A stretch of DNA of 31,755 nucleotides from a virus: IMG/VR virus record IMGVR_UViG_3300034375_001290, positions 1 to 31,755 of that record; one strand, 5' to 3'. Position 1 is the stretch's first letter. Each line of letters begins with the position of its first letter. The notes under the pieces were generated by a model, which searched no databases, was not told where the DNA came from, and saw only the letters and a program-made list of their open reading frames with translations. Positions 1 through 31,755 of the stretch are shown one piece after another. A program made the translations under genes and the position numbers.

Positions 1-329
1 TAAACCTTACTAGAGCCTTAGAAATGTATGAAGACTTTGATGTATTTACTATGGGTCACATACATGAAAATGCAGCTAGAAATGATGTAAGAGACGTTTT
101 AGCACTAGGTGCAGGATGTTACAGGCACGTACAAAAACAGCTTCACATGATGCTTACAGGAACATATAAAGAGGAATATGGATCAGGAGCAAAGGGGTGG
201 CATGTAGAAAGAGGTGCTCCAGTTAAACCTACAGGAGGGCGTATTTTAGAGATATCATACAAAAGAGTTAAGACAGAAAAAGAAGATTATTACAATAAAC
301 AAGTAGATTCTTATAAGTTTCCACAATAA
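1..329 (+). CDS. Metallophosphoesterase, C-terminal part (5' end outside window)
   Basis: The reading frame is open from base 3 and enters the window from the left, so the ATG at 24 is internal and only the last ~108 residues are present. The visible part holds GHIHENAA, the GHxH motif that closes the metal site of calcineurin-like phosphoesterases. It is followed by the segment LTGTYKEEYGSGAKGWHVER and a PVKPTGG turn, a C-terminal pattern I associate with phage members of this family. Such enzymes hydrolyse phosphomonoesters or diesters, often of nucleic acids; the substrate cannot be told from this fragment. The N-terminal metal-binding motifs (DxH, GDxxD, GNHD) would lie outside the window. 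A ~70-base AT-rich gap with a promoter-like motif separates it from the lysis genes, so it is probably the last gene of the previous unit. Confidence 0.72.
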   Translation, partial: NLTRALEMYEDFDVFTMGHIHENAARNDVRDVLALGAGCYRHVQKQLHMMLTGTYKEEYGSGAKGWHVERGAPVKPTGGRILEISYKRVKTEKEDYYNKQVDSYKFPQ

Positions 330-361
330 ATACTACGTAATTTTATGTAGATTTAAATAAA

Positions 362-374
362 TTTTGTATATTAT
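362..374 (+). promoter_or_regulatory. Promoter-like motif upstream of lysis unit
   Basis: TTTTGTATATTAT in the only gap before the lysis genes, ending 26 bases before the ATG at 401. It is one of eight near-identical copies in the window (consensus TTTWGTATATT then A/T or TG), all on the gene-bearing strand and in or at the edge of intergenic gaps. It does not show the usual Bacteroidota -33 TTG / -7 TAnnTTTG spacing, so a phage-specific or modified polymerase signal is possible. Confidence 0.55.
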
Positions 375-400
375 ATATTATATATTTATTTAAATGAGCA

Positions 401-727
401 ATGGAGGTTTCAAGTTTACAAATTGGTTTTGATGCTTTAGTATCAATCCTGTCAGCTTTAGTGGGTGCATTAACAGTTTGGTTTACATTAAAGAATAAAG
501 TAGCAATTCAACAAATAGTTTTGGAAAATTTACAAAAAGAAATAATTGATTTAAAATCTGAGAAAAAAGATAATAATCAGTTATTGCATAAAAGAATTGA
601 TGAGCTTTCTTCTAAAGTAGATAATAACAGAGAAAGAAATGATCAAGCACTTGCGGATATAGTAAAAGAAATGGCAGCTATGGAGCTTAGAATTATCCAA
701 GCCATTAATGGTAAAGAAGATAAATGA
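401..727 (+). CDS. Membrane-anchored coiled-coil protein, lysis unit
   Basis: A 108-residue protein with one hydrophobic segment near the N-terminus (about residues 10-30, FDALVSILSALVGALTVWF), then a long charged, heptad-like helix rich in K/E/D/N (about 35-105). This looks like a small inner-membrane protein with a cytoplasmic or periplasmic coiled coil. Similar architecture, in reverse order, occurs in XhlA-type holin accessory proteins; I do not recognise a specific family. It is the first gene of the lysis unit, and its stop overlaps the next start as ATGA (724-727), which implies translational coupling. A role as holin accessory or antiholin is inferred from position only. An ATG at 393 reads only a dozen codons, so 401 is the start. 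Confidence 0.6.
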   Translation: MEVSSLQIGFDALVSILSALVGALTVWFTLKNKVAIQQIVLENLQKEIIDLKSEKKDNNQLLHKRIDELSSKVDNNRERNDQALADIVKEMAAMELRIIQAINGKEDK

Positions 728-1182
728 TAAAACCTTGGATTATAATATTTTGTATAGGGTTATTTTCATGTAGTCCTCAAACTAGATTTAACAGACTTAT
801 AGATAAACATCCGTACCTACTAGAAATAGATTCAGTATCATTTATAGATACTGTTAGAGTTGAAGTTCCGAAAGTAGTTCATGATACAATTATAAATGAA
901 CACTTTTTTCATGAAATTACTAGAGATACTTTAATACTGCAAAAAGAAAGACTGACTGTAAAGATATTTCATGATACAATTCAAAAGAATGTATTTATAC
1001 ATGGAGAGTGTGATACAGTAACAGTAGAAAAAGTTATAGAAAGAACAATACCTGTAAAGTATTATGAAAAAACTCCATTTTGGAAAAAGACTATAAATTG
1101 GTTAGTTCTTATTGCTTTAATATATGGAGCATATAGATTATTTAAATTTATAATAGCAGAAAAAATAAAAAAAAAGTCATGA
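724..1182 (+). CDS. Probable unimolecular spanin (u-spanin), lipoprotein with C-terminal TM
   Basis: A 152-residue protein with a short signal (PWIIIFCIGLFSC) that ends in a lipobox LFSC with the lipidated Cys at residue 16, a ~105-residue polar, Val/Ile/Thr-rich (probably beta) middle, and one C-terminal transmembrane helix (about 125-144, INWLVLIALIYGAYRLFKF) ending in a Lys-rich tail. An outer-membrane lipoprotein that also has an inner-membrane anchor is the defining layout of unimolecular spanins such as T1 gp11, which fuse the two membranes in the last step of lysis. It lies between a small membrane protein and a holin candidate, with ATGA overlaps on both sides and an amidase gene just downstream. 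The function is inferred from topology and context; no sequence match to a known spanin is claimed. Confidence 0.62.
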   Translation: MIKPWIIIFCIGLFSCSPQTRFNRLIDKHPYLLEIDSVSFIDTVRVEVPKVVHDTIINEHFFHEITRDTLILQKERLTVKIFHDTIQKNVFIHGECDTVTVEKVIERTIPVKYYEKTPFWKKTINWLVLIALIYGAYRLFKFIIAEKIKKKS

Positions 1183-1409
1183 AAGAATTTTTTAAACAAC
1201 TTCTAAGTGATGAGTCAGGTAATTACTCATCTAAAAGATTAGGTGGTTTACTTTGTGTATTAGCATTAGTAACTTCATTAATTGCAAATACATTTACTCA
1301 TAATGATATCAGACCAGCAGAATATCTTGTAGATGCTGTAGCATTATTTGCATTTGGTGCATTAGGACTTACATCTATTGATAAGTTTACAAAAAGTAGA
1401 AAAAAATGA
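1179..1409 (+). CDS. Putative holin, two transmembrane helices
   Basis: A 76-residue protein with two hydrophobic helices (about residues 21-39, LGGLLCVLALVTSLIANTF, and 50-67, YLVDAVALFAFGALGLTS), a short loop between them and Lys/Arg-rich ends. This is the size and layout of small two-helix holins, which make inner-membrane lesions at a set time and release the endolysin. It overlaps the spanin candidate and the amidase gene by ATGA at both ends, a position that strongly suggests a lysis role. The SKRLGG...LTSIDKF pattern looks familiar from Bacteroidota phages, but I cannot name a family with certainty. Confidence 0.6.
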   Translation: MKEFFKQLLSDESGNYSSKRLGGLLCVLALVTSLIANTFTHNDIRPAEYLVDAVALFAFGALGLTSIDKFTKSRKK

Positions 1410-2281
1410 TTCTTAGAAAAGGCAGTAAAGGTAAAGAAGTAAAAGAACTTCAAAAGTTTTTAGGACTAACTGCTGATGGTATATTTGGATCTATAACAGA
1501 AAGAGCTGTACAAGAATACCAAAGAGCACATGAACTTGTTGCTGACGGTATAGTAGGACCAAATACTTTAAACTCTATGGGTTTTTTAAGTACAGACTTA
1601 TCTGAGAAATTTACCGAAAATGGTGAACTTAATCTAATTGAACATTATATGCCTATAGGTACTTATTTTAAAGGACCTGTTCCAAAAGAATGGATATTTT
1701 TACACCATACTGCAGGATGGGATAATCCTTATCAAGTAGCTGATATGTGGGCTAGAGATAAAAGAGGTAATGTAGCTACTGAATTTATATTAGGTGGACA
1801 AAATGTAAAAAACGGTACTGATAAATATGATGGTGATCTAGTTCAAGCATTTCCAGAAGGTGGATATGGCTGGCATACAGGAACAGGTAATTCTAGAATG
1901 CATAGAAACTCTGTTGCTATAGAAGTATGTAATATGGGTTATATTGAAAATGGTAAAACTTATGTAGGAACTATTGCAGATCCTTCACAAGTTGTTAAAC
2001 TAGCAAAACCTTTTAAAGGTCATCAATACTGGCATAGATATTCTGATAAGCAGATTGAAGTACTTAAAAAATGGATATTGCATATAGCAAATAAATACTC
2101 AATAGATCCTAGAGTAGGATTAGTAGAATGGGTAAAAGAAAAAGGTGCTGATGGATTTGAGGTATTAGATTTAGATAAAGCAAATAAAACTCCTGGGTTA
2201 TATACTCATAGTAATGTAGTAAGCTGGAAGTCTGATATGTTCCCTCAGCAAGAGTTAATAGATATGTTATTAAGTTTATAG
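1406..2281 (+). CDS. Endolysin: N-acetylmuramoyl-L-alanine amidase with peptidoglycan-binding domain
   Basis: A 291-residue modular lysin that cleaves the amide bond between N-acetylmuramic acid and L-alanine in host peptidoglycan. Residues ~5-58 are a PG_binding_1 domain (GSKGKEVKELQKFLG, TADGIFGSITERAVQEYQ, VADGIVGPNTLNSMG). Residues ~95-280 are an Amidase_2/PGRP-type zinc amidase: FLHHTAG (H100/H101), GYGWHTG (H157), SVAIEVCNMG, then THSNVVSWKSDMFPQ, where H268 and D277 fill the places of the second zinc His and the acidic or Cys ligand. There is no signal peptide, so export depends on the holin. The start overlaps the holin stop by ATGA. Confidence 0.92.
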   Translation: MILRKGSKGKEVKELQKFLGLTADGIFGSITERAVQEYQRAHELVADGIVGPNTLNSMGFLSTDLSEKFTENGELNLIEHYMPIGTYFKGPVPKEWIFLHHTAGWDNPYQVADMWARDKRGNVATEFILGGQNVKNGTDKYDGDLVQAFPEGGYGWHTGTGNSRMHRNSVAIEVCNMGYIENGKTYVGTIADPSQVVKLAKPFKGHQYWHRYSDKQIEVLKKWILHIANKYSIDPRVGLVEWVKEKGADGFEVLDLDKANKTPGLYTHSNVVSWKSDMFPQQELIDMLLSL

Positions 2282-2283
2282 TT

Positions 2284-2718
2284 ATGAAAAAAAATAAAGT
2301 AAACGCAGAAAAAGTATTAAGACAATTTAGAGAAAGTAGATATAATATGTCTGAACCTAAGCAATCTCTTCCTAAGGCTCAACTTGGATTGTTTGGAAAG
2401 AAGAAAGATGCACATTGTGTACAAAAATATAGTGGTCCTACTAAATATAGTAAAGGTTGTGAAAGTATACAAGAAGGTTTAGAACCAGGCGGTAGATTAT
2501 TAAGTAAAAGACAAATGCGTAAACTAAATCAACCAACTAATGTTGGTAAGGCTATTTCTAATACTTTAGATCAAGGTGTTGATTGGGTACAAGATAAATG
2601 GAGATATGGAAACAATCTTGTTAAAGCTGGTATGATAGCTGCTCCTGCTGCTGCTGCTACTGCTGCTCAATTAATATATAATCAAATACAGAAAGCTAAA
2701 GAAAGAAGAGGAGGATAG
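2284..2718 (+). CDS. Hypothetical basic protein with Ala-rich hydrophobic C-terminus
   Basis: A 144-residue protein, last gene of the lysis unit, starting 2 bases after the amidase stop and ending just before a terminator. The N-terminal ~90 residues are Lys/Arg/Gln-rich with two spaced Cys. They carry SLPKAQLG at residues 28-35, which recurs as SLVKAQEG in the protein at 17286. Residues ~115-130 form an Ala-rich hydrophobic stretch (AGMIAAPAAAATAAQLI), perhaps an amphipathic or membrane helix. I do not recognise the family. Its length and basic character suit a minor virion or ejected protein as well as a lysis accessory. Confidence 0.55.
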   Translation: MKKNKVNAEKVLRQFRESRYNMSEPKQSLPKAQLGLFGKKKDAHCVQKYSGPTKYSKGCESIQEGLEPGGRLLSKRQMRKLNQPTNVGKAISNTLDQGVDWVQDKWRYGNNLVKAGMIAAPAAAATAAQLIYNQIQKAKERRGG

Positions 2719-2739
2719 TTACTCTTATCTAATATATAG

Positions 2740-2772
2740 AAATCCAGGTATGTAGTATATCTGGATTTTTTG
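2740..2772 (+). terminator. Rho-independent terminator after lysis unit
   Basis: Perfect 8-base inverted repeat, AAATCCAG (2740-2747) and CTGGATTT (2761-2768), with a 13-base loop, running directly into a T tract. It lies between the lysis unit and the next promoter-like motif. Confidence 0.8.
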
Positions 2773-2794
2773 TTTAAATATTTCTAGTTTAAAC

Positions 2795-2810
2795 TTTTTT
2801 GGTATATTTG
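2795..2810 (+). promoter_or_regulatory. Promoter-like motif upstream of packaging unit
   Basis: TTTTTTGGTATATTTG, a variant of the repeated motif with TG at the end, 25 bases before the ATG at 2836 and just after the terminator. In this variant TATATTTG also fits the Bacteroidota -7 element TAnnTTTG. Confidence 0.55.
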
Positions 2811-2835
2811 TTATTAATCTTAAATAATATTTATT

Positions 2836-3363
2836 ATGAAAAAAATGTTTAGTAAAGTTAAAAGCTTTTTTACAAAAAAATCAACACTAATTGGTATAGG
2901 AGTATTAGTGGGTTTGATTTATTTAGTTGCTCCTAATAACAGTGTAGGTGATTGGAGAAAAGGAAGTTCAGCTTCATTGCAAGCTACAATTTCATTAGAT
3001 GCAGCTGCATTTAGAAACAGTAATTTAGATGATTCTATTCATGTATGGAAAAGTTCTGATTATGAGCAGTGTATTAAAGATGTAGTAATTAATCCAAGTT
3101 GGTGTACCTTAAATCATGATGTAATTACTACATGTAGTACAACATCTAGCGGAGCATGCTGGTGTGGAATGAACTCAAATTATGAAATTAAATTTACAAA
3201 CAGTAAAGGTGAATCAGTTGGTTATGTTAAATTTCATGAACCATATGCAACACACTTTGAGGTTAAAGAAATACATTCAGATAATGGATATCTAGTATCA
3301 GTTAAAACAATTAGTACTGCAGATAGACATTCTAATTTTGATGTAACTATATCTATACTTTAA
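2836..3363 (+). CDS. Hypothetical membrane-anchored protein, Cys-containing ectodomain
   Basis: A 175-residue protein with a Lys-rich N-terminus (MKKMFSKVKSFFTKKS), one hydrophobic segment (about residues 17-33, TLIGIGVLVGLIYLVAP) and a ~140-residue polar domain. That domain has five Cys between about residues 79 and 112, including CxC (CWC), and beta-like segments at the end. The topology suggests an inner-membrane protein with a periplasmic domain that could form disulfides. There is no lipobox. It is the first gene after the promoter-like motif. No family recognised; a role in superinfection exclusion or membrane modification is conceivable, but nothing in the sequence shows it. Confidence 0.55.
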   Translation: MKKMFSKVKSFFTKKSTLIGIGVLVGLIYLVAPNNSVGDWRKGSSASLQATISLDAAAFRNSNLDDSIHVWKSSDYEQCIKDVVINPSWCTLNHDVITTCSTTSSGACWCGMNSNYEIKFTNSKGESVGYVKFHEPYATHFEVKEIHSDNGYLVSVKTISTADRHSNFDVTISIL

Positions 3364-3387
3364 TAATTAATAACTAAAATAAAAAAA

Positions 3388-3648
3388 ATGGAAAACCAAC
3401 AAGAATTATCACCAGAAGAATTAGCAGAAAGAAAAGAAGAAATGCTAAAATTCTATACAGAATCAATGCCTTACTTAAAAGCTCAGTATGAGTATGAAAA
3501 AGCTCTTTCTGAAATAGATGAAATAAGATTTAAAAGAGCTCAAATTCAAATGCAATTTGGTATGATGATGAGCGAACCTGAAGAAGAACCACAACAAGAA
3601 GCTCCTAAAGCTCCTAAAAAGAGAGTCTTGAGAAAAGAAGAGGCATAA
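3388..3648 (+). CDS. Hypothetical small acidic helical protein
   Basis: An 86-residue protein, predicted almost wholly alpha-helical for residues 8-62 (Glu/Lys/Tyr-rich, heptad-like: LKAQYEYEKALSEIDEIRFK), then a Glu/Pro-rich linker (EPEEEPQQEAPKAPKK) and a basic end. Its start is preceded by an A-rich leader. Its stop shares a base with the next start (TAATG), so the two are probably translated together. Short helical proteins of this kind often sit upstream of TerL in Bacteroidota phages; the function is unknown to me. Confidence 0.6.
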   Translation: MENQQELSPEELAERKEEMLKFYTESMPYLKAQYEYEKALSEIDEIRFKRAQIQMQFGMMMSEPEEEPQQEAPKAPKKRVLRKEEA

Positions 3649-4007
3649 TGGCTGTAGTTAAACAGGTTCAGAAAAAAGTTGTAATGTCTAAAAAAGACAT
3701 TATTAAGTTTCAATTACTCACTCACTGTTATATAAACAAAATAACAGTGAGTGATTCTGATCTTGAATGTTTAACATTACTAAGTACAGTAGGTCCTATA
3801 GAGCTTACTTATTTTTGTTATGATGCATCTGAGGAGCATAAGATTTTTAAATCTCAACAAACTGTGAGAAATTGTATTAATAAATGCATTAAAAATAATC
3901 TTATTAAAAAAGACGCAAAAAATAAAAAGTTAGTTTCTATAGATGATAATATTAAGATAGAAACAAATGGTACTATTTTCTTAGATTATAAATTTCTAGG
4001 TAAATGA
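3648..4007 (+). CDS. Small winged-helix-like protein
   Basis: A 119-residue basic protein. The middle and end (about residues 70-115) read as a helix-turn-helix followed by a two-strand wing: FKSQQTVRNCINKCIKNNLI, then KKLVSIDDNIKIETNGTIFL. In that reading QQTVRNCINKCIKN would be the recognition helix and the end the wing. DNA binding would fit a regulator or a terminase small subunit, whose genes commonly lie a few genes before TerL. No specific family is recognised. Its start overlaps the upstream stop and its end overlaps the next start (ATGA), so it is part of a tightly coupled run. Confidence 0.5.
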   Translation: MAVVKQVQKKVVMSKKDIIKFQLLTHCYINKITVSDSDLECLTLLSTVGPIELTYFCYDASEEHKIFKSQQTVRNCINKCIKNNLIKKDAKNKKLVSIDDNIKIETNGTIFLDYKFLGK

Positions 4008-4387
4008 AACCAAAAAAGGCTAGATTATTATATGAAGAAATATCTGGAAGAAACAATCAACCTAAACAACTAGTAGAAGATCTTATTGATTTTTATTATA
4101 AAAATGTAAGAACTCTGCTAACAGAATTATATCACCCAAGAATTAATATAACAGGTTTAGGTGTATTTGCAGCTAGAGAGTATGCCATTAGTAAAGCAAT
4201 TCCCAGATTTGAAAAGTATTTAGTAAATCATGATACATCAACTTATTCAGCATACTATAATAAGAAGATGTTGGAAGAAAAGATTGAATTTTTATATTCT
4301 ATAAAAGAACAAATAGAATCTGAAAAGCTTAGAAAACAAGAATTTTTAAAAGAAAAAAATGGATCTAAAAAAGATTTGGAAAAATAG
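4004..4387 (+). CDS. Hypothetical protein, possible HU/IHF-like core
   Basis: A 127-residue protein with two N-terminal helices (about 5-42), then PRINITGLGVFAARE (about 46-60), which resembles the HU/IHF pattern of a helix followed by xVxLxGfGxF. The rest is helical and Lys/Glu-rich and lacks the DNA-intercalating arm with its Pro. crAss-like genomes are described as carrying IHF-type genes in the structural region, so a distant HU/IHF relationship is possible but unproven here. It overlaps the previous gene by ATGA and the next by 29 bases. Confidence 0.4.
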   Translation: MKPKKARLLYEEISGRNNQPKQLVEDLIDFYYKNVRTLLTELYHPRINITGLGVFAAREYAISKAIPRFEKYLVNHDTSTYSAYYNKKMLEEKIEFLYSIKEQIESEKLRKQEFLKEKNGSKKDLEK

Positions 4388-4646
4388 AAAACAGATTTAC
4401 GAAGGTATTAAGAATGCTACAATTAGAGATGAATTTGTAGAATCAGTATCTGCTAAAAGAATGGTTATTTGCAATGAATGTCCTAGCAAAGGTAACAAGT
4501 GTGAAGTTCCAGGAACAGGACCTTGCTGCAATGAATGCGGATGTTCATTAGCTTTTAAAACTAGAGCACTATCTGCAGATTGTCCATTAGGAGAATGGAA
4601 AGCTTTAATGAGTGAAAAAGATGAAGATAAATTAGGTGAATTATGA
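4359..4646 (+). CDS. Cys-rich zinc-binding protein
   Basis: A 95-residue protein. The N-terminal helix is followed by a Cys cluster (about residues 37-76): ICNECPSKGNKC, then GPCCNECGCSL, then ADCPLGEWK. The eight Cys in CxxC and CxC spacings suggest one or two structural zinc sites of the zinc-ribbon kind, and the CP.G.W end is typical of a small phage family that I know only by pattern. It starts inside the end of the upstream gene (the next internal ATG at 4462 would remove the first third), and its stop overlaps the nuclease start by ATGA. It may partner the nuclease. Confidence 0.62.
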   Translation: MDLKKIWKNRKQIYEGIKNATIRDEFVESVSAKRMVICNECPSKGNKCEVPGTGPCCNECGCSLAFKTRALSADCPLGEWKALMSEKDEDKLGEL

Positions 4647-5476
4647 GCATTATATTTAAAGAAGAAGATCACAGTTACACAAGTTCAAATGGCGAAGGTA
4701 TAGAATGGATTAGTGTTACATCTTTAACATCTTATTTTAAAGAGCCTTTTGATGCTAAAAAGGTGGCAGAAAAAGTAAGCAAAAGAAAGAACTCTAAATG
4801 GTATGGAATGAAACCTAAGCAAATTCAGGAAATATGGAAACAAGAATCTGAAAGAGCTATGTCATTAGGTACATTTTATCACAATCAAAGAGAAGCTGAT
4901 TTATGTTCATTTGCATCAATAGAAAGAGATGGTATGACAGTACCTGTGTTTAGTCCTATATTCAAAGATCAAGGTGTAAAAATAGCTCCAGAACAAAAGC
5001 TTGAACCAGGAGTTTATCCTGAACATATGGTATACCTTAAATCTGCAGGAATATGCGGACAGTCAGATTTAGTAGAAGTTGTAAATGGTAAAGTATCAAT
5101 TGTTGATTACAAAACTAATAAGGAGATTAAAATGCAATCATATAAAGATTGGGAAGGAATATCACAAAAAATGAAGTTTCCTGTATCTCATTTAGATGAC
5201 TGTAATTTTAACCACTATGCCTTACAGCTCAGCATTTATATGTATATTATATTAAAGCACAATCCCAAACTCAGACCAGGAAACATGTTTATATACCATG
5301 TTCAGTTTGAAGTAGAGGGTAAAGATGAGTATGATTATCCTATAACAAAATACACAGATAAAGGAGATCCTATTGTGCAAGATGTAGTGCAGATACCTGT
5401 ACCTTATTTAAAGGATGAAGTGATCTCAATAATACATTATTTAAAGGATAATAAAGATAAAATGAAAAGTAAATGA
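4643..5476 (+). CDS. PD-(D/E)XK (RecB/Cas4-like) nuclease
   Basis: A 277-residue protein with the ordered motifs of RecB/Cas4-type PD-(D/E)XK nucleases: GTFYHNQREA (G76, H80, E84, the N-terminal GxxxH...E helix), CGQSDLVEV (D142), IVDYKT (D155-x-K157, the E/DxK metal-binding and catalytic motif) and the downstream YALQLSIY (Q195xxxY199). It would cut DNA by a two-metal mechanism, and family members are usually exonucleases. No helicase domain is fused to it, and it lacks the Cys cluster of Cas4. It lies in the packaging unit two genes before TerL, coupled by ATGA overlaps to the zinc protein and to the next gene. Roles in recombination, host DNA degradation or trimming of packaging substrate are all possible. 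Confidence 0.85.
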   Translation: MSIIFKEEDHSYTSSNGEGIEWISVTSLTSYFKEPFDAKKVAEKVSKRKNSKWYGMKPKQIQEIWKQESERAMSLGTFYHNQREADLCSFASIERDGMTVPVFSPIFKDQGVKIAPEQKLEPGVYPEHMVYLKSAGICGQSDLVEVVNGKVSIVDYKTNKEIKMQSYKDWEGISQKMKFPVSHLDDCNFNHYALQLSIYMYIILKHNPKLRPGNMFIYHVQFEVEGKDEYDYPITKYTDKGDPIVQDVVQIPVPYLKDEVISIIHYLKDNKDKMKSK

Positions 5477-5991
5477 TTGTAAAACTATTTGACATACAAA
5501 ACGGCAAAGTAATACCAACAGAGCATTGTTATACATTAAAGTCTTTAAAGGACATAATGGAGAATCATCCTGATGATTATCTTAAGATATACCAGTATCT
5601 ATTTTACATGACATGTCCTAATCCAGATATGAATCCATTCTTTCATACACCAGAACATGAAAAAGAAGATTTAATACTAAAAGAAGTAGAAGCAGAGTTT
5701 AGTAGTGAGGATGATGATGTATATGCAGCATTAAAGTTTTGTGAAAGAATGTATGAGACTCCAACTTCAAGAGCATACAAAGGTATTGCAGCTATGTTAG
5801 ATAGATTAGGTAGATATATGCAGACTACACCAATAGAACATGGAAGAGATGGTAACATAAACTCTTTAGTAAATGCTGCAGCCAAGTATCAACAAATTAG
5901 AGAATCATTTAAAGGTGCTTATAAAGATCTTCAAGAAGAACAACAAAGTAATGTAAGAGGTGGTATTGGATTAGGTTATGATCAAGGATAG
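5473..5991 (+). CDS. Hypothetical protein directly upstream of TerL
   Basis: A 172-residue protein, acidic in the middle (EVEAEFSSEDDDVYAALKFC), predicted mostly helical, with a Gly-rich tail (RGGIGLGYDQG). The helix-rich segment YAALKFCERMYETPTSRAYK (about 85-104) is followed by another amphipathic run. It overlaps the nuclease by ATGA and TerL by 14 bases. The position immediately before TerL makes it a candidate terminase small subunit or TerL co-factor, but I see no clear helix-turn-helix to support that, and the wHTH-like protein at 3648 is a rival candidate. Confidence 0.5.
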   Translation: MIVKLFDIQNGKVIPTEHCYTLKSLKDIMENHPDDYLKIYQYLFYMTCPNPDMNPFFHTPEHEKEDLILKEVEAEFSSEDDDVYAALKFCERMYETPTSRAYKGIAAMLDRLGRYMQTTPIEHGRDGNINSLVNAAAKYQQIRESFKGAYKDLQEEQQSNVRGGIGLGYDQG

Positions 5992-8194
5992 TGCAATATA
6001 TGAGAATATACCTACTTGGGATAATGGAACCTGGACTACTACTGACTTTGAATCTAGAGAAGAATTTGCTACATACCTAAGAAATATATTTAAAGAACCT
6101 GGTCAGTATGGTTTTGATGAAACTACAAAAGAGTTTAATTATCAAGCCGTCAAATTTAATGAACAAGGTTTTTATTGTAATGCTCCTTTTAAATCAAGAG
6201 ACTTTATTGCATATTGGGATCATGAGAAACTTAAATGCAGAAAAGGAGTAATATTTAAATCAAAAGACAAAGTTTGGTATATTGCTAGAGACTACTATAT
6301 GTGGTTAAATTTCTTACCAATCTTTAATAAAGAAATACAACAATTTGGTTTTGCAGATATACGTGATGCACAATATCATATGGCATTATATGAGTTTCTT
6401 GCAGAGTTAAATTATAAACATGTTGCTATACTTAAAAAACGTCAGATAGCATCCTCTTATTATCACATGGCCAAACTAATAAATCAGCAGTGGTTTGAAG
6501 CAGGTGTTACATTAAAGATAGGAGCCAGTCTTAAAGATTATATTAATGAGAAAGGATCTTGGAAATTCTTAGATGAATATGCAGCATTCCTAAATGAACA
6601 CACTGCTTGGTATAGACCTATGAATCCAAATAAGGTAATGATGTGGCAGCAGAAGATAGAAGTAAGAAAAGGAGATAGAAAAACTGAAGTAGGTCTTAAA
6701 GGTACTATACAAGGTATGTCATTTGAGAAAGATCCAACAAATGGTGTTGGTGGTCCAGTGAAGTACTTCTTTCATGAAGAAGCAGGAATTGCACCTAAGA
6801 TGGATAAGACATATGAGTATATGAGACCTGCAATGAGATCAGGACTTACTACTACAGGAATGTTTATAGCTGCAGGATCTGTGGGTGACTTATCACAGTG
6901 TAATCCTCTTAAGGATATGATAATGAATCCTACATCTAAAGATGTATATGCTGTAGAAACTAATTTAATAGACAATAAAGGTACAGAAGGTTTATCAGGT
7001 TTATTTATTCCTGAACAATGGTCCATGCCTCCACACATAGATGAGTATGGAAACTCAAATGTAAAAGAAGCTTTAGAAGCTTTAGAGAATCAATTTGAAG
7101 AATGGAAAAGAGAACTAGCTCCAGAAGATTATCAGTTAAGGATATCTCAGCACCCAAGAAATATTAAAGAAGCATTTGATCACAGATCTGTATCAGTATT
7201 TCCAACACATTTATTATCAGCTCAAGCAAGAAGAATAGAAGAAAAAGAATATGCTTATGAGTTCTTAGATATATTTACAGATGCTGAAGGCAAACCTCAG
7301 GTTATGAAAAGTAACAGACAGCCTATAAAAGAGTTTCCTATAAATAAAAAAACTGAAGATAAAACAGGATGTCTTGTAGTTTGGGAAAGACCTAACAAAG
7401 AAAAGCCAGATTTTGGAACATATTATGCATCTATTGACCCTGTATCAGAAGGTAAAACTACAACATCAGAATCTTTATGTTCTATTTATGTAATGAAAAA
7501 CTCAGTAGAGGTGACCAAGATTACTGGAACTGAAACAGAAACTTATATAGAACAAAGTAAAATAGTAGCAGCTTGGTGTGGAAGATTTGATGATATAAAA
7601 CAAACTCATCAAAGATTAGAACTTATAATAGAATGGTATAATGCCTGGACAGTAATTGAAAACAACATATCTTTATTTATCAATTACATGATCCATAGAA
7701 AGAAACAAAGATATCTTGTACCTAAAAGTCAAATCATGTTTCTAAAAGATCTAGGAGCAAATGCTAACGTTTTCCAGGAGTATGGTTGGAAGAACACGGG
7801 TACATTATTTAAATCACACTTATTAAGTTACGGAATAGAATATGTAAGAGAAGAACTAGATCAAGAAACAAAAGAAGATGGTACAGTAGTTAGAACAACT
7901 TATGGAGTAGAAAGAATTCCTGATCCTATGCTAATTAAGGAAATGCAAGAATATGCTGATGGAGTTAACGTGGATAGACTGGTATCATTTGTAGCTTTAG
8001 TTTCTTTTATGAGAATACAAGAATCTAATAGAGGATATACTAAACAAACTATACGTGATGATGCAGCTAAAAACTTGCAAAAGTCAGAAAATTTGTTTAA
8101 ATTAAATAGTAGTCCGTTTAGACATATGGGTAGAAAAAGAAAGACTGTAAATGGCAAATCAATAAAAAGATCTGCATTTAAAAATATTAAATAG
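5978..8194 (+). CDS. terL: Terminase large subunit (TerL)
   Basis: A 738-residue packaging motor: N-terminal ATPase and C-terminal RNase H-like nuclease. The adenine/Walker A region is VAILKKRQIASSYY (about 149-162), a KxRQ-type variant of the P-loop. The Walker B-like strand is KYFFHEEAG (262-270) with E267/E268. The nuclease domain has YYASIDPVSEG (D487), VIENN (E561) and a third acidic position at GVNVDRLVSF (D666). It drives DNA into the prohead through the portal and cuts the concatemer. It starts inside the upstream gene (14-base overlap), and the portal gene follows 5 bases after its stop. Length and motif set agree with crAss-like TerL. The HEE in place of a standard DE at Walker B is notable. 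Confidence 0.95.
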   Translation: MIKDSAIYENIPTWDNGTWTTTDFESREEFATYLRNIFKEPGQYGFDETTKEFNYQAVKFNEQGFYCNAPFKSRDFIAYWDHEKLKCRKGVIFKSKDKVWYIARDYYMWLNFLPIFNKEIQQFGFADIRDAQYHMALYEFLAELNYKHVAILKKRQIASSYYHMAKLINQQWFEAGVTLKIGASLKDYINEKGSWKFLDEYAAFLNEHTAWYRPMNPNKVMMWQQKIEVRKGDRKTEVGLKGTIQGMSFEKDPTNGVGGPVKYFFHEEAGIAPKMDKTYEYMRPAMRSGLTTTGMFIAAGSVGDLSQCNPLKDMIMNPTSKDVYAVETNLIDNKGTEGLSGLFIPEQWSMPPHIDEYGNSNVKEALEALENQFEEWKRELAPEDYQLRISQHPRNIKEAFDHRSVSVFPTHLLSAQARRIEEKEYAYEFLDIFTDAEGKPQVMKSNRQPIKEFPINKKTEDKTGCLVVWERPNKEKPDFGTYYASIDPVSEGKTTTSESLCSIYVMKNSVEVTKITGTETETYIEQSKIVAAWCGRFDDIKQTHQRLELIIEWYNAWTVIENNISLFINYMIHRKKQRYLVPKSQIMFLKDLGANANVFQEYGWKNTGTLFKSHLLSYGIEYVREELDQETKEDGTVVRTTYGVERIPDPMLIKEMQEYADGVNVDRLVSFVALVSFMRIQESNRGYTKQTIRDDAAKNLQKSENLFKLNSSPFRHMGRKRKTVNGKSIKRSAFKNIK

Positions 8195-8199
8195 AAACT

Positions 8200-10962
8200 A
8201 TGCAAGTATATAATGCACTTCAGTTAAAAAAAGGAGCAAAAGTTGAAAGGAATAGAATGGGTTCTATTACCCAACCTCTTCAATTTTTACCAGAGAAAAA
8301 GAAAAATGAAGAATGGGCAGCTTGGAACTTAGATTGGTTAGAATGGGAAGGTCTAAAACAATTGAGAAGAAATGCTAGAAAACTAACAAAGAATTATAAA
8401 CTTGCAAAAGGTATAATTGATAGATCTGATTACATTGTAGAAGAAGATAATGAGTATGCTGACATAGTAGATATGCTAGCAAACAGAAATGAAGATACAG
8501 CTTTAGAACTTAAATTCTATCCTATTATTCCAAATGTGGTAAATGTACTTACTGCAGAATTTGCCAAAAGATCAACTAAATTAACTTATAGAGCTGTAGA
8601 TAATGTTTCTTACAATGAACTCTTAGAAGAAAAGAGAGTTATGGTTGAAGAAGCCCTTATGGCAGATGCTGAAGAAAAACTTATTGCAGCATTTGTAGAA
8701 CAAGGTTTAGATCCAAGTTCTGAAGAAGCTCAAAAACAACTAAGTCCTGATAATATAAAATCATTGCCAGAAATAGAATCTTTCTTTAAAAAAGATTATA
8801 GATCTATGATAGAGCAATGGGCTAGTCATCAACATGCAGTAGATACAGAAAGATTTAATTTAGATGAACTAGAAGAAAGAGGATTTAGGGACATGCTTGT
8901 TGCTGATAGAGAATTCTGGCATTTCCGCATGATGGAAAATGACTATGAAGTAGAACTTTGGAATCCTATTCTTACCTTTTACCATAAGTCTCCTCAAGCA
9001 AGATATATATCTCAATCTAATTGGGTAGGTAAAACAGATATGCTAACACCTTCTGATGTAATTGATCAGTATGGTTATTTAATGACAGAAGAACAGTTAG
9101 AAACATTAGAGGCTACTTATCCTATTCAGTCTGCAGGATATTCTATTGGAGGATATCAAAATGATGGAACTTTTTATGATGCTACTAAGTCACATGCTTG
9201 GAATACAGAAATGCCTTCATTAGCAATGAGACAGTATACTACTGAATTAGCTAACATGCAAGGATATGATGGAGATGTAGTAAATCAAATACTAGCACAA
9301 AGTGAGGGATATACAGCTAATCTTTATGATTCTAATTTTTTAATTAGAGTTACTACAGCATATTGGAAATCCCAAAGAAAACTTGGGCATCTTACAAAGA
9401 TTGATGAAACTGGTAATGTAACTACTGAAATAGTTACAGAAGACTATAAAGTAATGGACAAACCTATTTATGACAATAGGTTATTTAAAAATAAAAATAA
9501 GGACAATCTATTATTTGGAGAACATATTGATTGGATATGGATAAACCAAGTATGGGGTGGAGTTAAGATAGGACCAAATCTTCCTAGCTATTATGGCATG
9601 GATATATCTAATGGTTTTTCTCCTATATATTTAGGTATTGATAGATCAACAGTTGGACCTCTTAAATTCCAGTTTAAAGGTGATGATAATCTATATGGTT
9701 GCAAACTTCCTGTAGAAGGTGCTGTATTCTCTGATAGAAATACTAAGTCAACTGCATTAATAGATTTAATGAAACCTTACCAGATTGGATATAATTTAGT
9801 AAATAATCAGATAGCTGATATCTTAGTAGATGAACTAGGTACTGTAATTATGTTAGATCAAAATACATTACCTAAGCACTCTCTAGGAGAAGATTGGGGT
9901 AAAGGAAACCTAGCTAAAGCTTATGTAGCTATGAAAGATTTCCAAATGTTGCCGCTTGACACATCTATTACAAATACAGAGAATGCATTAAACTTCCAGC
10001 ATTTCCAAAAATTAGATCTAGAACAGACTAATAGACTAATGTCTAGAATACAGTTGTCTAATTATTTTAAACAACAAGCATATGAGGTAATTGGTGTTAA
10101 TCCACAAAGAATGGGTCAGCAGTTATCCCAAATGACAGCTACAGGTGTAGAACAAGCTTCTAGCGCATCATATGCACAAACAGAAATGTACTTTATACAA
10201 CACTCTGACTATTTAATGCCTAGAGTACATCAAATGAGAACAGACCTAGCACAGTTCTATCATAGTACTAATCCTTCTAAAAGATTAACATATTTAACAT
10301 CTAAAGAAGAAAAAGTAAACTTTGAAATAAATGGTACTGATATGTTAATGAGAGAACTTAATATATTCTGTACTACTACTGCAAATGGTAGAGCTGTATT
10401 AGAACAATTGAAACAATTAGCAATGAGTAACAATACTAGTGGTGCTAGTATATACGATCTTGGTAGAATTATTCAATCTGACTCTGTTGCAGAATTATCT
10501 CATGTTCTTAAGGATAGTCAAGAAAAACAAGAAAAGCAAAGACAAGAAGAAATGCAGCAACAGCAGCAAATGCAACAACAGCAATTACAGCAGCAACAAC
10601 AAATGCAGCAGGATAAGCTTAGTGCAGAAGCTCAAGAAGCAGAAAAAGAAAGACAAAAAGATATTCTTGTTGCAGAAATTAGAGCTGCGGGATATGGTTC
10701 TATGGTTGATCTTAATCAAAATCAAATGTCTGACTATAGAGATGCTATGCAAGAGATTAGAAAAAGTGAGCAGTATGCACAGCAAACTAGTATGCAAAGA
10801 CAAAAGTTAAGTGATGATATGGTTAAGCATTCTCAAAAAATGACTATAGAAGAGCAAAAGATACAAGCTCAAAAAGAAATAGCAGACAAGCAACTTCAAA
10901 TAGCTAGAGAAAATAAGAACAAATATGATGTTAAACCATCACAAAGAGATAAGAAAAAATAA
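8200..10962 (+). CDS. Portal protein
   Basis: A 920-residue protein immediately after TerL. The N-terminal ~110 residues are basic and helical; FYPIIPNVVNVLTAEFAKRS (about 107-126) is the kind of early conserved segment I associate with crAss-like portals. The dodecameric ring would form the packaging channel and tail attachment site. The C-terminal ~150 residues are unusual: a Gln/Met tract (about 784-806, made of runs of CAA/CAG) followed by Lys/Gln/Glu-rich helices that probably form a long coiled-coil barrel or stay flexible. At 920 residues it is on the large side for a portal because of this tail. A promoter-like motif and the spacer and capsid genes follow. Confidence 0.88.
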   Translation: MQVYNALQLKKGAKVERNRMGSITQPLQFLPEKKKNEEWAAWNLDWLEWEGLKQLRRNARKLTKNYKLAKGIIDRSDYIVEEDNEYADIVDMLANRNEDTALELKFYPIIPNVVNVLTAEFAKRSTKLTYRAVDNVSYNELLEEKRVMVEEALMADAEEKLIAAFVEQGLDPSSEEAQKQLSPDNIKSLPEIESFFKKDYRSMIEQWASHQHAVDTERFNLDELEERGFRDMLVADREFWHFRMMENDYEVELWNPILTFYHKSPQARYISQSNWVGKTDMLTPSDVIDQYGYLMTEEQLETLEATYPIQSAGYSIGGYQNDGTFYDATKSHAWNTEMPSLAMRQYTTELANMQGYDGDVVNQILAQSEGYTANLYDSNFLIRVTTAYWKSQRKLGHLTKIDETGNVTTEIVTEDYKVMDKPIYDNRLFKNKNKDNLLFGEHIDWIWINQVWGGVKIGPNLPSYYGMDISNGFSPIYLGIDRSTVGPLKFQFKGDDNLYGCKLPVEGAVFSDRNTKSTALIDLMKPYQIGYNLVNNQIADILVDELGTVIMLDQNTLPKHSLGEDWGKGNLAKAYVAMKDFQMLPLDTSITNTENALNFQHFQKLDLEQTNRLMSRIQLSNYFKQQAYEVIGVNPQRMGQQLSQMTATGVEQASSASYAQTEMYFIQHSDYLMPRVHQMRTDLAQFYHSTNPSKRLTYLTSKEEKVNFEINGTDMLMRELNIFCTTTANGRAVLEQLKQLAMSNNTSGASIYDLGRIIQSDSVAELSHVLKDSQEKQEKQRQEEMQQQQQMQQQQLQQQQQMQQDKLSAEAQEAEKERQKDILVAEIRAAGYGSMVDLNQNQMSDYRDAMQEIRKSEQYAQQTSMQRQKLSDDMVKHSQKMTIEEQKIQAQKEIADKQLQIARENKNKYDVKPSQRDKKK

Positions 10963-11026
10963 CTTAGCTATATAATGCAAAAAATTAAATATTTTTTTTA
11001 AGCATATTTTAAATTTTTAATATTTA

Positions 11027-11039
11027 TTTAGTATATTAA
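11027..11039 (+). promoter_or_regulatory. Promoter-like motif upstream of head genes
   Basis: TTTAGTATATTAA, a copy of the repeated motif, ends 25 bases before the ATG at 11065, in the ~100-base gap after the portal gene. It would start a transcript covering the spacer and capsid genes up to the terminator at 14028. Confidence 0.55.
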
Positions 11040-11042
11040 AGT

Positions 11043-11064
11043 AATAACCAACAAAAAATAAAAG
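11043..11064 (+). promoter_or_regulatory. A-rich translation leader (AATAACCAACAAAAA type)
   Basis: AATAACCAACAAAAAATAAA and two further bases lead into the ATG at 11065. The same 15-base core AATAACCAACAAAAA occurs at 14063 before the 14092 gene, and AACCAACAAAA occurs before the gene at 20909. There is no Shine-Dalgarno sequence. A-rich leaders raise translation in Bacteroidota, so this is probably a translation enhancer. Confidence 0.5.
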
Positions 11065-12360
11065 ATGAGTGAAGAACTAAACGAGGAAACTCAAGTACAA
11101 GATTCTACAACGGTAGAAGAAGTAGATTTAAATATTGATGAAATCTTTGGAAATGTAGGTGCAGAAAATGTAATGTTACCTACAGAAGAAGAGGAAGAAA
11201 AGCCTAAATCAATTTTTTCTAAAAAGAAAGAATTTGATACATCGTTCATTGACAAGACTGAAACTAAAACTGAAACTAAAAAAGTTGAAGGATTATCAGA
11301 TCAAGAAAAGATTGATTCAACACCTGACTCTGTAGTAGAAGTAGCACTATCTGAATTAGATGATGCTATTACTGCAGAAGAAGAAGGAGAGAGCAGAACA
11401 GGTAGACCTAGAATGGAAAAAAGTGGTCTAGTAGATCTAGCTCAAAAAATGATTGATGAAGGAACTCTTTTTGGATTTGATGATGACAAACCTTTGGATG
11501 AGTATACTACTAAAGACTTTAGAGAACTGTTTGAAGCTAACTTCCAAGAGAGAGAAGCTCAGATAAGAGAAAATACTCCTAAAGAATTCTTTAATTCTCT
11601 TCCTCAAGAACTTCAAGTAGCAGCTAAATATGTAGCTGATGGTGGTCAAGATCTTAAAGGATTATTCAGAACTCTTTCACAAGTTGAAGAAGTTTTTGAG
11701 TTAGATCCTAATAATGAAAATCACCAAGCTGAGATTGCAAGACAATATCTAACTGCTACAAACTTTGGAACTCCTGAAGAAATAGAACAAGAAATTCAAG
11801 ATTGGGCTGACATTGAAAAGCTAGGACAAAAAGCTAAACAATTTAAACCAAAACTTGATAGAATGCAAGAAAGCATTGTCTCTAAAAGATTAGCTGAACA
11901 AGAGCAAAAGAAAGCTCAACAAGAACAAGCAGCTAGACAATACATGGATAATGTATATAATACTCTTTCAGAAGGTACATTAGGAGATCTTAAACTAGAT
12001 AGAAAGATTCAAAATCATTTATACTCTGGTTTAGTTCAACCAAGTTATCCTTCTATTTCAGGTAAGCCTACTAACTTATTAGGTCACTTACTTGAAAAAT
12101 ATCAGTTTGTAGAACCAAGACATGATCTTATTGCAGAAGCTTTGTGGTTGCTTTCTGATCCTGATGGATATAAACAAAAAGTGAAAAGTCTTGGAGGCCA
12201 AGAAGCTGTAGAAGATACAGTAAGAAAACTTAAAACGGCTCAGTCCAAGAAGATTAGTTCTTCTTCTCCAGAAGCATCTCAAGGTGATTCTAGAGGTAGA
12301 AGTTCTAGAACACAAAAAACCACATTAAAAAGAACAAATAATTTGTTCAAAAGATTTTAA
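11065..12360 (+). CDS. Probable head scaffold/spacer protein between portal and capsid genes
   Basis: A 431-residue protein, very acidic over its first ~130 residues (EELNEETQVQD, EEEEEKPKS, ELDDAITAEEEGES), then helical with a Lys/Gln/Glu-rich coiled coil around 275-300 (QEQKKAQQEQAARQYMDN), and ending in a basic, Ser/Arg-rich tail (SSRTQKTTLKRTNNLFKRF). An acidic, helical protein with a basic C-terminus coded between portal and major capsid protein fits a scaffolding protein, whose basic tail usually docks on the capsid subunit. crAss-like phages carry a conserved protein of unknown role at this position. No protease motif was found in it. The function is inferred from place and composition. 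Confidence 0.55.
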   Translation: MSEELNEETQVQDSTTVEEVDLNIDEIFGNVGAENVMLPTEEEEEKPKSIFSKKKEFDTSFIDKTETKTETKKVEGLSDQEKIDSTPDSVVEVALSELDDAITAEEEGESRTGRPRMEKSGLVDLAQKMIDEGTLFGFDDDKPLDEYTTKDFRELFEANFQEREAQIRENTPKEFFNSLPQELQVAAKYVADGGQDLKGLFRTLSQVEEVFELDPNNENHQAEIARQYLTATNFGTPEEIEQEIQDWADIEKLGQKAKQFKPKLDRMQESIVSKRLAEQEQKKAQQEQAARQYMDNVYNTLSEGTLGDLKLDRKIQNHLYSGLVQPSYPSISGKPTNLLGHLLEKYQFVEPRHDLIAEALWLLSDPDGYKQKVKSLGGQEAVEDTVRKLKTAQSKKISSSSPEASQGDSRGRSSRTQKTTLKRTNNLFKRF

Positions 12361-12389
12361 ATTAGTAAACAATAAAAACAAAATAGAAA

Positions 12390-14009
12390 ATGGCAACTCC
12401 AGTTTTAAACAATGGTATCTTTCTACGGGATACAGCGTACAACGCAAGCTCACACGTAGACTCTTACCACTTGGTTAACATGTTAAAGGATGCAGAACCA
12501 ATGGACCTTGGTCCAGTAGATCTTTGGGCTATGGCTCAAAAGGTGGAAATGCCCCTTTATCAAATGTCTAGCTTTGGTGGTAAAAATGTAATTGAAGTAG
12601 ATAATGCTCGTGGAGAGTACAAGTGGCAAACACCTGTATCTAGAGATCTTCCTTATATTATTGAGGATATTGATCCATCTTTAGGTGATACAAGAGGTGC
12701 TGATGGTAACACTTTCCGCATTAAGTTAAGCTGCAGAGAATTTGGACATGGTGATATCATTACCTATGACAAATACAATGGTGCTGAACTTTATGTTACT
12801 GATGAGGATATTCTTCCTGTAGGTGATGGGTTTATCTATACAGTGCAGATGGTTAATAATAACAATACTGCAACTTTTGATTCACGTTTCTTAGCTAATG
12901 GAACTAAGTACTTTAGAAAAGGTTCTGCTAGAGGAGAATACGGTGAAAGATTTTCTGATATTACAACTGGAACTGGTTTCCGTGAATTCTACAACTATGT
13001 AGGAGGTGCTGAAGCTCATGTTCATTACTCTATCTCTTCTCGTGCAGACTTGATGATCAAAGGAGGAATGAATGCAGATGGTACAGTTCCTGTAACTGAG
13101 ATCTGGAGAGCATCAGGAGATGCTATGAATCCTTCTGTAGCTTCATTAGAAGATATGGTTAAAGTAATGGGTAAAGATAAAGTAAAGAGAGCTTTTGATA
13201 ACGGTGATCTTTCTAGATCTTTCCTTACTCAAATGGAAGCTGCTCACTTGACTAAGATTGCTAATGACATTGAGTCTTACCTAATGTGGGGACAAGGTGG
13301 TAGAGTTAGACAAGATGGTCCAGATGATTTAAGACTTTCTGTAGGTCTTTGGCAACAGCTTGACAACTCTTTCAAAAGAGTATACAACAAAAATAACTTT
13401 AACTTAGACTTATTTAGATCTGAAATCTATAACTTCTTTAATGGTAAAGTTGAGTTTAAAGGACCAGATCCACAAAGACAGTTGATTGTTCAAACTGGTA
13501 TGGGTGGTATGAGAATGGTAAACGAAGCTATTAAAAGAGAAGCTGTAGCATCAGGTCTTGTAATTCAAGCTGCTGATATAGGTGCAATCACTGGTCAAGG
13601 AATGGACTTGAACTTTGGATTTGCTTATACTAGCTACGTTATTCCTTTCCTTGCTAATGTTAAGTTTGTACTTAACCCAGCATTTGATAACGTTAATACA
13701 AATGATATTGAGAACCCAATCATTGATGGATTCCCATTATCTTCTTACTCATTCATTATCTTTGACATCACTGATAATACTAATGATAACATCTTCTTGT
13801 TGAAGTTATCTTGGGATAATCAATTGAAGTGGTGGTATCAAAATGGTACTATGGACTATATGGGTCGTAGCCAAGGATTCCAGTCTTCTGGACAATTTAA
13901 TGGATACCGAGTAATGATGTCTCAAACAATGCCTGCAATTTGGGTTAAAGATCCAACTAAGGTATTGAAGATTGTTATGAGAAACCCAGTTACTGGCGGA
14001 TCATTCTAA
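12390..14009 (+). CDS. Major capsid protein (HK97 fold, crAss-like)
   Basis: A 539-residue protein in the portal, scaffold, capsid order, with the composition of a major capsid protein: few Cys, many Gly/Asn/Asp/Phe, evenly mixed alpha and beta. Segments such as MLKDAEPMDLGPVDLWAMAQ (residues 31-50), the long spine-like helix around 285-300 (LTQMEAAHLTKIANDIESYL) and the beta-rich C-terminal half fit crAss-like capsid proteins, which have the HK97 fold. Codon use differs from its neighbours: many C-ending codons (TTC, TAC, AAC, GAC), as expected for a very highly expressed gene. It has an A-rich leader and is followed 18 bases later by the strongest terminator in the window. I see no removable delta domain. 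Confidence 0.88.
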   Translation: MATPVLNNGIFLRDTAYNASSHVDSYHLVNMLKDAEPMDLGPVDLWAMAQKVEMPLYQMSSFGGKNVIEVDNARGEYKWQTPVSRDLPYIIEDIDPSLGDTRGADGNTFRIKLSCREFGHGDIITYDKYNGAELYVTDEDILPVGDGFIYTVQMVNNNNTATFDSRFLANGTKYFRKGSARGEYGERFSDITTGTGFREFYNYVGGAEAHVHYSISSRADLMIKGGMNADGTVPVTEIWRASGDAMNPSVASLEDMVKVMGKDKVKRAFDNGDLSRSFLTQMEAAHLTKIANDIESYLMWGQGGRVRQDGPDDLRLSVGLWQQLDNSFKRVYNKNNFNLDLFRSEIYNFFNGKVEFKGPDPQRQLIVQTGMGGMRMVNEAIKREAVASGLVIQAADIGAITGQGMDLNFGFAYTSYVIPFLANVKFVLNPAFDNVNTNDIENPIIDGFPLSSYSFIIFDITDNTNDNIFLLKLSWDNQLKWWYQNGTMDYMGRSQGFQSSGQFNGYRVMMSQTMPAIWVKDPTKVLKIVMRNPVTGGSF

Positions 14010-14027
14010 TCCATACAATAAACTCAT

Positions 14028-14062
14028 AAAAGGGGGAGGGAAAGTCCTCTCCCTTTTTTTTT
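14028..14062 (+). terminator. Strong Rho-independent terminator after major capsid gene
   Basis: AAAAGGGGGAGG (14028-14039) pairs with CCTCTCCCTTTT (from 14046) as a 12-base stem with a single G.T pair and a 6-base loop, followed by T's. The right arm TCCTCTCCCTTTTTTT is repeated exactly in the terminator at 20293. The next gene starts 30 bases on with no promoter motif, so read-through is likely. Confidence 0.9.
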
Positions 14063-14091
14063 AATAACCAACAAAAATAAAATCAAAACCA
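14063..14091 (+). promoter_or_regulatory. A-rich translation leader, repeat of the 11043 leader
   Basis: AATAACCAACAAAAATAAAA plus AATC...CA leads to the ATG at 14092. Its first 15 bases are identical to the leader at 11043, although the genes behind the two leaders are unrelated. This points to selection on the leader itself. It abuts the T tract of the terminator. Confidence 0.45.
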
Positions 14092-15111
14092 ATGGAAAAA
14101 GAAAACTTTACAATGGTGGAAACACCAGTAATGAACAGACAGTCTAAAATTAGTATTAGACCTTACTTCGATGCAAGAAGAGAAAATATGGGTCTTGAAA
14201 ATTATGGACTAAGCTTATTTGATGGAATTAAACATCAAGAGCAATTAGCTTGTCTAGAGATTAATGGAATCAATAGATATCTTACAGGATTAAATGAATT
14301 TGCTCCTGAAATTAAAAAGTTATCTAATGAAGCTAGAGAAGCTAAAGTAAAGCAGATCAGAACAGCAGTAGCTGATTTAGAAGCAGAATTAGCTTCTAAT
14401 ATTATAGATCCAGAAGATAAAGACTTTTGGAATAAGGTTAAGTTACTAAAGCCTGATAATGCTGCCTTCTGGAATAAGATTGATATTAAAGTAGGAAACG
14501 AGCCTATCTTTTTAAATATGAATGATCCTTATGACAGAATTAAATTATATGCAATTGAAGCAGGAGGTTTCTCTTTAATTGCAAAGAGTTATGATGATGC
14601 AAAAGCAAAACCAAAAGCTCCTAAGTTTTATTTAGATAAAGAAGAAGTTACTGTATCTAGTAGAACTGAGTACAAAAAACTTAGAAACAAAGCACTATCA
14701 GAACTACAAAAATTGTTTGATAAAAATAGTACTAAACTATTCTATGTAGCAAAAGTTGTAGATGCTAGTAGTACACAATATAAAAAGTCCACTCCTTTGG
14801 ATATTCTATATGAAAATATGGATATGCATATTCATGGGGATGGCGCAGAAAGTAACATGGAAAGAGCTGTTAAATCATTTATAGAAGCTGTTGATTGTGA
14901 TATGGAAACATTGAAGATCAGAAGTATTGTAAAAGATTCAGCATTCTTTAAATATATTGTTACTAAAAGTGATGGACATATTTATCATAATAAGAAGAAT
15001 GTTCTACTTGGAAGAAATGTTTCTGATGTAGTAGAATATTTGAAGAATCCTCTTAATGAAGATATCTTAGATGATTTAACTAAGTCCTGCGAAACATATT
15101 GGAGAAGTTAA
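14092..15111 (+). CDS. Hypothetical protein downstream of major capsid gene
   Basis: A 339-residue mixed alpha/beta, Lys-rich protein with no membrane segment or signal. A helical N-terminal half (EIKKLSNEAREAKVKQIRT, about 74-92) is followed by a mixed middle (IKLYAIEAGGFSLIAKSYDD, about 150-169) and a C-terminal helical part that ends in CETYWRS. No catalytic motif was found. It is expressed from the far side of a strong terminator and has the same leader as the spacer gene. Its position next to the capsid gene suggests a minor head or head-assembly protein; this is inference only. Confidence 0.6.
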   Translation: MEKENFTMVETPVMNRQSKISIRPYFDARRENMGLENYGLSLFDGIKHQEQLACLEINGINRYLTGLNEFAPEIKKLSNEAREAKVKQIRTAVADLEAELASNIIDPEDKDFWNKVKLLKPDNAAFWNKIDIKVGNEPIFLNMNDPYDRIKLYAIEAGGFSLIAKSYDDAKAKPKAPKFYLDKEEVTVSSRTEYKKLRNKALSELQKLFDKNSTKLFYVAKVVDASSTQYKKSTPLDILYENMDMHIHGDGAESNMERAVKSFIEAVDCDMETLKIRSIVKDSAFFKYIVTKSDGHIYHNKKNVLLGRNVSDVVEYLKNPLNEDILDDLTKSCETYWRS

Positions 15112-15129
15112 ATTAAAAAAATAGAAATT

Positions 15130-15351
15130 ATGGCAAGATGTATGAAATGTGGTGGAAATCACAACTATCAAAAAGGAGGATCATCATTTCCTGATCTTAC
15201 AGGGGATGGTAAAGTAACTTACGCTGATATTTTAAAAGGCAGAGGTGCATTTAAAAGAAATGGCGGATCAAGTTTAGAAACTGGTATGATGAAGTATGGA
15301 GGATCTTGCGGTAAAAAAATGAAGTATAATAGAACAAATAAATCTTTTTAA
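15130..15351 (+). CDS. Small Gly/Lys-rich protein with EF-hand/dockerin-like Ca-binding loop
   Basis: A 73-residue protein. It begins with a CxxCGGNH motif (RCMKCGGNH), so it may hold a metal, and then carries FPDLTGDGKVTYADILKGRG (residues 21-40), which fits the calcium loop of EF-hand/dockerin type (D-x-T-x-D-G-x-V-x-x-x-D) followed by a short helix. The rest is basic with repeated GG (RNGGSS, MKYGGSCGKK). Similar small proteins with this loop and Lys/Gly-rich flanks are familiar from aquatic phages, with unknown function. It is the first of a run of small basic genes. Confidence 0.6.
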   Translation: MARCMKCGGNHNYQKGGSSFPDLTGDGKVTYADILKGRGAFKRNGGSSLETGMMKYGGSCGKKMKYNRTNKSF

Positions 15352-15353
15352 TC

Positions 15354-15593
15354 ATGGCAAATAATAAAATGATGTACAGTAAAGGCGGACCTGCCAAAAT
15401 GAAAATGGGTGGTAAAGTAATGCCAATGTATACAAACAATCCTAATTCTATTCAAGGAAGAATACTTATGAATGGTGGTATGGTAAATTCAGCTATGTCT
15501 GCTGGAGTACTAAAAGGTGATAAAATGATGAAAGGTGGAGAATATAGAAGAGGGGGAGTTATGAAAACCATGAAGAAGAGTTCTTATAAATGA
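15354..15593 (+). CDS. Small Met/Gly/Lys-rich protein
   Basis: A 79-residue protein of very low complexity: many Met, Gly and Lys in short GG units (YSKGGPAKMKMGGKVMPMY, MNGGMVNSAMSAG, MMKGGEYRRGGVMKTMKKSS). It is strongly basic, with no Cys and probably disordered. Such M/G/K-rich short proteins recur in Bacteroidota and marine phages, and I know of no function. Its stop overlaps the next start by ATGA. Together with its neighbours it could bind DNA by charge. Confidence 0.6.
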   Translation: MANNKMMYSKGGPAKMKMGGKVMPMYTNNPNSIQGRILMNGGMVNSAMSAGVLKGDKMMKGGEYRRGGVMKTMKKSSYK

Positions 15594-15817
15594 TAAAAAT
15601 AACTAACATGAATAAGAAAGAAATGAGGCAGTTTGAAATACAATCTGCAATGAGTACTTTAAGGAGAGCTGAAGAAATAAAAAAAGATTCTAAGTTAATG
15701 GCTGATGTAAAAAAAGCTGCTATGGAAGAAGTTAAAAATCTTCAATCTTTAGCTGGAGGTTCCTCAACTCCAGCTAAAAGAACTCTACCAAGAAGAAGAA
15801 CTCTTAAACGTAAATAA
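15590..15817 (+). CDS. Small helical basic protein
   Basis: A 75-residue protein with one long amphipathic helix (about 8-53, including MRQFEIQSAMSTLRRAEEIK and DVKKAAMEEVKNLQSLAGG) and an Arg/Lys/Pro tail (PAKRTLPRRRTLKRK). The start at 15590 gives an ATGA overlap with the upstream gene; the ATG at 15608 would give a 69-residue form and cannot be excluded. The basic tail suggests nucleic acid contact. Family not recognised. Confidence 0.55.
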   Translation: MIKITNMNKKEMRQFEIQSAMSTLRRAEEIKKDSKLMADVKKAAMEEVKNLQSLAGGSSTPAKRTLPRRRTLKRK

Positions 15818-15828
15818 ATTTTAAAGTT

Positions 15829-16116
15829 ATGGCTTATAAAAAACAAGATGGTCCTATAAAAGATCTTATAAAACAATATAGAGAAACTGTTCCTACTGTT
15901 ACTAAAGCAATTTTTGCAGCAGGTGCAGATGCTTTAGGAAATACGGTTCTTAACAAGTCTATACAAAATATTAGACAAATTAATAAGATTAGAAAAGCTA
16001 ATCCAGGTATGAGTTTTAAAGAGGCTAGAGAAGAAAAACAGAAAAAAGAAAACAATCCTTTGGGTGAAAACAAAATGGGTGGTTCTTGGACTAGATCATC
16101 TAGAATGACAAAATAA
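15829..16116 (+). CDS. Small basic protein with MGGSW tail
   Basis: A 95-residue protein, mostly helical, with a mildly hydrophobic Ala-rich stretch (TVTKAIFAAGADALGNTVLN, about 22-41), then a Lys/Arg/Glu-rich region (SFKEAREEKQKKEN) and the end KMGGSWTRSSRMTK. The Lys/Met/Gly-Gly theme links it with its neighbours. No function is recognised; the hydrophobic stretch is too weak to be called a membrane helix. Confidence 0.55.
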   Translation: MAYKKQDGPIKDLIKQYRETVPTVTKAIFAAGADALGNTVLNKSIQNIRQINKIRKANPGMSFKEAREEKQKKENNPLGENKMGGSWTRSSRMTK

Positions 16117-16122
16117 TAAGTT

Positions 16123-16314
16123 ATGCCTAATACTACAAATCCTACAAAAGTTTTAAAGTTCTTTAGAGATGCTAATCTAGAAAGAATGAAAAAAGGTGGA
16201 ACTAAAAAAGATGCTTGTTATCATAAGGCTAAAGCTAAATATGCAGTTTTTCCTTCAGCTTATGCTAGTGGATATATTGCAAAATGTAGAAAACGTAGAG
16301 GAAAAATTAAGTAA
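16123..16314 (+). CDS. Small basic protein with DACYxKxKxxYxVFPSAYASG motif
   Basis: A 63-residue basic protein. Its core DACYHKAKAKYAVFPSAYAS (residues 29-48) followed by GYIAKCRKRR is a signature I recognise from many aquatic phages and some giant viruses, often in capsid neighbourhoods. The two Cys (C31 and C55) flank the core. The function of the family is unknown to me; charge and context suggest nucleic acid binding or virion association. The stop shares its last base with the next ATG (TAATG). Confidence 0.62.
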   Translation: MPNTTNPTKVLKFFRDANLERMKKGGTKKDACYHKAKAKYAVFPSAYASGYIAKCRKRRGKIK

Positions 16315-16571
16315 TGGCAGTTAGAAAAACAGCTAAAGGTCTTGCACTTAAAAGGTGGTTTAAAGAAGAATGGAAGGATGAAAAAGGAAATCCTTGTGGT
16401 TCTGACAAAAATAAAAAAACTAAAAAGTGTAGACCAACTAAAAAGGTTTCAAAAAAGACTCCTAGAACTTGGGGGTCTTTATCTAAATCTCAAAAGGCTG
16501 CTGCTGTTAGAGAAAAGAAACAAGTAGGTATGGGTAGAAGAACAAGTTCAATTAAAAAAAGAAAAAAATAA
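16314..16571 (+). CDS. Small Lys-rich protein, WFKEEW...PCG...KCRPTKKVSKKTP type
   Basis: An 85-residue protein with about a third Lys/Arg. Order of motifs: ALKRWFKEEWKDEKGNPCG (about 10-28), KKCRPTKKVSKKTPRTW (37-53), LSKSQKAAAVREKKQ (56-70), then a basic tail. This pattern belongs to a short virus protein family that I believe is listed as DUF5872, but I could not verify the number. It has two Cys. Function unknown; very high charge argues for a DNA-associated or virion-internal protein. It is followed without a gap by the 16572 gene. Confidence 0.62.
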   Translation: MAVRKTAKGLALKRWFKEEWKDEKGNPCGSDKNKKTKKCRPTKKVSKKTPRTWGSLSKSQKAAAVREKKQVGMGRRTSSIKKRKK

Positions 16572-16709
16572 ATGGCAACGACTAAAAAATTTAAAGCTCA
16601 TCCAATGTACAGTAAGTCAGGTAAAATGATCATGGCTAAAAGTATGAAGGATCATTTAAGTTTGAAAGCAAAAGGTTATTCTCATACTAAACCTAAAAAG
16701 AAAAAGTAA
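16572..16709 (+). CDS. 45-residue basic protein, HPMYSKSGKMIMAKSMKDHL type
   Basis: A short gene easily missed: ATG at 16572 directly after the TAA at 16569-16571, stop TAA at 16707-16709 overlapping the next ATG. The 45-residue product reads MATTKKFKAHPMY, SKSGKMIMAKSMKDHLSLKA, KGYSHTKPKKKK. The pattern MY...GK...A...HL.L...GYSHTKPKKK is familiar from small proteins of aquatic phages. The tight stop/start joins on both sides and the lysine tail like that of its neighbours support it as real. Confidence 0.68.
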   Translation: MATTKKFKAHPMYSKSGKMIMAKSMKDHLSLKAKGYSHTKPKKKK

Positions 16710-16990
16710 TGGCTACTGCTAAGAAAAAAAGTCCTGCTTGGACTAGGAAAGAAGGTAAAAGTAAATCTGGTGGTTTAAATGCTAAAGGAAGAGCCTCTTA
16801 TAGAAAAGCTAATCCTGGTAGTAAATTAGCAGCACCAGTTACTGAAAAAGATCCTAAAGGTAAAAGAGCTAAAAGAAAGAAATCTTTTTGTGCTAGAATG
16901 AAAGGCATGAAGAAAAAAATGACAGGATCTAAAAAAGCAAATGATCCTAACTCAAGAATTAACAAGTCTCTTAGAAAGTGGAATTGTTAA
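16709..16990 (+). CDS. Small Lys-rich protein, GGLNAKGRASY...SFCARMKGM...LRKWNC type
   Basis: A 93-residue, very basic protein with a clear family signature: SGGLNAKGRASYRKANPGS (about 20-38), LAAPVTEKDPKGKRAKRKKS (40-59), FCARMKGMKKKMTGS (60-74) and the end INKSLRKWNC. I recognise this arrangement from phage, giant virus and environmental sequences; I believe it is DUF6321, unverified. Two Cys. Nothing is known to me of its role; it may bind DNA or the capsid interior. Its start overlaps the upstream stop (TAATG), and it ends just before a promoter-like motif. Confidence 0.65.
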   Translation: MATAKKKSPAWTRKEGKSKSGGLNAKGRASYRKANPGSKLAAPVTEKDPKGKRAKRKKSFCARMKGMKKKMTGSKKANDPNSRINKSLRKWNC

Positions 16991-16993
16991 TTT

Positions 16994-17006
16994 TTTTGTA
17001 TATTAT
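16994..17006 (+). promoter_or_regulatory. Promoter-like motif inside the small basic gene cluster
   Basis: TTTTGTATATTAT, a copy of the repeated motif, in the 90-base gap between 16990 and 17081. It would drive the genes from 17081 onward. Its distance to the tiny ORF at 17012 is only 5 bases. Confidence 0.5.
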
Positions 17007-17011
17007 AATAT

Positions 17012-17077
17012 ATGAACAAATTTTATAAAGAACCAGAAGAAGAAACTGATCAAATTTTTATCTACTGGGAATATTAA
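17012..17077 (+). CDS. Possible 21-residue acidic peptide
   Basis: ATG at 17012 to TAA at 17077 encodes MNKFYKEPEEETDQIFIYWE plus a final Tyr. It is acidic and aromatic, unlike the Lys-rich proteins around it. It fills the gap and stops 3 bases before the next ATG, a spacing typical of real genes here. Against it: its start lies almost inside the promoter-like motif, so it could be translated only from an upstream transcript or a leaderless one. Low confidence. Confidence 0.3.
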   Translation: MNKFYKEPEEETDQIFIYWEY

Positions 17078-17080
17078 AAA

Positions 17081-17284
17081 ATGGCAACCAAGAAATTAAA
17101 TATTAAAAAGGCAATTAAGAAACCAGGTTCTCTTACAGCAACAGCAAAGAGACAAGGTGGATATGATACCAAAAATAAAAGAATTAAAAAATCTTGGTTA
17201 AGAGAAAAAGCAAAAGGTTCAGGCAAAACTGCTCAACGTGCAAGGTTTGCAATTACATTAGGTAAACTAAGAAAAAAGAAATAA
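17081..17284 (+). CDS. Small Lys-rich protein, SWLREKAKGSGKTAQRARFA type
   Basis: A 67-residue, strongly basic protein: KKAIKKPGSLTATAKRQGGY (about 10-29), then IKKSWLREKAKGSGKTAQRA (36-55) RFAITLGKLRKKK. The pairing KPGxLTxTAK plus KAKGSGKTAQRARFAxTLGK is a signature I know from aquatic phages and virus-like metagenomic sequences. It contains a GSGKT string, but this is not a P-loop NTPase: the protein is far too short and lacks any other motif. It may be a histone-like or DNA-neutralising protein (inference). Next gene starts 1 base after its stop. Confidence 0.62.
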   Translation: MATKKLNIKKAIKKPGSLTATAKRQGGYDTKNKRIKKSWLREKAKGSGKTAQRARFAITLGKLRKKK

Positions 17285-17285
17285 A

Positions 17286-17630
17286 ATGAAAAATAAGAAA
17301 ATACACCCTGTAGAATTTTTTAATAATAATAGAGCTATGGCAAAAGCTAAAGCTATAAAGGAAATGAAAAAATTTAAAAAGAGTTTAGTTAAAGCTCAAG
17401 AAGGAATTAGTACAGATAGTACAAAGATTTATAATCAATGGGCTAAAGAAGATGCTATTTTGTCTAAAGAGTTTGAAAATAAAGGTGATAAAAAAGGTGC
17501 TAATATGGCTATGGATGTTATGATGTATCACCTAGATGCTGCCGATAGACAAAAAAATAAAGGTAAAGCAGGTTTTGATAAATATGGATTTCCGCTTTCC
17601 AAAAAGAAAAACTGGTGGGATAAATACTAA
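17286..17630 (+). CDS. Hypothetical basic protein with SLVKAQEG motif
   Basis: A 114-residue protein with a Lys-rich helical N-terminus (AMAKAKAIKEMKKFKK, about 17-32), then SLVKAQEG (33-40), and a helical, mixed-charge C-terminal part ending in KYGFPLSKKKNWWDKY. SLVKAQEG matches SLPKAQLG at nearly the same position in the protein at 2284, although the two are otherwise unlike. This could be a processing or virion-targeting signal. No family is recognised. Confidence 0.55.
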   Translation: MKNKKIHPVEFFNNNRAMAKAKAIKEMKKFKKSLVKAQEGISTDSTKIYNQWAKEDAILSKEFENKGDKKGANMAMDVMMYHLDAADRQKNKGKAGFDKYGFPLSKKKNWWDKY

Positions 17631-17645
17631 TAAAAGAAGTAAGAC

Positions 17646-18344
17646 ATGCTTAATAGTACAATTGTTATAAAGCTGAAACAAAGATTAAATAAACTTGATA
17701 GTCAAGACTATGATAATATAGAATGCTGGCAAGTTGTTGAAGCTTTTAATAAAGCACAAGTAGAATGGTGTAGAAGACAATTGCACGGGCTTAATGTTGT
17801 ACAAGAAGGTGATGAACAATCTACTAGAAGAAAAGATGACCTTCAAACTTTGTTAACTACGGAACAAATAAATGTAACAGATAAAAAGTATTACTTCTTT
17901 GGTGCTATTCCAGAAGACTATTTACAATGGAAGAGAGTTGATGTATTAGCTTGTAAAGACTGTTGTGAAGATAGAAGAATGACTGTATACTTAGCAGAAG
18001 AAGGTAACTTAAATCAATTACTCAGAGACAAATCAAAAAAACCAAGCTTTGAATGGGCAGAAACATTTGCTACCTTAATTGATGATAAAGTACATATTTA
18101 TACTAATGATGAATTTGAAATTGGAGAAGCTAGTCTAATATATTATAGACAACCAAGAAAGATACAAATTCAGGGATGTGTTGATCCATATACAGAAGTT
18201 CAATCATTAGTAGAAGTAGAGTCTGAATTTAAAGATGATATTATAGAACTAATAATAGATGAAGCAGTAAGTATAATTGGAGGAGATATAGAAGCTCCTG
18301 TACAATATCCAAGAGGTACACAAGGTGCTGAAAGAAACAACTAA
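17646..18344 (+). CDS. Putative head-tail connector/ring-type structural protein
   Basis: A 232-residue protein. The N-terminal part is helical (about 1-45) and ends in VEWCRRQLHG; the centre is beta-rich with four Cys (LACKDCCEDRR, and one in IQGCVDPYTE). The C-terminal part holds LIYYRQPRKIQIQGCVDPYT (about 160-179) followed by DDIIELIIDEAVSIIGGDIE (about 197-216), an end pattern I associate with structural connector proteins of Bacteroidota phages. It has no signal or TM segment. In crAss-like phages several ring proteins stack below the portal, and this could be one of them. The next gene starts 2 bases after its stop. Confidence 0.5.
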   Translation: MLNSTIVIKLKQRLNKLDSQDYDNIECWQVVEAFNKAQVEWCRRQLHGLNVVQEGDEQSTRRKDDLQTLLTTEQINVTDKKYYFFGAIPEDYLQWKRVDVLACKDCCEDRRMTVYLAEEGNLNQLLRDKSKKPSFEWAETFATLIDDKVHIYTNDEFEIGEASLIYYRQPRKIQIQGCVDPYTEVQSLVEVESEFKDDIIELIIDEAVSIIGGDIEAPVQYPRGTQGAERNN

Positions 18345-18346
18345 TT

Positions 18347-18841
18347 ATGGAAACAAGATCTAGACTTTTAAAAAGAAATCCAGAAACTACTAAAACTATT
18401 AGTAGACCAAGAGAAGAAGTAAAAGCTGAACCAACTAAAGATACAGGAGTTGGTGGAAGTTCATTAGATAACATGGTATCATCATGTGTATCTGAGCTTA
18501 TGAATGCTGCAACTAGCTTTCATAAACTACATTTAAAAGTTAAAGGTGAAGGTTCTTATGCAGCGCATAAAGCTTTAAATGAATTATATGATGCTCTACC
18601 AGGTCATGCAGATACACTTGCAGAAGGATATCAAGGAGTAGCAGAAAAGATTTTAGGTTACAAAGAAGTAAGTTGTAGAACATTAGATACAGTATCAGAT
18701 GGTGTTTCTTACTTAAGAGACTTATATGGAATGGTTAATAAACTACAAGGTATGTTACCATATTCTGAAATAGTAAACAATTTAGATCTAGTAAAAGATA
18801 TAATTAATTCTACTAAGTATAAATTACTTTTCTTGAAATAA
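18347..18841 (+). CDS. Dps/ferritin-like protein with intact ferroxidase ligand spacing
   Basis: A 164-residue protein. Residues 1-38 are a basic, probably disordered tail; the rest is predicted as a four-helix bundle. FHKLHLKVKGEGSYAAHKAL (59-78) and ALPGHADTLAEGYQG (83-97) align with the Dps segments HWxVKGxxFxxxH and HxDxxAE. H62, H74, D89 and E93 have spacings 12, 15 and 4, the same as the ferroxidase residues of E. coli Dps (H51, H63, D78, E82). The end STKYKLLFLK resembles the last helix of Dps (DKxLWFLExH). Dps proteins oxidise and store iron and shield DNA. Pfam has a phage family I recall as DUF5856 that may include it; unverified. Whether it forms 12-mers, sits in the virion or acts in the cell is unknown. 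It is the last gene before the next promoter-like motif. Confidence 0.68.
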   Translation: METRSRLLKRNPETTKTISRPREEVKAEPTKDTGVGGSSLDNMVSSCVSELMNAATSFHKLHLKVKGEGSYAAHKALNELYDALPGHADTLAEGYQGVAEKILGYKEVSCRTLDTVSDGVSYLRDLYGMVNKLQGMLPYSEIVNNLDLVKDIINSTKYKLLFLK

Positions 18842-18859
18842 TTTGATTATTTAAAAAAA

Positions 18860-18872
18860 TTTAGTATATTAT
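18860..18872 (+). promoter_or_regulatory. Promoter-like motif upstream of 454-aa structural gene
   Basis: TTTAGTATATTAT, a copy of the repeated motif, in the 67-base gap and 36 bases before the ATG at 18909. The leader that follows is AT-only and ends in an A-rich stretch (AAACAAAAGAAAA). With the terminator at 20293 it makes the following gene a single-gene unit. Confidence 0.55.
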
Positions 18873-18908
18873 ATATATATTTATTTATAAACTTTAAACA
18901 AAAGAAAA

Positions 18909-20273
18909 ATGGCTTATTTTAATCACGCTTTTAGAAAGACATTTGTAATGTCTGACTATGTGGCTCCAGCAAGTGCTACCACTACAGGAGCTTTAACAGC
19001 AGGACAGTTGTCGCTTTTTAATGCACAGACTTTTGCTCCTTCTGATGTAGCAACACCAGAGTGTTGTCAATTTTTAGTTGTATCTGGATCTCCTTATACA
19101 AATGATAGAGTTGGACCTTTTCACGGAGGATACCAAGAATCTATTAAATCAAAAGGAATCAATCCAAGATATGTAACTAAAGTATGGGATGGTTTGGCAC
19201 ATGCTGCTCAAAACTCTATTCTTCATATTGGTACTACAGCTTGGACTGTAGCTAATCCACCTGCAGAAGGAGATTGCTGCCCAACTTTCCTTTGTGGTGA
19301 GAACTATCACTTAAGAGTTGATGTTAAAGGTTCTCCAGCATTGAGAATGTTAAATCACCAAGGATATGTAGAAGTTACTGCATATGGTGGTTGTTGTCCT
19401 GATCAACCAGATGATCCACTTATTGCTCCAGTAGAAGTAGATCCAGCATCTATCATGATTCAATGGGCTACTGGTATTTGGGAAAGTGTAGTTGTTACAG
19501 GTAATGGTCCTAACGGAAGAATTAATCCTGCTCCACTACTTATTCCAGTTGTATCATTTGCAACTGCAGGTGTAGTAGATGCATTATATTATCCTCCAGG
19601 AACTGATGCTGCTGTATTGGCTGCTGCCGCAATTCAATATCCTGCATATACTATTGATACTTGGGATAACTATGTATCTACATGGGTTCTTGGAAACGGA
19701 GACTGTGCAGGTTTATCTTTAATTGGTGCATATGAAGAAACTAGATTTGGAGATTGTACTTTCCAACCTTCTGACTTCTATGAAACTGAGCCAGTAAGAA
19801 TTTATGCTTCTGAAGTAGATTTAACTGGTTCTCCTTGTGAATTTACAGGAATCTGTATTGCTCATGAGTGTGAAGGAAGAAAAGCAAATGGTCTTGGAGA
19901 AACTGCTGCAAGAGACTTTATCTTGTCAGAATCTTACAGACAAAATCATTTTGCTTCTGACTTAAGAATTCGTGAAATTACTCAAGGTAATGACATGTTA
20001 GGTACAGGTGCTGGTCAAATTGACAGAAATGGACTGTATGATAGACTAATGGTTTTACATAGTGTACCACGATTCAATAACCCTTCTGGAACATTTGATA
20101 ATGATCAATACTTAATTGAAGTTCTTACTCCTATTGCTCTTAGAGCTACAGAAAGAGCTGCTTTAGTTAAGGACTTACAAAGAATCTTGGATGCATGTGG
20201 AAACCCATGCTACCAGCAAGCTGCTGAAGATGCAGATGCTTGTCCTACTCCAAGTATTCCAGTTACAGCGTAA
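18909..20273 (+). CDS. Probable abundant virion structural protein
   Basis: A 454-residue protein with its own promoter-like motif and terminator and many C-ending codons like the major capsid gene, all signs of high expression. The sequence is beta-rich: residues 1-60 look like an arm (YFNHAFRKTFVMSDYVAPAS). The middle has Cys pairs (GDCCPTFLCG, GGCCPDQPDD), then TIDTWDNYVSTWVLGNGDC, and the C-terminal part contains YLIEVLTPIALRATERAALV. At least fourteen Cys for a virion protein is high. No specific fold is recognised. Candidates are an auxiliary capsid protein, a head decoration protein or a tail component; the position between the connector and fibre genes does not decide among them. Confidence 0.55.
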   Translation: MAYFNHAFRKTFVMSDYVAPASATTTGALTAGQLSLFNAQTFAPSDVATPECCQFLVVSGSPYTNDRVGPFHGGYQESIKSKGINPRYVTKVWDGLAHAAQNSILHIGTTAWTVANPPAEGDCCPTFLCGENYHLRVDVKGSPALRMLNHQGYVEVTAYGGCCPDQPDDPLIAPVEVDPASIMIQWATGIWESVVVTGNGPNGRINPAPLLIPVVSFATAGVVDALYYPPGTDAAVLAAAAIQYPAYTIDTWDNYVSTWVLGNGDCAGLSLIGAYEETRFGDCTFQPSDFYETEPVRIYASEVDLTGSPCEFTGICIAHECEGRKANGLGETAARDFILSESYRQNHFASDLRIREITQGNDMLGTGAGQIDRNGLYDRLMVLHSVPRFNNPSGTFDNDQYLIEVLTPIALRATERAALVKDLQRILDACGNPCYQQAAEDADACPTPSIPVTA

Positions 20274-20292
20274 TAACTATTAATTACTCATT

Positions 20293-20332
20293 AAAGGGAG
20301 AGTGAGATCTTGTTTCTCCTCTCCCTTTTTTT
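20293..20332 (+). terminator. Strong Rho-independent terminator after 454-aa structural gene
   Basis: AAAGGGAGAG (20293-20302) pairs with CTCTCCCTTT (20319-20328), a perfect 10-base arm that continues as GAGA/TCTC after one bulged T, then a T tract to 20332. Its right arm TCCTCTCCCTTTTTTT is identical to that of the terminator after the capsid gene. The next gene starts 12 bases on with no promoter motif. Confidence 0.9.
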
Positions 20333-20344
20333 ATTTTAAGAATT

Positions 20345-20887
20345 ATGGCAAATCATGTATTAAGTTTGGAAATACCTCATGTTGGGAATCCTTGTGTTAT
20401 GAAAATATTTGATACAAGTGTATATTCTGCACAAGTGGGTATTTTTGAACCAAAGTTACAAATCACAGTTCCTGGGTATACATATGCTACAGAAGTTCAT
20501 TTTCAACCTGAGTCTTCTCCTACACTAACAGGATGTGACTTAGATATACAAACTGAAAACTGTGATAGTACTTATGTGAATTTACCAGATGGAATATATG
20601 TAATTAAATATATAGTAGATCCTAGTCATGTTGTGTATGTAGAATATAATCATCTAAGAACTACACAAGCTATGAATCTTTATGAAAAGATTCTATGTGA
20701 TATAGATGTGGCAGACTGTGATCCTCCCAAAAAAGTTAAAAATAAGTTAGAACAACTTAGATTAATTAGAATGTATTTAGATGCTGCAAAAGCAAAAGTA
20801 GAAACATGTCATGAACAACAAGAGGGAATGACATTGTATAACTATGCTTTAAAGCTTCTATATAAATTAGATTGTAGAAATTGTTAA
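20345..20887 (+). CDS. Hypothetical two-domain protein (beta N-terminus, helical C-terminus)
   Basis: A 180-residue protein. Residues 1-105 are beta-rich and resemble an Ig-like sandwich (LQITVPGYTYATEVHFQPES, CDLDIQTENCDSTYVNLPDG, IYVIKYIVDPSHVVYVEYNH). The C-terminal part is helical with spaced Cys (NLYEKILCDIDVADCDPPKK, VKNKLEQLRLIRMYLDAAKA) and ends LLYKLDCRNC. The helix-CDPP-helix layout recalls the last ~70 residues of the 818-aa protein at 21058, which suggests a shared assembly role for the two C-terminal modules. It must be expressed past a terminator. Family not named; likely a minor virion protein. Confidence 0.5.
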   Translation: MANHVLSLEIPHVGNPCVMKIFDTSVYSAQVGIFEPKLQITVPGYTYATEVHFQPESSPTLTGCDLDIQTENCDSTYVNLPDGIYVIKYIVDPSHVVYVEYNHLRTTQAMNLYEKILCDIDVADCDPPKKVKNKLEQLRLIRMYLDAAKAKVETCHEQQEGMTLYNYALKLLYKLDCRNC

Positions 20888-20908
20888 CCATTAAAAACCA
20901 ACAAAATT

Positions 20909-21055
20909 ATGGCAGCATGTGCAAATTGTAAAAGAAGACTATCCTGTGGATGTCAAAAAAGAACAGCATCTGATAAAACTTCAGTATGTTCCAATTGTAT
21001 AAATGCTTATGAAGCGACACTGAAAAAACAAAAATTGGCAAAATTTACTAAATAA
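20909..21055 (+). CDS. 48-residue Cys-rich zinc-ribbon-like protein
   Basis: A short gene between 20887 and 21058: ATG at 20909, TAA at 21053-21055, with the leader AAAACCAACAAAATT in front. The product has C4-x2-C7, C13-x-C15 and C27-x2-C30 (ACANCKRRLSCGCQK, SVCSNC), six Cys in 48 residues, and a Lys-rich C-terminal helix. The start MAACANC...SCGC matches MACSNC...SCGC at the start of the 600-aa fibre protein at 25213, so the two may share a metal-binding cap. It probably holds zinc. The next ATG is 2 bases after the stop. Confidence 0.68.
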   Translation: MAACANCKRRLSCGCQKRTASDKTSVCSNCINAYEATLKKQKLAKFTK

Positions 21056-21057
21056 AA

Positions 21058-23514
21058 ATGGCAGGTGTACCCTATTATAGAATACAGAATTGTTGTACAA
21101 GTCAGAGTACATTAATAAATCTTGATCCTTCTGGTTTATCAGATGGAATTTATAAATGGACGGGTACACAAACTATATTACCTTCAGGTTTTATTTTAGA
21201 TCCAGATAATTGTTATATAATAACAAGTCAAGGTTCTGTCTTTAATACCTATGATGTAGTTGATTCCAGCTTCCTTACTTTAGATACTTTAGGAACATTT
21301 ACAGACTGTAATAGTGCTACTACAGATTGTGATTGCGATCCACCATCAGGTACTCATTATATTATAGCAGAACCATGTTGTGGAGGAGATACTATTTATT
21401 TTAGAGGAGAGGGCTATACTGGAGTAGAACAAATAGAAGGAGATGTAAAAGGAAAAAGCGAATTTAGTCCTGCATTACCTATTGTAGATTTAAATAACTT
21501 TCAAGGAGTATATTTATTTAATGGAGCTTGTTATACTGTATCATTTGGTACAGTAGGGGATGGTATAATTCCTGATATGGATACATATAATACATTACCA
21601 TTTCCGCCTCCTGCAAGTGAATTAGAATTTATTCATGAATCAGATTGTGAATATCAAGATGGTAAAATACAATGTCCAGATTGTGAACCTATTTGTTATA
21701 GACTAACTAGCTGTTCAGGAATTACTATTAATACTTTAATTGATCTTTCTGCTTATGTAGGTACTTACATAACTATAGAGAACTATACAGAAACATGGTA
21801 TGTTGAACTAAATGAAGCAATTTGTCAAAATCCTACCCTTATTCTAAAAGTAACAGCAACAGAACAAGATCCTTGTCCTTGTATTTGTTATGAAGTATTG
21901 GGTAATACAGGAGGTATAAATTATATAGACTGTAATGGTAATAGACAATTTACATATTCTCCTGCTAAGTTTTGTGCTCAAGCTCCTCCAGTTATAGCAC
22001 AAATTCAAGGTGAAGATTACCAGTTAATAGTAGGTGGAGATTGTGTAGATGGGCAATGTCCTGCAGAATGTTTTTATTTAAAGAACTGTGATCCTGAAAA
22101 ATATCCTGAACAAGAACCTATTATATTCTCAAACTTACAAAGCTTATCTCAGTATGCTAATACAAGTTCTGTAGTTGAATTAAATAATTATCAAGGTTGT
22201 TGGGAAGTATTACCTGCAGATTGTACTTGTATTAAAGTTACTTTTCAATTAGGAGGAGATGCTTTTAGACAATATGATGCATACTTAGAATATATAGATT
22301 CAAATGGTTTTAATGTATATTCATTTGTAATACCTAGTCAAATACCAGGAGGAGATCCTTATACATATTATATTTGGTTTGATTCTGCAAGTTTCATATG
22401 GGTTGTAAGCCAAACTGTTGGAGATAGAGATAATGCTTTAGCAACTTATGAAACTAAAGGTACTGAAATACCTTGTCCAGCTCCTGTATCAAATCTTATT
22501 TGGGAAGATGGGATAGGACCTAACTTAGAAATAGTAAATGGGTTCTTTAGTGATTTATGTGATGAGCAATGCAAATGTCCAGTAGATGTTATAGTACTAA
22601 GAGATTATGAAAGTTGTTTTGAATGTCTGCCTACTATAGCATATAAGCTTACTTCATGTTCTAATCCATTAGTAAATACATATACTACACAGGATTTATC
22701 TGCATATGTAGACAAAGTAATTAAAGATGATTGTGATTGCTATACAGTACAAGAAATAAACTATCAACCACCTATAGATACACCTATTACAATAGAGCAG
22801 ACTTATGATGATTGTGAAACATGTTTAGCAACTTTATTCCTTTTAACTGATTGTAATGATCCTGAAAGAACTATAGTCACAGATACTAATCTAACTGTAT
22901 ATTTAGGACAATATGTAAAAATTAAGAACTGTGAAGGATGTTTCTTTGTGGAGTCATATACACTAGTTCCAGAATTTATAGAAGCTGTTGAAGTAGAAGA
23001 AAACTATGATACATGTTTTGCATGTAATCAAGTACTTCCAAGATGCTCTACTGTATTTAATAATAGTACAGAAGATAGAACATTTACTTTTATAAATGCT
23101 AATGGAGATCCTGAAGAAACACTTAGATACTGTGTTCAAACATGGGAAGAATCTGATACATTCATATATAACTACTATGGTGACTGTACTATATATGAAG
23201 ATGAGTTTGGTGTAAAAACAGGATTCTGTGTACAATACTTTCCAAATAGTAGAAAAGTAAAACCAGGGTATAATACACCTATATGTTCTGCAGAGAAATA
23301 TGATAAAATAACATGTAAGTTTGCAGACATTGTATATAAGAAAGTACTTGAACTAAGATACGGTATATCTAACTGTTGTCCAGAAGAAGATGAGAAATGG
23401 TTAGTTAAAAAAGAACTAATAGAATTACAAGCACTAACAGATCCAAATTATAAATGTGAACCATTGAAGGATTGTTGCGGAAATACTGCATCTAATTGTT
23501 CTTGCAATTCTTAA
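21058..23514 (+). CDS. Large Cys-rich repeat protein, probable virion surface or adhesin protein
   Basis: An 818-residue protein built from degenerate modules, clearest at about residues 212-280 (CYRLTSCSG...DLSAYVGTYI), 338-400 (CFYLKNCD...NNYQGCWEV), 527-590 (YKLTSCSN...DLSAYVDKVI...CDCYTV) and 594-655 (LFLLTDCND...NLTVYLGQYV...CEGCFFV). The module rule is YxLxxC, then LSxYVGxxIxI, then GC[WYF]xV, then CxxC. The last ~110 residues differ and are helical, with KVLELRYGISNCCPEEDEKW. I see no signal peptide, so it is likely assembled into the virion in the cytoplasm. The Cys either bind metal or form disulfides after release. Such modules are known from phages of marine Bacteroidota; function unproven, perhaps host-surface binding. 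Confidence 0.6.
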   Translation: MAGVPYYRIQNCCTSQSTLINLDPSGLSDGIYKWTGTQTILPSGFILDPDNCYIITSQGSVFNTYDVVDSSFLTLDTLGTFTDCNSATTDCDCDPPSGTHYIIAEPCCGGDTIYFRGEGYTGVEQIEGDVKGKSEFSPALPIVDLNNFQGVYLFNGACYTVSFGTVGDGIIPDMDTYNTLPFPPPASELEFIHESDCEYQDGKIQCPDCEPICYRLTSCSGITINTLIDLSAYVGTYITIENYTETWYVELNEAICQNPTLILKVTATEQDPCPCICYEVLGNTGGINYIDCNGNRQFTYSPAKFCAQAPPVIAQIQGEDYQLIVGGDCVDGQCPAECFYLKNCDPEKYPEQEPIIFSNLQSLSQYANTSSVVELNNYQGCWEVLPADCTCIKVTFQLGGDAFRQYDAYLEYIDSNGFNVYSFVIPSQIPGGDPYTYYIWFDSASFIWVVSQTVGDRDNALATYETKGTEIPCPAPVSNLIWEDGIGPNLEIVNGFFSDLCDEQCKCPVDVIVLRDYESCFECLPTIAYKLTSCSNPLVNTYTTQDLSAYVDKVIKDDCDCYTVQEINYQPPIDTPITIEQTYDDCETCLATLFLLTDCNDPERTIVTDTNLTVYLGQYVKIKNCEGCFFVESYTLVPEFIEAVEVEENYDTCFACNQVLPRCSTVFNNSTEDRTFTFINANGDPEETLRYCVQTWEESDTFIYNYYGDCTIYEDEFGVKTGFCVQYFPNSRKVKPGYNTPICSAEKYDKITCKFADIVYKKVLELRYGISNCCPEEDEKWLVKKELIELQALTDPNYKCEPLKDCCGNTASNCSCNS

Positions 23515-23519
23515 TAAAA

Positions 23520-23532
23520 TTTTGTATATTAT
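23520..23532 (+). promoter_or_regulatory. Promoter-like motif upstream of fibre genes
   Basis: TTTTGTATATTAT, a copy of the repeated motif, in the 32-base gap before the ATG at 23547, ending 14 bases before it. It lies a few bases past the stop codon of the previous gene, and no terminator separates them. Confidence 0.5.
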
Positions 23533-23546
23533 AAATAACACAAAGT

Positions 23547-25175
23547 ATGAAACCTTTAAATTTAGATAATAAGCCTTGTAGTCCTATCTCTTCCAACTGT
23601 GTAGTATGGCAGGGGCCTGACATAGAGTGCATCAAATTGTGCAAAGGAGATACTGTTTCTGATGTAGTTTTTGCATTAGCTACAGAGCTTTGTACAATTT
23701 TAGAAACTTTAAAAGTTTCAAACTATGATTTAACATGCTTTAACTTACAAGCATGTAATCCAAAAGACTTTCAAGCACTCATTCAATTTCTTATTGAAAA
23801 GATATGTGAAAATCAAGGAATAACACCTGAATCACAAACAGAAAGTGGATGTCCTGATTGTGTAGTAACAGTAGCAGATTGTTTTGTAACAGGAACTCAA
23901 ACTACTATGCAGCTATTAGAATATGTTACTTTAATAGGAAATAGAATTTGTAGTATAGTTAATGAACTTACAGAAATTAGAGATTTAATTACTCAGCTTG
24001 CTGAGAGAGTAGATGATCTAGAAAATCAACCACTACCTTCTTATCCAGTATTAACTGTTCAATCAAAATGTGATATAGGATCAATTGGTGGAGGAACAGA
24101 TAGTCCAGTTCAAACTATTCTTCAAGAATTTTTTGATGCAGTGTGGTGTGATTTTTATTATGATGCTGTTGGAACTATTACAGCATTAAACAATGCTGCT
24201 TTAAGTCAATGTGTCCAAGATACAGATCTTTCTTTATATGATGGTAGACAATTTCAATTATTATCTGGATGGACAACTGGTCCTAATAGAACTATTGCAC
24301 AATCAATAACAAACTTATGGATAGTTGTTTGTGATACTTATCAATATTTAAGTAATTTAAATGTAGATGTATCTATTAAGAATGAAGGTGTAGAAATAAC
24401 ATCTGCAGTATCTTCAATTGACTTTGTAGGTGCAAATATTGAAGCTACCGCTGTAGGCAATGATGTAACTGTAACACTTACTGATACATATGGTTTAGAT
24501 ACTTTTTCTGCTACAGTATTTATTAATGGTTTATATCAACCTGAAATATTTTTATTAAATACAGCTAGTCAAATACCTAGTTTAGTAAGTACTCCACCAG
24601 CAGGATTTCCTAACTCTCCTGTAGTATCTTATTATAATCAAGTTAGATTTAATGATCAGGTTGTTACAGCTACTGCTACACCAGGAAGTTTTGTATCAGA
24701 TGCTCAGGCAGCAACAATTATTCCAGCTTCTTTTGGAACTTTAGTTAATAACTCAGGTTCAGGATCTTTTTTTACTGTAGCTGAAGCAGGTCTTTACTAT
24801 GTCAATGCTTCAGTAAATTTAAAATCTGATAATAAAGGTACACTTTCATGGCAGACAGGTTCATTACAAACAGTTGTAACTAGTGTAGATTTTGGAACAT
24901 CCTCAACAACAATTGAGAATTTACCAGTTGATGCAGAAGGTACTTTTGGTATTGGTATTATTAAATTTCCAGAAGTGATTGTAGGCAATTCAATGCCTCT
25001 TATTGCGGGATTAAATAATACTGTAGATGTTAGCTGTGGAAAAGTAGTATATTTAAATGCACTAGATAATATTAAATTAACTCTTCAAAATTTAACAGAT
25101 AGGTTATATGATGGGGTTACATATACAAGTGATGAAACAGATGTTATTACTTTTTCTATAACTAAATTAACTTAA
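23547..25175 (+). CDS. Fibre-type structural protein with C-terminal C1q/TNF-like domain
   Basis: A 542-residue protein. Residues ~11-35 hold SNCVVWQGPDIECIKLCKGD, an N-terminal motif known to me from Bacteroidota phage fibres, followed by VSDVVFALATELCTILETL. Several helices with one Cys each follow (LLEYVTLIGNRICSIVNELT, LQEFFDAVWCDFYY, ITNLWIVVCDTYQYL), with a coiled-coil stretch LITQLAERVDDLENQP, fitting a trimeric stalk. After a beta-rich link, the last ~150 residues (about 390-542) look like a C1q/TNF jelly roll: FFTVAEAGLYYVNASVNLKS, VVYLNALDNIKLTLQNL and the closing strand ITFSITKLT. Such heads bind receptors or cap fibres. It is the first gene after a promoter-like motif. Head fibre or tail fibre cannot be told apart here. 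Confidence 0.62.
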   Translation: MKPLNLDNKPCSPISSNCVVWQGPDIECIKLCKGDTVSDVVFALATELCTILETLKVSNYDLTCFNLQACNPKDFQALIQFLIEKICENQGITPESQTESGCPDCVVTVADCFVTGTQTTMQLLEYVTLIGNRICSIVNELTEIRDLITQLAERVDDLENQPLPSYPVLTVQSKCDIGSIGGGTDSPVQTILQEFFDAVWCDFYYDAVGTITALNNAALSQCVQDTDLSLYDGRQFQLLSGWTTGPNRTIAQSITNLWIVVCDTYQYLSNLNVDVSIKNEGVEITSAVSSIDFVGANIEATAVGNDVTVTLTDTYGLDTFSATVFINGLYQPEIFLLNTASQIPSLVSTPPAGFPNSPVVSYYNQVRFNDQVVTATATPGSFVSDAQAATIIPASFGTLVNNSGSGSFFTVAEAGLYYVNASVNLKSDNKGTLSWQTGSLQTVVTSVDFGTSSTTIENLPVDAEGTFGIGIIKFPEVIVGNSMPLIAGLNNTVDVSCGKVVYLNALDNIKLTLQNLTDRLYDGVTYTSDETDVITFSITKLT

Positions 25176-25212
25176 AAATTAAATTATATATATAAACTAA
25201 AAATAAAATAAA

Positions 25213-27015
25213 ATGGCTTGTTCAAATTGCAATAAACCCAGTTGTGGATGCTCAGGAACTTATGTAGTTTCTAAGACATGTCCACCCGCATGTTCAGAAG
25301 TATTTAACGCTTCTTGCATTGTCTACACAGGAGTAGACTTAACTTGTACTGATGCTATATCAGGATTAACTAGTACTGTAATATCTAGAAATGATTATCT
25401 AGATACTGCACTTACAGCAATTGTAAATTATATCTGTGCTAGATTTAATCCTGCAAATCTACCATCTAGTGTAGTAGTATCAGGAGATGATTTTGTAGTT
25501 GTAAGTGCATCTACAGTAGGTTATGTAACTACTTATACAGTTACTCTAGATCCAGCAGGACTTCCTTCAGCTTCAATTGTAACTGCAGGAGATAATGTTG
25601 TTGTAACTGGGGACGGTAGTGCAGGAAATCCTTATGTAGTAAATGCTAATGAAAGTATAGTAGCTGTAGATCCAGCTTCTGCATTAACTTTAATTGTAGA
25701 CCCATCAACACCAGGTCCATATGAGACTACTTATACTATTGGTGTAGATGCTTCACTTTTACCAATTACTGCACTTCAAACTTCTTTTGGACATATTTCA
25801 ATTACAGAAATTCCAAATACTCCAAATGCAGGAGATACAACTTATACTTTAGAAGTAGATGAAGTTACTATTCAAAGTGATGATGATAAATTAGCTGTTA
25901 CTCTACTTTCTGCAGGTGGTATTGCACCATTTGAAAGAACATTTAATGTTGCTATAGATGATGCAGAAATGACTGAGTTTATTCAAGATGTAGCTGGTGC
26001 TACAATTGTTGGAGGTACGGACATTATCGTAACTTATAATGATATTGCAGGTACAATCACTGTTACTAGTACAGCTGGTTCACCACTTGCTTGGTTTACA
26101 ATGAGTGATGGTGTTACTGATATTTCTGCTGCATCTAATACTGATAAATTAAATATAGTAGGAGATGCTGTAACAAATGGAATTACTACAACACTAACTG
26201 CAGTAGGTCCTAATGAAGCAACCTTTACTATAAATAATGAAGACAGAGGTTCTGCTCAGTTAACATTCCTTAATGTTGACTGTTCAAATATTTCTGGAAA
26301 TCCAGGTGGTACAGCTACTGCTACTATTAATGAAGACACTTTAGAATTAGTGGGTGGAAGTGATATTGACTTAACAGTAATTGGTAATCAAATTCAAATT
26401 GACAACCTTATTGACCGTGTTTATGCAGAAATTCAATCTGACGCAGGTGATACTTTACAAGCACCTAACACAACTAGTACATTTACTATAGCAGGTGGAA
26501 CTGGAATTGGTACAATAGGAAACTTAGGAACTCAAACTATTACTATTAACAATGAAGGTGTAACATCATTAACATCTGCAGATGGAAATCTTTCAGTAGA
26601 TGTTACTACAGGAGATATTACAATTACTAACACAGCTCCTAATGTAGATCAATTTTTATGGTTAACATTTGAGGGTGATACAGGTGGTGCAATTGCGGCC
26701 ACAACTACAACTGATGCATTGACTGTAGCAGGTGGTGATGGTATTACTACAAATACTACAGGTACAACTTTAACTATAACTGCAGATGTACAAAGAGAAG
26801 TATTAGATTCTACATCAAATCCAACTCAGTTACCTTATACTGGCGGTTCTGGTGCACAAGCAATTACTCATACTCTTGGTGAAACTTATGTTAATGTAAG
26901 ATGCTTTGATGGTTTAGTAGATGTAACAAATACTACAACAATAACAATGGTAAACTCAACTACGTTTAATATAGATAGTGGTAGTAACATTACAAATGTA
27001 TTAGTTCTAGGATAA
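25213..27015 (+). CDS. Repetitive beta fibre protein with Cys-rich N-terminus
   Basis: A 600-residue protein. It begins MACSNCNKPSCGC (C3, C6, C11, C13), the same pattern as the 48-residue protein at 20909. Next comes NASCIVYTGVDLTC (about 29-42), equivalent to SNCVVWQGPDIEC in the previous gene. Then follow many beta repeats rich in Thr, Ala, Gly, Asp and Asn (DNVVVTGDGSAGNPYVVN, GGTGIGTIGNLGTQTITINN, ADGNLSVDVTTGDITITN), the pattern of trimeric beta-helical fibres. The last ~70 residues (AITHTLGETYVNVRCFDG to NVLVLG) form a separate C-terminal domain of a kind seen at fibre tips. A likely receptor-binding or head fibre protein. It is followed by a hairpin and a terminator. Confidence 0.65.
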   Translation: MACSNCNKPSCGCSGTYVVSKTCPPACSEVFNASCIVYTGVDLTCTDAISGLTSTVISRNDYLDTALTAIVNYICARFNPANLPSSVVVSGDDFVVVSASTVGYVTTYTVTLDPAGLPSASIVTAGDNVVVTGDGSAGNPYVVNANESIVAVDPASALTLIVDPSTPGPYETTYTIGVDASLLPITALQTSFGHISITEIPNTPNAGDTTYTLEVDEVTIQSDDDKLAVTLLSAGGIAPFERTFNVAIDDAEMTEFIQDVAGATIVGGTDIIVTYNDIAGTITVTSTAGSPLAWFTMSDGVTDISAASNTDKLNIVGDAVTNGITTTLTAVGPNEATFTINNEDRGSAQLTFLNVDCSNISGNPGGTATATINEDTLELVGGSDIDLTVIGNQIQIDNLIDRVYAEIQSDAGDTLQAPNTTSTFTIAGGTGIGTIGNLGTQTITINNEGVTSLTSADGNLSVDVTTGDITITNTAPNVDQFLWLTFEGDTGGAIAATTTTDALTVAGGDGITTNTTGTTLTITADVQREVLDSTSNPTQLPYTGGSGAQAITHTLGETYVNVRCFDGLVDVTNTTTITMVNSTTFNIDSGSNITNVLVLG

Positions 27016-27031
27016 TAAATATTGTCGCAGT

Positions 27032-27055
27032 TTGTTGGTTATCTGTGGCTAACAA
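27032..27055 (+). other. Hairpin in the 3' leader before the terminator
   Basis: TTGTTGGTTA (27032-27041) pairs with TGGCTAACAA (27046-27055) over a 4-base loop TCTG, ten pairs if three G.U are allowed. It lies between the fibre stop and the terminator hairpin and has no T tract of its own. It may protect the 3' end of the mRNA or help the terminator. Confidence 0.45.
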
Positions 27056-27058
27056 CAG

Positions 27059-27093
27059 GAGAACCCTCACACAAGTGGGGGTTTTCTTTTTTT
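27059..27093 (+). terminator. Rho-independent terminator after fibre genes
   Basis: GAGAACCCTCAC (27059-27070) and GTGGGGGTTTTC (27075-27086) form a 12-base stem with two G.U pairs and a 4-base loop ACAA, then a run of T's. The T tract is also the start of the promoter-like motif at 27090, so the old unit ends where the next begins. Confidence 0.85.
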
Positions 27094-27102
27094 GTATATT
27101 TG
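27090..27102 (+). promoter_or_regulatory. Promoter-like motif overlapping the terminator T tract
   Basis: TTTTGTATATTTG, the TG-ending variant of the repeated motif (as at 2795), starts inside the T tract of the terminator. It is one of two copies in this 130-base gap. Confidence 0.5.
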
Positions 27103-27125
27103 TATACTTGCTAATCTCGCTAATT

Positions 27126-27138
27126 TTTAGTATATTAT
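27126..27138 (+). promoter_or_regulatory. Second promoter-like motif before tail genes
   Basis: TTTAGTATATTAT, 36 bases downstream of the copy at 27090 and ending only 9 bases before the ATG at 27148. If both work, the tail genes have tandem starts; if the upstream copy is the real one, this one may be a protein-binding site. Confidence 0.5.
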
Positions 27139-27147
27139 TTACATAGT

Positions 27148-27729
27148 ATGGAAACATTTAGAACACCAGACTTAAAAGCTCCAAGATTTAGAGCAGAGAC
27201 ATATGAAGTTTTAAATAAAGAGTTCTTTGATAGATTTAGAAAAAAGTATCCAAAGTATAAAAACTACAAGGATAAAGAGCTAAGATCAATTATTAAATCT
27301 TTTAATAAACTAGTCTTTGAAACAGTTATAGATAACAGAAATGGTGTAGAGTTACCAGAATCACTAGGATGGTTATTTATAGGAACTTGTCAAGCTAGTC
27401 AAAAAAAGAATATTGATTTTGCTAAATCTAAAAAGTATGGTGTAAAGGTTTCTAACAAAAATTGGGATAGTGATGGTAAGCTAGCTAAGATATTTTTTAC
27501 AAATGGTAATTTAAAACATAAGGTAAAAAATATAGAGTTCTGGGGATTTGTAGGATCCAGAGAATTTAAAAGAAAGGTTGCTAAAACATATCCTGAAAAT
27601 TGGAACAACTACATAGTAGTAGATCCGCAAAGAAAATTAAAATTAGCTTACTCTAAAAAAGTGGCTAATGAAATAAGACTAAAAAAGCAGGAGCATGCTT
27701 TGAAAGACTATAATGAATTTGACTTATGA
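27148..27729 (+). CDS. Hypothetical conserved basic protein before tail ring genes
   Basis: A 193-residue basic protein, helical in the first ~60 residues (FFDRFRKKYPKYKNYKDKEL, LRSIIKSFNKLVFETVIDNR), then a strand-like VELPESLGWLFIGTCQ (about 72-87) and a Lys-rich mixed C-terminal part (KVKNIEFWGFVGSREFKRKV). Two helices followed by a VxLPExLGxxFIG segment resembles, at a distance, the HU/IHF helix-helix-strand core; crAss-like phages are described with IHF-type genes near the tail genes, but I cannot confirm this one. It is the first gene after tandem promoter-like motifs and overlaps the next gene by ATGA. Confidence 0.5.
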   Translation: METFRTPDLKAPRFRAETYEVLNKEFFDRFRKKYPKYKNYKDKELRSIIKSFNKLVFETVIDNRNGVELPESLGWLFIGTCQASQKKNIDFAKSKKYGVKVSNKNWDSDGKLAKIFFTNGNLKHKVKNIEFWGFVGSREFKRKVAKTYPENWNNYIVVDPQRKLKLAYSKKVANEIRLKKQEHALKDYNEFDL

Positions 27730-28388
27730 GCACAACAGTTGGCGAAGCAATATCACGAGTAAGGAATACTCTTAAAGCTGTTAAGGAAGATCCATTTTTA
27801 ACAGATAGAACCATTTACTATTCTATCATTAAATATGGGCAGTCTTTAATGAAAAGAGAAGACAATCAGCTTAGACTAATGAAGATTAGTAATATATTTA
27901 AAGTATTACCTTATGCAGAACTTATAGAAGTAGATAAAGTAGAAGCTTCATGTGCAGGGGTGTATTCAGGATGTTATTTTAAAAGGACTAAAGAAAGAGT
28001 TCCAGATCTTCTAACAGGTATACAGGGACCTATATTTAGGACTGTTTCATCTATTGATGGTTCTATAGAACTATTTAGAACAGATCCAGGTACTTATGTT
28101 TCTATGACTAAATCAACTACATTTAAATATAATAAAAGAAAATACTGGTGGTATTTGGATGGTTACCTTTACTTTCCTGATCTTGATTGGGAAGCAGTAA
28201 GGATTGAAGCTATATTTGAAAATGATGTTGAGAAATGTGATGATGAATGTGTTTTAAGACAAGATCAATCACTCAATATACCAGATTACTTATTTTCTGA
28301 AATAGAGCAATATGTAGTAAAAGAATTAACTATGACTATGCAAGTTCCAACTGATGGAGCAGATGATAGTCAAAATACACTTAGATAA
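27726..28388 (+). CDS. Tail ring / tail-tube type protein 1
   Basis: A 220-residue protein that starts with a helical segment (VGEAISRVRNTLKAVKEDPF), continues with LTDRTIYYSIIKYGQSLMKR (about 25-44), then a beta-rich centre with two Cys, and ends with two helices (YLFSEIEQYVVKELTMTMQV). This layout resembles the short-tail connector proteins of podoviruses (T7 gp11 or P22 gp4 type) and the stacked ring proteins of crAss-like tails. It lies just upstream of a second ring-type protein and the muzzle, in the order expected for crAss-like tails. It overlaps the upstream gene by ATGA, and its stop shares a base with the next ATG. Confidence 0.6.
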   Translation: MSTTVGEAISRVRNTLKAVKEDPFLTDRTIYYSIIKYGQSLMKREDNQLRLMKISNIFKVLPYAELIEVDKVEASCAGVYSGCYFKRTKERVPDLLTGIQGPIFRTVSSIDGSIELFRTDPGTYVSMTKSTTFKYNKRKYWWYLDGYLYFPDLDWEAVRIEAIFENDVEKCDDECVLRQDQSLNIPDYLFSEIEQYVVKELTMTMQVPTDGADDSQNTLR

Positions 28389-29425
28389 TGGATTATAATT
28401 ACACCTTAAAATATAGAACTTTTGATCAACTCTTAGAAGATGTAACTATAGATCTTAATACGTTTGCTCTAGAGAATATGATTGAGCCACAGCAGCTTAT
28501 TAAGCTTGCTAAGAAGATTAATTATGATTTAGGACTTAGAATCAATCAGCAAAGAGAAGTGATCTTAGATGTAACTCATGGTAAAGTAAAATTACCAGAT
28601 GATTTTTATACATTTAATTATGGATTAATCTGCGGAAACTTTGAAAGAAAAATAGGATATGATGGTGCAGCAGGAGGAACTAATATGCAGGAGATGCAAA
28701 TTACTGATGGTAAAGTTCCTGTAACATATAGCGACTTTCCTAAAAATGTTCCTGATGCTTGTGATACTACTCAGCCTACATGTTGTTGTGATGATAAAGG
28801 TAATATGGGGACATGCTTAGTGCATAATCCTGAACAGCCTTATGGAGATGCTAACATAAAGCCTAGAGTTTTCATGAACTGTAAAGGTGAGACTTATGAA
28901 TTAATTCAAGTAATTAATACTACAGAAACTTTAGTATATAAAGAACTTCTTCCTTTAAAAATGAAAGCAAGTCAAAATATTGATTGTGAGTGTCCAAATT
29001 TATATCATAACACTGTAAATGAAGGATGGATCAAACATGGTTTTTTATTTACAAATTTTAAAACAGGAAAAGTATATTTAAACTATCAAGGTCAAATGGA
29101 AGACGAAGATGGTAATTTACTTGTTCCTGATCATGATCTTTTAAATGAATATTATGAATATGCATTAAAGTCTAGAATACTTGAGAACCTTTATTTAAAT
29201 GGAGAGGACGTTGCTCAAAGAATGCAATTAGTAGAACAAAGATTAAGAGGAGCTAGAAATAATGCATTAAGCGTAGTTAACACACCTAACTTTAGAGAAC
29301 TACAAGAGATCACAAAAGCAAATAGAAAAGCAATGTATGCTAGATACTATGATATGTTTAGATCTTATCCTCCTAATGTATTGAAAAGAACTCGTGTAAG
29401 AAATAATATTCATAGTAATGGCTAA
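28388..29425 (+). CDS. Tail ring / tail-tube type protein 2
   Basis: A 345-residue protein. The N-terminal helices include LLEDVTIDLNTFALENMIEP and QQLIKLAKKINYDLGLRINQ (about 35-55), then QREVILDVTHGKVKLPDDFY (55-74), a pattern I associate with crAss-like tail ring proteins. The middle carries a Cys cluster in a loop (CDTTQPTCCCDDKGNMGTC, about 123-141) and CECPNLYHNT, possibly metal or disulfide sites. The C-terminal ~100 residues are helical (EYYEYALKSRILENLYLNGE) and basic. It would join the portal ring stack to the muzzle. It overlaps the muzzle gene by 8 bases. Confidence 0.65.
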   Translation: MDYNYTLKYRTFDQLLEDVTIDLNTFALENMIEPQQLIKLAKKINYDLGLRINQQREVILDVTHGKVKLPDDFYTFNYGLICGNFERKIGYDGAAGGTNMQEMQITDGKVPVTYSDFPKNVPDACDTTQPTCCCDDKGNMGTCLVHNPEQPYGDANIKPRVFMNCKGETYELIQVINTTETLVYKELLPLKMKASQNIDCECPNLYHNTVNEGWIKHGFLFTNFKTGKVYLNYQGQMEDEDGNLLVPDHDLLNEYYEYALKSRILENLYLNGEDVAQRMQLVEQRLRGARNNALSVVNTPNFRELQEITKANRKAMYARYYDMFRSYPPNVLKRTRVRNNIHSNG

Positions 29426-31755
29426 ACAAAGGTCCAATAGAAGTAATCCTAATACTACAACTACGCAAACTAATACCTTTATAAAAGGTATGAACAGAGA
29501 CTCTGACCCATCTTTTGTAGAAGATGGAATGTGGACTCATGCTAGGAATGCAAGTAATAATACATCAACTGGTGATTTAGGAACTTTATCAAATGAAGAA
29601 TCAAATGCATTATGTGCTAAAGTAATGCAAACAGTTTCTGGATTTAATAAAGATATTATAGGAGTTATACATTTATTCAGTGATAACTGGGTAATATATA
29701 GTGTAGCATATGATGCCTTAGATGGCAAACCTACAAGTTCTGAAATAGGATTATTTGAAGAAGACATATGTAGATATAGACCTATTGTAAATGATCCTTG
29801 TTTAAACTTTAGTAAACTACATTTAATAACAGGAGCATCTAGATTATTAGATGACTGTTCTTGGGAAGTGTATTGGGCAGATAATTTAAATCCTGATAGA
29901 CATATGAATATAGGAGATCCAAAACTTTGGATTGAAGAGCCCTATACATTCATGGGAGGAGCAAATGGATCTACTACTATAAACTTTTATTCTAATGGAA
30001 CTAATAGACTTTTATGGCCAGGTGTTCCATGGATGCAGGATTGTGAAACTACACCTCCTGTTGAAGTAGATGAAAATGGAGATGGAAATCCTGACAGTAC
30101 AAGATTAGAGTGTAGAATATGTAAAGACCTTAATAAGCTAGATTGTGATCAACTTAGAATAGCTAGATTGTTAAAAACTCCTTGCTTAGATATAAGAAAA
30201 GGACAGCAACCTGGATCACTCCCTAATGGGTCTTATGCAGTAGTTGCAGCATATACTATAGATAAAGTAAGAGTTACAAACTATTTTTCTGTTTCACATC
30301 CTCAACCTATTTACTTTGATCCAGATTTAAGAGGATCTATAGAAGTAGATGTAGATGTAGATGAAGAAGCTTTTGATGAATTTGAATTAGTACTCATTAG
30401 ATTTACAAATCAAAATGAAGACAATAGAAGAATAGGGTACTATTCTACAAGAACTAAAAGAATTATTATTGATCTCTTTACAGATCAGAATCCTAATATA
30501 GATAAAGGTACTATACTTTTAAAAGATTTTGTTTTTGAAAGATCTGAGCAAATTATTGCTGCTAACAATTATTTGTTAAGATTAGGACCTACATCAAAGT
30601 TTGATTTTAACTATCAACCTTTAGCAAACTTAATTCAAGCAGAATGGGTTTCTGTAGAGTATGATGAAAGGTATTATTTTGACGGAGGTAATAATGCAGG
30701 ATATCTTAGAGATGAAATATATGCTTTCTTCATTAGATGGGTATATGACACAGGAGACAAGTCTGCATCTTACCATATTCCAGGAAGACCCTCTGGTAAT
30801 TATGTAACTCCCGCACCTTATAATGTAGCTACTACAGATAGAGCTACTATAGATGGAATTAATAGTTTAGGTACATCACCTTTATATGATGATGATAAAG
30901 TATTCCATGTATTAAATACAGCAGCTCAAACTTCTACAGCTGCTCAAACTTTACCTGATGGAGGAGAAGTAATTGCATCAGGTAAAATGGGATATTGGGA
31001 ATCAACTGAAGTATACCCTGATAATAGACCTGATATATGGAATTCAAGTTACTATTGTTGGACAGGATCTACTGCAACAGAGTATGACCTTTGTGGTAAA
31101 AATATAAGGCACCATAGATTTCCAGACAATGGATTAACTCCTAATACATATCACTTTACTAAAAATGCTAATGGTGATTATAAGATTAGGCTAATGGGAG
31201 TTAGGTTTAAAAACATCATTATGCCAAAAGATAATGATGGAAATGATATACCTAACATAGTAGGTTATGAAATACTGAGAGGTTCTAGAAATGGTAATAA
31301 AACTATTCTAGCTAAAGGTATGATAAATAACTTTAGAAACTATAGTATTCCAGGGACACCTAAAGCAATTGCAGGTGGATCACCAGGAACAATTGGATTA
31401 TATGCAAACTATCCATATAACTGTTTAATACCACAAAATAACAGAACTAGTATTCTTGCATCTAATTTAAATTATGCAAATTATAAATACAATGATCCAT
31501 TTATAATTAGAAGAGCAGTAGATTCAGATCCTCAAGATCCATATAAAAGATTAAAACAGAACATTCCAATTGATATTCAATCTTTCCATTCACCAGACAC
31601 TAGTTATAATAATCCAGCTATAACTGCTTCAGAAATGAAAGTATATGGATGGTTATATGGACAGGCTACTCAAAGATTTATTGAACCAGAGAAACATCCT
31701 GAATTTAAATTACTTGATAACAGTGTAGTTCTTATTGCAGCTATAGGAGGTATAA
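29418..31755 (+). CDS. Tail muzzle protein of crAss-like phage (3' end outside window)
   Basis: An open frame from the ATG at 29418 to the right edge, at least 779 codons without a stop. The start MAKQRSNRSNPNTTTTQTNT leads into FIKGMNRDSDPSFVEDGMWT. Segments that I recognise from the large tail (muzzle) protein of crAss-like phages include NWVIYSVAYDALDGKPTSSEIG, abbreviated here as NWVIYS...SEIGLFEED; LNFSKLHLITGASRLLDD; VYWADNLNPDRHMNIGDP; LPNGSYAVVAAYTIDK; and RDEIYAFFIRWVYDTGDKSA followed by SYHIPGRPS. The muzzle forms the outer end of the short tail, surrounds the DNA and cargo exit path and contacts the host surface. It overlaps the ring gene by 8 bases. It is the strongest marker for the taxonomic call. 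Confidence 0.85.
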   Translation, partial: MAKQRSNRSNPNTTTTQTNTFIKGMNRDSDPSFVEDGMWTHARNASNNTSTGDLGTLSNEESNALCAKVMQTVSGFNKDIIGVIHLFSDNWVIYSVAYDALDGKPTSSEIGLFEEDICRYRPIVNDPCLNFSKLHLITGASRLLDDCSWEVYWADNLNPDRHMNIGDPKLWIEEPYTFMGGANGSTTINFYSNGTNRLLWPGVPWMQDCETTPPVEVDENGDGNPDSTRLECRICKDLNKLDCDQLRIARLLKTPCLDIRKGQQPGSLPNGSYAVVAAYTIDKVRVTNYFSVSHPQPIYFDPDLRGSIEVDVDVDEEAFDEFELVLIRFTNQNEDNRRIGYYSTRTKRIIIDLFTDQNPNIDKGTILLKDFVFERSEQIIAANNYLLRLGPTSKFDFNYQPLANLIQAEWVSVEYDERYYFDGGNNAGYLRDEIYAFFIRWVYDTGDKSASYHIPGRPSGNYVTPAPYNVATTDRATIDGINSLGTSPLYDDDKVFHVLNTAAQTSTAAQTLPDGGEVIASGKMGYWESTEVYPDNRPDIWNSSYYCWTGSTATEYDLCGKNIRHHRFPDNGLTPNTYHFTKNANGDYKIRLMGVRFKNIIMPKDNDGNDIPNIVGYEILRGSRNGNKTILAKGMINNFRNYSIPGTPKAIAGGSPGTIGLYANYPYNCLIPQNNRTSILASNLNYANYKYNDPFIIRRAVDSDPQDPYKRLKQNIPIDIQSFHSPDTSYNNPAITASEMKVYGWLYGQATQRFIEPEKHPEFKLLDNSVVLIAAIGGI

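Follow-up and report, generated by a model that had tools for sequence, protein, structure and literature searches.

The gene at positions 18347..18841 (+ strand) of a crAss-like phage fragment encodes a protein of 164 aa (ATG start) that is, as judged from its sequence and modelled structure, a phage miniferritin of the DUF5856 / PHROG 858 family. The fragment, called the window here, is the whole stretch of 31,755 nt that was analysed (IMG/VR record IMGVR_UViG_3300034375_001290). Its crAss-like assignment comes from the capsid protein, which matches the Crassvirus capsid family, and from the adjoining portal and terminase genes. The predicted fold, the sequence match and the ligand pattern agree on a Dps-type identity of the protein. 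We believe that it is probably made late in infection, when it would oxidise and store Fe(II) and limit Fenton damage to phage DNA.

An earlier, sequence-only reading of this DNA had called the protein Dps-like and pointed to the Dps/ferritin and DUF5856 profiles for comparison. It is DUF5856 that responds above its cut-off (PF19174, E=9.8e-14, 52.6 bits, curated cut-off 34.6), together with phrog_858 (E=5.2e-21), a family labelled 'starvation-inducible transcriptional regulator' in PHROGs. The ferritin model PF00210 scores 14.9, under its cut-off of 24.5, and the NCBIfam Dps model NF006975 scores 18.2, far under its cut-off of 114. The best PDB sequence match by phmmer is nevertheless a Dps (1n1q, E=4.4e-4). 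All of the residues that are invariant throughout DUF5856 are present: the HxxH, the following H, D and E, an Asp of helix D and the C-terminal YxL. By tblastn, the whole protein matches 371 phage records at E<=0.01, and the core alone 1,076 phage records at E<=1, the weaker of which are individually non-significant. The matches include Kutterviruses, Methylophilaceae phage P19250A and T4-type phages, whose copy is rI.-1 and adjoins rI. Pfam confirms DUF5856 in RI.-1 of the T4-type phages RB49 and RB51, in CBA120 orf108 and in P19250A. In the T4-type loci L084 (2456-2854) and L086 (2438-2824), RI.-1, besides belonging to DUF5856, has all four Dps ferroxidase ligands.

The candidate ferroxidase site was followed in 60 distinct close homologues and in 146 distinct sequences in ten 50%-identity clusters. 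The latter set ranges from the crAss-like lineage of the window through to T4-type RI.-1, its distant members having been gathered by two single-sequence searches. The codons H59 to H62, an HxxH with H62 as the first ligand, lie at 18521..18532 (+), the codon of H74, the second ligand, at 18566..18568 (+), and the codons D89 to E93, which include the third and fourth ligands, at 18611..18625 (+). H62, H74, D89 and E93 are each present in 146/146 sequences, and H59 in 145/146. The earlier reading had noticed that the four ligands are spaced as H51, H63, D78 and E82 of E. coli Dps and had picked out the strings HLKVKG and HADTLAE; both observations proved correct and in place. Nor do the ligands vary freely, being constant in the close set as well as in the wide one. 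In the close set both synonymous codons are used for each ligand while the residue stays the same, and in DUF5856 as a whole the four ligands are among the very few invariant positions. Because all four are kept in 146 of 146 distinct homologues from ten clusters, an active ferroxidase site is likely on sequence grounds.

The spacing pattern itself is specific. H-x11-H-x14-D-x3-E occurs once in the 58,899 six-frame residues of the window. In the 530,420 residues of the collected loci it occurs 90 times, always in Dps/DUF5856 proteins; 81 of these carry the crAss-lineage signature and the other 9 are also relatives. Chance resemblance is ruled out by the single occurrence in the window and by the invariance of the ligands across clusters. 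An artefactual reading frame is ruled out as well, since 60 distinct close homologues conserve it and vary synonymously in the ligand codons.

The structure was predicted with AlphaFold2 as a single chain from 25 aligned sequences (model m14b05fbac1e6). The model has helices at residues 39-64, 70-94, 116-136 and 141-161, plus a short helix at 98-103. It is confident over residues 37-164, with pLDDT of about 74-94 per ten-residue block. The core (residues 39-164; 18461..18841, +) is thus predicted to fold into a Dps-type four-helix bundle whose last helix (141-161) is well placed, as had been expected from the sequence. Foldseek finds Dps proteins as best matches (E 1.9e-3). By structural alignment (VIA) the model fits 8hwz, the Dps2 of M. 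smegmatis (MsDps2), over 127 residues at 2.6 A with Z 14.8, and Dps proteins are in the majority among the top 50 chains. As helical bundles can reach Z 13 by chance, the fold match is no proof by itself. In the model H74, D89 and E93 lie on one continuous helix (70-94), about 28 A separating H74 from E93 along it. A single chain therefore cannot close the site, and a di-metal site would need two chains, as in Dps.

The way in which such a protein could work can be outlined as follows. Two subunits related by a two-fold axis would share the di-iron site, one contributing H62 and H74, the other D89 and E93. The assembled cage, probably Dps-like, would bind Fe(II), oxidise it with H2O2 or O2 and store the ferric iron. 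Late timing of the gene is suggested by the structural genes of crAss001, which are transcribed late (PMC10136315). Transcription together with the virion genes would then mean less Fenton chemistry while the phage genome is replicated and packaged. A minority of the miniferritin may travel in the virion. Our literature search found no biochemistry of any DUF5856 protein.

The protein departs from bacterial Dps in several respects. It resembles E. coli Dps, M. smegmatis Dps2 and B. brevis Dps in fold (Z about 13-15) and in ligand positions and spacing. In contrast to them, it scores below cut-off with the PF00210 and NCBIfam models, has Leu (L63) in place of the Trp that follows the first His in Dps (HW), and has a shorter B-C region. 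The segment that runs from the last ligand to the end of the protein is 71 residues long; in a phage protein that does fit the Dps/ferritin models it measures 78. With a B-C region this short, assembly into a dodecamer is not certain. Within DUF5856 / PHROG 858, T4-type RI.-1 included, members have in common the H-H-D-E ligands, the HxxH, the helix-D Asp and the C-terminal YxL. The crAss lineage differs from the other members in keeping the Dps spacing of 12 residues between H62 and H74 and in adding an N-terminal tail of 23-49 residues. The spacing is 9 in most other members, whose A-B turn is three residues shorter.

The gene lies inside the structural block, directly 3' of a connector-type protein, as the sequence-only reading had placed it. 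The upstream neighbour (17646..18344, +; 232 aa) is predicted to have the fold of a tail-barrel ring protein. Its model (m821dc489c694) matches the phicrAss001 tail barrel both by Foldseek (7qoj_D, E=1.7e-10) and by VIA (7qoj_E, Z 15.0, 207 residues), and its sequence matches phrog_29507, a virion structural protein family (E=2.4e-12). The downstream neighbour (18909..20273, +; 454 aa) has no Pfam or PHROG match but is conserved next to the Dps-like gene. Profile searches of these two neighbours against PDB sequences returned nothing credible, the ring protein having been identified by fold search. The Dps-like gene is found between the ring gene and the 454-aa gene in 82/82 loci with a detected neighbour. 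It seems to be missing from two more distant phages: in the records of Leptolyngbya phage Lbo-JY46 and Cellulophaga phage phi17:2 the counterpart of the ring gene is followed by the next large gene with no gene shown in between. A search with the family profile of the structural regions fetched for Lbo-JY46, phi17:2 and cr106_1 found no relative. The empty place and the missing relative in Lbo-JY46 and phi17:2 suggest that the gene was gained in the lineage of the window or lost in theirs.

The same neighbourhood holds nine consecutive small lysine/arginine-rich proteins (15130-17630 of the window; net charge +10 to +27), lying between a capsid-adjacent gene (14092-15111) and the ring gene. 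One of them (16709-16990) is DUF6321. In related loci the nine are variably detected and their order is partly different.

The fixed place beside a tail-barrel gene makes one ask whether the protein is a component of the virion, packaged or attached at the tail/portal region with its N-terminal RxLKR tail as an anchor, where it would protect the genome or be delivered with it. We regard this as possible but on the unlikely side. Besides the position in 82 of 82 loci, it draws on a relative within the structural block of the gut crassvirus cr108_1, and on two detections of Dps-family proteins, one by mass spectrometry alongside purified virions of the Proteus phage Privateer (PMC7881722), the other in proteomic data on phage SU10 (PMC4281155). 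The SU10 data, however, include DNA polymerase and further non-structural proteins (PMC4281155), so contamination is possible. Some phage 'prohead protease' proteins also have a region of the same fold. Three such long proteins are in BFVD (A0A6J7WPK9, A0A6J7XDU5 and A0A6J7WIS1), which suggests that a Dps-like domain and a capsid-maturation protein have become fused in nature. Against a virion role, the literature search turned up no report of a DUF5856 protein in a virion, a Crassvirales review is silent on Dps and ferritin, as is the phicrAss001 structure paper on iron. Given that Dps proteins of other phages have turned up in virion preparations, carriage of the 164-aa protein is plausible by analogy. 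If it is a structural protein, it could also have kept the fold and lost the chemistry. The location in the structural block, the loss of the HW tryptophan and the short B-C region would suit such an iron-independent protein; the family-wide invariance of the four ligands, at a time when very few other positions are invariant, makes it very improbable. A different role altogether is offered by T4, in which case DUF5856 proteins would modulate lysis, as has been reported of T4 RI.-1, with iron binding secondary or serving as a sensor. The family member adjoins rI in T4-type phages, overexpression of RI.-1 slightly prolonged lysis inhibition (PMC6832632), and the DUF5856 gene of P19250A abuts an annotated holin gene with one shared base (L083:3929-4770). 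But the T4 effect was slight and came from overexpression (PMC6832632), RaK2 has an RI.-1 homologue without RI or T (PMC3622015), and in the lineage of the window the gene is grouped with tail genes; in the window itself the amidase gene is 16 kb distant. We consider a lysis-timing role improbable.

The tail bears on both DNA binding and anchoring. Residues 1-38 (18347..18460, +) begin with RxLKR and are predicted to be disordered, pLDDT being below 50 for residues 1-36. The earlier reading had described a basic tail of 38 residues resembling that of Dps. Net positive it is, but the description was overstated: 9 basic residues are offset by 6 acidic ones, leaving a net charge of only +3, and the length is not fixed. 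In the 60 close homologues the tails run from 23 to 49 residues with a mean net charge of +2.95, nearly all of them keeping an RxLKR-like start. The tail may bind DNA; equally, the conserved start could be an anchor. A protein that compacts phage or host DNA through this tail, as E. coli Dps does, would fit the conserved RxLKR, the positive charge and the disorder. The 6 acidic residues, a core of net charge -2, a twofold variation in tail length and the minimal or missing tail of remote family members (CBA120 orf108, for example) speak against it, and we give such a nucleoid-type role only a small chance. The late-made miniferritin remains our preferred reading. A more ambitious version would have the protein as the virion miniferritin of an environmental crAss-like lineage, anchored by RxLKR near the tail barrel and accompanying the genome, by ejection or carriage, to counter iron-peroxide damage, and at the same time would make DUF5856, T4 RI.-1 included, a phage-specific ferroxidase family. 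We find this combined claim doubtful.

A Dps-like protein in a phage is a known kind of finding, and databases already give the family Dps-flavoured names. Such proteins have been published (PMC8008677, PMC6669764, PMC7881722, PMC4281155), and these precedents, with more than 1,000 phage records at E<=1, make the protein less exceptional than the earlier reading took it to be. The true phage Dps proteins of phrog_3636 (Streptomyces phage Stigma gp17 and, by BLAST similarity, those of Kuravirus and Privateer) likewise belong to the ferritin superfamily and to tailed phages, and some of this type are found with virions (PMC7881722, PMC4281155). Unlike the 164-aa protein, Stigma gp17 scores 57.6 bits with PF00210 and has phrog_3636 as its best match. 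The Dps gene of SU10 is a middle gene (PMC4281155), whereas the gene here is in the structural block. The available part of one report describes DPS-like proteins in phages including those of gut Bacteroidetes: the Gratiaviridae and Flandersviridae have DPS-family enzymes, proposed to act against oxidative stress, which we liken to ours by description; the same part reports neither a link to DUF5856 nor a position in the structural module (PMC8008677).

A parallel in position is found in cr108_1 (Crassvirales, Steigviridae), whose QOR58977.1, a 'DNA-binding protein' (L193:10839-11222), matches phrog_858 at E=4e-8 with ligands H-9-H-15-D-4-E and sits in the structural block between the capsid and HU/IHF genes. 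It differs in having no tail, 127 aa, the HW kept, a DUF5856 score of 32.7 that is just below cut-off, and other immediate neighbours. As a single sequence against the close alignment it gives a weak match in hhalign; PHROG 858 and the family profile do find it. The association with the structural block is thus seen in two crAss-like lineages.

DUF5856 is catalogued without a known function, and its PHROGs label is that of a transcriptional regulator. The invariant ligands give it a concrete activity to test. T4 RI.-1, whose one reported link is to a slight effect on lysis inhibition (PMC6832632), can be tested as a miniferritin because of the invariant site. Of all the results, the most useful is this proposed miniferritin role, open to testing throughout a widespread phage family that includes T4 RI.-1. 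The literature search found no paper on DUF5856, none that names a phage-encoded miniferritin and none joining rI.-1 with Dps; most subscription papers were outside its scope. Were the protein a virion component, it would equip crAss-like particles with an enzyme that detoxifies iron. If it is not, its presence still suggests that many kinds of phage gain from encoding iron control during infection.

Two further observations concern relatives of the window. The contig RFPL01000035.1 (L082), assigned to a Sphingomonadaceae MAG, has the same order of ring, Dps-like and downstream genes and looks like a phage contig placed in a bacterial bin. The nearest annotated match of the capsid protein (12390-14009) in the phage collection is that of the cyanobacterial Leptolyngbya phage Lbo-JY46, at 28% identity, which suggests that crAss-like phages extend beyond Bacteroidota.
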